From: Deltaproteobacteria bacterium
GTDB lineage: Bacteria > Myxococcota_A > Polyangia > Polyangiales > Polyangiaceae
DNA length: 64,000 bases
Assembly (NCBI GenBank): GCA_016875405.1
Contig: VGRJ01000009.1
Coordinates: 1-64,000 of the forward strand
Direction of reading: 5' to 3'
Shown here: positions 1 through 64,000 of the stretch, piece after piece
Layout of the letters: every line of letters starts with the position of its first letter
Numbering within the stretch: the stretch's first letter is position 1
Position numbers and translations under genes: made by a program
The notes under the pieces: generated by a model
What the model was told of the DNA's origin: nothing
The model's database searches: none
The model's input: only the letters and a program-made list of their open reading frames with translations

Positions 1-158
1 AGGAGAAGGGGTGCGCGGGCGTCGACTGCTACCAGGAGGACTCCTGCAAGCAAGTCATCGACGACGCCGGCGGCGTTCAGATCGCGGTGGGCTTTGCGGC
101 CCCGCTCGGGGAGTGCGCGGTCGAGAACTGCGCGGCTGAGTGCGGGACGGGTGGCTGA
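1..158 (+). CDS. C-terminal end of a cysteine-rich, probably secreted protein (partial)
   Basis: Only the last 51 residues lie in the window; the frame is open from base 3 and stops at TGA 156-158. Six cysteines fall within these residues, in a Gly/Ala-rich context and ending in GTGG. This pattern resembles disulfide-bonded exported proteins and matches the two genes that follow, both cysteine-containing lipoproteins. The start and any signal peptide are outside the window, so family and function cannot be named. The 33-base gap to the next gene suggests a shared transcript. Confidence 0.6.
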   Translation, partial: EKGCAGVDCYQEDSCKQVIDDAGGVQIAVGFAAPLGECAVENCAAECGTGG

Positions 159-191
159 CGTTCGAGACGAGGAGAGGGGAGACAACACGCC

Positions 192-1220
192 ATGAACACC
201 ATCGACACGACCTTCCTGCGCGGGATCGCCGTTGTAGCGCTCACACTCGGCCTCACGGCTTGCACGGGCGACGCGTCGCCACCGACGTCGTCGAGCAGCG
301 GGTCGAGCGGGGGCGGCACCGAGCTCGAGGACCCCCAGAAGGACTGTCCGGAGGGCGACATCTGCATGAAGCCGCCGGCCGAGGGCTTTCAGGTTTCGAC
401 GCTTGGAGACGAGATCGCGCCGGGGCAGGACGTCGAATACTGCGAGGTCGTCGAGCTTCCTGGGACCAAGGACGACGTCTACCACGTGGACCAGTTCGAG
501 GTCGCGATGACGGCACACAGCCATCACTTGATCGTCGTCGCGGCGATCCCAGGGAGCGCGACCGAGGCCGCGATGACCGTTGGCGACAAGAAGAAGTGCT
601 TCACGCCCGATGTCTATGGCGGCGAGATCATGGCCGTCACCGGGAGCCAGCTCCCGTATCACTCCGAGGGCTACCCCGCGGGAGTCGGCAAGGTATTCCA
701 CGGCGGGCAGAAGCTCGTCTTCGACTACCACTATTACAACTCGAGCTCGAAGCCGGTCACCGCGCGTGGTGCCGTAAACTTCCACGTCACGAAGCCCGAG
801 GACGTGACCCGCATCGCGCACTCGTTCGGCTTCTACAACTTCGACATCAAGACGCCGCCCCAGACGACCAAGTCGTTCGAGGCCGAGTGCTCGTTCTCGC
901 ATGACGTCATGGTCCACAAGGTGACGCGCCACACCCACCAGTGGGGACGCGACTTCTCGGTCGCCTACGCTGGAGGCGCCAAGGACGGCGAGCACATCTG
1001 GACGAGCCCGCACTACGAGGAGACCGACCACGTGTTCGTCGAGCCCGTGCTGATGCCGAAGGGGACCGGTTTCCGATTCTCCTGCGAGTTCGAGAACGAC
1101 ACGGCGAAGACGCTCAAGTTCGGCGTCACGGCGGCGGACGAGATGTGCATCCTCTTCGGCACGTGGTTCTCGCCGGTCGAGGGTGCGGTCGAGGAAGAGC
1201 AGGGCTGCCGACTTTACTAA
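192..1220 (+). CDS. PHM/DBM-like copper type II ascorbate-dependent monooxygenase, lipoprotein
   Basis: 342 residues. A signal peptide ends in lipobox LTAC (Cys24), followed by a Ser/Gly linker, so the enzyme is probably anchored outside the inner membrane. The copper-ligand pattern of peptidylglycine alpha-hydroxylating monooxygenase is visible: HSHH (His111/His112), FDYH (His180), RHTH (His247/His249) and DEMC (Met318). This matches the CuH triplet of three His and the CuM His-X-His plus Met of the family, with similar spacing. The family hydroxylates C-H bonds using O2 and ascorbate or another reductant; the substrate here is unknown. The next gene, a cysteine-rich lipoprotein 14 bases downstream, is probably co-transcribed and may be a partner. 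The ligand assignment is by eye. Confidence 0.75.
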   Translation: MNTIDTTFLRGIAVVALTLGLTACTGDASPPTSSSSGSSGGGTELEDPQKDCPEGDICMKPPAEGFQVSTLGDEIAPGQDVEYCEVVELPGTKDDVYHVDQFEVAMTAHSHHLIVVAAIPGSATEAAMTVGDKKKCFTPDVYGGEIMAVTGSQLPYHSEGYPAGVGKVFHGGQKLVFDYHYYNSSSKPVTARGAVNFHVTKPEDVTRIAHSFGFYNFDIKTPPQTTKSFEAECSFSHDVMVHKVTRHTHQWGRDFSVAYAGGAKDGEHIWTSPHYEETDHVFVEPVLMPKGTGFRFSCEFENDTAKTLKFGVTAADEMCILFGTWFSPVEGAVEEEQGCRLY

Positions 1221-1234
1221 GTCGAAGGAGTGGG

Positions 1235-2215
1235 ATGATGCGCGCACACCTAAGTCGAACGACGCTCGCGGCGTGTCTCGTGGTCTTCGGCGGGCCCGCC
1301 GCGTGCGCGCTGCAGGGGCCGGTGGACCTCGGGGACGATGGCGGCTACGGCGGCTACGATCCAAGCGGCCCCACGGTCTCGACGTCGGTCGACGCGACCT
1401 CCGTCACCACCGGCGGCGGTGATCCGGCAGAGCCGACGTGTCCCTACGACGGCGTGCCGTTGAACCCCAACTCGCTCGGCGCTCCGGTGTGTCCGACCAA
1501 CCTGTGCGGAGGCGGCGGTCACTGCCTCCCCGAGGCGATCATCGCCGCGACCTTCCAAGATCCGTCGCAAATCCAGCAGCTCGCGCCGTGCGATGGGGCG
1601 AGCCGATGCGTCCCGGATAGCTTCATCGCGCAGAAGGGGCTCTTCATCCCGCCGTCGTGCGAGTCGGTGGCCGGAGCGGAGGGTCGCTGCCTCTCGGAGT
1701 GTTTGCCCGAGGTCGCCGAGAAGATCGCGCTCTTGCCGAAGGCGTCCTGTGGGGCGAACGAGCGCTGCGTGCCGTGCTTCGACCCGCAGACGCAGGAGGA
1801 CACCGGCGCCTGCCGCTTGTCGTGCGACCCTGGCCCACGCAAGCCGCCCTCTTCGTTGCCAAAGTGCTGCAAGGGGATTGGAACATGCGTCCCGGCGAGC
1901 GCCGTCCCGGCGGACAAGAAGAAGCAGCTCGGGGTGGACGCCTGCCCGAAGGACCAGAATCTTCTGTGCGCGCCGGATGTCTTCGTCAACGACCTCAACT
2001 ACAAGCCGAGCCCGTGCGAGACGACGGCGCTCGCGCTGATCTTCGGCGACGAGTACGCCGCCGGGGTTTGCTTGCCGGACTGTCTCCCCGAGATCTCGAA
2101 GGGGCTCGGAGGGTTCTTGCTCGGGCAAGACGGGTGTCCCAACAACTTCAAGTGCGCGCCGTGCATGAAGCCCGGGCTGCTAGGCCCCGAGGAGACTGGC
2201 GCGTGCGATCTCTGA
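1235..2215 (+). CDS. Cysteine-rich repeat lipoprotein
   Basis: 326 residues with 28 cysteines. ATG 1235 (or the adjacent ATG 1238) is chosen because it follows GAAGGAG at 1224-1230 and begins a signal peptide ending in GPAAC, a plausible lipobox; the frame is open further upstream but only inside the preceding gene. After a Gly/Ser/Thr linker the protein contains two similar halves: the segment from CLSECLPEV to DTGACRLSC reappears as CLPDCLPEI to ETGACDL, and blocks of the type C-V-P-(D/A)-S also repeat. Nearly all cysteines should be disulfide-bonded outside the cytoplasm. I do not recognise a named family. It probably forms an operon with the copper monooxygenase-like gene. Confidence 0.7.
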   Translation: MMRAHLSRTTLAACLVVFGGPAACALQGPVDLGDDGGYGGYDPSGPTVSTSVDATSVTTGGGDPAEPTCPYDGVPLNPNSLGAPVCPTNLCGGGGHCLPEAIIAATFQDPSQIQQLAPCDGASRCVPDSFIAQKGLFIPPSCESVAGAEGRCLSECLPEVAEKIALLPKASCGANERCVPCFDPQTQEDTGACRLSCDPGPRKPPSSLPKCCKGIGTCVPASAVPADKKKQLGVDACPKDQNLLCAPDVFVNDLNYKPSPCETTALALIFGDEYAAGVCLPDCLPEISKGLGGFLLGQDGCPNNFKCAPCMKPGLLGPEETGACDL

Positions 2216-2238
2216 AGGTTTGAGCGCGCAGCCTCACC

Positions 2239-2523
2239 TCAAAAGAGCGAGACGGCGCCGTCGAACGGCGACTTCACGACATACTTTCCGACGAGCCGAA
2301 TCCCGGCCGAGCTCTGCCCGTCGTAGGTCTCGTGCGCCGGCGTGATTCGAGGCCCGATCCGAAACTCGTAGCGCACGGCGGGGGCGGAGCTGCCTGACCA
2401 CACCTACGAACCCTCGCTGCGAAAGTCGCGCATGCCGAGTCGCGCGAGCTCGGCCTCGACCTGCACCGCGTGAATCGCGGGCGCGAGCCAAGTGCAGACG
2501 TTCTGCTGCTGAACGACCTTCAT
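2239..2523 (-). pseudogene. Small ORF interrupted by an in-frame TAG
   Basis: Reading the minus strand from ATG at 2523 gives 39 codons to a TAG at 2404-2406. The same frame then runs 54 more codons with coding-like composition to TGA at 2239-2241. The second half contains RYEFRIGPR and GIRLVGKYVV, which look like real protein and carry mostly G/C third positions. The two halves together would make about 94 residues. I read this as a decayed or nonsense-interrupted gene; a real 39-residue peptide or a sequencing error is also possible. There is no recognisable domain and no clear ribosome binding site before the ATG. Confidence 0.4.
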
Positions 2524-2532
2524 GGCGGGACG

Positions 2533-2760
2533 CTAGCGCGTGACCGTGTTGGAGGCGGTGGCCGCGCGTCCCTCGAGCGCTGCGGCGTGGTACGTCGAGA
2601 CGCCGCCGACATAACGTTGCCCCATGTCGCGCAAGCGCAGCAGCGCTTGGGAACCATCATCCCCCGCGAGCACGACGAGAACTCCACCGCCGCGAGCCCG
2701 TCGAACATCACGACGGTGGGCACACAAGCGACGCCGTGCGCGCGCCGTAAGGACTCAGGG
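2533..2760 (-). pseudogene. Thioredoxin-fold-like gene fragment, apparently frameshifted
   Basis: On the minus strand, one frame encodes RAHGVACVPTVVMFDG, which resembles the central strand of thioredoxin-like proteins (cis-proline after V, then T-V-V-M-F-D-G). Coding-like sequence then seems to move to another frame, reading VLVVLAGDDGSQALLRLRD and continuing to a stop at 2533-2535. No complete open frame covers both parts and no start codon context is visible. The fragment abuts a tRNA gene and another broken ORF, so this short stretch appears to be a gene graveyard. The thioredoxin link rests on one short motif and is tentative. Confidence 0.3.
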
Positions 2761-2834
2761 TGGACCCGAACAGGATCGAACTGTCGACCTCCTGACTGCC
2801 AGTCAGGCGCTCTCCCAAACTGAGCTACGGGCCC
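2761..2834 (-). tRNA. tRNA-Ala (anticodon GGC)
   Basis: A full cloverleaf can be drawn on the minus strand. The acceptor stem GGGCCCG pairs with CGGGTCC and contains the G3-U70 wobble pair that is the alanine identity element. D stem is GCTC/GAGC, anticodon stem CCTGA/TCAGG with loop CTGGCAG (anticodon GGC), and T stem GACAG/CTGTT with loop TTCGATC. The discriminator is A. The next bases are CCC rather than CCA, so the 3' CCA is not encoded. Confidence 0.95.
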
Positions 2835-2845
2835 GAGAGAGCGAG

Positions 2846-2874
2846 GTTCTAACCTCCTCGTTCCGCTTTGTCTA
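2846..2874 (-). promoter_or_regulatory. Candidate sigma-70 promoter for tRNA-Ala
   Basis: On the minus strand, TAGACA (2874-2869) and TAGAAC (2851-2846) are separated by 17 bases and lie 11 bases before the tRNA 5' end. They match the -35 and -10 consensus at 5 of 6 and 4 of 6 positions. The -35 box overlaps the TAG stop of the upstream gene. Confidence 0.4.
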
Positions 2875-3183
2875 CGGCTTTTCACCGCCGCTCCCGAGCA
2901 ATTGCTCGGGAAGTGGCGGCAGGGTCTTCAGCTCAAGCGCCGTGTCCGCGAGCTTCACGGAGGTCGGGTCGATCCGGATCTCGACGGGCCGCGCCGTGGA
3001 TGGCACCTCCGTCGTGCGAACGTCACGACGCGCGAGCGCGTAGCCTGCGCCGAACGCGCACGCGATGAGGCCGACCACGAGCGCGGCCAAGGCCTTGCGC
3101 CCCACCTGAATATCCGGCACGCCCAGGGCGTCCGAACCTGCATCGAGAGCGCGTCCGCGACGTGTTTCTTCGTGTCCCGCCAT
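2872..3183 (-). CDS. Small single-pass membrane protein of unknown function
   Basis: 103 residues. A charged N-terminal stretch (about residues 1-30) precedes one transmembrane segment, KALAALVVGLIACAFGAGYA, and a mostly polar C-terminal half (RPVEIRIDPTSVKLAD and a proline/leucine-rich end). It is oriented away from the MlaC-like gene, whose start is 21 bases away, so the two are divergent. No catalytic motif or named domain is visible. The sequence looks like a bitopic protein whose C-terminus lies outside the cytoplasm. Base composition and codon use match its neighbours. Confidence 0.6.
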   Translation of the reverse strand: MAGHEETRRGRALDAGSDALGVPDIQVGRKALAALVVGLIACAFGAGYALARRDVRTTEVPSTARPVEIRIDPTSVKLADTALELKTLPPLPEQLLGSGGEKP

Positions 3184-3204
3184 TCGCCTGCGAGGTTACC
3201 TCAA

Positions 3205-3804
3205 ATGTCCAAGATCCTCTCCACCCTCGCCGCCGCGGCCTTCTCGCTCTTCGTCGCCACGAGTGCGAGCGCAGGACCGGCGACCGACCTCGTCCGCACG
3301 AAGCAGGCGCAGCTCTTCAAGGTGATCGCCGAGCCCGCGAGCGACGCGCAGCAGACCAAGCTGAACCAGCTCTTCGACGAGATGATCGCGTACGACGAGT
3401 TCGCGGCGCGGTCGCTCGGCGAAAAGTGGTCCGAGCGCAGCGACGCCGAGAAGAAGCGCTTCTCGACGCTGCTCACCGAGCTCGTCCGCGCGAATTACCG
3501 CAAGAACATCAAGAAGCTGATCGATTTCGACGTGAGCTACGACAAGGAGGGGGCCTCGGATGGCGCGACGACCGTCACCACCCTCGCGAAGCCGAAGCGC
3601 CAGTCCAAGGAGCCCGACATCGAGGTCGAGTTTCGGCTCCAGACCATCGGCGGGAAGCTCAAGGTCGTCGACATCGTCACCGAGAAGGCCAGCATGGTGA
3701 AGACCTTCCGCTCCCAGTTCTTGAAGGTGTTGAACAAGGACGGCTTCGAGGCGCTCATCGGCAAGATGCAGAAGAAGCTCGACAAGCTGAACAAGGGGTC
3801 CTGA
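3205..3804 (+). CDS. MlaC/Ttg2D-family phospholipid-binding periplasmic protein
   Basis: 199 residues. ATG 3205 begins a classical signal peptide ending in SASA-G; the frame is open further upstream but only over non-coding sequence. The mature part has the family pattern: a helical N-terminal region with DEMIAYDEFAARSLG, a run like LLTELVRANYRKNI, and a C-terminal beta region with GKLKVVDIVTEKASMVKTFR, corresponding to the family's W.V.DV...G.S....Y..qF motif. MlaC shuttles phospholipids between outer and inner membranes in the Mla pathway. No mlaFEDB genes are adjacent, so its partner complex must be encoded elsewhere. The final lysine-rich tail is unusual in charge but short. Confidence 0.8.
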   Translation: MSKILSTLAAAAFSLFVATSASAGPATDLVRTKQAQLFKVIAEPASDAQQTKLNQLFDEMIAYDEFAARSLGEKWSERSDAEKKRFSTLLTELVRANYRKNIKKLIDFDVSYDKEGASDGATTVTTLAKPKRQSKEPDIEVEFRLQTIGGKLKVVDIVTEKASMVKTFRSQFLKVLNKDGFEALIGKMQKKLDKLNKGS

Positions 3805-3897
3805 AGAGCTCTCCAGACGCCGGGGCCTCGTCACCCGTCCCTGACTGCGCGAGCGCGAAAGTTCGCGGCGTCGAAGCCTCGTTGCTAACCTTCGCGC

Positions 3898-6195
3898 GTG
3901 GGGCGAGCCGACTCTGCCAGCGCGCTACGCGCACCCGCGCTCCTGCGCCAAGCCGGGCGCGGCGGTGAGGCCAGTGACGGCGATGATGGCCGGCCGCGGC
4001 TTCGCTTGGTCGTCGTCAAGGGACGTCTCGCGGTCGAACTCGAGCGCCCCTTCGCCTTCGGTCCGCTGGTGGTACGCGAGCTCGCGCTCTCGCTCCCCGA
4101 CGTGCGCTTCCCGGTAGACCTCTCGGGCGGCGTCGACGCGTTTCGCCACCACCGCGGAGTCCTCGACCACCTTGCCGTGGCGCTCGAGGGCGCCGACGCC
4201 ACGTGGGCCTCGGACCTGCGTGCGCTGTTCGGGGCCGAGCGCGTCGACTTGGTGCTCGCGCCCAACGAAGACGGTTGGCTCGTTGGCGTTCGAGCCGATG
4301 CCGCCGCGCTCGCCTTCGAGGTCGCGCTCGTCCCGGCCGCCGTGGACCTCCGTCTCGTGCCCTTCGAGGCCCGCGGTGTCGGGCTCGGTGCACCCCCGCA
4401 CGAGCTAGCCCTCGCAGTGCTCGCGAAGCTGACGCGAGAGATCGGTCGAATCGTCGGCGGCGCCGTCGTCGTCGAGCGAGCGGCGCGCAAGGTGACGATG
4501 GCGCTCCTGCCGCTCGCGGGAATGCGCGCTCCCGCGACGGACGCGCTCCGATGGGGCGCGCCCACGCCCGAGGTCGGCGCGCTCGCGCTCCGCGCCGGTG
4601 GGTCGCCCGTGCCCGCCTCGACGCCGCGGGCCATCCGCGCCGTCGAAGCGGCAGCCCTCGCGGCGGACGGCGACGACGCCTGCCTCGCAGGCGATCGCGA
4701 CGAGGCACGCCGGCGCTACCTTGAGGCGCTCGAGCGCGCTCCGCGTCACCCGGAGCTCGTGCGGCGGGTCGCGGAGCTCGACCGCCTCGCTTCTCGCCCA
4801 GAGGTCGGTCTTGGCGTGCTCGCGGATCTCGGCTCATCCGCCGATGCCGAGCTCCTCGAGGGAGAGCTCTTTGCACTCGTGGGCAAGGTGGATGCAGCGG
4901 CCTCGGCCTTCGAACGCGCGGCGCTCGCCGAGCCCTTCGGGCCGCTCGCGTCCTTGGCCTGGGTGCGCTTCGCGGACCTCGCCGACGGGCCGGCTCGTCT
5001 CCTCGCGTTGGATCGAGCGGTGGCGCGGTCACCGTCGGTTTCCGAGCTGCGTTGGCGCCGCTTCGAGGCGCGACTCGCGCAGGGTGACGTTACGGGCGCG
5101 CTCGCCGACGCGGCCGATCTCGAGGTCTCGCGACGCGGCAGCGAGAAAAAATACGAGGTCGCGCATCGCGTCGCCGAGTCGCTCCTACGCTCGCGCCACC
5201 TCGACGAGGCTGCGACTTGGTTCGAGCGAGCCTTGCGCTATCGGCCCGACTCGCCGCTTGTCCTCGCGGGTCTCGCCCGCGTGCTCGACACCATGGGTGA
5301 GGGGACTCGTGCGCTCGAGCTTCATCAGCGCGCGATCGCCGTCGATCAAAGGCTCGCGCGAAAATCTGGGCGTCCGCACGCCTGTGCGCTTCTTCTCGAT
5401 TTTGCGAAGGCGCTCGCGGCGCACGCCGATGATCGTCCCGCGGCGATCGCCCACGTCCGTTCGATCCCAGCCTCCCGCCCCGAGTCGTTCGAGGCGCGCC
5501 TGCTCGAGGGACGCTGGTGCGCGGAGCTCGGCGACACGGCGCGTGCGAGCGTGGCGTTCGCGCGGCTCGGTGACGAGGTCGAGCGCGCGCTTGGTGCGCT
5601 CGCCAGCGATTCTGATGGGTCTTCGGCTCTCGGGGAGGCCGGGCTCGGCGTACGCGACCTGGCGAGCCTCGTCTCTTCGTTCCTTGAGGAGGCCGCGAAC
5701 GTCGAGGAGTTCGAGCGAAGCGATCGACTCGCGGCGAGGCGCCTCCTCTCGCTCGCCCTTCGGCTCGCTCCGCAGCGGCGCTCGGTGAAGGCGGCGTTCC
5801 GACGAGTGGCAGCAGAGCCCAAGACCGCACGCGAAGAAGCGCGCGTCGATGCTTCGGCGCCTGCATCACCGCTCGGCGAGCGCGCCGTCGAATCGGACGT
5901 CACGCTCCGCGACGAGGACGACGAGCTCCTCGTCGAGCGGCTGTCCGAGCGCCTCCGCGCGAACCCCTCGGACTCGGGCGTCGTGCTTGCGCTCGCGGAT
6001 GCGCTCGACCGCCTCGGACGCGACCACGAGCTCCTCGCCCTGCTCTCTGCGCGGATCGACGAAGAAGGTGAACCCTTGCGCTCGGTGCTCCTTCCGCGTC
6101 GGCGCGTGGTGCTCGAGCGCATGCGTGACTCGGCTCGCGTCGACGGGCGCGATGAGGAGGCCGAGCTCTACGCGCTGTTGCTGACAAGGGAGTGA
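3898..6195 (+). CDS. Large TPR-repeat protein, function unknown
   Basis: 765 residues from GTG 3898. The first roughly 230 residues form a non-repeat domain rich in beta-strand-like hydrophobic patches ([20 protein letters not shown] and similar). From about residue 245 the protein is helical with degenerate tetratricopeptide repeats, for example [20 protein letters not shown] and [19 protein letters not shown]. No signal peptide or membrane segment is seen, so it is probably cytoplasmic and acts as a protein-interaction scaffold. A frame-internal linker near residues 640-670 is rich in acidic residues. The start is uncertain, as an ATG is not available near the beginning. It precedes lysC by 64 bases. 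Confidence 0.65.
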
Positions 6196-6259
6196 GGCCG
6201 CTCGACGTCGAAAGCTCGGCCCGCGCCGCGTTGACGTGCTAGCCCCGACCATCGTCGCC

Positions 6260-7489
6260 ATGTCCCTCTCTGACTCGCACGACGCTTCGAGCTCGGCGGC
6301 TCGCCGCCCCATCGTGGTCCAGAAGTATGGCGGCTCTTCGGTCGCCGACGTCGAGCGCCTCGGGCGCGTCGCGGACCGCATCGTGGCCGCGAGGCGCGCC
6401 GGCAACGACGTCGTCGCCGTCGTGAGCGCGATGGGAAAGACCACCGACCAGCTGCTGGCGCTTGCGCGAGAGGTGACGCTCACGGCCGAGCCGCCGCGCC
6501 GCGAGCTCGACATGCTCGTCTCGACGGGCGAGCGCGTGGCGATGTCCCTTCTGTCGATCGCGATCCAAGCGCGCGGCGTCGAGGCGATAAGCTTCACCGG
6601 CTCGCAGAGCGGGATCATCACGAACGATCGCCACTTCGATGCGCGGATCCTCGAGGTCAGGCCGCACCGCATCGAAGACGAGCTCGTCCGCGGGAAGGTG
6701 GTGATCGTCGCGGGGTATCAGGGAATGAGCTACCGCCGCGAGATCACGACGCTCGGCCGAGGCGGCAGCGACACGACGGCCGTCGCGCTTGCAGCGGCGC
6801 TCTCAGCGGATCGGTGTGAGATCTATAGCGATGTCGACGGTGTCTACTCGGCGGACCCGCGCGTGGTTGCCGACGCACGACACCTCCCCGAGATCTCCGT
6901 CGACATGCTCCAGGAGATGGCGCACGCCGGGGCCAAGGTCCTGAACGCTCACGCCGTGGAGTGGGCGCGTCGAGCGGGCATCGCCATTCACGCGCGCTCC
7001 ACCTTCGACGCGGTGAGCGAGCGGCCGAAGGAGACCGTGGTCCGCGCCACGCCGACCACGGAGAGCATGGCCCGGGCGGTGAGCTGCGATCGCCAGGTCG
7101 CTTGGCTCGAGGTACGTGGCGCCGACGCGGAGGCGCGCGCCCTCGCCGTTCTCGAGGAGGCCGGTCTTCCGGTGCTCGCGTTCGACGCTTCCGGGGACGG
7201 CGCTCGCGCGATCCTCTCGCTCATCAGCGCTCCGGATTGGAAGGGCACGCGCGACAAACTCCGCGTCGTCGGCGAGGTGCGTGACGACGTCGCCTTCGTC
7301 AGCGTGGTCGGTCCCGCCATCGCGAGTGAGGCTTCGTCGGTGGCGGCGTTCCGACGCGCGCTCGCGTCCATCCGGCCGGTCGTGACGACCCTTAGCCCGC
7401 TCCGGCTCTCGGCGCTCGTCGCAGCCGCGGAGGCCGAGTCGGCGCAGCGCGCGCTCCATGACGCGCTCGTCTGCGCGCCCGTCGTCTAG
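6260..7489 (+). CDS. lysC: Aspartate kinase
   Basis: 409 residues. It catalyses ATP-dependent phosphorylation of aspartate, the first step toward lysine, diaminopimelate, threonine and methionine. The N-terminal kinase signature [10 protein letters not shown] is present, followed by [16 protein letters not shown], the substrate loop FTGSQSGI and the nucleotide region [12 protein letters not shown]. The C-terminal 130 residues are two ACT-like regulatory domains, as in lysine/threonine-sensitive aspartokinases. ATG 6260 is chosen over the in-frame GTG 6236 because it has the usual short N-terminus. The 3' end overlaps by four bases the end of the convergent acidic-protein gene. dapD and dapE of the same pathway lie 20 kb away in this window. 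Confidence 0.93.
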
Positions 7490-8013
7490 CTCTCGAGGAG
7501 CGGGTCGGAATCGTCGAGCGCGTCGCCGTCGTCTTGGCCATCGAGTGGTGGCAGCTCGTCGGGCTCCATCGTGTCCTCGGTCGCGAAGCCCTCGGCCCCG
7601 CCATCGTCCTCGCCCTCGAGCGGCTCGTCTTCGATGTCGTCCGCGCCGTCCTCGGTCGGCGAGTCGTCGCGCCCGAGAAAGGATGCCGTCGTCTCTTCGT
7701 CGAGGTCCTCGCGGAGCACATCGTCGTGAGCGAGCGGACCCTCGGAGTCGTCTCCGAGCGCGCTCGCTTCTTCGGCGAGCGTCCCGACGAGGCCGTCGAG
7801 CGGGAGGCCTTCGGTCGCGTCATCGTCAGCGGTCGATGGGGCGGCCTCGGGGACCTCGAGGGCGAACTCTACGTCGTTCGTGGCGTCGTCGGTGGTCGCC
7901 GCCGACGGGCGATCGATCGGGGGGAGGTCCTCGAGGTCGTCGAGGTCATCGTCGTCGAGCGGGCGTGGCGTTGGCACGAGGGACGCCATCAGCGTAGAGA
8001 AGCGCGCGAACAC
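7486..8013 (-). CDS. Highly acidic, low-complexity protein of unknown function
   Basis: 175 residues, dominated by Asp and Glu (for example [15 protein letters not shown] near the N-terminus and [18 protein letters not shown] at the end). The expected isoelectric point is very low and the chain is probably disordered. A second start at ATG 7989 ([11 protein letters not shown]) would remove eight residues. The minus frame has strongly G/C-biased third codon positions. The plus-strand frame over the same bases codes an Arg-rich, Val-rich sequence typical of a shadow, so I prefer the minus strand. There is no domain, signal peptide or membrane segment. It converges on lysC and is divergent from the gene at 8164. 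Confidence 0.55.
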
Positions 8014-8163
8014 GTCAACCTCCCCGAGGACTGCGGGTGTCGTATCGCACGACGAGCATGATGCGGCGGCGGCGACGTCCGATCGATAGTGCCAATCCGG
8101 GCCGATCGGTGCTACTCGCTCTCGAATGCGGGGAGACGCGCACGCCTCACGGAGCGACGCCCG

Positions 8164-8976
8164 ATGAGCAGTGACGAGCGCTCGTCACGCGCCGGCGTTG
8201 CTGTGCGTACCGATGAGGCCCTCCCGACGACCTCCTCGTCGGGGCTCGCTCCGGAGCGGCCTTCGCGGCGTGGCGTTGCGGCTGAGCGTCCCTCTCGTCG
8301 CGGTCTTCGCGACGCGGCGGATGCGTCGGAGGGGGGCGATGCCCCCGCCCCGGTCACTGGGGCTCCCGAGGTCGAGGAGCACGTCCGCGGTGCGTGGCAG
8401 GTCTGGCTTGCATCGCTCGCGACGGACGCGGATGCCGCGACGGTGGCGGCGCACCTCTACGCCGAGCTCCCCGACGGCGCACGCGATGCATGGCTCTCGG
8501 CGTTGGCCGAGGACGCGCCTGGGCTCGGTGTCCCTGAGGCGGCCATCTACGGTCCGCTCCTCGCGGTCGAGTCCGATCCCCAGCGGCGCGAGCGAATCCT
8601 CCGCGCGACAAACACCTCGCTCGGCTCGATCACCGAGGTGCGGCGCGCGCTCATGGGCACAGCCCCCGGCGGCGTGAAGCTCGCGGTGCTCGTGATCCCC
8701 CTCTACCTCGATTTCGTGCGCGTCTTGTCGTGCCGCATCGTCAAGGATCGTGGGTTCGAGTGGGTGCAGCAGCTCCCGATCGTTCGCGACGCGGATGCCC
8801 CCGACAAGGGCACGATTCTCGACGACATCAAGCTCTACCCAACGTCACGAGACGCCGTCGTCGATGAGCTCGCGCACGCCGTGCTCGCGCAGCGCCGCTC
8901 GGGACGCCCCTTGCCCCAGGTGCTCCGTGACTGCGCGGACCTCTTCAGCGCGACCGCGTTTAATTCCGACGCTTGA
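8164..8976 (+). CDS. Uncharacterised cytoplasmic protein
   Basis: 270 residues from ATG 8164; the frame extends upstream to 8089 but that part is arginine-rich and unlikely to be coding. The first 80 residues are disordered and carry a duplicated motif (ERPSRRGVAAERPSRRGL). The C-terminal 190 residues look folded and mainly helical, with segments such as GVKLAVLVIPLYLDFVRVLS and DAVVDELAHAVLAQRRSGRP. No known motif was recognised. The next gene starts three bases after the stop, so the two are probably co-expressed. Confidence 0.6.
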   Translation: MSSDERSSRAGVAVRTDEALPTTSSSGLAPERPSRRGVAAERPSRRGLRDAADASEGGDAPAPVTGAPEVEEHVRGAWQVWLASLATDADAATVAAHLYAELPDGARDAWLSALAEDAPGLGVPEAAIYGPLLAVESDPQRRERILRATNTSLGSITEVRRALMGTAPGGVKLAVLVIPLYLDFVRVLSCRIVKDRGFEWVQQLPIVRDADAPDKGTILDDIKLYPTSRDAVVDELAHAVLAQRRSGRPLPQVLRDCADLFSATAFNSDA

Positions 8977-8978
8977 CG

Positions 8979-9521
8979 ATGGTCGAACTTAGGGTGCGCG
9001 CATCCCGAGCCTCGCGGTACCTCGCGGCCGTGCTCGGCATCGCTGCGTGTCAGCCCGGGCCTGCTTCCGTCGAGGCACCGACCCCGCTCGTCCCTTCCGG
9101 GCGCCTCGTCCGTTTCGAGCTGCCGCGAGCCGATGGCGGCATGCTCCAAAGCGACGAGCTCCTGGGGCGCGCCACGCTCGTGGTCGTGGCCGCCACCTAT
9201 GACACCGCCTCGCAGGCAGCGGTCTCGATCGCTGGCGCGGTCGTGCGTCGGCACAAGCCGCGGGCGAATGGCCTCCTCGTCGTCCTCGAGCCGGAGCAGA
9301 ATCGGCCCCTCGTCCAGGCGTTCGTGGGCGCGATGGACCTGCCCTTTCCGACCGCGCTCGCCGATGCGGATACCCTCGCCGCGGAGGGCGTGTTCGACGG
9401 GCTGCGCCACGTCCCGAGCTTCGTCATCCTCGACCGCGAGGGTCGCGAGTGCTGGCGCCGCGTTGGGCTTGTGAAGGCTGAGGTCCTCGAGGATGCGCTT
9501 CGCGAGGTCCCGGGCGAGTGA
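8979..9521 (+). CDS. Thioredoxin-fold lipoprotein lacking the CXXC site
   Basis: 180 residues. The signal peptide ends in lipobox LGIAAC. The body follows the AhpC/TSA-TlpA pattern: FELPRADGGMLQSDEL, then a strand ATLVVVAAT, then PFPTALADADTLAAEGVFDG and VPSFVILDREGRECWRRVGL, in which the VPSF proline corresponds to the cis-proline of the fold. The redox CXXC that normally follows the first strand is replaced by TYDTASQ, so it is unlikely to be a thiol reductase. It may bind or scaffold instead. It starts immediately after the preceding gene. Confidence 0.65.
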   Translation: MVELRVRASRASRYLAAVLGIAACQPGPASVEAPTPLVPSGRLVRFELPRADGGMLQSDELLGRATLVVVAATYDTASQAAVSIAGAVVRRHKPRANGLLVVLEPEQNRPLVQAFVGAMDLPFPTALADADTLAAEGVFDGLRHVPSFVILDREGRECWRRVGLVKAEVLEDALREVPGE

Positions 9522-9570
9522 GCCGCGTGTCCCTTGCAGACCGAGGCGCGCCGGCGCAGGATCCTCCTCG

Positions 9571-9711
9571 ATGAGCGAGACCTCGTTCCCGCGCGGCGGC
9601 GGTGGCCGGCCTCAGCCGCTCCCGAAGGGCGCTTCGGTCGTGCTCGTGGTGGTGTCGGTCGGGACGCTGCTCGGCACCATCGCCTTCCTCGCCTGGTTGA
9701 TGGTCGGCTGA
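9571..9711 (+). CDS. Small single-pass membrane protein (46 aa)
   Basis: A 46-residue ORF from ATG 9571. A Gly/Pro-rich N-terminal tail is followed by one transmembrane helix, VVLVVVSVGTLLGTIAFLAW. The frame continues upstream but only into sequence without coding character. The small size and lack of a recognised family keep confidence moderate. It lies 49 bases after the thioredoxin-like gene on the same strand and ends 88 bases before a convergent gene, with a stem-loop between them. Confidence 0.45.
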   Translation: MSETSFPRGGGGRPQPLPKGASVVLVVVSVGTLLGTIAFLAWLMVG

Positions 9712-9753
9712 CGCGCGGGGCGTATCATCAAGGACGAATGGTCCGCGAGAGCG

Positions 9754-9776
9754 GAGCCCCGTCGCACGCGGGGCTC
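9754..9776. terminator. Stem-loop between convergent genes
   Basis: Perfect 8-bp stem GAGCCCCG/CGGGGCTC with a seven-base loop, between the convergent genes ending at 9711 (+) and 9800 (-). There is no T-tract, so intrinsic termination is only a suggestion. Confidence 0.4.
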
Positions 9777-9788
9777 GGCGTCGGCGAC

Positions 9789-9802
9789 TGACCCGCGGGT
9801 CA
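9789..9802. promoter_or_regulatory. Perfect 14-bp palindrome at the 3' end of the activase operon
   Basis: TGACCCGCGGGTCA is a perfect palindrome overlapping the stop codon of the minus-strand gene that ends at 9800. It shares the half-site TGACCCG with the palindrome before the activase gene (15489-15506) and with the stem-loop after the TetR gene (16281-16308). It could be a secondary regulator site or a coincidence of GC-rich sequence. Confidence 0.25.
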
Positions 9803-11749
9803 CTCGGCGGCCATGGGCGTGACGAGCGACGCGACCTCGGCGTTGTTCTCGAAGTACGCCTTGCCCATCAGCCGTCGGACGATCGGGCCGTAGTGCTCGC
9901 TCACCTTGCCGCGCACGACGTCGCGCAGGATGGACGCGTCGCACGCGAGCTGCTCGCGGAGGTCCTGGTCCTTCGCAAGCTCGACGACCTTCGCGCCGAG
10001 GCCCGGGACCGCCCGCACCGCCGCGAGGGCGGCCTCTCCAGCTTCGCGCAGTGCCCGCGCCGCCCGCTCCGTGCGCGTCAGCTTGATGAGCGGTGCGACC
10101 TCGTAGACCAGGTTCGCCGCTTCGCCGGCCGCCGCGTGCGGGCTCTTGTGGAGCGGCGAGGCGTACTCGGGGTTCGCCTCGAGGAAGGCGACGACCTCGT
10201 CGCGAGAGACGCCCGTCGCGCGGAAGGCCTCGGTGAGCTCTTGCTCGGCCGCGATGCGCGCCTTGTAGAGGTACATCTGCACGCGAGAATAGAAGTTGGT
10301 GGCGCCATCGCCGCTCGTCTCGACCGCGCAGAAGATCGTCCCCGGATACTTGGTCGTGATGAGCGACTGGACTCCGTCCGACACGCTGCTTGAGGGCATG
10401 CAGCCGAAGGGCTTCACGCTCAGCGTCATGTGCGCCTTCTTCCCAACGACGTTGCAGATGAGCTTCCCGACCTCCATGTGCCCCTCGCCGCCGCGGAGAT
10501 CGTTCGAGTAGTGGTCGTTCGCGACGTCCGCGATCGCGTCCATGTCCGGCAAGTGGTACCCGTGCAGGCCCGGCGGTAGCGCGAACATCTGGAAGCCGAT
10601 GCGAAGACCCCACTCGGCGAGGTGCAGCGCGGCCTGTCGCTTTGCGATGTCGAACTCGCCCTGGTAGCTCGACAGGCCGCTCGTCGCGACGTCGGCGTGG
10701 CGAAGGAGCTCACGCTCGCGCGTGTCGCGAGCCACCTCCCAAATGTTGTAGAGGAGCCACGCGGTCGTGAGCTGGATGTCGCACTCCGCGCCTTCGCTCT
10801 CGAGAAAATGCTGGAGGTGGTAGTTGCCGTCGCCCTCGGTCGTCATCGCCCAGAACTCGCCGATGATGGCCACCTTGGGGCGCACGCGGAGCTTGTCGAC
10901 CTTGATCGACGCGAAGAGACGGCGGCACTCGAGCAGCGCGGCGAAGACGTTCGTCCCCTTGAAGAGCGACTGGTAGAGGAGCTTCTTTGCGGCTTCGCTC
11001 GCGCGGTTGGTGGCGCCGGTCTCGAGCTCGTACGGACGGATCCGGTAGGTGAGCGCGTTGACGACGTCGCCGCAGACGAGCGCCTTAATGATCGCGATAA
11101 AGAACTTCGGGTTGAGGTCGATGCCGACGTCGTCGCCCGTGGCCTGCGAGAGACCGCCCTGCTGCTGAAACAGCATGACGCGGAAGCCGTCGAAGCCCGC
11201 GTCGCGGAGCGCCTTACGGTACTCGGTCACGTACATCCCGAAGCGACACGGACCGCACGCGCCGGCCGTGAAGAACACGTAGTTCCTGATGATTTCTTCG
11301 GTCGATAGACCGTCGTCGTCGCGCAGCTTGCAGAGGTGCTTCACCAGGTTTCCGACGGTGAAGTACGTCGGGTTGCACTGCCCGCGGTTGCCGTACTCCT
11401 TGCCGAACTGCAGGGCCTCGGTGTCCGGGCAGCCGATGTTCTCGACTTTGTAACCGACGCCACGCAGCGCGCCCTCGACGAGGAAGTCCTGCGCCTTGGT
11501 GAGGCCGCTGATGAGCAGCGTGACGTGCTCGCGCTCGGCTCGCTTCACCTCGGGGTTCACCATCTCATCGACCCACAGGCGACGCTCGCGCAACAGGCCC
11601 AGACGCTCGCGCTCGGCGGACTCATGCGCGCGGACGTGCGCCTCGATCTCCTTGTCCGAGAGGATGTCCGCCGACCTCGCGGGCTCGGCGGTGCCGACTA
11701 CGGGCAGGCTCTTTTTCGTCGTGGTGGGCGCTTCGATGGTGGTGGTCAT
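9800..11749 (-). CDS. DUF2229/HgdB-like component of an acyl-CoA dehydratase activase system
   Basis: 649 residues. The sequence matches the C-terminal part of the large 'acyl-CoA dehydratase activase-related' proteins: FFTAGACGPCRFGMYVTEY with a CGPC motif, GFRVMLFQQQGGLSQA, VAIIGEFWAMTTEGDGNYHL, then KPFGCMPSSSVSDGVQ and GTIFCAVETSGDGA. The conserved cysteines suggest iron-sulfur binding. The last 200 residues are helical and lack known motifs. In other bacteria these modules are often found in one protein with the activase; here they are in a separate gene 49 bases after it. A role in radical (R)-2-hydroxyacyl-CoA chemistry is inferred from the partner; the substrate is unknown. Confidence 0.7.
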   Translation of the reverse strand: MTTTIEAPTTTKKSLPVVGTAEPARSADILSDKEIEAHVRAHESAERERLGLLRERRLWVDEMVNPEVKRAEREHVTLLISGLTKAQDFLVEGALRGVGYKVENIGCPDTEALQFGKEYGNRGQCNPTYFTVGNLVKHLCKLRDDDGLSTEEIIRNYVFFTAGACGPCRFGMYVTEYRKALRDAGFDGFRVMLFQQQGGLSQATGDDVGIDLNPKFFIAIIKALVCGDVVNALTYRIRPYELETGATNRASEAAKKLLYQSLFKGTNVFAALLECRRLFASIKVDKLRVRPKVAIIGEFWAMTTEGDGNYHLQHFLESEGAECDIQLTTAWLLYNIWEVARDTRERELLRHADVATSGLSSYQGEFDIAKRQAALHLAEWGLRIGFQMFALPPGLHGYHLPDMDAIADVANDHYSNDLRGGEGHMEVGKLICNVVGKKAHMTLSVKPFGCMPSSSVSDGVQSLITTKYPGTIFCAVETSGDGATNFYSRVQMYLYKARIAAEQELTEAFRATGVSRDEVVAFLEANPEYASPLHKSPHAAAGEAANLVYEVAPLIKLTRTERAARALREAGEAALAAVRAVPGLGAKVVELAKDQDLREQLACDASILRDVVRGKVSEHYGPIVRRLMGKAYFENNAEVASLVTPMAAE

Positions 11750-11798
11750 GGCTGTTGTCGAGGTTCGGGGTTGATGCAGTGGCGCGAAGGGTGGCTCG

Positions 11799-15455
<3,657 letters not shown>

Positions 15456-15488
15456 GGCGAAGGGCTCCGAGAGCGCGTGGTGGCAGGG

Positions 15489-15506
15489 TGACTGACCCGT
15501 CAGTCA
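15489..15506. promoter_or_regulatory. TetR-type operator between activase and regulator genes
   Basis: TGACTGAC-CC-GTCAGTCA is an 18-base inverted repeat with perfect 8-bp arms. It lies 34 bases upstream of the activase start (15455) and 91 bases upstream of the TetR start (15597). The position and symmetry are those expected for a TetR dimer site controlling the divergent activase gene. Confidence 0.7.
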
Positions 15507-15596
15507 GTCCGGCCGGAGGGTCTAGCATGGTCACACGGCTGGTTAAAGCAAGCCGGCGCGTGACGCGCGCTTCGAGCCTCGCTAGCGTCGCTCGCC

Positions 15597-16271
15597 GTGT
15601 CGACGAAGAAGCAGGACCGGCGCGAGGTGCTCCTCAGGGTCGCGAGCGAGGTGTTCGCGGCGAAGGGCTACCACGAGGCGAAGATGGACGACATCGCCGC
15701 TGCTGCCGACGTCGCCAAGGGCACGCTCTACCTGTACTTCCAGGACAAGCGAGGCATCTTCACGGAGCTCATCGACGGACTCGCGGCGCAGCTCTCGACG
15801 TCGATCATCCCCGTCGACACCGAGGCCGACGTCGTCGAGCAGGTGAAGCACAACATCCGCGCCGTCATCGGCGTCCTCGCCCAGGACCCTCACGTGACGA
15901 GCCTGCTCTTCGATCAGGCGAGCGGCGTCGATGAGGGGTTTCGCCACAAGATGGACTCGTTCTACGACGGGCTGAAGGCGCTCCTGTCGGCGAGCCTCGA
16001 GGAGGGACAGAGACTCGGCATCGTCAAGGAGGGCGACACGCGGCTCTACGCGAGCATGACCGTCGGCGGCCTGCGGGAGGTGCTGAACGAAGCGGCGGGG
16101 CGTACGACGGGCAAGCGCACTCGAGAGCAGGTGGTCGAGGCGATCTTCGGCATGCTGCAGGGCGGTTACCTGAGGCTCGATCCCGAGCGGAAGGGGCCGA
16201 CGAGACGCGTCTACGCGACGCTTGGGGTTGCGACGAAGCCGGCGAAGCGTCGCCGCGCGACGAAGGGCTAA
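15597..16271 (+). CDS. TetR/AcrR-family transcriptional regulator
   Basis: 224 residues from GTG 15597. The N-terminal helix-turn-helix reads REVLLRVASEVFAAKGYHEA, then MDDIAAAADVAKGTLYLYF, a textbook TetR DNA-binding domain. The ligand-binding half is helical, with a basic tail (KPAKRRRATKG). It is divergent from the activase operon and the intergenic region carries a perfect palindrome, so it probably represses the operon and responds to an acyl-CoA or related ligand. The ligand is a guess from FadR-type TetR regulators of acyl-CoA metabolism. Confidence 0.88.
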   Translation: MSTKKQDRREVLLRVASEVFAAKGYHEAKMDDIAAAADVAKGTLYLYFQDKRGIFTELIDGLAAQLSTSIIPVDTEADVVEQVKHNIRAVIGVLAQDPHVTSLLFDQASGVDEGFRHKMDSFYDGLKALLSASLEEGQRLGIVKEGDTRLYASMTVGGLREVLNEAAGRTTGKRTREQVVEAIFGMLQGGYLRLDPERKGPTRRVYATLGVATKPAKRRRATKG

Positions 16272-16280
16272 AGCACCGAC

Positions 16281-16308
16281 GCGCGAATGACCCGTGAGTC
16301 ATCCGCGC
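16281..16308. terminator. Stem-loop between convergent TetR and VWA genes
   Basis: GCGCG-A-ATGAC pairs with GTCAT-C-CGCGC around the loop CCGTGA, an 11-position stem with one mismatch. It sits between the ends of two convergent genes (16271 and 16336) and so may terminate both. The inner part also contains TGACCCG, the half-site seen in the activase operator. No T-run follows. Confidence 0.4.
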
Positions 16309-16335
16309 GCCAATCTGAGGCGGGGGCGGTAAGCG

Positions 16336-17877
16336 TCAACGCGCGAGCACGAGGCGCTCGCCGCAGGGCTTCGCCGTCTCGTCGCGTCCGACGCCCGCGA
16401 TGCGCATCGGGTCGAGCTCGAGCAGACGCTCCGTCAGCTCGAGCTTGGCGACGATCAGCTGGTCGAGGTTGGCGCTCGAGTAGTTCGACTGCGTCCCGCC
16501 GCAGCTCGACTTGGGGTCGCCGCCGCCGGTCGACTGCGGGCCGGCGCCGCCGCGGAGGACGAACATGTTCGTCGCGCCGGTGTACTGCGCGGTCTGGCGG
16601 AAGACGACCTGGCCGAGCGCGTCCATCCCCGAGGCTGCGACGGTGTAGAGCTGGATGCCGCGCGCCGCTGCGGTCCGTAGGGAGCGCGCGTAACCGGCGT
16701 CGTCTTGGTAGTCCAGGTGCGGGGGCGCGTCAGCGACAAGGAAGGCGAGCCGGGCGCTCGCGGCATCGTTCCAGGCGAGCTGCGAGAGCGCGACGCGGAG
16801 GCCCTCGTTGACGTGCTCGGGCGTGTCGCCTCCGCCACCGGCTTGAATCGCCTCGATGCGGCGCGAGAACTCGGTGAGGTCGGTGCTGAACGGATAGACG
16901 CGGGTGACGAACGAGTCGCCGCGATCGCGATACTCGACGAGGCCTACGCGGAGCGTCGTCTGCATCCGGCCGGCGTCTCGCGCGACCTTTCGCAGCGTGT
17001 CCTTCACCGCCTCGATCTCCTCAACCATCGAGCCCGTCGTGTCGAGGACGAACACGAGGTCGAGCGTGCGCGCAGGCTCGGCGCGGGCGATCGAGAGGCG
17101 AAGATCGACGATGCCGTCGTCGGCGTGGGCGTCGATCGCGGCCGAGGCGACGCTGCCCTGACAGGAGGCCGTCGCGGAGAGTGCATCGCCGACGAGGCCT
17201 TCCGCGCGCGGGAAGAGGAGCGCGCGGCCCGAGGCCGTGGTGGTGAGGGTCGCGGTGTGTTGCATGCCGTCTGCGACGGTCACGCGGCAGTTGGGGACTC
17301 CCTTGCCGTTCGCGTCACGCACGACGAGGAAGCGGCGGCTCGAGAGGTCGAGCCGCTCGTAGGGCAGGGACGCCTCGCTCGCGAGGTAGCGCTTGAACTC
17401 GCGGTAGTTGGCGTTGTCGTCCCACTCGCCGGCACGGACCGACGCCTCGCTGCGGGCGACGAGCGGGCGGCTGGGTCGTGGCTTGTCGTCGTGCATCGCG
17501 GAGTCGCTCGACTTGGCGATGCGCTTCGCGGCGGTGCCGGCCCGCGAGCTCGTCGTCGACGGCTCGAATTCGCTGTCGCGCGCCCCGCCTTCGGCCGCGA
17601 TGGGCGCCGCGCCCTTATCGGCGCCACCGGGCTTGGCCAGGGCAGCTGCCGGCGCTTCAGGTGCCGCCGCGCCGACGCTGACGGGCTCCTCGGCCGCCTC
17701 GCGGCTCGACTCGGTAGTGGCGGACCCGTCCGCCCGCGCGGTCGACCGGGCATCGGCGACCGTCGTCTTCGGGGCAGAGCCGTCGGTCGTCCCGACCGAG
17801 CGAGGCTCGGGAGTCTGCGTCGCAGAGCAGGCAGCGGTGAAGGCGAAGAGCGTCAGAGCGGTGAGTTGGGTTCGCAT
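16336..17877 (-). CDS. von Willebrand factor A domain lipoprotein
   Basis: 513 residues. ATG 17877 is chosen over an upstream in-frame ATG because GGAGGA precedes it at normal spacing and it opens a signal peptide ending in lipobox FTAAC. A long Ala/Ser/Thr/Pro-rich disordered region (about residues 20-150) leads to a beta-sandwich-like part and then a VWA domain with the MIDAS motif DTTGSM and the region GGGGDTPEH. VWA domains with an intact MIDAS bind metal and mediate adhesion or complex assembly. A Cys pair (CGG near the C-terminus) and a glycine-rich loop follow. It is the last gene of a minus-strand group; function in the envelope is inferred. Confidence 0.8.
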   Translation of the reverse strand: MRTQLTALTLFAFTAACSATQTPEPRSVGTTDGSAPKTTVADARSTARADGSATTESSREAAEEPVSVGAAAPEAPAAALAKPGGADKGAAPIAAEGGARDSEFEPSTTSSRAGTAAKRIAKSSDSAMHDDKPRPSRPLVARSEASVRAGEWDDNANYREFKRYLASEASLPYERLDLSSRRFLVVRDANGKGVPNCRVTVADGMQHTATLTTTASGRALLFPRAEGLVGDALSATASCQGSVASAAIDAHADDGIVDLRLSIARAEPARTLDLVFVLDTTGSMVEEIEAVKDTLRKVARDAGRMQTTLRVGLVEYRDRGDSFVTRVYPFSTDLTEFSRRIEAIQAGGGGDTPEHVNEGLRVALSQLAWNDAASARLAFLVADAPPHLDYQDDAGYARSLRTAAARGIQLYTVAASGMDALGQVVFRQTAQYTGATNMFVLRGGAGPQSTGGGDPKSSCGGTQSNYSSANLDQLIVAKLELTERLLELDPMRIAGVGRDETAKPCGERLVLAR

Positions 17878-17957
17878 AAGGGGTCCTCCGTGGTCGTGAC
17901 GCACAGAGAACGCGGGGTGCGGACGGCGCTTACACTTCCGCGACGACGAAGGTTGCG

Positions 17958-19064
17958 TTAGCTGCGACGCGGCGGCAGGGCGCGTGGCTCGGGGGTGCTT
18001 GGTCCGTCGGTGACGCCTCGGTGGAGGACGATGCCGCGGCCCGCGGCTCGGCCGTACGCGCGCGCGTCGGTCGGCGCCGCGCCACGAAGACGCACGCTGC
18101 GGACGTGTGGGTGACGCTTCCGGTAGAAGTGGTGCAGATCGGCGTCGCCGATCCAGACGAGCCCTTGCTCAGCGCTGCGCCGCTTCTCCGAGGCCAGGCG
18201 CTCTCGGAAGCCCTCCATCACCCCCGCGAGGTACGTGCGGCGCTCGCGGTTCGTTCGCACGCCGGCGGCGCGCGCGTGTTCACGCCAAAGTCGTTCGCTG
18301 GTCGCCAGCATGAAGGCGTGTACGTAGCCTGCGATGTCGAGGTTCTCGGGCGTTCCGCACAGCTCGAGGACGTGACCGCGTTTGCCGTCTTCGGGTCGAT
18401 ACGCGGACACCCAGATCGCCTCGACAAAGAAATGCTCCCCGAGGATGGCGGCGAGGATGTGCTCGCTCTCCTGAATCCGTCCCTTGGGCGCGCCGAGCTG
18501 CCGATAGCCGTAACGGTGTCGCTCCGGTCGCTCGGCCAGCGCGATGTTGTGCTTCAGCATCAGCCGGTGCGCGAGCGTGGCGGCGTTCTCGGCCTCGTGG
18601 CGATTCGAGCTCTGGGCCAGGGCGAGGAGGTCGGCGACGCGCTGCCTCATGCGATCACGCTCCGGATCGGGCTCGCCCGGCGCCGGCGAACCCGTCGCAG
18701 ACGAGTCGATGCCGAGGTCTTCGCACACCTTGCGGAAGGCCGGCCCGTGCGGCGTCTCGTCGCGCACGCCCAAGGCTTCGTGCACGAACTGGTGGGCCAT
18801 CTCGTGCTTCATCACCTCGACGACCTCACCCCACGGACGCTCCGTTACGAGCGGGCGGGACATCTCGATGGTGCGGCGGCCGAGGTCCCAGCGCCCAAGC
18901 ACGGTGGTCGCCTCGACGAGCACGATGACGGGCGGCGAGAGCCGGAACCTGAAATGCGAGCCGTTGAGCTCTCGCCAGGTTCGCGAGAGCTCACGGACAA
19001 GCAGCGCCTCGAGCTCGGCGTGGATGCGCTCGACGCGCGCCCTCGCGTCGCGCGGAGCGCTCAT
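17958..19064 (-). CDS. SprT-like metalloprotease domain fused to DUF2786
   Basis: 368 residues. The first 120 residues resemble SprT: a zinc-binding HEMAHQFVHE (HEXXH) motif in a context EVVEVMKHEMAHQFVHEALG, with a later conserved HGPAFRKVC. A DUF2786 segment follows (RVADLLALAQSSNRHEAENA, then A-H-R-L-M-L-K-H-N), and the last part resembles the domain that often accompanies it. SprT-family proteins are zinc proteases or minigluzincins that act on DNA-bound or other proteins. The start overlaps the preceding metallophosphoesterase gene by four bases (ATGA, 19061-19064), indicating translational coupling. Confidence 0.8.
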   Translation of the reverse strand: MSAPRDARARVERIHAELEALLVRELSRTWRELNGSHFRFRLSPPVIVLVEATTVLGRWDLGRRTIEMSRPLVTERPWGEVVEVMKHEMAHQFVHEALGVRDETPHGPAFRKVCEDLGIDSSATGSPAPGEPDPERDRMRQRVADLLALAQSSNRHEAENAATLAHRLMLKHNIALAERPERHRYGYRQLGAPKGRIQESEHILAAILGEHFFVEAIWVSAYRPEDGKRGHVLELCGTPENLDIAGYVHAFMLATSERLWREHARAAGVRTNRERRTYLAGVMEGFRERLASEKRRSAEQGLVWIGDADLHHFYRKRHPHVRSVRLRGAAPTDARAYGRAAGRGIVLHRGVTDGPSTPEPRALPPRRS

Positions 19065-19858
19065 TCGATCGCCTGGTACGTACGCCGTGCCTTCACGCTG
19101 ACGAGCAAGCGCTCGCGCGGCTTCGCGCCACGAGGCACGGTCGAGCCCTCCGGCAGCACCAGCGCGGTCAGGCGACCGCCGTACACGCAGCCGGTGTCGA
19201 GCCCCGTCGCCCAGCGATGGAGCTGCGGCTTCGTGCTCGCGTTGTGGCCGAACACGACGTGCGGCGGGCCTTCGTAGCGCTTGCCCCAGAGCACGCCCTC
19301 GTCACGACGCTCGGTGGGCGTCCCGTCTTTGCGCACGCCGCGCATGTGAAGGAGGTCGCGCTCTTTCTGCTTCGAAAGGCGGATCCCCGGGACGACGCCG
19401 GCGTGCACGATCAAGAGCTCGTGGTCTGGCACCTCGAGCCAGAGCGGCATCCGCTCGAGCTGCTCCCAACCCTCGTCGTCGAGCTCGGCTGCGGTCGCGC
19501 GAAGCATCTTGCTCGCGACGATCCGCTCTTCGTAAGGATCGAGGACGGGCGTGACGCGCTTGCGTCCGCGGCGAGCTTGCAGCTCGCGCCAGACGAGGAG
19601 TCGGCCCTCGTGGTTCCCGCGAGCCGAGAGCCCGCCGACCTCTCGAACGAGCCGCAGCACCTCGTTCGGCATCGGGCCGCGCATCACGAGGTCGCCCACC
19701 ATGAACACGCGGTCGCCGCGCGTCGGGCCGAGCTTGTCGAGGAGTGCTCCGAGCTCTCGGGCGCAGCCATGCACGTCGCCGATGACGATCGTCCGGCCGG
19801 CGCTGCCGATTTGCTTCGCGAGCTTCTTCTTGCGCTTCTTCGTCTTGCCTTCGGCCAT
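19061..19858 (-). CDS. Calcineurin-like metallophosphoesterase (PPP-type)
   Basis: 265 residues. After a lysine-rich N-terminus (KTKKRKKKLAKQ) the metal-binding motifs of protein phosphatases follow in order: VIGDVHGC, GDLVMRG, ARGNHE, VHAGV near the middle and FGHNAS later. In PPP phosphatases the second motif is GDXVDRG; here the aspartate before RG is methionine, a substitution at a residue that supports catalysis. The arginine is kept. It may be a diadenosine tetraphosphatase/ApaH-like or protein phosphatase. It is coupled by a four-base overlap to the downstream SprT-like gene and follows glgC by 12 bases. Confidence 0.82.
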   Translation of the reverse strand: MAEGKTKKRKKKLAKQIGSAGRTIVIGDVHGCARELGALLDKLGPTRGDRVFMVGDLVMRGPMPNEVLRLVREVGGLSARGNHEGRLLVWRELQARRGRKRVTPVLDPYEERIVASKMLRATAAELDDEGWEQLERMPLWLEVPDHELLIVHAGVVPGIRLSKQKERDLLHMRGVRKDGTPTERRDEGVLWGKRYEGPPHVVFGHNASTKPQLHRWATGLDTGCVYGGRLTALVLPEGSTVPRGAKPRERLLVSVKARRTYQAIE

Positions 19859-19870
19859 CGCCCGTCCGTG

Positions 19871-21130
19871 TCAGCCCTCGGGCTCGATCTTGGCGCGCTT
19901 CGGAATCACGACGATGCCCGCCTCGCTGACGTACCAGCGCCGGCGGTCGCGCTCGAGATCGAAGCCGATGCGCGCGCCCGGCGGGATCTCGACGTCCTTG
20001 TCGATGATGGCGCGGCGGATCTTCGCGTGGCGCCCCACGGTCACGTTGTCGAGCAAGATGCTGTCCTCGACCTCGCTGAACGAGTTCACCCGGCAGCGGC
20101 TGCCGAGCACGGTGCGATGGATGCGACCACCCGAGATGATGCACCCGAGCGACACGATGCTCTCGGTCGCGGTGCCGACGCGGTCCTGCGCCGTGTCGCG
20201 AAAGACGAACTTCGCCGGCGGGTCGTGCGTGATGCCGGTGCGGATCGGCCAGTGCCGATTGTAGAGGTTGAACTGCGGCTTCGTGTGGACGAGGTCCATG
20301 TGCGCCGAGAAGTACGACTCGACCGTCCCGATGTCGCGCCAATAGCTGTTGGCGACCTCGCCCGGGACCTCGTTCGTCTGGAAGTCGTAGACGAAGACGC
20401 GCTGATCGGTCTGAACCATGCGGGGCAGGATGTCGTGGCCAAAGTCGTGGCGGCTCGTCTCGACCGTGGCGTCCTCCTCGAGGTTTCGCACGAGGGCCTC
20501 GGTCCGGAAAATGTAGTTGCCCATCGAGGCGAGGGCCATGTCGGGGCGCCCCGGCATCGGCGGGGGGTTCTGTACCTTCTCGTGGAAGGCGATGATCCGT
20601 CCCTCGGCGTCGACCTCGAGCACTCCGAACGAGCGCGCCTCGTCGAGCGGTACGGGGACCGCCGCGATCGTGACGTCGGCCTCCCTCGCAACGTGCGCCG
20701 ACATCATCTGGCGCACATCCATTTTGTAAATGTGGTCGCCGCCGAAGATCGCGACCGTCGAGGGCTCTTCATCGGTGATGACGTGGAGGCACTGGAACAC
20801 CGCGTCGGCCGAGCCCTTGAACCAGCTCTTGCCCGTGCGCTGCTGCGCCGGGATGGTCTCGATGAAGCTGTCCAGCATCGGCGAGAGGCGCCAGGCGCGC
20901 GCGATGTGCTCCTCGAGTGACGCGCTCTTGTACTGCGTGAGGACCTTGATGCGCGTGTAGCCCGAGTTGACGAAGTTCGAGAGGACGACGTCGACGATGC
21001 GGTAGCGGCTGCCGAATGGGACGGCGGGCTTGGCGCGATCGAGGGTGAGGGGGCCGAGGCGTCTGCCCTCGCCGCCGGCGAGGACCATCACCAGAACCTG
21101 CGAAGGATCGACCGGTCGGCTCGCCACCAT
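19871..21130 (-). CDS. glgC: Glucose-1-phosphate adenylyltransferase (ADP-glucose pyrophosphorylase)
   Basis: 419 residues. It makes ADP-glucose for glycogen synthesis. Signature blocks are all present: VLAGGEGRRLGPLTLDRAKP at the N-terminus, WFKGSADAVFQC, GGDHIYKMD, SMGNYIFRTEAL and YWRDIGTVESYFSAHMDL, followed by a left-handed beta-helix C-terminal domain with ISGGRIHRTVLG and DNVTVGRHAKIRRA. The length is close to the E. coli enzyme (431). It is the first gene of the tight minus-strand group with the metallophosphoesterase and SprT-like genes, which may be co-transcribed. No other glg genes are in the window. Confidence 0.95.
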   Translation of the reverse strand: MVASRPVDPSQVLVMVLAGGEGRRLGPLTLDRAKPAVPFGSRYRIVDVVLSNFVNSGYTRIKVLTQYKSASLEEHIARAWRLSPMLDSFIETIPAQQRTGKSWFKGSADAVFQCLHVITDEEPSTVAIFGGDHIYKMDVRQMMSAHVAREADVTIAAVPVPLDEARSFGVLEVDAEGRIIAFHEKVQNPPPMPGRPDMALASMGNYIFRTEALVRNLEEDATVETSRHDFGHDILPRMVQTDQRVFVYDFQTNEVPGEVANSYWRDIGTVESYFSAHMDLVHTKPQFNLYNRHWPIRTGITHDPPAKFVFRDTAQDRVGTATESIVSLGCIISGGRIHRTVLGSRCRVNSFSEVEDSILLDNVTVGRHAKIRRAIIDKDVEIPPGARIGFDLERDRRRWYVSEAGIVVIPKRAKIEPEG

Positions 21131-21210
21131 CGTTTCGACGCTACTCTTTCATCTCAGGAAAATCGACTCCGCGAGCGCCTGAACGCTCCGCACCGGCGGC
21201 GCGTCGGCGC

Positions 21211-21963
21211 TCACTTCTTCACGTCGGCGTTGCGGAGCTTCTGGCCCGGCAAGAACGCGTGCTGCTTCGGCGGGTCGACGTACTCGAGCTTCGTCACCTT
21301 GACGATGCCGGTGCGGGGGTTCGACTCGCTGCCGCGGCTCGAGGTCGCGGCGGTCACCCCGTAGTTGCCGGTGATGCGCACCTTGGCGCCGACGTTCGGG
21401 AGCGGGTTCGGAAGCTTCGACTGCGTGAAGGTGTCGACGAGCTCGGCCTTCTCGTTCTTGGCGTCGATCTCCTCGACCATCGAGAACAGCGCTGCGAAGT
21501 TCGACGCCCAGCCCTTCGCCGGGATCGCCTTCGTCTTGTAGTCCTTCTCGTCGGCCGACTCTGCGATCCAGAAGGCCGGGATGGGCGCGTTGCAGCCCTC
21601 CGGGTCGGCCTTGCCCTGCTTGTGGACCGCGCACTTCGGAACGCACGGCTCCTCGTTCTCGCCCGGGGTCTTCTCGTCGGCGCAGGCGTTCGCGTAGTTC
21701 GTCTTCACGATGTAGCCGACGATCGTGATCTCCTTGCCCTCGAAGTCCTTCGCGTGGACCTCGTTGCGCAGGTCGTGAACCGCGCCCCACACCGTGTAGG
21801 CGTCGCCTTCCTTCTTGGCCTTGTTCGGAAGCGACGGCACCGCCGGAAGGCTCGGCTTCTTGCCGCTGTAGGCCGGCTTGGGCGTGTACGTGACCTCCTT
21901 CTCGCTGCAGCCAGCGACGAAGGAGAGAGCGGCGAGGAGGACGAGCGCGGAGCGATTCACCAT
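21211..21963 (-). CDS. Lipoprotein with an OB-like domain, function unknown
   Basis: 250 residues from ATG 21963, chosen because it begins a signal peptide with lipobox FVAGC. The frame is open upstream but that part overlaps the next gene and is arginine-rich. The mature part has a Pro/Lys linker, then a conserved-looking beta domain (VWGAVHDLRNEVHAKDFEGK, ITIVGYIVKTNY) with four cysteines in CADEKTPGENEEPCVPKC, and a second segment KVRITGNYGVTAATSSRG resembling the end of an OB fold. No named family was recognised. It lies just downstream of the cytochrome b gene on the same strand. Confidence 0.6.
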   Translation of the reverse strand: MVNRSALVLLAALSFVAGCSEKEVTYTPKPAYSGKKPSLPAVPSLPNKAKKEGDAYTVWGAVHDLRNEVHAKDFEGKEITIVGYIVKTNYANACADEKTPGENEEPCVPKCAVHKQGKADPEGCNAPIPAFWIAESADEKDYKTKAIPAKGWASNFAALFSMVEEIDAKNEKAELVDTFTQSKLPNPLPNVGAKVRITGNYGVTAATSSRGSESNPRTGIVKVTKLEYVDPPKQHAFLPGQKLRNADVKK

Positions 21964-22016
21964 GGCGTCGGCGTCCGACGTTAATCGGTCGGAACCGCGC
22001 CGTAAACCCAGAACCC

Positions 22017-23798
22017 TCAGGGCTTCGAGGTCGCGACGGGGAGCCGCGAGGCGGTGTCGTGGAGCCAGCCCGCGAGCAGGTCGAGGTCCTTCGGCTCGAG
22101 CGTTTCCGCGAAGGCTGGCATGTGTCCTTCGAGCTTCTCGCTCATCACGCCGGCGGGGTAGGTCTTGCCTCCGCCTGGGCTCGCGATCTGCGCGTGGGTC
22201 CAAGCGAGCGACGCCCAGCCGCGGAGCTCCGGCGCGAGGGACTCGGGGTCGAGCGGCTCCTCACCGTCGAGGCGGTGACAGGTGGTGCAGCGCTGCTTGA
22301 CCTGCTTCTCGCCCTCGCTCCCCTTGGCCGAGTCACCGCGCGCCTGCGCCTCGAGGAAATCCACGATCGCGGTCTCGTCGGCGCTCGACAGCGGCTTGAA
22401 GGTCGCGGCCTCGGTCTCGTCGGCGGGGGCGCGCTTGAACGAGGGCATCATGCCCTTCATCGCCGTGCGTCCGAAGAGGTGTATCGCGTCCGGGTCGTCG
22501 AGGAGCGCGGCGACCCAGGCCCGCGAGCCCCAACCGGACAGATCGGGGGCGCTCGCCTTGTCGGCGGCCGGGCCGACGTCGCCGAGGCGGTGGCAGCTCG
22601 CGCAGTGCTTCGCGAAGAGCTGAGGTCCTCGGGTCGCGGGGTCGCTCGCGAGCATCGCGAGGGGCCCTGCGGGGGGGATGCCCTTGTCGGCGAGCTTCGA
22701 GGCGTGCTCCGCGCGCTCTTCGGCCACTCGGCGCGCCGCGAGGAATGCGGGATCGGCGCTGTCGTTCGACATCGAACGCCAGGTGAGGCCGGCGCCGCCG
22801 AGCGCGACGAGCGCGAGCGGGGCGAGCAGTCGGAGCCTCGCCGATGGTCGAGCGTCGGCGCCTCGGTCGAGGAAGGGGAGGGCGACGAGATAGCCGCCGA
22901 GGACGAGCGGCAGCCCGAGTGCGGCGATCCATTCGAGGTGCCCCGGGACGAACTTGAGGAGCTCGAAAAGCGCCAGGAAATACCACTCCGGGCGTGCTGG
23001 GTAGTCGCTCGAGGGGTCGGCCGGAGCGTCGAGGGGCGCACCGTGCTCGCGCAGCGTGAGCGCAAAGAGCACGCCGAGGATGGCGAGCCCGACGACGAGA
23101 TCCTTGCCGAGCTGGCGCGGGTAGAAGGGCTCGGTCTTCTCGGGGTTGGCGTCGGCCGGAGGCGTGACGCCGTGTCGACGAAAGAGCGCGACGTGGGCCG
23201 CGAGCACGAGGACCAGCGCCGCAGGAAGGAGCGCGACGTGGAGCCCGTAAAACCGCGTCAGCGTGAGGTGACCGTAGTCGCTCCCGCCCACGAGCAGCCG
23301 CTGCAGCGATGGGCCGACGAGCGGGACGCTGCCCGCGATGTTCGTCGCCACGCGCGTCGCCCAATAGCCCTTCTGGTCCCAGGGCAGGAGGTACCCCGTG
23401 AGCGCGAAGCCCAGCGTCAGCCCCATCAGCACGAGACCGAGCAGCCAGTTCATCTCGCGGGGGCGTCGATACGCGCCGTAGATCGCGGTCTGACCGAGGT
23501 GCGCGACGAGCAGGACCACCATCGCCTGGGCGCCGAAGTGATGGAGGCCGCGCACGACGAAGCCCCAGCTCACCCGATTCTGGACGTACCAGACGCTCGA
23601 CCACGCCGTCGTCGCGCTCGGCTGGTACACGGTCATGAGGAGCCAGCCCGTCACCGCCTGCACGAGGAACGACAGCGTGAGTGCGCTGCCCCACACGTAG
23701 GCCCAGCGCGCGCCGCCCCGAACCGGTTCGTCTAGCGCTTCGGCGAGGAGCTTGCGGTGTCCCGTCCGCTCGTCGAGCCAATCGCCGAGCCGGCTCAC
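22017..23798 (-). CDS. b6-type cytochrome b fused to two C-terminal cytochrome c domains
   Basis: 593 residues from GTG 23798, which overlaps the Rieske stop (GTGA). Residues 1-210 are cytochrome b/b6 with four heme ligands His86, His100, His187 and His202; the 14/15 spacing is that of b6 rather than mitochondrial b. Residues 220-345 correspond to subunit IV, with PEWYFL at 270-275. Two c-type heme sites follow, CASCH (399-403) and CTTCH (504-508), with likely Met ligands in KGMMPSF and GHMPAF. With the Rieske protein this makes a menaquinol or ubiquinol:cytochrome c oxidoreductase, located in the cytoplasmic membrane with the c domains outside. The double c fusion replaces a separate cytochrome c1/f. 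Confidence 0.93.
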   Translation of the reverse strand: MSRLGDWLDERTGHRKLLAEALDEPVRGGARWAYVWGSALTLSFLVQAVTGWLLMTVYQPSATTAWSSVWYVQNRVSWGFVVRGLHHFGAQAMVVLLVAHLGQTAIYGAYRRPREMNWLLGLVLMGLTLGFALTGYLLPWDQKGYWATRVATNIAGSVPLVGPSLQRLLVGGSDYGHLTLTRFYGLHVALLPAALVLVLAAHVALFRRHGVTPPADANPEKTEPFYPRQLGKDLVVGLAILGVLFALTLREHGAPLDAPADPSSDYPARPEWYFLALFELLKFVPGHLEWIAALGLPLVLGGYLVALPFLDRGADARPSARLRLLAPLALVALGGAGLTWRSMSNDSADPAFLAARRVAEERAEHASKLADKGIPPAGPLAMLASDPATRGPQLFAKHCASCHRLGDVGPAADKASAPDLSGWGSRAWVAALLDDPDAIHLFGRTAMKGMMPSFKRAPADETEAATFKPLSSADETAIVDFLEAQARGDSAKGSEGEKQVKQRCTTCHRLDGEEPLDPESLAPELRGWASLAWTHAQIASPGGGKTYPAGVMSEKLEGHMPAFAETLEPKDLDLLAGWLHDTASRLPVATSKP

Positions 23799-24388
23799 GA
23801 GCCCACCTCGATGCGCGCGGCGGAGCCTTGGCGGTACCGTCGAAACTCGACCTCGATCCAGCCATCGACCACTCGCGTCGCGAGCGCGTCCATGCCTCGC
23901 GGTGACGGCCCGGACTCGGCGCGCCCGTCGAGCGCGAAGCGTGAGGTGTGGCAGGGGCAGCCGAAGACGGCGCCGTTCGAGGCGAGATCGACTGCACAGC
24001 CGAGGTGCGGGCACTCGGCGCTGAGGGCAAGGAACTCGCCGCCCCGCTTCGTCAGCCACAGCGACCCGAGGGTGACGTCGGGCGTGACCGTGAAGGCGTC
24101 ACGGAGCTCGCCGCGGACTTGCACGCGGACGGGCTTGCCGTCTTCGAGTCCGGCCGCTTGCGCGACGCGTAGCCACCGCGCGCCGCCGGGGCCGGTGGGC
24201 GACTCCAGGAAGCGCGCCGCGGGGACCACCAAGGCACACGCGTAGGCAGCGCTCCCCGCGGCGACGAGGACGCCGAGGGTGCGCCTGCGTGCAGGGTCGC
24301 TCGGAAGCTCGGACGTCGCCGCGTCGCCTCGCGCGTCGGCGGTGTGCTCGTCTGCGGTGTGCGGGCGATCGTCGTCGTGCGGGCTCAT
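23795..24388 (-). CDS. Rieske iron-sulfur protein of the quinol:cytochrome c oxidoreductase
   Basis: 197 residues. An N-terminal hydrophilic tail precedes an Arg-rich RRRTL and a transmembrane/Tat-like segment. The [2Fe-2S] cluster motifs are CPHLGC (126-131) and CPCHTSRF (144-151): ligands Cys126, His128, Cys144 and His147, with Cys131 and Cys146 for the disulfide. It is the first gene of a two-gene operon with the fused b6-cc gene (four-base overlap) and has an AT-rich upstream region. A divergent MoxR gene starts 113 bases away. Confidence 0.95.
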   Translation of the reverse strand: MSPHDDDRPHTADEHTADARGDAATSELPSDPARRRTLGVLVAAGSAAYACALVVPAARFLESPTGPGGARWLRVAQAAGLEDGKPVRVQVRGELRDAFTVTPDVTLGSLWLTKRGGEFLALSAECPHLGCAVDLASNGAVFGCPCHTSRFALDGRAESGPSPRGMDALATRVVDGWIEVEFRRYRQGSAARIEVGS

Positions 24389-24501
24389 AGCGCTGGTATC
24401 GTATTACTTACCTCAGCTGCGCCGCGGAAATTCCTGTTGGCCCGGGCGGTCGAGCGGGAGCGGTCCGCGCGCCCGCGACGATCCGTGCTACCCGAGAACG
24501 G

Positions 24502-25323
24502 ATGACCGAGTTTCGTCGCTTCTCCGGCACCGTCCGTTACCTCACCGAGCCCGCGCTCGAGGCGGCCGTGAACTGCGCCCTCTTGCTCGAGCGACCGTTG
24601 CTCATCAAGGGCGAGCCGGGCACCGGCAAGACGCTCCTCGCCACGGCGGTCGCAGAGGCGCTCGGTCTCGAGCTCCTTCACTGGTCGGTGAAGTCCACGA
24701 CGAAGGCGCAGGACGGGCTCTATGTTCACGACACCGTGCAGCGCCTCTACGACGCTCGCTTCGGTGACGGCGACGTCAAGGATTTGCGTCGCTACATCAA
24801 GCTTGGACCGCTCGGACGGGCGTTCGCGGCCGGCGAGCGCAAGGTCCTGCTCATCGACGAGATCGACAAGGCCGACCTCGAGTTTCCGAACGATCTGCTC
24901 GACGAGCTCGACCGCATGCGCTTCCGCATTCTCGAGACGGACGAGGAGGTCCGCGCGGAGCGGCGGCCCGTCGTGATCCTCACGAGCAACAACGAAAAGG
25001 AGCTGCCGGACGCGTTCCTGCGCCGCTGCGTGTTCCACTTTATCGACTTCCCCGACGCCGAGCGCATGCGCCGCATCGTTCGCGTGCACCACCCGGCGAT
25101 CGACGAGGCGCTCGTCGAGCAGGCCCTCTCCGCGTTCTACCGGCTCCGTCAAAACGATCGTCTCCGCAAGCGACCGAGCACGAGCGAGCTCATCGATTGG
25201 CTGCTCGTCCTGTCTCGCGCGGGGGTTTCTGGCGAGCGCATCGCGCGCGAGCTGCCGTTCCTCGGCGTCTTGCTCAAGAAGGAGCAGGACCACGAGCTCT
25301 TCCGCGGCGGCGCTCGCAACTGA
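24502..25323 (+). CDS. MoxR-family AAA+ ATPase
   Basis: 273 residues. The Walker A GEPGTGKTLLA, Walker B VLLIDEIDKAD, sensor 1 VILTSNNEKELPDAFLRRC and the MoxR-type domain order are clear. MoxR ATPases act as chaperones that insert cofactors or assemble complexes, usually together with a VWA-domain protein. Here no VWA gene follows; the next gene is the convergent selD 18 bases away. The nearest VWA protein (16336-17877) is a lipoprotein on the other strand and probably unrelated. Confidence 0.88.
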   Translation: MTEFRRFSGTVRYLTEPALEAAVNCALLLERPLLIKGEPGTGKTLLATAVAEALGLELLHWSVKSTTKAQDGLYVHDTVQRLYDARFGDGDVKDLRRYIKLGPLGRAFAAGERKVLLIDEIDKADLEFPNDLLDELDRMRFRILETDEEVRAERRPVVILTSNNEKELPDAFLRRCVFHFIDFPDAERMRRIVRVHHPAIDEALVEQALSAFYRLRQNDRLRKRPSTSELIDWLLVLSRAGVSGERIARELPFLGVLLKKEQDHELFRGGARN

Positions 25324-25341
25324 GCCGCCGGACGTGACGCC

Positions 25342-26388
25342 CTACGCGATGACGTGAACCACGGCCTCGCCTCGACCGGCGACGTGCCCGACCACGCGAG
25401 CGTCGTCGACACCGGCATCGAGCAGCGCCCGGACGAGCGGGATCGCCGCGTCGCTCGGCACCGCGAGGAGCAGGCCCCCTGACGTCTGCGCGTCGGCGAG
25501 GACGAGGCGCAGCGCGGCCGCGATGGCGTCGTCGAAGCGCGTGACGGCGAGCGCATAGTCGAGGTTTCGGCGAGTGCCGCCGGGAATGCAGCCGCTCTCG
25601 GCGAGCTCGAGCGCGCCCGCGAGGAGGGGCACGGCGCTCGCGTGGAGCTCGACCGAGATCTCGGAGGCTTCCACGAGGTTTCGCAGGTGACCGAGGAGGC
25701 CGAAGCCGGTGACGTCGGTGCACGCGTGCGCTCCGAAGCGGCGCCCGAGCTCGCACGCGACGTCATTTAGCTGGGTCATGCGGCGCACCGCGGCGTCGAG
25801 CTGGTCGGGCCTCGCGTCCCCGCGTCGAACGGACTGCCCGAGGAGCCCCGTGCCGATCGCCTTCGTCAAGACGAGCGCGTCGCCCTCGCGCGCGAACCGT
25901 TGCGACCAGACGGCGTCTGGCTCGACGCTCCCGACGACCGAGAGGCCGCACTTGGGCTCGCTGTCCTTCATCGTATGGCCGCCCACGACAGCGCAGCGCG
26001 CGCGCGCGCAGACCTCGTGAACGCCGGCCAGGATTTCGCGCACCACCTCCAGCCCGAGAACATCGCTCGGGACCCCCAGGAAGCTCAGCGCGAGCTCGGG
26101 TCGCCCGCCCATCGCGTACACGTCGCTGAGCGCGTTGCACGCCGCGATCGCCCCGAAGGTTCGAGGGTCGTCGACGATCGGCGTGATGACGTCCATCGTG
26201 AGGACGAGAGAGCGCGCGGCGCCTTCCGGGCGCACCACGGCCGCGTCGTCGAGGAGCCCGGTTCGCTCGTCGATCCACGGGTGCGCTGCGTGCGCGAAGG
26301 GTTTCAGGACCTCGACCAGGTCCTCAGCGGGGAGCTTGCGGGCTCACCCACCGCCCTGCACGAGCGTGGTCAGACGCGGTGCGTTCAC
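25342..26388 (-). CDS. selD: Selenide, water dikinase, probably a selenoprotein (in-frame UGA read as Sec)
   Basis: 348 residues when read from GTG 26388 through TGA 26344-26346 as selenocysteine. The short version from 26238 (298 residues) would lack the catalytic N-terminus. The extended sequence begins RLTTLVQGGG-Sec-ARKLP, in which Sec15 and Lys18 correspond to the catalytic Cys/Sec17 and Lys20 of E. coli SelD. The length matches the family (347). Later motifs are DDAAVV, TMDVITP, VVGGHTMKDSEPKCGLSV and TDVTGFGLLGH. SelD makes selenophosphate from selenide and ATP. GTG 26388 is chosen because AAGGAGG lies just upstream; an ATG at 26403 is the alternative. A SECIS-like hairpin lies inside the gene. 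It converges on the MoxR gene and is divergent from ndk. Confidence 0.88.
26306..26324 (-). promoter_or_regulatory. Candidate bacterial SECIS element of selD
   Basis: In the selD mRNA a perfect 7-bp stem AGGACCU/AGGUCCU closes the five-base loop GGUCG. The loop starts about 27 bases after the UGA at 26344-26346. Bacterial SECIS elements are hairpins at this distance whose apical loop holds GU or GGU recognised by SelB; the E. coli fdhF loop contains GGUC as well. Confidence 0.6.
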
Positions 26389-26457
26389 GGGGCCTCCTTT
26401 CATCGCCGCGGAGCCTATCACTTGCGAAAGCGGCGTGGCTTCAGTACATGGCCCGCC

Positions 26458-26886
26458 ATGGCACTTCAGCGCACTCTCTCGATCGTCAAACCCGATGCGA
26501 TGGAAGCCGGTCACTCCGGCGCCATCATCGCCCGCCTTCAGCAGGAGGGCTTCGCCGTCAAGGGGCTGCGTCAGCTCCACCTCACGAAGGAGCAGGCCGA
26601 GGGCTTCTACGACGTGCACCGCGGCCGCTCGTTCTTCGGCGAGCTCGTGGAGTTCATGTCGCGCGGCCCAATCGTCGTCATGGCCCTCGAGCGCGACGAC
26701 GCGATCGCGAAGTACCGCGAGGTGATCGGCGCGACTGACCCGGCGAAGGCTGCCGATGGCACGATCCGCAAGCTCTACGGCAAGAACGTCGGCGAGAACG
26801 CGGTTCATGGCTCGGATGCGGTCGAGACGGCGGCGCGCGAGATCGGATACTTCTTCCCCGGGATGGACGTTCGCCCGACCGCTTGA
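26458..26886 (+). CDS. ndk: Nucleoside diphosphate kinase
   Basis: 142 residues. It transfers phosphate between nucleoside tri- and diphosphates. ATG 26458 starts MALQRTLSIVKPDAM, matching the family N-terminus; the frame is open far upstream over the antisense of selD, which is not coding. The active-site motif NAVHGSDAVE contains the phosphorylated histidine, and KPDAMEAG, GRSFFGELVEFMSRGP and TIRKLYGKNVGEN are conserved. The length is the usual 140-150. It is divergent from selD with 69 bases between. Confidence 0.96.
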   Translation: MALQRTLSIVKPDAMEAGHSGAIIARLQQEGFAVKGLRQLHLTKEQAEGFYDVHRGRSFFGELVEFMSRGPIVVMALERDDAIAKYREVIGATDPAKAADGTIRKLYGKNVGENAVHGSDAVETAAREIGYFFPGMDVRPTA

Positions 26887-27026
26887 GACCGTGGTTCCGG
26901 GCGCACGTCCGCGTTCACCCCGGTCCGCTGCGACGCCCGCGCCTTCGGAGTGCGGGCATGTTCTTGTGCGCGCGGTCGCACCGCGCTCGTCGCGCCTCCC
27001 GCGGTCAGCCGTGCTATCGGGACGCC

Positions 27027-27850
<824 letters not shown>

Positions 27851-27851
<1 letters not shown>

Positions 27852-28930
27852 TGGGTGAGGTTGCGGCTCGACTCGGAGCGACGTTGACGTGGCTCTGCGA
27901 GATCCCCTCGTTCACGGGTGAGGAGGGCCCGATCGCGGACGCGCTCGAGGAGCGGCTCCGAGGGGCCGCGCTCGCCGGCCCGGTGAGGCGCTACGGCCAC
28001 TCGCTCGTCGTTCCGGTGAGCCGCGGGACCGGCGGCCCGAAGGTGGCGCTCGTCGGACACACCGACGTCGTCCGCACCGAGCACGACGGGCCTGTCCGCA
28101 TCGAGGGGGACGCGCTCTATGGCCCCGGCGCCTCCGACATGAAGTCTGGCCTCGCGGCGATGCTCGATCTGCTCGAGCACGACCGTAGGCTCGCCGAGCG
28201 CGCCGACCTCTCACTCGTGTTCTACGCGCGCGAGGAGGGGCCGTACCTCGAGAACGAGCTCGGGCCGGTCCTTGAGCAGGATGAGGAGCTTCGCGGGATC
28301 GACCTCGCGATTTGCCTCGAGCCGAGCGACAACAGGATGAGCCTCGGCGCCTCCGGGTCGATCCACGCCGTCCTCCATTTTCAGGGAAGAACCGCGCACT
28401 CTGCGCGACCTTGGCAAGGCGAAAACGCCATCCACAAGGCCGGCCCGTTCCTCACCGAGCTCGCCGCGCGCGCGCCTCGCGAGTCGCTCATCGATGGCCT
28501 CGTGTATCGTACCGTGACGAGCGTGACGCTGGCCGAAGGAGGCCGCGGTCGCAACGTCGTCCCTGACCGCTTCACGCTGAACGTGAACCACCGCTTCGCA
28601 CCCGACACGACGCTCGCGGAGGCCCAGGCCGAGATCGCCGCCTTGGTGGCGGGTCGAGCCGAGGTCGAGTGGCGTGACCTCAGCCCCGCGGCGCCGCCAC
28701 GCGCCAACCACCCTCTGGTGGTCGCGCTGCGAGAGTCGGGCGTCGCCGGCGTCGAGCCAAAGCAGGCCTGGACCGACGTCGCGCGGTTTGCCGCACTCGG
28801 CATCGCGGCGGTGAACTTTGGGCCGGGCGTCAACGCCCAGGCCCATCAGCGGAACGAGTGGACGAGCTTGACCCTGCTCGCCGAGGGACGGATGATCCTC
28901 GCGCGCTGGCTCGACCGCATCGGTCGTTGA
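27851..28930 (+). CDS. dapE: Succinyl-diaminopimelate desuccinylase (M20 family)
   Basis: 359 residues. It removes the succinyl group two steps after DapD. Metal and catalytic motifs of M20 peptidases are seen: LVGHTDVVR, GASDMKSGLA, the EEG of REEGPYLENELG and LEPSDN, then the dimerisation-domain segment GRTAHSARPWQGENAIHKA and a C-terminal GPGVNAQAHQRNEW with a metal-ligand His. ATG 27851 overlaps the last base of the dapD stop, so the two genes are coupled. Identification is strengthened by that neighbour, since the M20 family alone would leave the substrate open. Confidence 0.93.
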
Positions 28931-29000
28931 CGACGCTCGCGCGCCGGGGGGCGACGTCCCGCGGCGCGTCGGCCCGCTGCTGCGCCTCCTCGCTCCCGCC

Positions 29001-30542
29001 ATGGATACCCTGTGTTTTGCGCTCCTCGACCGCGCTCTCGTGTCGCTCGAGGACCTCGAACGCGCGCTCGAGCGGCAGCTGATTCACGGGGGCGATGCCG
29101 CGACGAACCTGCTCGCCCTGGGCTGCCTGAAGGAGCACGCGGTGTTGCGGCTCCTCGCCGATCACCACGAGATGCCGGCGGGGCCGAAGGGCCGCTTGGC
29201 CGCGCCTCCTCCTGAGGTCACCGCGCTCGTTCCCCCGGCCATGGCGCGGCGCCTCGGGGTCGTGCCGTTCAAGCGAACGTCGCGCACGCTGCACGTCGCG
29301 GCGCCAGGGCCGCTCGCTCCCGACGTCGAGCTCGAGCTGCGTAACCGCGCGGGGCTCCAGCTCCGCGTCGCGATCGTCCCGGCCGTTCGCGTCGACGAGG
29401 CGCTCTCCGACGGCGGCGAGCTGCCGCTGCCGGTCGGAGTAGCCGAGGTCCTCGCTCGACTCGACGAGTCGCCCGCGCCGACCGCCGGCGCGAGTCGCGG
29501 CGGCGTCGCGTACCGACGGATGAGCGAGGTGCCCGAGGGCGTGAGGACCTCGCGCCAGCAACCGGGCGGCCCGCCCCCGCTGCCGCCGAGTCAGCCGGTT
29601 CCGAGTGACGCTCCGACCCCGGACTCGCAGGGGTTGTGGCTCGACGCCTTCGTCCTCGAGCGCGGCCGTGCCGTCCCGTCGATGGTCCCGCCGTCGCGGC
29701 CTTCGGTGCTGCCGTTCGACTCCGACTTCCCGACGTCGGGCGCCTCGTCGGCGATGCTCGACGCCTCGCCCTCGAGTCTGCAGCGCGGGGCCTTCGCCAT
29801 GGCCCCCACCTTGCCGCCGGAGAACGCGGCTCGAGGCCCCGACACCGACGAGCTCCGAATCGAGTTCGCGCCCGCCGAGAGCGGCGGCGCGGTCCCGACA
29901 GCGCTTCCCTCGACAGCGCTTCCCTCGACAGCGCTTCCCTCGACAGCGCTTCCCCGGACCGTGCCCGCCCCGGGCGCTCCCCTCTTCGGTGACCGTAGTC
30001 GCGCCGATAGGCATGTCTCGAGCGTCGACGCGGCGACGCGCATCGAGCGGACGTTTCGTCATCGGGGCCCGCTCTCGGCCGCCGAGGCTACCGCGTTCGC
30101 GCGCGCAGCCGACGAGGTCGAGCTCGTCTTGCAGATCGTCGCGCGCTTCGCTCGCCAGTATTTCGAGCGTCTCTTGGTCTTTGCCGTCGAGGGAGAGACG
30201 GCCGAGGCGCGGCTCGCTTACGGCACCGGCCCGCGGACGCCGCTCCTGCTCGTCGATCTCTCGGGGGACGGCTTGCTTGCGCGGGCGGCGCGCACGGGGG
30301 CCCCGTTCGTCGGGGAGCTGACGTCCGACTCCGCCGATGGCACGGTGCGCACGTCGCTCGGTGGGCTCGACGCCGGGGGACCCGTCGCGGTCCTGCCGAT
30401 GAGCCTCCGCGGCCGGGTAATCGTTCTGCTCTACGCCGACGACCTCGGGATGCCGATCGACCGCGATGGGCTCACCGCCGTCGAGGAGCTCTGCGAGCTC
30501 GCCGCCGAGGAGATGGCGCGGATCGTCGTCTCGGAGGCCTGA
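29001..30542 (+). CDS. MshEN-like N-terminal domain protein with disordered linker and GAF-like C-terminus
   Basis: 513 residues. The first 140 residues resemble the GspE/PilB N-terminal (MshEN) domain: ALVSLEDLERALERQLIHGG, LALGCLKEHAVLRLLADHH and VPPAMARRLGVVPFKRT; this domain binds cyclic di-GMP in some proteins. A long Pro/Ser/Ala-rich linker (about 150-340) includes a perfect 15-bp minisatellite. The last 165 residues look like a GAF-type sensor fold (VELVLQIVARFARQYFERLL, VAVLPMSLRGRVIVLLYADD). There is no ATPase domain, so it is not a pilus motor. A role in signalling is inferred. The gene is followed by the twin-kinase gene. Confidence 0.65.
   Translation: MDTLCFALLDRALVSLEDLERALERQLIHGGDAATNLLALGCLKEHAVLRLLADHHEMPAGPKGRLAAPPPEVTALVPPAMARRLGVVPFKRTSRTLHVAAPGPLAPDVELELRNRAGLQLRVAIVPAVRVDEALSDGGELPLPVGVAEVLARLDESPAPTAGASRGGVAYRRMSEVPEGVRTSRQQPGGPPPLPPSQPVPSDAPTPDSQGLWLDAFVLERGRAVPSMVPPSRPSVLPFDSDFPTSGASSAMLDASPSSLQRGAFAMAPTLPPENAARGPDTDELRIEFAPAESGGAVPTALPSTALPSTALPSTALPRTVPAPGAPLFGDRSRADRHVSSVDAATRIERTFRHRGPLSAAEATAFARAADEVELVLQIVARFARQYFERLLVFAVEGETAEARLAYGTGPRTPLLLVDLSGDGLLARAARTGAPFVGELTSDSADGTVRTSLGGLDAGGPVAVLPMSLRGRVIVLLYADDLGMPIDRDGLTAVEELCELAAEEMARIVVSEA
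29898..29957 (+). repeat. 15-bp tandem repeat inside the MshEN-like gene
   Basis: The unit ACAGCGCTTCCCTCG occurs three times in a row (29898-29942), followed by a fourth, slightly diverged copy. The unit length is a multiple of three, so the protein carries TALPS repeated. Confidence 0.9.
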
Positions 30543-30649
30543 GGGCAGCGGTGCTCCGCGAGCGAGTCTTTGCGTCGGCGCGTGCTCGGTGCGGCCTCGA
30601 CGCGCCCACCAGGTCGCCGCTCGCCATGTCGTCCAAGGTAACTTATTTG

Positions 30650-30662
30650 CCTACATTGTAGG
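30650..30662. promoter_or_regulatory. 13-bp palindrome in an AT-rich patch before the twin-kinase gene
   Basis: CCTACA-T-TGTAGG lies 22 bases before ATG 30684, in one of the few AT-rich patches of this window (30636-30662). It could be an operator or part of a promoter. No protein is known to bind it. Confidence 0.35.
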
Positions 30663-30683
30663 ACGTTGGCACCATCGGTCCCG

Positions 30684-32963
30684 ATGGAACAGGACCGCGA
30701 CCTCGACGGCGCGGCCGCGCCGGGCTCGACCGGCGAGGCCGACCACGGCGCTGCCCGGCCTTCACCCGGCATCGATGGGGCCCCCGAGCACGACTGCTTC
30801 TCGCAGACCGGCCTCCCGCGGCGCTTCGGTCACCACCACCTGCTGAAGCTGCTGGCCCGTGGCGGCATGGGTCAGGTCTTCCTCGCGTCGACGAGCGGCG
30901 TCGAGGGCGCCGAGCGCCCCGTCATCATCAAGGTGATCCGCCGCGAGCACGCCCGCGATCCGAACTTCCTCGCGCGCTTCCTCGACGAGGCCCGGGTTCA
31001 AGCGCAGCTGCAGCACCCGGGGGTCGCGCAGGTGCACGAGGCCGCAATCCATGAGCCTACCGGGGATCCCTACGTCGTGCTCGAGTACGTCGAGGGCCGC
31101 AGCCTCGGCAACGTTCGACGGCGTGTCGCCGAGGTCGGGCTCCGCCTCCGTTGGGAAGACGCGGTGGCGCTCGGGATGCTGGTCTGCGAGGGGCTCGCGC
31201 ACATTCACGAGCGCACCGACGCGAGCGGAAAACCGCTTCGGATCGTGCACCGCGACCTGTCCCCCCACAACGTGATGATCGGGTACTCGGGCGAGGTGAA
31301 GATCATCGATTTCGGCACCGCGCGCGGCCAAAACCGTCGATGCCACACCGTCGCGGGCGTGGTGTTCGCGAAGCCGGGCTACGTCGCCCCCGAGGTGGCG
31401 AACGGCGACTCGGGCGACTTCCGCGTCGACATGTACGCGGCTGGCGTCATCCTGTGGGAGCTCTGCGCGGGCAGGCGGTTCTTGCAAGGCGACGCGCAGG
31501 AGCACACCGCGAAGGTCGCGGCTGACGCGCTGCCATTGCCTCCGATCGCGGCCCAGATCGGGGCTCCCGTCGAGCTTGACGCCGTGCTCGCGCGCATGAC
31601 CACGCACGAGCGAGACGAGCGCTACCCCTCGACGAATCAAGCCGCGGTCGAGCTCGCCGCGCTGCTCCGACACGCCGCGCCGCTGCCGACCGGCGAGCGG
31701 AGCGTGCGCGCGCGGGTCGCGCAGCTGATGTACGGCCTCTATCCGACCCAGCCAGGTCGCGCTCGACGTGAGTTTGCGAAGCTCGTCGGCGAGGCCCGCG
31801 ATCGTGAGCCGGAAGAGTGGGTGAGCCCGCTCGACACGAGCGAGCCCTCGGTGGACCCCAACCTCCTCGCCGGCACGCGCTACCGCCTGATCCGTGAGCT
31901 CGGGCGCGGCGCGTCGAGCATCGTGTACGAGGCCGAGCACATCGAGCTCGGGCGGCGCGTGGCCCTCAAGATCCTCGACGCCGAGCGGACGCACTCGCGA
32001 GAGTTCACGACGCGATTCCGCCGCGAAGCGCGCGCTCTCTCGAGGCTGCAGCACCCGAACCTCGTCCGCGTCTACGATTTCGGTCAGGCCGCCGACGGAC
32101 GCATGTACTCGGCGATGGAGCTCGTCGAGGGCGAGACGCTGCGGGCTCACCTCGCGCGAGGAGAAGCGCTCGAACCGCGACAGGTGTTGCGCATCGGTCT
32201 TCAGGCGGCGCGCGCCCTCCACGTCGCGCACCGCGCCGGGCTCGTGCATCGGGACATCAAGCCCGAGAACATGATCCTCACGCCCCGCGGCGAGCTGAAG
32301 CTCCTCGACTTCGGCATCGCGAAGACCGCGAGCGAGGCGGGCGCTTCGATCCTCGGCGAGGCCGAGCCCGACAGCCACCCGCTCGGCGCGCTCACGCTCT
32401 TCGGGACGCCCGAGTACATGGCGCCGGAGCAAGCGCAGGGCGGGCGAGTCGACGGGCGCGCGGACGTCTATGCGCTCGGCTGCGTCCTCTACGAGCTGCT
32501 CTCCGGGTCGCTCCCGTTCGTCGACGAGTCCGACACGCTGCTCCTCGAGGCGAAGCTCCGAGGCAATCCGGTCAGCCTGCGTGAGCGTGTCCCTGCGCGG
32601 CGTCTCCCGCGCTACGTCGACCAGCTCGTGATGAAGGCGCTCGCGCGGCACCCGAGCCGTCGCTTCGAGTCGGCGGCGGAGATGGTCGCGGCCCTGTCGG
32701 ACGCGCTCGACGAGCCGACGCGAGCGAGCTCGCGCCGTCGCACCGTCGGCGCCTCGCTGATGGCGGCGGCGATGGGCTTCGCCCTGGTGTTCCTCTTAGG
32801 GCAGATGCGGCCCTACCTCGCGCGGCTCCCCGAGCACGTGCCGTGGCTTCGCGCAGGACAGGGGGCTCCGACTCCACGCGACGGGTCGGACTCGACCGTC
32901 TCGCGGAGGCCACCCTTGCGGGTCGTGATCCCTTCGCAGACGGAAGCCCCCGACGAGCCCTGA
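30684..32963 (+). CDS. Twin-domain Ser/Thr protein kinase with C-terminal membrane anchor
   Basis: 759 residues from ATG 30684; an in-frame TTG 18 bases upstream is less likely. Kinase domain 1 (about residues 53-330) has the glycine loop ARGGMGQVF, the lysine strand VIIKVI, the catalytic loop HRDLSPHN and DFGTARG. Kinase domain 2 (about 394-650) has GRGASSIVYEAEH, VALKIL, HRDIKPEN, DFGIAKT and APEQAQGG. Both seem catalytically complete, which is unusual. A transmembrane helix (GASLMAAAMGFALVFLLGQ) near residue 700 anchors the kinases at the cytoplasmic side with a short outer tail. Two kinases on one chain could phosphorylate each other or two targets. Confidence 0.9.
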   Translation: MEQDRDLDGAAAPGSTGEADHGAARPSPGIDGAPEHDCFSQTGLPRRFGHHHLLKLLARGGMGQVFLASTSGVEGAERPVIIKVIRREHARDPNFLARFLDEARVQAQLQHPGVAQVHEAAIHEPTGDPYVVLEYVEGRSLGNVRRRVAEVGLRLRWEDAVALGMLVCEGLAHIHERTDASGKPLRIVHRDLSPHNVMIGYSGEVKIIDFGTARGQNRRCHTVAGVVFAKPGYVAPEVANGDSGDFRVDMYAAGVILWELCAGRRFLQGDAQEHTAKVAADALPLPPIAAQIGAPVELDAVLARMTTHERDERYPSTNQAAVELAALLRHAAPLPTGERSVRARVAQLMYGLYPTQPGRARREFAKLVGEARDREPEEWVSPLDTSEPSVDPNLLAGTRYRLIRELGRGASSIVYEAEHIELGRRVALKILDAERTHSREFTTRFRREARALSRLQHPNLVRVYDFGQAADGRMYSAMELVEGETLRAHLARGEALEPRQVLRIGLQAARALHVAHRAGLVHRDIKPENMILTPRGELKLLDFGIAKTASEAGASILGEAEPDSHPLGALTLFGTPEYMAPEQAQGGRVDGRADVYALGCVLYELLSGSLPFVDESDTLLLEAKLRGNPVSLRERVPARRLPRYVDQLVMKALARHPSRRFESAAEMVAALSDALDEPTRASSRRRTVGASLMAAAMGFALVFLLGQMRPYLARLPEHVPWLRAGQGAPTPRDGSDSTVSRRPPLRVVIPSQTEAPDEP

Positions 32964-33019
32964 GCGCGGCGCCCTAGGCTTGTTGGTCCGGGGGTCGTCT
33001 TTCTGGTAAACCGCCAGCG

Positions 33020-34450
33020 TTGGCAGCCATCGGAACGAACGCGGTCACGTCGGGGCCTCCCTGGAAGGCGGTGCTTCGACTCGCCTTGCCAACGCTCGCG
33101 GCGATGCTCTCGCAGAGCATCGTGAACGAGGTCGACATCGTGTTCCTCGGGCGCTTGCCGTGCCCCGAGTCGTCGAACACTCAGGCCGCGCTGCTCCCGT
33201 CGCTCGTCATCCTGTGGGCCCTCGGCGGCTCGCTCAGCGCGATCTCGGTCGGCACACAGTCTTACACCGGCCGCCGCTTCGCCGAGGGGAAGCTCGGCGA
33301 GGCCGGCGCGGTGCTCGCGAACGCGCTCTTCTTCGCGCTGACCGCGGGCGTGGCGATGACCGTCATCGGCTACGCGTTCATGGAGCCGATCGTCCGGCTC
33401 GCCGCGCCAACCGAGGCGGTCCGTGAGGCCGCCTACGCCTACTTGAAGTGGCGCCTCTTCGGCATCACGTCGATGGCGGCGACCTTCGCGCTGAAGGCGT
33501 TCTTCGACGGGATCGGCAAGACCCACGTGCACCTCGTCGCCTCGATCGCGATGAACGTGCTGAACGTGATCCTCTGCACCCTGCTTATCTTCGGGAACCC
33601 GTCGCTCGGGATTCCCAAGATGGGCATCGAGGGAGCGGGCATCGCCGGCGTGGCGTCGACCTACGTCGGCCTCCTCGTGATGGTCGTATACGCGCTCCGC
33701 GGCGACTGCCGCGTGACCTTCTCGCCGTTCCGCCGCGAGAACCTGAGCCGCGCTGTCACGGGGGACCTCGTCCGGCTCTCGCTCCCCTCGGCGGCGGCGA
33801 CCGTGGTGGTGATGTCCGGCGTCTTGATGTTCGTCAAGACCGCCATCCACCTCGACACGGTCTTGCCGCTCGGGACCGTGTCGCCGATCTGCCCCGGCGG
33901 CGCGGCCGAGCCCGTCAATGGCGCCGCCACGACCGTGATCATCGGCATCCTGAAGCTCACCTTCTCGGGCTGCCTCGCCTTCGGGACGTCGACGGCGACG
34001 CTCGTTGCGCAGAGCCTCGGTGAAGGGAAGCCCGACAAGGCCGAGAGGTTCGGCTGGACCTCGGTGCGGCTCGGGGTGCTCTTCTTCGGCGTCGTCGGGC
34101 TCGCCGAGCTCCTGTTCGCGCGGCCGCTCCTCGCATTCGCCACGCACAGCACTCTCGTTCAGGCCCACGCGCTCGTCCCGCTCCAGATCATGGGCATTTG
34201 TACGCCGATCATCGCGATCGGCATGATTGTCGTCGAGGCGCTGTTCGGTGCCGGCAACAGCCGCTTCGTCATGATCGTTCAGGCGAGCCTCCACTTTGGG
34301 GTGCTCGTACCGCTCGCGTACGTCCTCGGAGTGGTCCTGCACTTCGGGCTCCCGGGGATCTGGGCGTCCGCGCTCGTCTACGCCATCGCGCTTGCGGTGG
34401 TGATGAGCCTGAAGTTCAAGAGCGGCGACTGGAAGACGATCAGGCTGTAA
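33020..34450 (+). CDS. MATE-family efflux transporter
   Basis: 476 residues from TTG 33020, no better start being available. About twelve hydrophobic segments are spread over the protein, and the two-fold MATE pattern is visible: LRLALPTLAAMLSQSIVNEV at the start, and LSLPSAAATVVVMSGVLMFV opening the second half. The loop with GRLPCPESSNTQ and a large C-P-G-G segment in the middle are unusual. MATE proteins export cationic drugs or metabolites in exchange for H+ or Na+. The substrate is not predictable. The gene is 28 bases before the TRAP cluster. Confidence 0.88.
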   Translation: MAAIGTNAVTSGPPWKAVLRLALPTLAAMLSQSIVNEVDIVFLGRLPCPESSNTQAALLPSLVILWALGGSLSAISVGTQSYTGRRFAEGKLGEAGAVLANALFFALTAGVAMTVIGYAFMEPIVRLAAPTEAVREAAYAYLKWRLFGITSMAATFALKAFFDGIGKTHVHLVASIAMNVLNVILCTLLIFGNPSLGIPKMGIEGAGIAGVASTYVGLLVMVVYALRGDCRVTFSPFRRENLSRAVTGDLVRLSLPSAAATVVVMSGVLMFVKTAIHLDTVLPLGTVSPICPGGAAEPVNGAATTVIIGILKLTFSGCLAFGTSTATLVAQSLGEGKPDKAERFGWTSVRLGVLFFGVVGLAELLFARPLLAFATHSTLVQAHALVPLQIMGICTPIIAIGMIVVEALFGAGNSRFVMIVQASLHFGVLVPLAYVLGVVLHFGLPGIWASALVYAIALAVVMSLKFKSGDWKTIRL

Positions 34451-34477
34451 CCGAACTCGTGTATCCTCCGTCGTCCC

Positions 34478-35833
34478 ATGGGAAAGCCGTCGAAGCGCAA
34501 GCGAGCGCCTCGCCCGGGCGCGATGACGCGTCGCGATCCCGAGGCGCGGCGAAGAGTCCGAGAGCAAGCCGAGGAGACGGGTGCGATGACCGACGAGAGC
34601 GAGCGCGATACGAGCAACGCCGAGGTGAACGACACCGCGTCCGCCGCTCGGGACGACGGCGGTGCCGTCGAGGCCGAGGCCTGCGCGGCACCCTCCAACG
34701 AGGAGCGCGTCCCCGCGCCGTCGACCGACGGGGATGAGCCGCTCGAGCTTCGGGGGGAGGCTTGGGCGCACCCCCTCGTCAGGCTCGAGGCGCGCTGGAC
34801 GTGGCTCGAAACACGCATGCTCGCCGTCGCGCTCGGCGCGCTCGTGGTCACGCTCTGCATCTGGTTCGGCATTCGCGGCATGAAGGACCCGGTCGAGACG
34901 GGCTCGCCTGCAGGCACGGTGTTGCGCGCGCTCGTCGGCATGAGCGCGCTCGGCGGCGTCGTCCGCTACGGCTCGGGCAAGCTCGGCTGGGAGGAGCGCC
35001 AGCGCTCGCTCGCGACGCTGGGCGCCGTCGTCCTCGGTGCGCTCCTCGCGAAGACCTGGCGGACCGTCGGCATCGCCTACTTCGGCAACCTGCTCGACTG
35101 GCTGCAGCAGGGCTCGTCGATCGCGCTCTTCGGAGGTCTGAAGGGGATCAGCACGCGCCTGACGATGCAGGTGTCACTGATCGGCGCGTCGCTCGCCTGC
35201 TCGACCGGGACGCACATCAACATCGACGTCGTCGTTCGCTTCATCCCGAAGAGCTGGCGTAAGGGCGCGCACATGGCAGGCCTCCTCGGCGCTGCGGTCG
35301 TGTGCCTGGTCTCGTCGTGGGGCTTCTTCGACTTCATCGCCGTCAGCGGGTTCGAGGCGAAGCCCGAGGCGAGCGCCCGTGAGAAGGCCGCGCAGGTCTC
35401 GCACGAGCTGGGCGACCACTTCTTCGCGCTTCGCAAGCAGCTCGGCCTCGATCTCTCGGCGCTCCCGACGGTGCTCGGCGGCGGCAGTTGGAACGCCGAC
35501 GAGCGCATGGATGGCAAGCGTTGGAACACGTTCCTTGATGAGAGCGGCTTCGTCGAGCGCTTCGGCGCAGAGAAGGTCGCGACGCTTCGCGCGGCCCCCG
35601 ATGAGCTCACGGCGCCTCGTCGTCCCTTCGTCGTGCTTCCGGGAGAGTCGACTTCCGGCGTGCTGATCCACGCGATGGACCTCCTCTTTCCGATCGGCTT
35701 CTTTATGATCGGCCTCCGCATGTTGCTCCGCATCCTGCTCGTCCAGAGCGGGCAGCTCTCGGTCGAGGAAGAGCCCGAGCCGGAGGAGACCCCCACGAAC
35801 GCCGACGCCGCTGCCGAGAAGGAGGCTGCCTGA
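34478..35833 (+). CDS. TRAP transporter small membrane subunit (DctQ-like) with long N-terminus and large insertion
   Basis: 451 residues, far longer than typical DctQ (150-230). A disordered, charged N-terminus of about 100 residues precedes the first helix. Helices near 115-135, 170-190, 215-240 and 265-285 follow the DctQ four-helix order, with THINIDVVVRFIPKSWR resembling the family motif. A soluble insertion of about 100 residues (EAKPEASAREKAAQVSHELG to RRPFVVLPGESTSGV) precedes the last helix (LIHAMDLLFPIGFFMIGLRM), and an acidic tail ends the chain. The stop overlaps the dctM start by one base. Confidence 0.75.
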   Translation: MGKPSKRKRAPRPGAMTRRDPEARRRVREQAEETGAMTDESERDTSNAEVNDTASAARDDGGAVEAEACAAPSNEERVPAPSTDGDEPLELRGEAWAHPLVRLEARWTWLETRMLAVALGALVVTLCIWFGIRGMKDPVETGSPAGTVLRALVGMSALGGVVRYGSGKLGWEERQRSLATLGAVVLGALLAKTWRTVGIAYFGNLLDWLQQGSSIALFGGLKGISTRLTMQVSLIGASLACSTGTHINIDVVVRFIPKSWRKGAHMAGLLGAAVVCLVSSWGFFDFIAVSGFEAKPEASAREKAAQVSHELGDHFFALRKQLGLDLSALPTVLGGGSWNADERMDGKRWNTFLDESGFVERFGAEKVATLRAAPDELTAPRRPFVVLPGESTSGVLIHAMDLLFPIGFFMIGLRMLLRILLVQSGQLSVEEEPEPEETPTNADAAAEKEAA

Positions 35834-37422
35834 TGTTCGCGCTCCTCGGTGTCGTCCTCGCCGTGCTCGCCGTCGCGGGCATGCCTCTCTTCGCGGTGCT
35901 CGGTGGCATCTCGATCCTGAGCTGGTTCGGGAGCTCCGACGCTCGCCACCACTTCCTGCGACACGTCGCGGCCAACGTCCTCGACGACAAGTTCGCGGAC
36001 TCGACCATCCTTGTCACGATCCCGCTCTTCGTGTTCGTCGGCTACCTGATGGCCGAGTCGAACACGCCGCAGCGCATCGTCAGAGCGGCCGGCGCCGCGC
36101 TCGGATGGCTCCCCGGCGGGCTCGCCATCGTGTGCATCTTCGCGACCGCGATCTTCACCATGCTCACGGGCGGCAGCGGCGTCGCGATCGTGGCGATCGG
36201 CGGCCTGCTCTTCCCGGTTCTCCTGCAGCAGGGCTACAGCCGCGCGTATTCGCTCGGGCTCGTGACGACCGCTGGCGCGGTGGGGCTCTTGCTGCCGCCG
36301 AGCCCGCTCGTCCTCATCTACTGCTACGTCACCGGCATCGACGTCGGTCGCACCTACAAGGCCACGGTCGTCCCGGGCCTTGTCCTCGTCGTCATCCTCG
36401 CGCTTCATGCCGTCGTGGTCGGCATTCGCACCAAGGTCCCGCGGCAGAAGTTCGAGCTGGGAACGTTCGGCCGCGAGATGTGGGCGATCAAGTGGGAGGC
36501 GATGGCGCCGCTGCTCGTGCTCGTCGGCCTCGGGACCGGCCTCATGGAGCTCCACGAGTCGGCCGCCGCGGCGGCGTTCTACACGCTGATCGTCGAGGTC
36601 TACATTTACCGAGACCTCACCTGGAAGAAGGTGCTCAAGGTCGCGAAGGATTCGATCGCGCTCGCGGGCGCGATCATCGTCATCCTCGCGATGGCCGCGG
36701 CGCTTACGAACTACATCATCCACGCCGGCATTCCACGGAGCCTCCTCGAGTGGTTCGTCGAGAAGGGCATGAACCAGCCCTGGCAGTTCATCCTCGTCCT
36801 TAACGTGTTCCTGTTCATCATGGGCATGCTGATGGACGGCTTCAGCGTGCTGCTCGTCGGGCTACCGCTGCTCGTCCCGCTCGCGGCGAACTTCGGCCTG
36901 CACCCGTTCTACCTGGCGGTGATGTTCCTCCTGAACCTCGAGATCGCCTACATCTCGCCGCCGGTCGGTCTCAACCTCTACATCTCGAGCTTCCGCTTCC
37001 GTCGCCCGGTAGTCGAGATCTACCGCGTGGTCCTGCCGTTCCTCGGCATGCTCGTGGCCGGGCTCCTCGTCATCATCTTCTTCCCGAGCCTGTCGAGCTT
37101 CACGGTACACAACGAGACCGAGCGGCTGCGCGCCGAGGCGGCGAAGCTCGGGGTCGCGCCTCAGCAAGCCTGGGCGCTCGAGTGCATCCAGGAGGACCGC
37201 AACAACCTCCTGCCCTGCAAGGCCGAGGACTTCGCCAAGTGGGGCAAGGACGGCAAGGGCAACCAGACCGTCCAGACGACCTCCGACGACGACGAGGACG
37301 ACTTCGACGACGACGACGACGACGACGACGACACGAAGCCTGCCGCGTCGCCTGCGGGGTCCGGCAGCCCAGCGCCCGCCGCGGCGTCGCCGGACGATGA
37401 TGACGAGGATGACGACGACTGA
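35833..37422 (+). CDS. dctM: TRAP transporter large permease subunit (DctM-like) with acidic tail
   Basis: 529 residues. DctM, a member of the DctM/DedA ion transporter superfamily, forms the Na+- or H+-coupled channel of TRAP uptake systems. The first 440 residues carry about a dozen hydrophobic segments, including MLTGGSGVAIVAIGGLLFPV and LLLPPSPLVLIYCYV. The last 70 residues are cytoplasmic-looking and extremely acidic, with nine consecutive Asp encoded by (GAC)9. It is translationally coupled to the DctQ-like gene. The substrate-binding protein DctP is not in this cluster. The TatT-type lipoprotein that follows suggests the TPR-associated (TPAT) class of TRAP systems. Confidence 0.9.
   Translation: MFALLGVVLAVLAVAGMPLFAVLGGISILSWFGSSDARHHFLRHVAANVLDDKFADSTILVTIPLFVFVGYLMAESNTPQRIVRAAGAALGWLPGGLAIVCIFATAIFTMLTGGSGVAIVAIGGLLFPVLLQQGYSRAYSLGLVTTAGAVGLLLPPSPLVLIYCYVTGIDVGRTYKATVVPGLVLVVILALHAVVVGIRTKVPRQKFELGTFGREMWAIKWEAMAPLLVLVGLGTGLMELHESAAAAAFYTLIVEVYIYRDLTWKKVLKVAKDSIALAGAIIVILAMAAALTNYIIHAGIPRSLLEWFVEKGMNQPWQFILVLNVFLFIMGMLMDGFSVLLVGLPLLVPLAANFGLHPFYLAVMFLLNLEIAYISPPVGLNLYISSFRFRRPVVEIYRVVLPFLGMLVAGLLVIIFFPSLSSFTVHNETERLRAEAAKLGVAPQQAWALECIQEDRNNLLPCKAEDFAKWGKDGKGNQTVQTTSDDDEDDFDDDDDDDDDTKPAASPAGSGSPAPAAASPDDDDEDDDD
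37306..37332 (+). repeat. (GAC)9 trinucleotide repeat encoding poly-Asp
   Basis: Nine GAC units in frame encode nine Asp in the C-terminal tail of the DctM-like protein. Flanking codons also encode Asp and Glu. A simple repeat like this could change length by slippage. Confidence 0.9.
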
Positions 37423-37472
37423 GCGACGTCCCCATTGAATCCCGCGGGGTGCCCAGATACACCTCCGGAACC

Positions 37473-38495
37473 ATGCTTTATCGCAACCTCGCATCGCTCG
37501 CCTTGGCTGGCGCGCTCGCCTTTGGCAGCACCGGCTGTCTCAAGAAGATCCTGCTGAACGGGCAGATCGAGTCGACCCGCAAGGCCTCGGCGGCACTCAA
37601 CTCCGTGAGCGACTATGAGGTGGCGCGCGGTGCCGCGTTCGCCGGTCTCGCGCAGTTCGAGGGGATGCACTACCTCGCGCCGGACAACGCGAACGCACAG
37701 TTCCTCCTCCTGCGCAGCTGGGCCGCGAGCGCCTTCGGCTTCATGGAGGACGAGATGGAGCAGGCCGAGGATCTGCACGGCGAGGACAGCGAGCTCGCGC
37801 TCTATCACCGCGCCCGAGCCGTGACGGCGTACGCGCGAGCGATCCACTATGGCTCGACGCTCCTCGAGGCGAAGCACCCGGGCTTCGAGGGCGCTCAGAA
37901 GAGCCCGGAGTCGATGCAGGCGTACCTCGCGAAGTTCACCGACAAGTCCGACGCCGAGCCCATGCTGTGGCTCGCTCAGGCGTGGCTGTCGCGCGTGAAC
38001 CTCGTCGTCGCCGACGACATCCTCGCCGCCGGAACGCTCCACGTCGGCGTCGCGCTGGCCGAGCGCTCGGTCGTGCTCGACGAGACCTACAACAACGCCT
38101 CGGGTCACGTGATCCTCGGGGCCTACCACTCGCGCAGCAAGACCGCCGAGACCGAGCTGCCGCTCGCCAAGACGCACTTCGACCGCGCACTGCTCCTCAC
38201 CGAGGGCAAGTCGCTCCTCGCGAAGTTCAACCTCGCGGCGAAGTACTTCTGCACGATGCAGGACAAGGCGAGCTACGAGAAGCTCCTCACCGAAGTCGTC
38301 GAGGCGGGGGACGTGCAGCCCGAGCAGCGGCTCCCGGGCTCGATCGCGAGGCGGAAGGCCCGCCGTTACCTCGGCGCGCGTCGCACGAAGAAGTGTGCCT
38401 TCGAGGCAAACCCGGCGAACGCAGCCGCGGCTCCTGCCGTCGCGCCTGCTGCCGCGGGTGACGCGGACGACGACAAGGACGACGACAAGGAGTGA
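37473..38495 (+). CDS. TRAP-associated TatT-family lipoprotein
   Basis: 340 residues from ATG 37473, which starts a signal peptide with lipobox GSTGC. The mature part is helical with TPR-like repeats: RGAAFAGLAQFEGMHYLAPD, LYHRARAVTAYARAIHYGST and ALAERSVVLDETYNNASGHV. TatT of Treponema pallidum is a trimeric TPR lipoprotein that pairs with a periplasmic TRAP substrate-binding protein and may bind hydrophobic ligands. It follows dctM by 50 bases, consistent with one operon. The tail (DADDDKDDDKE) is acidic like those of the two permease genes. Confidence 0.78.
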   Translation: MLYRNLASLALAGALAFGSTGCLKKILLNGQIESTRKASAALNSVSDYEVARGAAFAGLAQFEGMHYLAPDNANAQFLLLRSWAASAFGFMEDEMEQAEDLHGEDSELALYHRARAVTAYARAIHYGSTLLEAKHPGFEGAQKSPESMQAYLAKFTDKSDAEPMLWLAQAWLSRVNLVVADDILAAGTLHVGVALAERSVVLDETYNNASGHVILGAYHSRSKTAETELPLAKTHFDRALLLTEGKSLLAKFNLAAKYFCTMQDKASYEKLLTEVVEAGDVQPEQRLPGSIARRKARRYLGARRTKKCAFEANPANAAAAPAVAPAAAGDADDDKDDDKE

Positions 38496-38552
38496 GCCTT
38501 GCGCCCGACGTCGCGCGCGTAAACGCGGCGCTCGTCAGCGACACGCAACGAA

Positions 38553-38617
38553 GAAGGCCGGCACACTTGGAGAGTGTGGCCGGCCTTCGTGGCTTCGTGG
38601 GGCGGCCCCCACGAAGC
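38553..38617. terminator. Two consecutive stem-loops between convergent genes
   Basis: The first (38553-38588) pairs GAAGGCCGGC-ACACT with AGTGT-GGCCGGCCTTC with one bulged base. The second (38592-38617) pairs GCTTCGTGGGG with CCCCACGAAGC around a short GC loop. They lie between the end of the TatT gene (38495) and the end of ahcY (38632). Strong stems between convergent genes suggest bidirectional termination, though T-runs are missing. Confidence 0.6.
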
Positions 38618-38631
38618 AGCAGCGCCTGGGC

Positions 38632-40077
38632 TCAGTAGCGATAGTCGTCGCGCTTGTAGGGGCCGTTCGCGTCGACGCCGAGGTACTTCGCCTGCTTGTC
38701 GGTGAGCTTCGTGAGGCGCACCCCGAGCTTGTCAAGGTGAAGGCGCGCGACCTCCTCGTCGAGGTGCTTCGGAAGGCGGTACACCTTCGCCTCGAGCTCG
38801 TCCTTCGTCGCCCACAGCTCGAGCTGCGCGAGCACCTGGTTCGTGAACGAGGTGCTCATCACGAAGCTCGGGTGACCCGTCGCGCAGCCGAGGTTCAAGA
38901 GTCGCCCCTCGGCGAGGATGAGCACCGAGTGACCGTCCTGGAAGCGCCACTCATCGAACTGGGGCTTCACGTTGATGCGCTCGGCGCCCGAGCGCTCGAG
39001 CTCGGCCATCTGGATCTCGTTGTCGAAGTGGCCGATGTTGCCGACGATGGCCTTGTCCTTCATGCGAGCCATTTGCTCGACCGTGATGACGTCGCACGAG
39101 CCCGTCGCGGTCACAAAGATGTCGGCCTTCTCGAGGTAGTCCTCCACCGTCGCGACTTCGTAGCCTTCCATCGAGGCCTGAAGCGCGCAGATTGGGTCGA
39201 TCTCGGTGACGATGACGCGGCAGCCCTGGCCCCGGAGCGACTGCACACAGCCCTTGCCGACGTCGCCGAAGCCGCAGACGATCGCGACCTTGCCGCCGAG
39301 CATCACATCGCTCGCGCGGTTCAGCCCGTCGATGAGCGAGTGTCGGCAGCCGTAGACGTTGTCGAACTTCGTCTTGGTGACGGAGTCGTTCACGTTGATC
39401 GCCGGGAACAAGAGCTCGCCGCGCTTCTCCATCTCGTAGAGGCGGTGCACGCCGGTCGTCGTCTCTTCGCTCACGCCCCGAATGTTCCTCGCCACCTTCG
39501 CCCAGCGGCCGGGCTGCTTGGTCGCGATGTCGCGGAGGGTCTGGAGAATGATGCCCCACTCGGCGGGCTCGTTCGCCGCGTCGAACTCGGGGATCTTGCC
39601 AGACTTCTCGTACTCGAGACCCTTGTGGACGAGCAGCGTCGCGTCACCGCCGTCGTCGACGATCATGTCGGGGCCGCTGCCGTCGGGCCAGGTGAGCGCC
39701 TCGTTCGTGCACCACCAGTACTCCTCGAGCGTCTCACCCTTCCACGCGAAGACGGGGATGCCGGCCGGCTTCTCGACGGTGCCCCCCTTGCCGACGACGA
39801 CCGCGGCGGCGGCTTGGTCTTGCGTGCTGAAGATGTTGCAGCTGCACCAGCGCACGTCGGCGCCGAGCTCGGCGAGTGTCTCGATAAGCACCGCCGTCTG
39901 CACGGTCATGTGGAGCGAGCCCATGACCTTCACGCCCGCGAGCGGCTTGGTCTTGCCGTGTCGGGCGCGGAGCGCCATCAGGCCAGGCATCTCGTGCTCG
40001 GCGAGGCGGACCTCCTTGCGGCCCCAGTCCGCGAGCGAGAGATCCTTCACTTTGTAGTTCTTGCGCATCGTGCTCAT
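38632..40077 (-). CDS. ahcY: S-adenosylhomocysteine hydrolase
   Basis: 481 residues. It splits SAH to adenosine and homocysteine and keeps methylation going. ATG 40077 ([19 protein letters not shown]) is chosen because it overlaps the stop of the upstream gene as ATGA and gives the family N-terminus. Signatures include [26 protein letters not shown], the catalytic region [14 protein letters not shown], the NAD-binding [11 protein letters not shown] and the C-terminal KRDDYRY ending. Length and motifs match bacterial SahH. The preceding gene, an ArsR-methyltransferase fusion, is probably co-transcribed. Confidence 0.97.
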
Positions 40078-41066
40078 GTTCGTTTCCCGGCTAGGAGTTG
40101 CCACTTCAGGTGTCGATCGGGTCCTTCGCCGCACCAGGCGGCTGGGAGTCGGGTGCGGCGGACCTCGCACAGTCCAGCCGCGGTGGCGAGCGTCGTCAGC
40201 TCGCTCCCGTCGAAGCCGAGCCACAGGTCGGCTTGACGCTCTCGGAGAGCCTCGTCGCGGTGAGGCTCGTAGTCGACGACGATGACGGAGCCCCCGCGTC
40301 GCGCGAGCCTCACGAGGGACTTCATCGCTCGGGCCGGGGCAGGCGCGTGGTGGAGAACGCGCACGGCGAACACCGCGTCGGCCCCGCCCTTGCCACCCGA
40401 GCGCTGCATCGCGCCCTCGATCTCCCTACCGTCGAGCTCGCCGCGGACGAAGCGGATGTTGGTGAGCTTCCGCGCTGCGGCCCGCTCGCGTGCGAGGTCG
40501 AGCTGGGCCTCCGAGCGATCAAGGGCCACGACGCGCTCGAAGAGCGGAGAGAGCACCTCGAGGAGCGCGCCATCGCCGGTGCCTGCGTCGATCGCGAGGC
40601 GCCGATCGGGAATGAGCGGCGCGACCGCCGCGAGGTACGCGCCGAGCTCGTCGGGTGGACCTGCGCCAACCGCCTTCCCGCGATGAGCGAAGTACGCGCG
40701 CGTCTCGGCGTCCCGGGCCGAGACCACCGAGGCGACACGCTCGAGCGTGCCGTCCGCCTGGCACAGCTCGAGGCCCGCGCGGAGCGCGTCGGAGACCACG
40801 GAGTCCCGCGAGGCGGCGGGCGCGAGGCGCAGGAGGACCCAGGTGCCCTGTCGTCGAGCGTCGACGAGGCCGGCCTCCCGGAGGGCGGCGGCGTGGCGCG
40901 AGACCTTGGGTTGCAGCTCGCGCAGGAGCTCCGCGAGCTCTCCCACCGCGAGCTCCTCCGAGGCGCACAGCGCGAGGAGCTTCAGGCGCGTCGGGTCGCC
41001 GAGGAGCCGGTAGAGCTCCCACCGTGCCGAGGGGCGCGGGTCGGGCAGGGCAGGCGCGGCGTTCAC
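40074..41066 (-). CDS. ArsR-type HTH fused to SAM-methyltransferase domain; probable SAM-cycle regulator (SahR-like)
   Basis: 330 residues. The N-terminal 85 residues form an ArsR winged helix ([40 protein letters not shown]), and residues about 140-325 form a class I methyltransferase fold with [15 protein letters not shown] (motif I) and [10 protein letters not shown]. SahR-type ArsR regulators that sense S-adenosylhomocysteine control SAM-cycle genes in proteobacteria. Being directly upstream of ahcY, with a four-base overlap, fits that role; it could instead be an active methyltransferase. A 20-base inverted repeat lies just upstream of the start. Confidence 0.8.
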
Positions 41067-41084
41067 GACGAGGGTTTATTCCAA

Positions 41085-41104
41085 TATTCGCAATCGTGCA
41101 AATA
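41085..41104. promoter_or_regulatory. Inverted repeat upstream of the ArsR-methyltransferase/ahcY operon
   Basis: TATTCGCA-ATCG-TGCAAATA has 8-bp arms with one mismatch and lies 18 bases before the start at 41066, in an AT-rich patch. It is a likely operator for the ArsR-type regulator (autoregulation), or part of the promoter region. Confidence 0.5.
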
Positions 41105-41177
41105 CGATCGGGCCTACAGGCTTCTTGATACAGTCGACGCTGGGTAAGAACCTCGGGGCGAGAGGCGGGAGGGACGC

Positions 41178-43315
41178 TTGGCGGGATCGGCGACAGGGGA
41201 AGGCGGCGACGTACGCTGCACGCACCTCGCGGAGTGCGGGGCGTGTCCGCTCATGCACCTCGGCTACGACGCGCAGCGGGTCGAGAAGCGCTCGCGCATC
41301 GAGCGGGCTCTCGGACGCTACGGCCTGAACCCCGTCGGGGGGGTCGAGCCGCTCGACGCCTCGGTCGGTGTCGTCGCGTATCGGCGTCGCGCGATGCTCG
41401 TCGTCACTCGCGGGCGCGACGGCGGGGTGTCGGTGGGGCTCCACGGGCGCAACGACCACCATCTCGTCGTCGACGTCCCCGGCTGCCAGGTCCTCAGTCC
41501 GCGGATCCTCGCCTTCGTCGCCGAGCTTCGCGGACTTGCGTCCAAGCCGCCGCCGGCCCTCGCGTCGCTCGTCGCGCCACACGGCGACGAGCTTGGCGGG
41601 GCCCTCATGGGCGTCGACGTCCGCGAACTCTCGGGGTCCTTGGCCGACGTTGCGGACGAGACCGGTGGCTTGCTCGTCACGCTGACGCTCGACGCTGCGT
41701 CAGCCCGTCCGGTCGACGACCTCCGCGAAGCCGCGCGTGTCCTCCGGCAGCGCTTGCCCGAGGTCCGCGGTGTCGCGGCCCAGCTTCGCGTCGTGGGGCG
41801 CCCCTCACCTTCGGCGTCCGACCTCGTGCTCTTGTCCGGCGCCGCCGAGCTCCGAGACGTCATCGACCCCGGCGCCGCGGAGCCGACCTATCAGCTCGTG
41901 TCGCACACCTCGTTTCTGCACGTGCATCGGGACCAGGCGGGCGCCCTCTACGGCGCGCTTGCCCGGCTCGTAGGCGACGGGCTTGGCGTGGAGCGGGCGC
42001 GCATCCTCGACCTCTACGGGGGCACAGGCGCGATCGCGCTCGTCCTCGCGCGCGCAGGGCATCACGTCACGATGGTCGAGTCGCAGCCCGCCGCCGTCGC
42101 CCTCGCGACGCGAGCGGCGCAGGCACAGAAGCTCCCGGTCGACGTGGTGACGGGCGAGGTCGCTTCGGTGGTCAAGACGCTCGCCGGGGTGCGCGTGCCC
42201 TTCGACGCGGTGGTCGTGAACCCGCCGCGACGTGGTATCTCGCCGGCTGCGCGTGAGGCCATCGCGAGCCTTGGGGCGCGACGCATCGTCTATGTCGCCT
42301 GCGAGCTCGACAACCTGAGCCGCGACCTCGATCACCTCGCGAGGCTCGGCTACGCGCTCCGTTCGCTCCAACCGAAGGACATGCTGCCGCTCACCGGGGA
42401 GGTCGAGGTCGTCGCGGTGCTCGAGCGCGCAGCGTCGCGTCTGCCCGTCGTGCTCTTCGATGACGGCGTGCTCTTCGCGCTCGCGAAGCCTCCGCACGAG
42501 GCGTCGGTGCCGCTCGTCGACTACCCGTCGAGCCTAGCCGAGCGCGCGTGCGATGCGCTCGACGGCGGCGCCTTCGCTCCGGTCCTCACGGTCGATCCCA
42601 GCGAGAGCGGCGTGTGCCTATTCGCACGCACCAAGGAGCAGGCCGAGCGCTTTCGCGCCTCGCTCGAGCGGAGCGGACGAATTGTCTACCTCGCCGCGGC
42701 GCGCGGGGTCGCACCGGTCAAGGGCGCGATCGCGCGCGAGCTCCTCGGGGAGGACGGCCCCGTCGCTGCGCGCTCGCGCTACCGGCGCCTCGCGATCGGC
42801 GGTGGGCACTCGGTCCTTCGAGTGGTGCCGGAACGCCTCGCCCCTCATCAGGTGCGCCGTCACCTCGCCGCGGTCGGTCACCCCGTCCTCGGCGACATGC
42901 GCTACGGCCACGCGCCGACGAACCGCTACTTCGAGGAGAAGCACGGCCTCGATCGCAGCTTCGTTCACCTCGTGCGCGTCGAGCTCGACCACGCGGACAC
43001 CGGGCAGCGGGTCTTGATCGAGGCTCCCCTCGCCCCCGATCTGCGCGTCGCGCTCCTCCGCGCGTCCGACGAGTCGGTCCTACGGTTCCTTGATCAAAAG
43101 CAGGCCCTCGGCGGCTCGGCGGCGCGGGTCATGAGCCCGGACGAGCCCCCGCCGAGCGAGCGCGCGTCGGAGAGCGTGTACCCCGGCGCACCCGCGAGCC
43201 ATCGCAGCGGAGGCACGACGGCGCCGATGTCTTTGCGAGGACGCAACCCGCTCGACTTCGACGAGGCGCCGAGGACGATCCGCGGCGAGCTCGTCACCGG
43301 TGACGAGGACGAGGG

Positions 43316-43319
<4 letters not shown>
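41178..43319 (+). CDS. Bifunctional RNA modification enzyme: RlmD/TrmA-like m5U methyltransferase fused to RluA/TruC-like pseudouridine synthase
   Basis: 713 residues from TTG 41178. N-terminus: CTHLAECGACPLMHLGYDAQ matches the [4Fe-4S] motif of RlmD-type 5-methyluridine methyltransferases, then ILDLYGGTGAIALVLARAG (SAM site), VVNPPRRGISP and YVACELDNLSRDL, whose Cys fits the catalytic nucleophile. From about residue 425 the sequence becomes RluA-like: VDPSESGVCLFARTKEQA (catalytic Asp kept, but HRL replaced by LTV) and HQVRRHLAAVGHPVLGDMRY with a TruC-like NRYFEEKHGLDRSFVH. The protein may methylate and pseudouridylate rRNA or tRNA. A disordered tail of about 70 residues ends the chain. It overlaps lipB by four bases. 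Confidence 0.82.
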
Positions 43320-44083
<764 letters not shown>

Positions 44084-44138
44084 CGCCCGCGCGGGAGTGG
44101 ACGGGACGACCCTCGGCACTCGTGCTACTCAACGGTCC

Positions 44139-46157
44139 ATGCGGAGGGCAACGTGCATCGTCATCGCCTCTGCCGTGCTCCACGGCGGCGCGGCGTTCGC
44201 AGGCTCGTTCACCTCCGACGGCACGTTCGCGTTCTCCCCATTTGGAAGCTTCCGGCTCGACTTCGAGGGCGAGGCGTTGCCGCCCTTGAGCGACCCGGAG
44301 GCGACCGCTCCCGAGGTGGTCGTCGCTGCGGACGCGCTCTCGGGGGAGCATGTCCTCAAGCTCGGCGCCTACGAGTCCGTGAGCTTCTCGGTGACCCTCC
44401 CGCCTGCGCTTCAGACCTACCGCGCAAGCGTTTGGATCCGCGGGGGCGAGGCCGTCGGCATCGTCCGTTCGAGCTACGACGGCGAGCGGCGTGACGAGGC
44501 AGCGGTCCTCTATCCCACCGGCCGCATGACGAGCGATGGCTGGGTCGAGCTCGCGAACGTGCGCATCCCGCTCGACGGCGCGCGCGGTCCGATCGCGTTC
44601 GGGGTGTTCGCGCCCGCCGGCGCCGAGGTTGACGCCTTCGAGCTCGTCAAGGACGGCGAGACGACGCGCGAGCCGGGGCGTGCCTGCTCGGGCGTGTCCG
44701 ACACCGCGAGCTGCGTACCCGGCGAGGTCTGCACGTGGGGCGCGTGTCGCCGCGTGAGCGGCTGGGTCCCCCCCATCCCCGACGAGCGTGAGTCCGTGAC
44801 GAACTACCTCGAGAATCGCCTCGAGTTCCTGTTTGGGCCGTACGAGAACCGAGCCCGCGATCTGCCTGCGGCGAAGGTGGCCATCGAAGCGATGCGCGAT
44901 GCGAAAGAGCCGTGGGCGTTCTGGAACGGCTTCCTCCTCGCGCTGCGGCGCTTGCACGACAGCCACACCGGCATCGGCGGGTCGATCGCCGAGTATGCGC
45001 TCCGGAACCCGCGCCCGATCGACGCCTGCTTCCTCGAGGGTGACGCCGACTGGTCGCACGATGTCGCGCCGCGAGACCCGCTCTATCGCGACGTGCTCGT
45101 CTCGCACGTGGGGCCGCTCCGAAACCTCGGCCTGCGGTCCGGCGATCGGCTCGTAAGGGTCGACGGGCGCCACCCGATCGACTGGGCGCGCTCGATGACC
45201 GACGTGTCGTGGTCGCTCGGCTCCGCCTCGAATCACAGCACCTTCGCCGAACACGCGGCGGCCCTGCGCAGCCTCGTATCTCGTTACGCGCGGACGCTCG
45301 AGGTCGTCCGGTGCAGCGAGCAGGGTTGCGGCGCGCTCGAGACGATCGATGTCCTCTCGCTCGAGCCGCTCGGCCCTGACGAGGAGTTCTCGAGTCGCCT
45401 GTGCGACAACCGACCGCTCCGCCACGTTCCAGGCGCACCTGACAATCATCAAGGCGCCGAAGACGTGTTCGCGGGCTTCCTCGAAGGGAGCCCGGCCGAC
45501 GAAAAGCTCTTCGGAATCGAGTGGGACTCGCTCTACACGACGACGGGCCAGGACGGGGTCGGCCCTGCGCTCGGCAAGGCCGTCGCTCGCATCGGGAGCG
45601 AGGGCGCGACCGGCGTCGTGCTGGACCACCGACGGGGGACGGGGGGCACGCTCGCCGGCCCGAGCATCCTCTGGTCGTACGCGGTCAAGCGGCGGCCGCT
45701 CACCTTCTTCGAGAGCCGCCGGCGCGCCGAAGACGAGCAGCCAACCCTCGCCGATGGCAAGGCGCTCTTCACCGCGGCGGTCGCCGATGGCACCGTCGAT
45801 TACGCTGGGAGCAAGCTCGCGAACCCGGTGCCGATCGCGCTCCTCATCACGAGCGACATCTCGGCGAGCGATTGGCTCCCGCTCGGCATGAAGGGTGCGA
45901 AGAACGTGCGGCTCTTCGGGCCCTACGAGACGAGCGGGGCCTTCTCGACGCGGCTCGCACTCGGCTACTGGCTCGGTATGAGCTTCACCCTCGCGTCGGG
46001 CGACACGTACGTCGAAGATGGGCGGACCATCAACGGCTTCGGGGTCCCGCCGGACGAGGTCGTCGTCCCGCGGCAGTCCGACCTCGCGCGAGGCCGGGAC
46101 ACGGTGTTCGAGGCCGCGCTCGCCTGGCTGCGAGCGCAGAACGGGGGCACGCCGTGA
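44139..46157 (+). CDS. Secreted S41-like protease, first copy of a duplicated pair
   Basis: 672 residues from ATG 44139, which begins a signal peptide (ASAVLHGGAAFAG); the frame is open upstream but overlaps lipB antisense-like sequence. The first 170 residues resemble a carbohydrate-binding-like beta domain (RLDFEGEALPPLSDPEA). A short cysteine cluster follows, then an S41/CTP-type part: HDSHTGIGG, a PDZ-like VLVSHVGPLRNLGLRSGDRL, then TGVVLDHRRGTGGT and SDISASDWLPLGMKG, where the Ser of SASD is the expected nucleophile and Lys of MKG follows. Active sites seem intact. The lipoprotein gene downstream overlaps by four bases. Function unknown. Confidence 0.75.
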   Translation: MRRATCIVIASAVLHGGAAFAGSFTSDGTFAFSPFGSFRLDFEGEALPPLSDPEATAPEVVVAADALSGEHVLKLGAYESVSFSVTLPPALQTYRASVWIRGGEAVGIVRSSYDGERRDEAAVLYPTGRMTSDGWVELANVRIPLDGARGPIAFGVFAPAGAEVDAFELVKDGETTREPGRACSGVSDTASCVPGEVCTWGACRRVSGWVPPIPDERESVTNYLENRLEFLFGPYENRARDLPAAKVAIEAMRDAKEPWAFWNGFLLALRRLHDSHTGIGGSIAEYALRNPRPIDACFLEGDADWSHDVAPRDPLYRDVLVSHVGPLRNLGLRSGDRLVRVDGRHPIDWARSMTDVSWSLGSASNHSTFAEHAAALRSLVSRYARTLEVVRCSEQGCGALETIDVLSLEPLGPDEEFSSRLCDNRPLRHVPGAPDNHQGAEDVFAGFLEGSPADEKLFGIEWDSLYTTTGQDGVGPALGKAVARIGSEGATGVVLDHRRGTGGTLAGPSILWSYAVKRRPLTFFESRRRAEDEQPTLADGKALFTAAVADGTVDYAGSKLANPVPIALLITSDISASDWLPLGMKGAKNVRLFGPYETSGAFSTRLALGYWLGMSFTLASGDTYVEDGRTINGFGVPPDEVVVPRQSDLARGRDTVFEAALAWLRAQNGGTP

Positions 46158-47005
46158 GCGAGTACGCGCGACTCATGACGCAGGCTCGTGTCGGATGGCT
46201 CGTGGCTATCCTGCTAGGCGGCACGCTCGTCGCCTCGGCTCCGGCGTGCATCGACGAAGTCGTGAACCCCGCGCCTGAGGCCGGCGTCGGTGGGCAGGGG
46301 GTAGGCTCGAGCTCGACTGGCGCGGGCGGGGCGGGTGGCGAGGCGCCCGTCAAGCGTACCGTCCTCACGCGGAACCCGCTCGGGAACGTCGCCGTCGCGG
46401 ACAACCTCCTCTGGGACGGGGACTTCGAATGGCTCTCGGCCTTCGCCGACCAGTATGCGTGGCTCGCAGGCAACTCGACCGCGACGATCGGATACCAGCT
46501 CCCTCGTCAGGTCGTCGGGGCGCGCTGCAAGAGCGGCGTCAAGTGCGTCGAGCTGAAGCCCAATGCCGTAGTCGTCGGGTACGCCGTCTCTTCGAAGGGG
46601 AGCGGGCTCGAGGCGTCGGTTCATGTGCGGCTCGACGGAGATTGCGCAGGGGTCACGGCCGCGCTCGTGAGCCTCGACGATGGTGACGACCTCGTAGGGC
46701 TCGCTCCCAAGGAGAAGGTCGGCGCCTTCTGTCGCTACGAAGCGGTCGCGAAGGAGCGCTCCTCGGCGACGTGGCTCTTCGTGCAGAACAAGAGCAAGGA
46801 GAAGGTCGTCGTCGACGACGCGGTCGTTCGTCGGGCCGCGCAGCAGCCGCTCGCGGGGACGGTCGCGGCGGGGCCGTCGCTGTCGGTGGCCGAGGTCGCG
46901 GACGTGCGACGGGCGCTCCGCGAACACGCGCGTCCGATGCCGCGCCCGATGGATGAGGCCGAGCGGCGCTTCCGCGCCGAGCTCGAGCGCCGGAGGTCCG
47001 AGTAA
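46154..47005 (+). CDS. Lipoprotein with NLL-DGDFE domain, first copy
   Basis: 283 residues from GTG 46154 (GTGA overlap); an in-frame ATG slightly downstream would start nearer the signal peptide. The signal peptide ends in APAC, a plausible lipobox, followed by a Gly/Ser linker. The body begins NLLWDGDFEWLSAF, a pattern seen at the start of CBM-like jelly-roll domains, and holds four cysteines that could bridge. The last 60 residues are Arg/Glu-rich and helical. It resembles the lipoprotein at 49068 in order and motif; both sit behind an S41-like protease, so each pair probably acts as a unit. Confidence 0.68.
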   Translation: MSEYARLMTQARVGWLVAILLGGTLVASAPACIDEVVNPAPEAGVGGQGVGSSSTGAGGAGGEAPVKRTVLTRNPLGNVAVADNLLWDGDFEWLSAFADQYAWLAGNSTATIGYQLPRQVVGARCKSGVKCVELKPNAVVVGYAVSSKGSGLEASVHVRLDGDCAGVTAALVSLDDGDDLVGLAPKEKVGAFCRYEAVAKERSSATWLFVQNKSKEKVVVDDAVVRRAAQQPLAGTVAAGPSLSVAEVADVRRALREHARPMPRPMDEAERRFRAELERRRSE

Positions 47006-49071
47006 TGCGCCGCCTGCTGGCCTTGGCCGTCGGGACGGCGACCGGGCTGTTCGGGGTGAGCGCGCGCGCGAGCGATTTCGACGAGCGCGGCGTGCTTCTT
47101 CCGGACGCGAAGGCCGTGGCCTTCGTGGACTTCGAGGGCGACTCCTTCGACCTCGACACCGACTACGTCGAGCCCCCAGAAAGCCCAGGTGATTGCAAGC
47201 GCGGGTCGACCCTAGTGCCTTCGCCGACCGCGCTCTCGGGCGGGCAAGTGCTCCACGTCGATCTCACGAAGTTCGGCTGCGCCGATCGCTTCCGATTTCG
47301 AGGCGTCCCCGCGAAGAAGGCGTCCTACCGCGCGACGGTGTGGCTGCGCCATGGCGCGGTCGATGCGCAGTTGACCGCGCTCTATTCGAAGGAGTCTGGG
47401 CTCACCACGCGCTACGCGAAGCTCGCGCCGACCGGTCGCGCGACGAGTGACGGCTGGGTCGAGCTCGCATCGAACGAGCTTCCCGTCGACGGTGAGTCGC
47501 TCGAGAGCCTCTACCTCAAGGTCTACGACTTCGACTCGGTGGGTTCCGAGCTCGACGCGCTCGAGCTCGTCCCGAGCGGCGATTACGTCGAGGAGGCCGC
47601 GTGCTCGGGCGCGTTCGATCCGGTCTGCGGCGACGAGGGCTTCTGTCGCTATGGGCGCTGCGTGCTGGGGCGGCTGCACGTCCCACCGCTGCCCCACCCG
47701 GACGTGCGCGGTCAGGTCGTCGATCGGATGCGCGGGCTGTTCGAGCTGTTCTTCGGCGCACGCAAGACTCGAACCCGCGATCTGCCCCGCGCGCTCGAGC
47801 GGCTCGAGTCGCTCCGTAGCGCGACGAGCGCATGGGCTTTCTGGAATGGTTTTGCGCTCGCAGTGCGCGAGCTGCACGACTGGCACACGCGCTCGCGCGG
47901 CGACGTTCAGTTCGCTGGGGGCGGCGGGCGGCTCAACGCCTGCTTCATCGCCGGAGTCGCGGATGTCACGGCGCTCTACTGGCCGCGTGACCCGATGTAC
48001 GACGACGTGCTCGTGTCCCACGTCGGCAAGACGGCGAGCGGGCTCGCGCAGGGCGATAGGCTTGTCGCCATCGACGGTCAGCACCCGGTCGCCTGGGCCC
48101 TCGGCCTGAAGGCGATCGACTGGGGCTTCTGGCAGGCCTGCGACGATCGGGTGTTCGCCGAGGCCATCGAGCGGCTCCGCGAGCTGATCCCCGCCTACGC
48201 GCGCACCATCACCTACTTTGCGTGCGACGCGGCGTCCGGTGCCTGCGAGGAGACCCCCCGCACCGTCGAGGTGGCGACGCTCGTGAGCGACGAGGGCTAC
48301 CTCACGTGCGACAACCGCCCAGCTTATTACCTGACGAGCGGCAATCCGGGGTCCGACCACGACGTCGGCTACAAGTTCTACGAGGGAGCCGTCGCCGGGA
48401 CCGCCGAGGGCGAGAAGATCCGCGCGCTCATCTGGGACACGCTCTACGGAAGCGGTGAGCCCAACGGTTACGTCAACTCGAGCCTGAAGAAGGCTTACGC
48501 GGCCTTCAAGGCGAACGCGCGAGGGGTCATCCTCGATCACCGCGCGGGGAACGGCGGTACGCTCGATGGTGCCGAGACCGCGACGACCCTGATGCGGGGG
48601 CCAGGCACCGCGCTCGTGTTCCGCTCGCCCATCGACTTCGCCCGTGACGATGGGCCCGCGACAGAGGCCGAGGGCCTCGCGATCTTCAACGCGTGGAAGA
48701 GCGCGACGCCGTATTCGGTCGGCTCCTCGTCGCATGATCCCGCGCTCCCCGTCGCGGTGCTGCTGCATCGCGACGGCTCCGCGAGCGACTTCTTCCCCTA
48801 CGGGATCAAGGGCGCGTCTCCCAAGGTGCGAATCTTCGGGGCGGGCCCGACCGCAGGGGCGTTCTCGACCTACTACACGCTCGACCCGCCGGGCTCGCTC
48901 GCGTTTCAGCTCGCCTCGGGCGACAGCATCGGGGCCGATGGCTCGCCGCTCCTCGGCCATGGTGTCGAGCCCGACGAGGTCGTCTTGCAGCGTCAGTCCG
49001 ATCTCGTCGCGGGGCGTGACACGATGGTGCAGCGAGCGGTCGACTGGCTGCGAACGGAGCTGAAGCCATGA
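47005..49071 (+). CDS. Secreted S41-like protease, second copy of a duplicated pair
   Basis: 688 residues from ATG 47005, overlapping the preceding TAA. Signal peptide (RRLLALAVGTATGLFGVSAR). It repeats the architecture of the gene at 44139: an N-terminal beta domain starting VDFEGDSFDLDTDY, a cysteine cluster (CSGAFDPVCGDEGFCRYGRC), HDWHTRSRG, the PDZ-like VLVSHVGKTASGLAQGDRLV, then RGVILDHRAGNGGTL and HRDGSASDFFPYGIKG with the candidate Ser nucleophile. The conserved SASD and KG motifs show the catalytic site has been kept in both copies. The lipoprotein gene downstream overlaps by four bases. Confidence 0.75.
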   Translation: MRRLLALAVGTATGLFGVSARASDFDERGVLLPDAKAVAFVDFEGDSFDLDTDYVEPPESPGDCKRGSTLVPSPTALSGGQVLHVDLTKFGCADRFRFRGVPAKKASYRATVWLRHGAVDAQLTALYSKESGLTTRYAKLAPTGRATSDGWVELASNELPVDGESLESLYLKVYDFDSVGSELDALELVPSGDYVEEAACSGAFDPVCGDEGFCRYGRCVLGRLHVPPLPHPDVRGQVVDRMRGLFELFFGARKTRTRDLPRALERLESLRSATSAWAFWNGFALAVRELHDWHTRSRGDVQFAGGGGRLNACFIAGVADVTALYWPRDPMYDDVLVSHVGKTASGLAQGDRLVAIDGQHPVAWALGLKAIDWGFWQACDDRVFAEAIERLRELIPAYARTITYFACDAASGACEETPRTVEVATLVSDEGYLTCDNRPAYYLTSGNPGSDHDVGYKFYEGAVAGTAEGEKIRALIWDTLYGSGEPNGYVNSSLKKAYAAFKANARGVILDHRAGNGGTLDGAETATTLMRGPGTALVFRSPIDFARDDGPATEAEGLAIFNAWKSATPYSVGSSSHDPALPVAVLLHRDGSASDFFPYGIKGASPKVRIFGAGPTAGAFSTYYTLDPPGSLAFQLASGDSIGADGSPLLGHGVEPDEVVLQRQSDLVAGRDTMVQRAVDWLRTELKP

Positions 49072-49862
49072 GCGTACGCGTCGTGACGGCGCTGTCGCTC
49101 CTCGGGCTCGGGTTCGCTGCCTGTCGAGGCGGCGCAGAGCGCATCGACCCGGCTCCCACGGGCTCCTCGTCGAGCGTGTCGTCCACGAGCTCGGGCGGGG
49201 AGGGCGGTAGCCTGCCGATCGTCCGCACGATCGACGTACGCAGCCCGTGGGGAGGCCCCGCCGAGAACCTCCTCGTCGACGGGGACTTCGAGCTCTCGAT
49301 CACGGTCGAAGGGTACGGTGACGCCAACGCTTGGTACGCGTTCACGAAGTCCGGCACCGCGACGCGCTACCTGCGCGCAGAGACTGGCGGGCTCTGTCGA
49401 ACCGGCCTCCGCTGCGGCGTGCTCGAGCCGAACACCGTGCTCTTTGGTCGCGGCGCCGCGCCGCCGAAGGGGCTCGGCCTCGTGGCGACCGTGTGGGCGC
49501 GTCCGCCGGTCGGCAAGGGATGCGAGGTGGTGCTCCCGTCGCTCCTCGACTGCGACGCTGCGACCACCTCGGCCAAGCTCAAGCCCGTCGCCAAGGAGCC
49601 CGATGCGTCAGGCTGGTGCTCGTACACCGCGACCGTGACGAAGGTGGGCTCGAAGCGCTGCTTGTACGTCGACTCAAAGCTCGCGTCGGGCGAGAGCGCG
49701 CTCGTCGACTCTGCGACCATGCTCGCGACCGACGCAGGGGGCGACGCCTCGCTCGTTCTGCCCGAGCCGGTCGATCCCGACGCGGCGGCGGTCGCTCAGC
49801 GAGTCCGTGGCCTCCTCCCGTTCGGGCGCCCACGGCATGACCTCATGCCCTCCACGCCTTGA
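49068..49862 (+). CDS. Lipoprotein with NLL-DGDFE domain, second copy
   Basis: 264 residues from ATG 49068, overlapping the protease stop (ATGA). Signal peptide with lipobox GFAAC, a Ser/Gly linker, then NLLVDGDFELSITVEG, the same motif as NLLWDGDFEW in the first copy. Later shared features are CRTGLRCGVLEPN versus CKSGVKCVELKPN. Several cysteines are present. Its C-terminus differs from the first copy (PVDPDAAAVAQRVRGLLPFG). Function unknown; an envelope partner of the S41-like protease is inferred from the repeated gene order. Confidence 0.68.
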   Translation: MSVRVVTALSLLGLGFAACRGGAERIDPAPTGSSSSVSSTSSGGEGGSLPIVRTIDVRSPWGGPAENLLVDGDFELSITVEGYGDANAWYAFTKSGTATRYLRAETGGLCRTGLRCGVLEPNTVLFGRGAAPPKGLGLVATVWARPPVGKGCEVVLPSLLDCDAATTSAKLKPVAKEPDASGWCSYTATVTKVGSKRCLYVDSKLASGESALVDSATMLATDAGGDASLVLPEPVDPDAAAVAQRVRGLLPFGRPRHDLMPSTP

Positions 49863-49918
49863 TGCGCGGGCTCTCTTTTTTCGATGTGGCCTCCGCGAGG
49901 TCGTGCGAAAAACTCGCG

Positions 49919-50515
49919 ATGAGCATCCGTCACGTCTTCGCCTTCGTCCTCGGCGCCTCGTCCTTCGCGGCGTGCAAGCCGGCCGTCGTCGCTCACCCCG
50001 ACGCCTCGAAGGTCACGTCGGCACAGAAGGGGTGGTGTGCCGCGCTCGCGCGCTTCGAGGCTCCGAAGGACCAGAGCTGGGGCCACATCGCGGCTTGCAA
50101 CGCGGCCACACCGACTGGCTCGGCCGTGTTCGTGACGCGCATGACGGAGTGCTACACGAAGCACCACGAGTCCGAAGGGGAGAACGCCATCGACCTCGGC
50201 GGACTCGTGTCCCGCTGTGCCGAGGAGATCCTCGGTGAGTCCGACGCGCCCGAGGCGACCCGCGCGGCGCCCGTGCGCGCGAGCTGTGCGCGCCTCGAGC
50301 GCTGCCAGAAGGTCGCCCCCGAGATGTGCCTCTCGGCCGTCGACACGCTCGCTCCCATGCAGAAGGCGGGGCTTACGAGCGCGTACAACCTCACCGCGCA
50401 ACACGCCATCGCGACCTGCCTCGACGAGACCCCCTGCAAGGACGACGAGGACGCCGTCCGCACCGAGTGTTACCGCGAGTCGCTCCGAAATCGCGTCTGG
50501 CTCCCGCCGCTTTGA
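49919..50515 (+). CDS. Cysteine-containing lipoprotein of unknown function
   Basis: 198 residues from ATG 49919, chosen for the signal peptide RHVFAFVLGASSFAAC with a good lipobox; an ATG at 49862 in the same frame is less suitable. The mature part contains about ten cysteines, spaced as W-C, AAC, EC-Y, RC, SC, RCQ, MC, TC, PC and EC-Y, suggesting several disulfides in a helical protein. No family was recognised. It follows the duplicated protease/lipoprotein module on the same strand and may belong to the same transcript. Confidence 0.6.
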   Translation: MSIRHVFAFVLGASSFAACKPAVVAHPDASKVTSAQKGWCAALARFEAPKDQSWGHIAACNAATPTGSAVFVTRMTECYTKHHESEGENAIDLGGLVSRCAEEILGESDAPEATRAAPVRASCARLERCQKVAPEMCLSAVDTLAPMQKAGLTSAYNLTAQHAIATCLDETPCKDDEDAVRTECYRESLRNRVWLPPL

Positions 50516-50558
50516 TCCCGCTTGCCGGGGCGAGCGCGTCCCTCCAGAATCGGCCGCC

Positions 50559-51398
50559 ATGACGCTCCGCTCCGTTCGGCTGCCGCTGCTCTTCGCACTC
50601 CTCGCCCTCGTCTTCGGGCTCACGCTCGTCGAAGGTTCCGCGCTCGCGGCCCGCGGCGTGCGCGCCGAGAAGACGACCCTCGACGAGGACCCCGACACGC
50701 ATGCGTGGAAGCTGAAGCTCACCATCGATCATGGCTCGACGCCCGATCGCGACGTGGTGCCGATGGTGTTCAGCTTCAAGCAGACGGCGACCTACGAGCG
50801 CTCGCTGACCGACGAGTCACCCGACAAGCCCGTGACGCGGACGGCGCCGCTCACCAACCAGACCGCGATGAACTCGGAGCAAGAGGTCGCCTTCAGCGAA
50901 CCCGGTACGGGCAAGCGCTTCAACGCGACGAGGTTCCCGATCACGCTCCGCCGCAAGGAGGACTTCGAGGCGGGGGAGTATGAGCTCACCGTCAAGGTCG
51001 TGGGCGGCCAGACGCTCGGCACGGTGCGGCTTCAGCTGAAGGGCGAGAACAAGCCAATCGACAGGCGGAGCCTCAGCTTCGCGCCGTCTGCGGCGGGCGG
51101 CTCAAAGAAGAAGGTCGAGCCCGGGGCGAAGGCCGCGGAGCCCGCGACGAAGAGCGGGGCTGCAGAGGATCAGGGGCCCGACCTCTCGAACATCCCGGAC
51201 GCGTCGAATTCGGGCGCCACGGCGCGCTCGAATGAGCCCGCGGCTCCTCCGCCGGTCCCGCCGAAGCAGGGCGGATGCGGCTGCCACCTCGTCGGCGAGC
51301 GATCGCAAACGATGTCGCATGGCCTTGCGCTTCTCGGAGCGCTCGCCCTCGTCGTGTCGCGCCGGCAACGTCGAGCGACACGCGTCGCTCACCGCTAG
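50559..51398 (+). CDS. Surface protein with MYXO-CTERM sorting tail
   Basis: 279 residues from ATG 50559. A signal peptide (LLFALLALVFGLTLVEGSAL) is followed by a beta-rich domain of about 150 residues and a long disordered linker (Lys/Ala/Pro/Ser). The end reads GGCGCHLVGERSQTMSHGLA, then a hydrophobic stretch and Arg-rich RRQRRATR. Cys-rich motif, membrane helix and basic end are the MYXO-CTERM signal used by myxobacteria for surface sorting. The beta domain is not recognised. The neighbouring gene on the other strand encodes an S2P-type protease. Confidence 0.8.
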   Translation: MTLRSVRLPLLFALLALVFGLTLVEGSALAARGVRAEKTTLDEDPDTHAWKLKLTIDHGSTPDRDVVPMVFSFKQTATYERSLTDESPDKPVTRTAPLTNQTAMNSEQEVAFSEPGTGKRFNATRFPITLRRKEDFEAGEYELTVKVVGGQTLGTVRLQLKGENKPIDRRSLSFAPSAAGGSKKKVEPGAKAAEPATKSGAAEDQGPDLSNIPDASNSGATARSNEPAAPPPVPPKQGGCGCHLVGERSQTMSHGLALLGALALVVSRRQRRATRVAHR

Positions 51399-51409
51399 CG
51401 CACGCCGCG

Positions 51410-52096
51410 TCAACGGCGCGGCTCGTGCTCATCGACCGCGCGCTTTATGGCTCGACGGACCTGCTCCGCGACCTCGCCCTCAAGGACGACCGCGCTTGGT
51501 TCGCCGCGCTCGCTTACCTTGTCGCGCTCGAGCTCGTGCACCGCGCGCATGTCCCGCTCTCGCTGCTTTGCGAGCGCCGCCCCACGTCGCGCGATGGAGC
51601 TTCGCTGACGGGCCGCTCGCCGTCGACGCCACGCCATCGCGACGAGGCTCCACGCCCGGCTGCCGTCGAGGGGCGGGATCGGGAGGAGGTTCAGTCCGAT
51701 CATGAGGAGGCTTGGTTCGCCGAAGCTCGCGAGCAGCTCCCCCGGGATGCTCGCCCCGAGCCGCGGCGCGACGAGATAGCCGACCGGCAGGAGCAGCGCC
51801 TGCGCGAGCACTCCGCCCCACGCGATCTCTGCGAGCTGCCAGCGCGTCGCGTAGCCCCCGTGTCTGCACTCTCCGCCCCACCCAAAGAGCTCGATGCCCT
51901 CGACATCGAGTCCATTGCGCCTCACGAGCGCCGCGTGGCCGAGCTCGTGCGCAAGCACGACGAGGACGAGCCCGAGCCACGCCCAAGGCGCGAACCGTAA
52001 GCGACCCAGCACCAGCGCCGACAGCGCCAGCGACCAATGAACCGCGATCGGAATGCCGCGGAGCCGCGCGATCACCAACGAGCCTCGACCGCTCAT
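51410..52096 (-). CDS. Site-2 protease family (M50) intramembrane metalloprotease
   Basis: 228 residues. The zinc motif HELGHAALVRR sits in the second hydrophobic segment and NLLPIPPLDGSRAW supplies the third-ligand motif, both typical of compact S2P-family proteases. Four to five membrane helices fit the first 160 residues; the remainder is a charged cytoplasmic tail. Such proteases cut transmembrane segments, often to release anti-sigma factors or process exported proteins. The gene converges on the MYXO-CTERM gene, 11 bases apart. A role in processing that tail is speculative. Confidence 0.85.
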   Translation of the reverse strand: MSGRGSLVIARLRGIPIAVHWSLALSALVLGRLRFAPWAWLGLVLVVLAHELGHAALVRRNGLDVEGIELFGWGGECRHGGYATRWQLAEIAWGGVLAQALLLPVGYLVAPRLGASIPGELLASFGEPSLLMIGLNLLPIPPLDGSRAWSLVAMAWRRRRAARQRSSIARRGAALAKQRERDMRAVHELERDKVSERGEPSAVVLEGEVAEQVRRAIKRAVDEHEPRR

Positions 52097-52213
52097 GCCG
52101 CCGCCCTCTCCGAAAGGCTAGCCCGTCCTCTGCATGCACGCACGCCTCGCGCTTCGCCGGCGAGGCCTCGACCTAGCTGGTGTAGCATCCCGCCTCGCTA
52201 CCAGGAGAACCCC

Positions 52214-54160
52214 GTGCAGAAGTGCCTCGCTCCCGTGATTCTCACCGCCGTCGTCGCCATTGGTTGTGGCGCTACGGCCTTGCCACCACCTCCCTGTCCG
52301 ACCTCGGACAAGGCCGCTGCTTCGGCCACACCTCCGCCGGTGGCGCAGCGGGCAGCGTCGGTCGAGGAGGCGGAGGCCTTCGTCGCCGACGTCGAGCGCG
52401 ATCTCGAGCGGCTCTACATCAACGAGGAGCGAGCCTCGTGGGTCGCGCGCAACTTCGTCACCCTGGACACGAAGGAGATCGCGGCCCGAGCCTCGGAGGA
52501 GACGCTCACCTTCCTCGCGAAGAAGGTCGCCGAGTCGGCTCGTTTCTCGGGTCTGGCGCTCACGCCTGCGACCGCGCGCAAGCTCGCCCTCCTCAAGCGA
52601 AACGCGACGCTCCCAGCCCCGCGCGACGCCGCGAAGACCACCGAGCTCGCGACGCTCGCTGCCGAGCTCGGCGCGACGTACGCGACCGGAAAGTATTGCC
52701 CGACGATGGACGGCGCCCTGCGCCGACAGCTCGCGAAGGACAAGGCCAACCAGGCGGCGCTCGCGTGCGATCCGGCGAAGCCCAATGAGGCGGGCCTCAC
52801 GCTCGACGTCCTCGGGAAGTACATGGGCGACGGTCGCGACGAGGCGGCGCTCCGCGAGGCGTGGACCGGCTGGCACTCGATCGCGCCCGCGATGCGCAAG
52901 AGCTATGCGCGGCTCGTCGAGGTCGCGAACGAAGGGGCGCGCGAGATCGGCTTCGACGACGTCGGGGCCCTCTGGCGCTCTGGCTACGACATGTCGGCCG
53001 ACGCGTTCCGCGCGGAAGCGGCGCGGCTCTACCGCGACGTCGAGCCGCTCTATCGCGACCTCCACTGCTACGCGAGGAAGCGGCTCAGCAAGCGCTACGG
53101 CGACAAGCTCGTGCCGCGCACCGGTCCGATCCGGGCTCACCTGCTCGGCAACATGTGGTCGCAGACGTGGAGCAACCTCTACCCCGAGCTCGAGCCGTAC
53201 CCCGGGCAGGGCGCGATCGACGTCACGAAGGCGCTCGAGAAGAAGAAGATCGACGAGCTCGAGATGGTGCGGATGGCCGAGCGCTTCTTCACCTCGATGG
53301 GGCTCGACCCACTGCCCGAGACCTTCTGGAAGCGCTCGCTCTTCAAGCGCCCGGCCGACCGAGAGGTCGAGTGTCACGCCAGCGCGTGGGACGTTCATTA
53401 CAACGACGACCTCCGCATCAAGATGTGCATCCAGCGCACCGATGAGGAGCTCTACACGCTCCATCACGAACTCGGGCACAACTACTACTTCCACTACTAC
53501 GTGAAGCAGCCCGTCCTCTTCAAAACCGGGGCCAACGACGGGTTCCACGAGGCGATCGGCGACACGATCGCGCTCAGCGTGACCCCGCGCTACTTGGCAT
53601 CGATCAAGCTTGTCGACAGCGCGCCCTCGAACGCCAAGGCCGACGTGAACTACCTCATGAAGATGGCGCTCGACAAGATCGCCTTCCTGCCGTTCGGCAA
53701 GCTGATTGACGAGTGGCGGTGGGACGTGTTCGCGGGCAAGACCGCGCCGAGCGACTACAACGCCGCGTGGTGGAAGTTGCGCACGTCCTACCAAGGCATC
53801 ACCCCCCCGGTCGTGCGAAGCGAGGCCGACTTCGATCCGGGGGCGAAGTACCACGTGCCCGGCAACGTCCCCTACACGCGCTACTTCTTGGCCTTCCTCT
53901 ACCAGTTCCAGTTCTACCGCGCGCTGTGCCGTGAAGCCGGGCATCAGGGGCCGCTTCACACGTGCTCGTTCTATGGAAACAAGGCGGCGGGCGACAAGCT
54001 CAAGGCCATGCTCGCGCTGGGCGCCGAGAAGCCTTGGCAGGAGGCGCTGAAGGCGCTGAGCGGCGAGGCGAACGCGGATGCCGGGGCGCTGATGGAGTAC
54101 TTTGCGCCGCTTCGGAACTTCCTGAAGGACGAGATCAAGGACGAGACATGCGGCTGGTGA
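52214..54160 (+). CDS. M2-family (ACE-like) metallopeptidase lipoprotein
   Basis: 648 residues from GTG 52214, preceded by AGGAGA at normal spacing, with a signal peptide ending in VVAIGC. The zinc motif LHHELGHNYYFHYY and the downstream Glu in NDGFHEAIGDTIAL (third ligand) correspond to the HEXXH plus GFHE(A)IGD of angiotensin-converting enzyme-type peptidyl-dipeptidases. Other conserved-looking parts include WTGWHSIAPAMRKSYARLVE and LGNMWSQTWSNLY. M2 peptidases remove C-terminal dipeptides. The lipoprotein anchor places it outside the inner membrane. The gene stands alone between a divergent S2P gene and a short ORF. Confidence 0.9.
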   Translation: MQKCLAPVILTAVVAIGCGATALPPPPCPTSDKAAASATPPPVAQRAASVEEAEAFVADVERDLERLYINEERASWVARNFVTLDTKEIAARASEETLTFLAKKVAESARFSGLALTPATARKLALLKRNATLPAPRDAAKTTELATLAAELGATYATGKYCPTMDGALRRQLAKDKANQAALACDPAKPNEAGLTLDVLGKYMGDGRDEAALREAWTGWHSIAPAMRKSYARLVEVANEGAREIGFDDVGALWRSGYDMSADAFRAEAARLYRDVEPLYRDLHCYARKRLSKRYGDKLVPRTGPIRAHLLGNMWSQTWSNLYPELEPYPGQGAIDVTKALEKKKIDELEMVRMAERFFTSMGLDPLPETFWKRSLFKRPADREVECHASAWDVHYNDDLRIKMCIQRTDEELYTLHHELGHNYYFHYYVKQPVLFKTGANDGFHEAIGDTIALSVTPRYLASIKLVDSAPSNAKADVNYLMKMALDKIAFLPFGKLIDEWRWDVFAGKTAPSDYNAAWWKLRTSYQGITPPVVRSEADFDPGAKYHVPGNVPYTRYFLAFLYQFQFYRALCREAGHQGPLHTCSFYGNKAAGDKLKAMLALGAEKPWQEALKALSGEANADAGALMEYFAPLRNFLKDEIKDETCGW

Positions 54161-54208
54161 TGTGGCAGAGCTAGGCCGCCTCGAACCGTTACCATCTCGG
54201 AGATTTCG

Positions 54209-54670
54209 ATGAAGCTTCCCGATCCTGGACTCTACCGCACGCACAAGGCCTACCCCGGACACGAGGAGGCCATCCCGGCTGGCGTTCTGGTGTACGTCGG
54301 CGTTCCCACGAACGGCGGTCTCCCTTTCGTCGTACGCCCTGGCGCAAACCGTAACAACCGCTGGTACTGGGGCGAGCCCACCATCCCTCTTCGCGCGCAG
54401 AGCTGGGCCGACGGTCTCGTGAAGTTGCCGTCCGAGGGGTTCTACACCCTCCCGCGTGACATCGTGTTCGAGGGCGGCGGACGCTGGCTCCAGAACGCGG
54501 TCGTCCAGCTCGGCTACAACGGAGAGGGTAAGGGCATTCTCTTCGTTGGCGAGCAGCACGAGGGCGAGGAGCGCAACGTCCTCGTCTTCAGCGACCGCGG
54601 TCGGATGTGTGAGGACGAGCTCCTGTTCAAGCTCCGCTGGGCTCCGATCCTCCCCGTCACCAAAGACTGA
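54209..54670 (+). CDS. Uncharacterised 153-residue protein
   Basis: 153 residues from ATG 54209, preceded by GGAG at 54199-54202. There is no signal peptide or membrane segment. The sequence is rich in aromatic and beta-type residues (GVLVYVGVPTNGGLPFVVRP, NRWYWGEPTI, AVVQLGYNGEGKGILFVGEQ) and suggests a small cytoplasmic beta domain. No family was recognised. Codon use matches neighbours. It lies 48 bases after the M2 peptidase gene, possibly on the same transcript. Confidence 0.6.
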   Translation: MKLPDPGLYRTHKAYPGHEEAIPAGVLVYVGVPTNGGLPFVVRPGANRNNRWYWGEPTIPLRAQSWADGLVKLPSEGFYTLPRDIVFEGGGRWLQNAVVQLGYNGEGKGILFVGEQHEGEERNVLVFSDRGRMCEDELLFKLRWAPILPVTKD

Positions 54671-54800
54671 CCGCGAGCCTCGCGCGTGATGACGAGTCGA
54701 TCGCGTCCTGCGGTCGGCTCGTTTGCATTTGGGGTAGGGTCGTCACGGCACGGTGCGTTGAGCCGTCGAGACCGCGCCGCGATCCGCCTCGCGATGCCGT

Positions 54801-55283
54801 TCAGCGACAGGCGCCGGGGGCTTGATCGAGGAGCGAGAGGCGCACCGCGAGGAGCGCCTGCGTGCGGGTGACCTTGCCTCGCTCGAGCTGGAGCCGCTGC
54901 GTGTCGCAGGCGTTCGCGGCCGAGGTGAGGTTCGCGCGCACGGCCTCGTCCTTGGCCGCCTTCGCGCTCGTGCGGAGCGCCTGGCAACATGCCTGGATGG
55001 TGGCGACGCTCGAGTACCCTCCTGGGGTCGCGCTGGCTTCCGCGGTGGCCGTGACCCCGGGCGTTGGGTCGACGCCCCGACTCGCGTCGGGTCGCTTCGG
55101 GTCGAGCGGCGCGTCCGGGCCGTCGAAGGGGACGTTGATCGTCTGCTCCTCTTCCTTGCAGCCCTGAACACCGAGCACGAGCGCGGAGAGCAGCGCGAGG
55201 GCGTTCAAGGTGCGGCGAGAAGGCGAACCCACCGTCGGAGCTTGCACCGTGCGAGGCCTCGACGCGAGCCCGAAGCGCGTCAT
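54801..55283 (-). CDS. Lipoprotein of unknown function
   Basis: 160 residues. An N-terminal basic part precedes a signal peptide with lipobox LGVQGC and a Pro/Asp/Ala linker. The C-terminal 80 residues are helical with three cysteines (IQACCQALRTSAKAAKDEAV, SAANACDTQR). Its start overlaps the stop of the kinase gene at 55280 by four bases, so both are probably translated together. No family was recognised. It may sense or respond in the envelope to the coupled kinase. Confidence 0.6.
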   Translation of the reverse strand: MTRFGLASRPRTVQAPTVGSPSRRTLNALALLSALVLGVQGCKEEEQTINVPFDGPDAPLDPKRPDASRGVDPTPGVTATAEASATPGGYSSVATIQACCQALRTSAKAAKDEAVRANLTSAANACDTQRLQLERGKVTRTQALLAVRLSLLDQAPGACR

Positions 55284-56701
55284 CCCAGGAACTTCGCGAG
55301 CAAGACCGCGATGGCGAGCGCGAGTACGACCGCGACGACGGTCTTCAGGTGCCCGCCCGCAGACGCCCCCTCCGCGCTCCGAGCGCGCGTGGCGTCGACG
55401 ATGAGGTCGCGGGAGCGGTGCGTCGACGGCGAGCTCGTGCGCGCGGTGCTTTGGTCGGTCCCCAAAGGTACCTCGTCACTCGGGTCCTCCGGAGCGGGAG
55501 ATGGAAGCGTCTTCGTCGTAGTGGCGCCGCTCTCTCGAGCCTCTCGCGACGCGCGGAGTGGTCCGTTCGACGCGAGCGTCGCGGCCGACGGCGAGGGTTT
55601 CGGTGTGCGGGCGGGCTCTGCCGGAGCGTCACCCACGAGGGCGTCGAGCGGCCCTTCTTCGGAGGCCGCGGTCGGCGGCGTCGCGATCGAGCCTGCCACG
55701 CTTGGGATCGGCTCCATCACCAGCACCGGGCCGTGCTCGAGCGCCATCAGCGCCCGCTCGCGTGCGCGTCGACGCGCGAGCTTCTCCTCCGCGAAGTGCG
55801 ACGAGAGCCACTCACCGAAGCGGAGTGCGCTCGCCATCTGCCGCGTCCCGAGGCAGTAGCCGTAGAGGTCGTCGAACATCTCCGCCGCGGTCGCGTAGCG
55901 GTCTGTTGGCGCGGCCGCGAGCGCCCGAGCCACGATTCGCTCGAGCACGCCCGCGTCGGGGAGGTCGAGCTTGCGAAGGGCCGGCACCTCGCCCTTCCGC
56001 GCGAGCTCGATGAGCGACGTCCCCTCGGCCGCCTTGTACATGCGGCGACCCGCGAGCAGCTCCCACAGCAGGATGCCCGCCGCGAAGATGTCGGCTCGTC
56101 CGTCGAGCCGCTCGCCGCGGGCTTGCTCCGGGCTCATGTAGCCAGCCTTCCCCTCGATCGTCTCACTCGCGCTCCCGCCGACTCGCAGGACGCTCGCGAT
56201 CCCGAAGTCGCAGAGCTTCACCTCGCCGCTGAAGCTGAGGAGCACGTTCGACGGCGAGACGTCGCGATGAATGACACCGACCGCGTCCTCGAGCTGGTAG
56301 TGGTGCGCGTAGTCGAGGGCCCGGAGGAGCTCTCGCACGACGTAGAGGCGGTACTCCATGGGGAGCGGGAGCTTGCGCACGCTGCACTGCTTCAGGAGCT
56401 CCCGCAGATCGAGCCCCTCGACGTACTCCATCGCGATGTAGAGCGTGTCTTCCTGGCGGCCGAGCTCCTCGACGCGCGCGATGTTCGCGTGCGTCAGCTG
56501 CGCCGAGAGCTTCGCCTCATCGATCAGGAGCTCGCTCGAGCGCGGATCCTGCGAGAGGTGCGGCAGGATCTCCTTGATGACGAGGAGCCGAGCCCCCCCG
56601 AGCTCGGTCTTGACCCGCGCGAGGTAAATGTCCGCCATGCCGCCGCTGGCGACGTGGTCGAAGAGCGTGAAGCGCCCGAGCCGAAACGGTAAGGTGCGCA
56701 T
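55280..56701 (-). CDS. Ser/Thr protein kinase with C-terminal membrane anchor
   Basis: 473 residues. A Hanks-type kinase domain fills residues 10-290: VASGGMADIYLAR (glycine loop), VIKEIL (catalytic Lys), VIHRDVSPSNVLLSFS (catalytic loop) and LCDFGIASVLR, then GYMSPEQARGERLDGRADIF. A disordered Pro/Ser/Thr-rich region follows, and a terminal hydrophobic segment TVVAVVLALAIAVLLAKFLG anchors the protein. HRDVSPSN is the variant common in myxobacterial kinases. The lipoprotein gene downstream is coupled by a four-base overlap. It is divergent from the helicase gene. Confidence 0.92.
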   Translation of the reverse strand: MRTLPFRLGRFTLFDHVASGGMADIYLARVKTELGGARLLVIKEILPHLSQDPRSSELLIDEAKLSAQLTHANIARVEELGRQEDTLYIAMEYVEGLDLRELLKQCSVRKLPLPMEYRLYVVRELLRALDYAHHYQLEDAVGVIHRDVSPSNVLLSFSGEVKLCDFGIASVLRVGGSASETIEGKAGYMSPEQARGERLDGRADIFAAGILLWELLAGRRMYKAAEGTSLIELARKGEVPALRKLDLPDAGVLERIVARALAAAPTDRYATAAEMFDDLYGYCLGTRQMASALRFGEWLSSHFAEEKLARRRARERALMALEHGPVLVMEPIPSVAGSIATPPTAASEEGPLDALVGDAPAEPARTPKPSPSAATLASNGPLRASREARESGATTTKTLPSPAPEDPSDEVPLGTDQSTARTSSPSTHRSRDLIVDATRARSAEGASAGGHLKTVVAVVLALAIAVLLAKFLG

Positions 56702-56770
56702 GACCGACCCTCGTCTCAGGTTCGCGCCGAACCGTCAAGTTCGCGCCACACGCTCCTCCCCGATACGCCG

Positions 56771-59311
56771 ATGACCGCCGCCGAACACCCGCTCCTCGCT
56801 CGGTTGCCTGCCATCGGGGGGACGCTCGACACCACCGAAGTCTTCGATCGCTTCCTCGACTACGCGAGCGAGCGCGGGGTCGAGCTCTACCCGGCGCAGG
56901 AGGAGGCACTCCTCGAGGTTTGCGCGGATAAGAACGTGATCCTCGCGACGCCTACGGGCTCCGGCAAGTCGCTGGTCGCCGAGGCGATGCACTTCCTCGC
57001 CATGGCGCGTGATCGACGCTCGGTCTACACGAGTCCGATCAAAGCGCTCGTCAACGAGAAGTTCTTCGCGCTGTGTCGTCTCTTCCACCCCGACAACGTC
57101 GGGCTCCTCACCGGAGACGCGACCGTCAACCGCGACGCGCCGATCCTCTGCTGCACCGCCGAGGTGCTCGCGAACTGGTCGCTCGCGGAGGGCGCGGCCG
57201 TCGATGTCGACTTCGCGATCCTCGACGAGTTTCATTACTACGCCGACCGCGATCGCGGTGTCGCCTGGCAGGTGCCTCTGCTCACCATGCCGAAGACGAC
57301 CTTCCTCCTCATGTCGGCGACGCTGGGCGACCCCGCCTTCTTCGCGGAGCGCCTGTCGGACCTCAACGGTCGCGAGACGGCGATCGTCACCTCGGACGTG
57401 AGGCCTGTACCACTCGATTACACCTACGCCGAGGTCCCCCTGCAGGAGACCATCCTCGGCTTGCTCGAGCAGGGGCGTGCGCCGATCTACGTGGTGAGCT
57501 TCACCCAGCGAGCGTGTCACGACGAGGCGCAGAACCTCATGAGCATCAACGTGTGCTCGCGCGAGGAGAAGCACGCGATCGCAGCCGAGCTCGAGGGGCA
57601 CCGCTTCGACACTCCTTACGGCCGCGCTCTCGCCCGGTTCGTGCGGCACGGCATTGGCGTGCACCACGGCGGGATGCTCCCGAAGCATCGCCGGCTGGTC
57701 GAGCGACTCGCGCAGAGGGGGCTCTTGAAGGTGGTGAGCGGCACCGACACGCTCGGGGTCGGCGTCAACATCCCGATCCGCACGGTCGTGCTCACGCAGC
57801 TGTGCAAGTTCGATGGGGAGAACACGCGCATCCTCGGAGCGCGTGAGTTTCATCAGCTCTGCGGGCGCGCGGGGCGCAAGGGCTTCGACGATCAGGGGAG
57901 CGTCGTTGCCCAGGCGCCGGAGCACGTCATCGAGAACCTCCGGCTCGAGGCGAAGGCCGGCAAGGGCAAGAAGGTCGTCAAGCGGAAGGCTCCGACCCGC
58001 GGCTACGCTCACTACACGCGCGCCACTTTCGAGGCGCTCCAGGCGGCTCGGCCGGAGCCGCTCGAGTCGCGCTTCGCGGTGAGCCACGCGATGTTGCTCG
58101 CGGTCCTCGGTCGCGCCGAGGGCGGCTGTCAGGCGATGAAGGCGCTCGTCCGTACGTGCCACGAACGGCCTGCGATGAAGCGCCAGCTCGGGCGCACCGC
58201 GCTGCAGATGCTGCGCTCGCTCGTCGAGGCTGAGGTCGTCGGCTTCGTCGATGACCCTTGTGTTCCGTGGCGGCGACGTCTCCAGGTCAACGTCGACCTG
58301 CAGCAGGATTTCTCCCTCCACCACGCGCTGTCGCTCTACCTGGTCGAGGCCCTCGCGGTGCTCGACCGCGAGAGCCCGGACTACCCGCTCGACGTGCTCT
58401 CGTTCGTCGAGGCGATCCTCGAGGACCCGAAGCCTATCCTTGGCAAGCAGCTCGATCGCGTGAAGGACGAGGCGATCGCCAAGTGGAAGGCCGAGGGGGT
58501 CGAGTACGAAGAGCGCATGGCGCGGCTCGACTCACTCGACTACCCGAAGCCGAATCAAGAGCTCATCTACGGGACCTTCGACGCCTTCCGCGGTGTTCAT
58601 CCGTGGGTTGGTCGTGACACCGTAAGGCCGAAGGGTGTCGCGCGTGAGCTCTTCGAGCGCTGCTTCGATTTTCACGGCTTCATTCTCGATCATGGCCTCG
58701 AGCGTCACGAGGGGCTGCTCTTGCGCTACCTGACGGACGTGACGAAGGCGCTCGTTCAGAACGTTCCCGAGCGCGCCATGACACGGGACCTCGACGAGCT
58801 CGTTGCCTTCTTCGAGTCGGTCGTTCGCGGTGTCGACGCGAGCTTGCTCGAGGAGTGGGAGCGGCTCCGCGATCCCGACCGCGTGCTCGCCCTGGCCCCG
58901 AGCGTCGTCGAGGTGCCGCGGGAGCGCCCGCTCGTCGCGGATCGCCGGGGTTTCACCGTCCTCGTTCGGAACGCCGCCTTTGGCCTCGTGAAGGCTCTCG
59001 CGGCCGGAGATTTCGAGGGATTCGCTGGGCGACTCGAGCGCGTGTCCGGGGACGTCGAGTGGTCGGTCGCGGCCGTCGCGGAGGCGTTTCGTCCTTACGG
59101 CGAAGAGCACGCCGCGCTCTCGGTGGATCCGCGCGCGCGCGGCACGAGCATGGTCACCATCGACGAGAGCGCGAGTGACCGCTGGCGAGTAGTTCAGCGA
59201 CTCTGCGATCCGGACGAGCACGACGACTGGTTCCTCGAGCTGTCGGTCGACCTCGTCCGCTCGAACGAAGCGGGCCGTCCTGTCCTGACGCTTGTTCGTC
59301 TCGGGCCGTGA
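56771..59311 (+). CDS. DEAD/DEAH-type RNA helicase with DUF3516 C-terminus
   Basis: 846 residues. Superfamily 2 helicase motifs: YPAQEEALLEV (Q-like), LATPTGSGKSLVAEA (Walker A), ILDEFHYYADRDRG (Walker B as DEFH), LMSATLG (motif III), then VVSFTQRACHDEAQNLM, GVHHGGMLPKHRRLVERLAQ and FHQLCGRAGRKGFDDQG (motif VI). The last 400 residues match the DUF3516 region found in bacterial relatives of Ski2-type helicases. A role in RNA metabolism is inferred from the family. Full length is normal for it. The gene is monocistronic or leads holB, which starts 60 bases later. Confidence 0.9.
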   Translation: MTAAEHPLLARLPAIGGTLDTTEVFDRFLDYASERGVELYPAQEEALLEVCADKNVILATPTGSGKSLVAEAMHFLAMARDRRSVYTSPIKALVNEKFFALCRLFHPDNVGLLTGDATVNRDAPILCCTAEVLANWSLAEGAAVDVDFAILDEFHYYADRDRGVAWQVPLLTMPKTTFLLMSATLGDPAFFAERLSDLNGRETAIVTSDVRPVPLDYTYAEVPLQETILGLLEQGRAPIYVVSFTQRACHDEAQNLMSINVCSREEKHAIAAELEGHRFDTPYGRALARFVRHGIGVHHGGMLPKHRRLVERLAQRGLLKVVSGTDTLGVGVNIPIRTVVLTQLCKFDGENTRILGAREFHQLCGRAGRKGFDDQGSVVAQAPEHVIENLRLEAKAGKGKKVVKRKAPTRGYAHYTRATFEALQAARPEPLESRFAVSHAMLLAVLGRAEGGCQAMKALVRTCHERPAMKRQLGRTALQMLRSLVEAEVVGFVDDPCVPWRRRLQVNVDLQQDFSLHHALSLYLVEALAVLDRESPDYPLDVLSFVEAILEDPKPILGKQLDRVKDEAIAKWKAEGVEYEERMARLDSLDYPKPNQELIYGTFDAFRGVHPWVGRDTVRPKGVARELFERCFDFHGFILDHGLERHEGLLLRYLTDVTKALVQNVPERAMTRDLDELVAFFESVVRGVDASLLEEWERLRDPDRVLALAPSVVEVPRERPLVADRRGFTVLVRNAAFGLVKALAAGDFEGFAGRLERVSGDVEWSVAAVAEAFRPYGEEHAALSVDPRARGTSMVTIDESASDRWRVVQRLCDPDEHDDWFLELSVDLVRSNEAGRPVLTLVRLGP

Positions 59312-59371
59312 GAAGGGGAGCGCTCGTCATGCCGCCTCCCACCTCCGAGCAGGACGCGCTATGACGCCCCC

Positions 59372-60406
59372 ATGACGCTCGGGCGAGTGCTCGGTCAGGA
59401 CGCCGCGACGGCCACGCTCCGTCGTGCCTTGGCTCGCGGGCGGCTTCACCATGCGTACCGCTTCGAGGGGCCCGAGGGAGTGGGCAAAGAGCTCGCCGCT
59501 GTCGCGCTGGCGCAAGCGCTCGTCTGCACCGCGGGAGGCGTCGAGGCGTGCGGCAGCTGCGAGGCCTGCGCACGCGCTGGACGTCGGAGCGAGCGGGCTC
59601 CCGAGGTCCCGCTCCATCCCGACGTCGTGCTCGTCGGTCGCGGTCTCTATCCGCCCGAGCTCCTGGGGGGCAAGAAGGAGTCGAGCGAGATCTCGGTCGA
59701 GCAGATTCGACGCGTGATCCTCGCGCGAGCGAGCTACCCGCCTCACGAGGCGCGGCACCAAGTCTTCATCGTGCGTGGGGCCGAGGAGCTCAGCATGAGC
59801 GCCGCGAACGCGCTCCTCAAGACGCTCGAGGAGCCGCGCCCGCACACTCAGTTCATCCTCCTCACATCGCAGCCCGAGCAGCTGCTCGACACCATTCGCT
59901 CGCGGACGTTGCCGATCCGCTTTGGTCCGCTGCCCGACGCGGTGGTGGCGGGTCTGCTGCGGGCTCGTGGTGTCCCCGAAGAGCGCCTCGCGGGCCTCTG
60001 CGAGCTCGCAGGCGGGAGCATGGCGCGTGCGCTTGCGCTCTCCGACCCGGAGGCGAGCGCCGCACGAGAGGCGTTCGTCCGCGGGGTCCTCGAGGCGATG
60101 CGTGCGCCCGGCCTCGGTGCCGCGATCGCCTTCGCCGAGACGGGAGAGCGCGACCGAGCGAGCCTCGTCGATGGCCTCCGCGCCCTCGCCGCGAGCTTCG
60201 CCGTTGACGCTCGTCTGCAGGTCGCGAGCGCGTCGTCACGGGCGCTCGTCGCCGCGCGGCGCCACGAGCTCGTCGAAGATGCGGTCGCGTCGATTGAGCG
60301 GAACGGGCAGGGGACTCTCGTCCTCGGGGCGCTCGTCGCGTCGCTGAAGGCGGGCAGGCAGCTTCGGCCGCACAAGCCTCCCGGAGGGCCTCCCCCTCGG
60401 CGTTGA
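59372..60406 (+). CDS. holB: DNA polymerase III delta-prime subunit
   Basis: 344 residues. Start VLGQDAATATLRRALARGRL and the P-loop FEGPEGVGKELAA (last Ser/Thr is Glu, as in many delta-prime subunits that do not hydrolyse ATP) fit, followed by the zinc-binding region with CGSCEACARAG, VEQIRRVILARASYPPHEA and SAANALLKTLEEPRPHTQF. Delta-prime is the stator of the clamp loader. Length is typical. The final part is Pro/Arg-rich. It lies between a helicase and the convergent thiE gene. Confidence 0.92.
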   Translation: MTLGRVLGQDAATATLRRALARGRLHHAYRFEGPEGVGKELAAVALAQALVCTAGGVEACGSCEACARAGRRSERAPEVPLHPDVVLVGRGLYPPELLGGKKESSEISVEQIRRVILARASYPPHEARHQVFIVRGAEELSMSAANALLKTLEEPRPHTQFILLTSQPEQLLDTIRSRTLPIRFGPLPDAVVAGLLRARGVPEERLAGLCELAGGSMARALALSDPEASAAREAFVRGVLEAMRAPGLGAAIAFAETGERDRASLVDGLRALAASFAVDARLQVASASSRALVAARRHELVEDAVASIERNGQGTLVLGALVASLKAGRQLRPHKPPGGPPPRR

Positions 60407-60483
60407 GCGCCGCGCGCCGCGGTCCCGCGACTCGCTGGCTTGATTTTCGGCAATTGATGCACGTCAGCTGAGGTGCGTGCGCC

Positions 60484-61167
60484 TCATGGGCTGGCGGCGC
60501 CGCCCGACAGCCTCGCGTGAAGCTCCTGCGCGCGCGCGGTGACTCGGGCGTAGCGCTCGTCCTGCGGGAGTCCTCGCTCGACGTCGCACAGCCCGGCGAT
60601 GACGGCGCCGGACGGGCACCGCGCCGCGACGTCGCCGGCGTTTTCGACTCGAATGCCGCCGATCGCGACGGGCGGGAGCCCCGCGGCGCGCACCATCGCG
60701 ACGAGCCGCTCGAGGCCTGCGAGGCCGAGCGTCGGATCGGGGTTTTCTTTCGTGGTCGTGCCGAAGACCGGCCCGAGTCCGACGTAGTCGGGGCGCTCGG
60801 CGAGCGCTCGCTCGACCTCGGCCTCGTTGTGCGCCGAGACCCCGACGAGCCCGCCGCGCCCCCGGGCGAGGACATCGCGCGCGAGGCCGCCTGGCAAGTC
60901 GTCCTGCCCGACATGAACCCCGTCCGCGCCGGCGAGCAGGGCGAGGTCGACGCGGTCGTTTGCGAGGAGCGGCACGCCGCGCGAGCGGCACATCGGGGCG
61001 AGCTGACGCAGGAGTTCGAGCATCCGTCGCCCGCCGCGTCGACTCGATTTGTCGCGCAGCTGCAGCGCGACCGGACGCGCCGCGAGCACGGCTTCGGCGA
61101 AGGGCAGCACCTCGAGGTCGGCGGCGAGCACCGACGTGACGTCGACGATGGCGTACAGCCCGAGCAT
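60484..61167 (-). CDS. thiE: Thiamine-phosphate synthase
   Basis: 227 residues from ATG 61167; an ATG at 61188 would add seven residues but overlaps the start of the divergent gene at 61187. TIM-barrel motifs of the family are in order: MLGLYAIVD, ALQLRDKSS, LLANDRVDLALLAGADGVHV, GQDDLPG, YVGLGPVFGTTTKEN and PPVAIGGI. ThiE joins the pyrimidine and thiazole phosphates of thiamine. Other thi genes are not in the window. It converges on holB. Confidence 0.93.
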   Translation of the reverse strand: MLGLYAIVDVTSVLAADLEVLPFAEAVLAARPVALQLRDKSSRRGGRRMLELLRQLAPMCRSRGVPLLANDRVDLALLAGADGVHVGQDDLPGGLARDVLARGRGGLVGVSAHNEAEVERALAERPDYVGLGPVFGTTTKENPDPTLGLAGLERLVAMVRAAGLPPVAIGGIRVENAGDVAARCPSGAVIAGLCDVERGLPQDERYARVTARAQELHARLSGGAASP

Positions 61168-61186
61168 GAGGTAACCGTTTCGTACC

Positions 61187-62674
61187 ATGAGTAGGGCTCT
61201 CGTGCTGTCGCTCGCGCTCGTCGTCACGGCAGCGGATGCTCTCGCCGGCCGCGCCGACGGTGTCGTTCGGGGCGCTGCGGTGGCACGGAGCGACGCCACG
61301 GCGAGCGCGCCCACGGTCGCCTCGAGCCCAGCCTCGACCTCTGCGGCGGCTGGGGCACTGGGCGAGCAGTCTGGCCCATCGTCGGCGTCGACTCCGCTAG
61401 CCCCTGCAAAGCGGGCCTCCGCTCGCCTGGCACCTACCCTGCCGTCTTCCGCGACGCGCGCGCGCAGGCCGGCTACGCCTCCTCCGCCAGCGCTGCCTCC
61501 CGTCGGCGTCACGCTGCAAGTCCTCGCACCTTCGGTACGCGGGCAGTGGCTGCTGCGACTCGACAACAAGGGTGACGCTCCCGCGCTCGTCTCCGCCGAC
61601 GTGCGCCTCCTCCGCTTCGAGGTGCGTCGCTGGGACGCGAAGAAGGGCCAGTACGCCTCGAAGGGTGAGGTCTGCGATGGGCCGCAGGTGTTCGGCCTCT
61701 CGGAGCGCGCTCCGTTCGGTCGTGAGCTCGTGCTCGAGCCGGGGCACTCGTACGTCGAGGCGTTTGATCCGCGGCTCCTGTGCTTCGGAAAGCAGGCTGC
61801 GCTGCTCGAGCCTGGCATGTCGGTGGCCGCGACGTACGGCTTCGCGCCACAGGCGCAGGTTCCATGGCGCAAGGTCCAGGCTCCAGAGGAGCCTCCCTTC
61901 GTGGCCGATACCGCGCGCGGCCCCCGCGACTTGTCACCGATCAAGCGCCTTGCCGCCGAGGCCTTCGTGCTCTCCGACGCGCCTCCGGCCGTCTTCCCCG
62001 CGCTCGCCGAGCGCCCGGCTCGAAGCGCCGCAGATGCGGACGCACGGCCCTCGAGTGCCGAGGCCGCGAGCCGCACGGCACCGCTCGTCAAGCCATCGCC
62101 TTACCAGACGCCGAAGGATGGACTCGCCGCCGCGATGTCCCTCACCACCGATCGGTTCGCGGACGCCTCCTCGTGGCGAGACGTCGCGTTCGAGGTCGAG
62201 GCTCACAACGTCGGGGCGCGGCCCCTCTGGGCGGCGTTGCGCGCGCGCCAGCTGTCGTTCATGGTTCATAGTGTGAGCGGTGAGATCTATTGCCCGCGCG
62301 TGTCGCAGGATCATCACATCCCGCGCGACATGTTCGAAGAGCTCCAGGGCGGACGGCATCGGCACATCGGCGTCACGCTCTCCGAGCCGTGTGGCGGTAG
62401 CGCTTTCCTTCGCCCGGGCCTCTACGTCGTCGTCCCGACGCTCCATGCAGACGACAACGGCGCCGAGTACGGAATCTCTGCGCTGACCGGCACCGTGACG
62501 ACGCGCGATCCGGGGGCGGTCGGCGGTACTCACCTCGTCGATGACGACGCGACGCTGGTCCGGGTGCGCTCTGGGCCGCAGTCGTTCTACACCGAAGCGC
62601 CCCGCGCCATCCCGACCGATGAGGCTCAGGCCTCGTCCGTTCCAGAGCCGACGTCCAACCCTGTCACGAGGTGA
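61187..62674 (+). CDS. Secreted protein with two Ig-like parts, function unknown
   Basis: 495 residues with an N-terminal signal peptide (LVLSLALVVTAADALAG) and a long Ala/Ser/Thr/Pro-rich linker (about 25-110). Two separate beta-type regions follow: one with VTLQVLAPSVRGQWLLRLDN, and one with DVAFEVEAHNVGARPLWAAL, each with a Cys-containing segment (GEIYCPRVSQDHHIP and SEPCGGSAFL in the second). They look like related beta-sandwich modules joined by a disordered spacer. No named family was recognised. The start overlaps the divergent thiE region head-to-head, and the next lipoprotein gene overlaps at the stop. Confidence 0.6.
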   Translation: MSRALVLSLALVVTAADALAGRADGVVRGAAVARSDATASAPTVASSPASTSAAAGALGEQSGPSSASTPLAPAKRASARLAPTLPSSATRARRPATPPPPALPPVGVTLQVLAPSVRGQWLLRLDNKGDAPALVSADVRLLRFEVRRWDAKKGQYASKGEVCDGPQVFGLSERAPFGRELVLEPGHSYVEAFDPRLLCFGKQAALLEPGMSVAATYGFAPQAQVPWRKVQAPEEPPFVADTARGPRDLSPIKRLAAEAFVLSDAPPAVFPALAERPARSAADADARPSSAEAASRTAPLVKPSPYQTPKDGLAAAMSLTTDRFADASSWRDVAFEVEAHNVGARPLWAALRARQLSFMVHSVSGEIYCPRVSQDHHIPRDMFEELQGGRHRHIGVTLSEPCGGSAFLRPGLYVVVPTLHADDNGAEYGISALTGTVTTRDPGAVGGTHLVDDDATLVRVRSGPQSFYTEAPRAIPTDEAQASSVPEPTSNPVTR

Positions 62675-62925
62675 TCATGCGTACCTATGCGCTCGCGATG
62701 GCCCTGTTCCTCTTCGGATGTGGTGGTTCGAGCGCGGGCGGCGCGACCCGCTCGATGACGATCCGCATGCAGGGGCCGAGCTGCAAGATGGCGTGCTCGG
62801 CGCAGCTGCACCCCGGCGAGGTCGTCACCGACTGCACGCTGCCGCTCGACTTCGAGCCCTCGCGGCGCGACCCGTCGATGACTGTCTGCTTCTTCGGGCC
62901 TGCGCCCGGCAAGTCCTCTCGCTGA
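62671..62925 (+). CDS. Small lipoprotein
   Basis: 84 residues from GTG 62671, overlapping the preceding stop (GTGA), or 82 from ATG 62677. Signal peptide ALAMALFLFGCGG with lipobox FLFGC, then a small domain with four cysteines after the lipobox (SCKMACSAQL, DCTLP and VCFFG), probably forming two disulfides. No family recognised. Coupling to the secreted protein upstream suggests a functional pair. It ends six bases before the convergent enoyl-CoA hydratase gene. Confidence 0.6.
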   Translation: MIMRTYALAMALFLFGCGGSSAGGATRSMTIRMQGPSCKMACSAQLHPGEVVTDCTLPLDFEPSRRDPSMTVCFFGPAPGKSSR

Positions 62926-62930
62926 GGGCG

Positions 62931-63722
62931 TCAGCGCCCGGTCCAGCGGGGCTTCCGCTTCTCGAGGAAAGCCATGAGTCCCTCGCGCGCGTCATCCGTC
63001 GCGAGGCACGCCGCGAGTTGGTCGCGCAAGAGTGGGAGCGCCTCTTCGAGCGCGAGATCGTCCTGCGACGTTAGCGCCTCGAGCCCAAGCCTTACGGTGA
63101 TCGGGCTCTTCTCGGCGACGCGCTGCGTGACCTCGGCCACGGCGGCGTCGAGGTCCCCTTGGTCTACGACGCGATTCAGGAGGCCCACGCTCGCGGCCTC
63201 GGACGCGTCGAGGCGCTCGCCGAAGAGCATCATCTGCACGAGCCTCCGGCGCGAGACATGCCGCCTCAAGACCGCCATGATCATCATCGGGAAGAGCCCC
63301 ACGTCGATCTCGGGCGTCCCGAGCTTCGCGTCTCGGACACCGATCGCGAAGTGCGAGCCCGCCACGAGTCCGAGGCCGCCGCCCATCGCGTGGCCATTCA
63401 CCCGCGCCACGATCGGCTTCGGGGATCGGTCCATCGCGAGCATCAGGTCAACGTAGTCGCCCTTCGGGGGGAGCTCGTCACCTTCCACGCCGCCCGACAT
63501 CTGCGCGAAGTCGCCGCCTGCGCAGAAGGCCGAGCCTTCTCCCGTCAAGACGATCGTTCGGACGGCGTCGTCGGCCGCGGCGTCTTCGAGGACGTACAAG
63601 AGCTCGCTCACCATCCGCGGCCCGATGGCGTTCTTGCGGGCAGGGTTCGACAGCGCCACGCCGAGCGCCCCGCGCTCGTCGACGGGAGCGAGCTTCACCG
63701 AGCGGTAGGCGCGCTCGATCAT
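62931..63722 (-). CDS. Enoyl-CoA hydratase/isomerase family protein
   Basis: 263 residues from ATG 63722, overlapping the stop of the upstream gene (ATGA). Crotonase signatures: LSNPARKNAIGPRMVSEL, GEGSAFCAGGDFAQMSGG, PIVARVNGHAMGGGLGLVAG (oxyanion hole), KLGTPEIDVGLFPMMIM and a C-terminal FLEKRKPRW. The Glu of GTPEIDVG occupies a position used catalytically in hydratases, while the second usual Glu of family members is not evident, so hydratase versus isomerase is open. Coupling to a BKACE-type gene suggests beta-keto acid or acyl-CoA breakdown. Confidence 0.88.
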   Translation of the reverse strand: MIERAYRSVKLAPVDERGALGVALSNPARKNAIGPRMVSELLYVLEDAAADDAVRTIVLTGEGSAFCAGGDFAQMSGGVEGDELPPKGDYVDLMLAMDRSPKPIVARVNGHAMGGGLGLVAGSHFAIGVRDAKLGTPEIDVGLFPMMIMAVLRRHVSRRRLVQMMLFGERLDASEAASVGLLNRVVDQGDLDAAVAEVTQRVAEKSPITVRLGLEALTSQDDLALEEALPLLRDQLAACLATDDAREGLMAFLEKRKPRWTGR

Positions 63723-64000
63723 GTCTGGGCACCGACGCCGAGGATCGCGCGGGCCTCCTCGACCGTTGCCGGCCGCCGTCCGATGCCGCGCACGAGCGCG
63801 ACTGCCTGCTCGACCATCGCGCCGTTCGACGCGGCCATTGCGCCGTCGGGCATGTAGAGATGATCCTCGAGCCCGGTGCGTACGTTGCCTCCCATCACCG
63901 CAGCGGCGGCCAGCATGCGCCAGTGCCCGTGGCTTATCGCGATGCACTCCCACTCTGAGCCCTGCGGCATGATCTTCGTCTGGAGCTGCAGCGACTCGAC
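63719..64000 (-). CDS. BKACE (3-keto-5-aminohexanoate cleavage) family protein, C-terminal part (partial)
   Basis: Ninety-three residues from the window end (frame open at base 64000) to TGA 63719-63721. The C-terminus AVMGGNVRTGLEDHLYMPDG, then SNGAMVEQAVALVRGIGRRP and VEEARAILGV, follows the family pattern GGNVRVGLED-LY-G--A-SNAELVEKA---I-----R-(A)TP-EAR-ILG. BKACE enzymes are zinc-dependent and condense a beta-keto acid with acetyl-CoA to yield a CoA ester and acetoacetate. Metal-ligand His residues lie outside the window. The gene overlaps the enoyl-CoA hydratase gene downstream by four bases. Confidence 0.82.
   Translation of the reverse strand, partial: VESLQLQTKIMPQGSEWECIAISHGHWRMLAAAAVMGGNVRTGLEDHLYMPDGAMAASNGAMVEQAVALVRGIGRRPATVEEARAILGVGAQT

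Follow-up and report, generated by a model that had tools for sequence, protein, structure and literature searches.

Among prokaryotic selenoprotein families, SelD (selenide, water dikinase) carrying selenocysteine (Sec) at its catalytic position is the second most widespread. Every selenoproteome contains FdhA or SelD, and these two proteins have been argued to largely maintain the Sec trait (PMC1794560). Among myxobacteria, Anaeromyxobacter dehalogenans was listed with a Sec-containing SelD (Sec-SelD) in 2006 (Zhang et al., PMC1794560), and in a reference set of 223 genomes Sec is present in 19% of SelD genes, invariably at this one site (Mariotti et al. 2015, PMC4561486). A bSECIS accompanies Sec-SelD genes (PMC4561486); the published model of this element has a 3–9 nt loop with a G, which G or U often follows, within its first two positions, at 16–37 nt from the UGA (PMC13188914). 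Our literature search for selenocysteine in Myxococcota found nothing relevant.

Here we analyse a selD gene located in a 64,000-nt stretch of DNA (positions 1 to 64,000 of contig VGRJ01000009.1; hereafter, the window) from the metagenome-assembled genome (MAG) of an uncultured myxobacterium. The gene resembles the bacterial Sec-SelD genes described previously (PMC1794560, PMC4561486) in having UGA at the single catalytic position, a bSECIS in the coding sequence just downstream, and selA, selB, and selC in the genome; it differs from those known so far only in its host, which belongs to an uncultured genus, and in its GTG start. Sec-containing SelD has long been known in bacteria, so the gene is a new example rather than a new finding, and the high rating given to it in the original prediction is not supported.

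An in-frame TGA occupies the catalytic position of selD

The minus-strand frame from 26388 to 25342 translates into 348 residues and is interrupted by only one TGA, which is codon 15, while the plain open reading frame without read-through (25342–26238, starting at GTG 26238) yields 298 residues (Table 1). A Shine-Dalgarno sequence, AAAGGAGG, at 26400–26393, is positioned four bases ahead of GTG 26388, and the N-terminus that begins at this GTG, V-NAPRLTTLVQGGG, aligns with homologues of the genus that start with ATG: MTAPRLTTLV in G159, MNAPRLTTLV in G158, MTTPRLTTLV in G157, and MMTPRLTTLV in G160. Another ATG in the same frame, at 26403, lies upstream of the Shine-Dalgarno sequence, does not coincide with the starts of relatives, and is an unlikely start. 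The coordinates, both lengths, the AAGGAGG motif, and the GTG start all agree with the original prediction, as judged from the sequence and its translation.

The extended protein matches the selD profile TIGR00476 (E = 8.8e-99) with a score of 330.6 bits, above the curated cut-off of 125 bits, and the match begins at profile position 1. Its predicted catalytic Sec lies within a Gly-rich stretch near the N-terminus, three residues ahead of a Lys. In particular, N-terminal alignment with SelD of E. coli (3u0o) and of Aquifex (2yye, 2zod) places their catalytic Cys on Sec15 and their Lys on Lys18; the solved chains differ in having Cys where the window gene has UGA. Alignment with Sec-SelD and Cys-SelD sequences confirms that the UGA falls on the same residue, exactly at the Cys/Sec position and three residues before the Lys, as had been proposed from the window alone.

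A standard gene caller returns the 298-residue protein, and if this were the true product, the TGA would end a short unrelated frame. Such a product is highly improbable: it would be without the first 50 residues, including the catalytic residue and the Lys, which are matched by the family profile and by E. coli and Aquifex SelD, bearing out the original claim that the shorter frame lacks the catalytic N-terminus, and relatives conserve the protein sequence encoded upstream of the TGA. Specifically, differences from genus relatives in the 13 codons upstream of the TGA are mostly at third positions, as are those in the downstream codons, a pattern that, on codon comparison, indicates purifying selection on both flanks. 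The annotation is corrected here, as standard gene callers would truncate SelD before its active site.

Table 1. Coordinates of selD, its associated elements, and other UGA-containing genes of the genome. Positions are those of the window unless a contig is named.
Feature	Position	Strand	Support
selD, selenide, water dikinase, 348 aa with predicted Sec at residue 15	25342..26388	-	TIGR00476; E. coli 3u0o, Aquifex 2yye/2zod
Shine-Dalgarno sequence AAAGGAGG	26393..26400	-	also directly ahead of the ATG start in G159
GTG start codon	26386..26388	-	aligns with ATG starts of other genus members
In-frame TGA, predicted Sec at catalytic Cys/Sec position, GGG-U-ARK	26344..26346	-	alignment of relatives; TGC there in G071 (L069)
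AAG, Lys three residues past Sec (Lys18)	26335..26337	-	conserved in SelD relatives read
bSECIS hairpin (predicted), 5′ arm AGGACCU	26318..26324	-	folding and covariation
bSECIS apical loop (predicted) GGUCG, 26 nt after UGA	26313..26317	-	model in PMC13188914
bSECIS hairpin (predicted), 3′ arm AGGUCCU	26306..26312	-	100% of cells paired in 20 sequences
SelW-like Rdx protein, UGA in CxxU motif CVMU (RYCVMU-SY)	L135, G000 C54:569-772	-	same UGA in G158, G159, G160
Peroxiredoxin-like protein (AhpC/TSA-type), UGA at redox site FTGGU-TAEC	L133, G000 C127:4730-5092	-	
AhpC/TSA-like, peroxiredoxin-like protein, UGA at redox site RHFGU-MFC	L134, G000 C118:613-900	+	

The TGA is conserved across the order

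The order is represented by 184 searchable genomes, and a SelD match over the cut-off was obtained in 61: 43 genomes with one TGA inside SelD, 15 with none, and 3 with fragments missing the site. Exactly one TGA is thus present in 43 of the 58 genomes in which SelD extends, or could extend, as far as the site; this count, the profile match and the codon pattern upstream of the TGA show that the extended frame is not a chance occurrence. In the sequences read, the TGA residue is identical across the Sec genes of the order, and Cys is present at this site in the alignable homologues without TGA, such that the in-frame UGA aligns with Cys or Sec of homologues. The same-residue TGA is also present in two MAGs of a second collection, one assigned to Myxococcales and one to Candidatus Microthrix (Actinobacteriota).

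An ordinary Cys codon (TGC or TGT) mutated or misread as TGA, in a dead gene or through an assembly error, could be suspected in a MAG, and the TGC seen in a relative is one base from TGA. This origin is nonetheless very unlikely, as the same TGA recurs in another 42 genomes of the order, each assembled separately; its order-wide conservation, together with the third-position codon differences, contradicts a dead gene or a sequencing error. The purifying selection seen on both flanks, conservation of the hairpin described below, and the presence of this gene as the sole selD in the genome, beside selA, selB, and tRNA-Sec, argue against it as well.

A covarying hairpin follows the TGA

A 7-bp hairpin, AGGACCU-GGUCG-AGGUCCU, begins 22 nt downstream when counted from the first base of the TGA, or 19 nt when counted from its last base. 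Its spacing and loop fit the published bSECIS model and, as in the bSECISearch consensus (PMC13188914), a small apical loop with G then G is positioned 26 nt after the UGA. Comparison of 20 distinct GGGUARK-type sequences reveals standard pairing in all 140 pair cells (20 of 20 sequences) and compensatory changes, involving both sides, in 3 of the 7 pairs. In controls, slid positions were only 15–58% paired, and none of 500 shuffles scored as high on pairing or covariation; the 20 sequences are related, and the shuffle count should not be read as a probability.

The protein and RNA sequences are coupled within the hairpin. Specifically, where the encoded residue is Ser, its codon is always AGC and the opposite Val or Ala codon ends in T; where it is Asp (GAC or GAT), the opposite codon ends in C in 9 of 11 cases and in T, giving a G-U pair, in 2 of 11. 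The Ser and Asp forms appear in mixed order on the SelD tree, and more than one such change is therefore likely.

The window hairpin core shows no extra stability as a single sequence relative to synonymous recodings (z of -0.2), and single-sequence stability was consequently not counted as evidence; the corresponding mean is -1.1 for the Sec set, versus +1.0 for four Cys homologues. Dinucleotide shuffles gave a z of -3.0 for a 57-nt stretch, a value that was not relied on because a second stem, in which the UGA itself takes part, contributes to it. The case for the predicted hairpin is made by covariation across relatives, which are not independent of one another.

Sec machinery and other UGA-containing genes

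The source MAG is 99% complete, with 2.3% estimated contamination. The SelA/SelB/tRNA-Sec system implied by the original prediction is encoded in the same assembly: selA is present in one copy on contig C84; a tRNA-Sec with a UCA anticodon (68.1 bits) is present on contig C12; and selB is present on contig C12, with a second copy on contig C85. Given the MAG's contamination estimate, it should be noted that selA and tRNA-Sec are on contigs other than that of selD. The assembly contains no second intact selD, the other two matches being far below the family cut-off; thus, neither absence of the machinery nor an additional selD with Cys, both of which had been named as signs of a pseudogene, was found.

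The two selB genes (C12, L021:9066-10979; C85, L023:2-1930) are 70% identical and have partly syntenic surroundings. Each of four other members of the genus has one selB, and in view of these single copies and the estimated contamination of the bin we do not treat the duplication of selB as biological; C85 probably strayed into the bin from a related species.

Across the order, all 43 genomes with UGA-containing SelD have selA and/or a tRNA-Sec of 92–97 nt (the tRNA-Sec of bin G093 is cut by a contig end); among genomes without SelD, 1 of 123 has selA or tRNA-Sec (G013, 81% complete; Fisher p = 1e-44).

Further selenoproteins were sought in three families: molybdopterin oxidoreductases, Rdx/SelW, and AhpC/TSA. 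At least three more UGA-containing genes are present in the genome, one SelW-like and two peroxiredoxin-like (Table 1), in line with the expectation that SelD would not be its only selenoprotein. None of the molybdopterin family matches in the window's genome contains an internal TGA. In the sister genome G157, part of a formate dehydrogenase gene is present and has UGA at its Sec site, NRT-U-H (CNRTU-HAPS; L103, C280:10-816, minus strand). A motif search for UGA-containing genes in sister loci yielded mostly wrong-frame noise, and only its SelW matches were used. A scan of the window for in-frame TGA turned up six more candidates; their contexts are not convincing, and they look like chance occurrences in wrong frames. 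Separately, the window open reading frame at 29001–30542 encodes a protein with a short tandem repeat, STALPSTALPSTALP.

The family match from the N-terminus, the conserved UGA with Cys in homologues, the covarying hairpin, the machinery, and the other UGA-containing genes, all of them features of the sequence, lead us to conclude that the gene is selD and that its UGA codon 15 is almost certainly read as Sec. SelB-independent read-through of the UGA, aided by the hairpin and inserting another residue, has been proposed for Hymenoptera SPS1-UGA, and a mechanism of this kind has been reported for SPS1-UGA of eukaryotes (PMC4561486), but it is very improbable for a gene whose genome has the full Sec machinery, which co-occurs with UGA-containing SelD in the order, and for which Cys is the only replacement seen. 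Still less credible is a genome in which TGA is a sense codon, for example for Trp or Gly, a reading that has nothing in its favour beyond the in-frame TGA itself, and against which TGA terminates 31 of the 40 likely genes in the window, homologues have Cys rather than Trp or Gly, and a tRNA-Sec with a UCA anticodon is present.

With the UGA read as Sec, and with SelB binding, Sec insertion, and enzymatic activity taken by analogy from known families, SelB with Sec-tRNA(Sec) would bind the hairpin beginning 22 nt past the UGA; rather than terminating, the ribosome would insert Sec at the catalytic position. The finished SelD would use selenide and ATP to make selenophosphate, which SelA would use to convert Ser-tRNA(Sec) into Sec-tRNA(Sec), and the resulting supply would feed the synthesis of SelD itself and of at least three other selenoproteins. 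Sec-SelD would, in this way, depend on its own product. It is very probable that this uncultured myxobacterial group decodes selenocysteine and produces several selenoproteins.

Exchange between Sec and Cys in SelD of the order

In a maximum-likelihood tree of the 61 SelD sequences, the distribution of Sec and Cys requires five changes, at least four of which are forced by well-supported branches. Genomes without TGA in SelD mostly keep the machinery (tRNA-Sec in 13 of 15 and selA in 13 of 15). In particular, the SelD of G071 (L069) has Cys, encoded by TGC, and is nested among Sec forms in the same clade as the window gene; selA and tRNA-Sec are both still present in this genome, and the hairpin core of its selD has collapsed to a folding energy of -0.4 kcal/mol, versus about -10 to -13 kcal/mol in its Sec relatives. 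A recent Sec-to-Cys change in G071 is likely.

We consider it reasonably probable that SelD in the order has exchanged Sec and Cys at least four times with the Sec machinery mostly kept, that the hairpin constrains the coding sequence in Sec lineages (Ser AGC to Asp GAY, with a pair-restoring third base opposite), and that the nested Cys lineage has lost the hairpin. If true, this would amount to a natural experiment on the retention of Sec by SelD rather than to a new system, and the Sec and Cys forms side by side in one family would offer matched material for testing what Sec adds.

Two further observations concern individual sequences. The actinobacterial Sec-SelD from the Candidatus Microthrix MAG (L060) falls among the myxobacterial sequences with weak support and has a long branch, a placement that possibly reflects horizontal transfer or an artefact. 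Bin G093 has a Cys-SelD on C657 (L034), beside the tRNA-Sec that is truncated where the contig ends, as well as a Sec-SelD on C245 (L062); because the bin has 8% contamination, it may represent two organisms.
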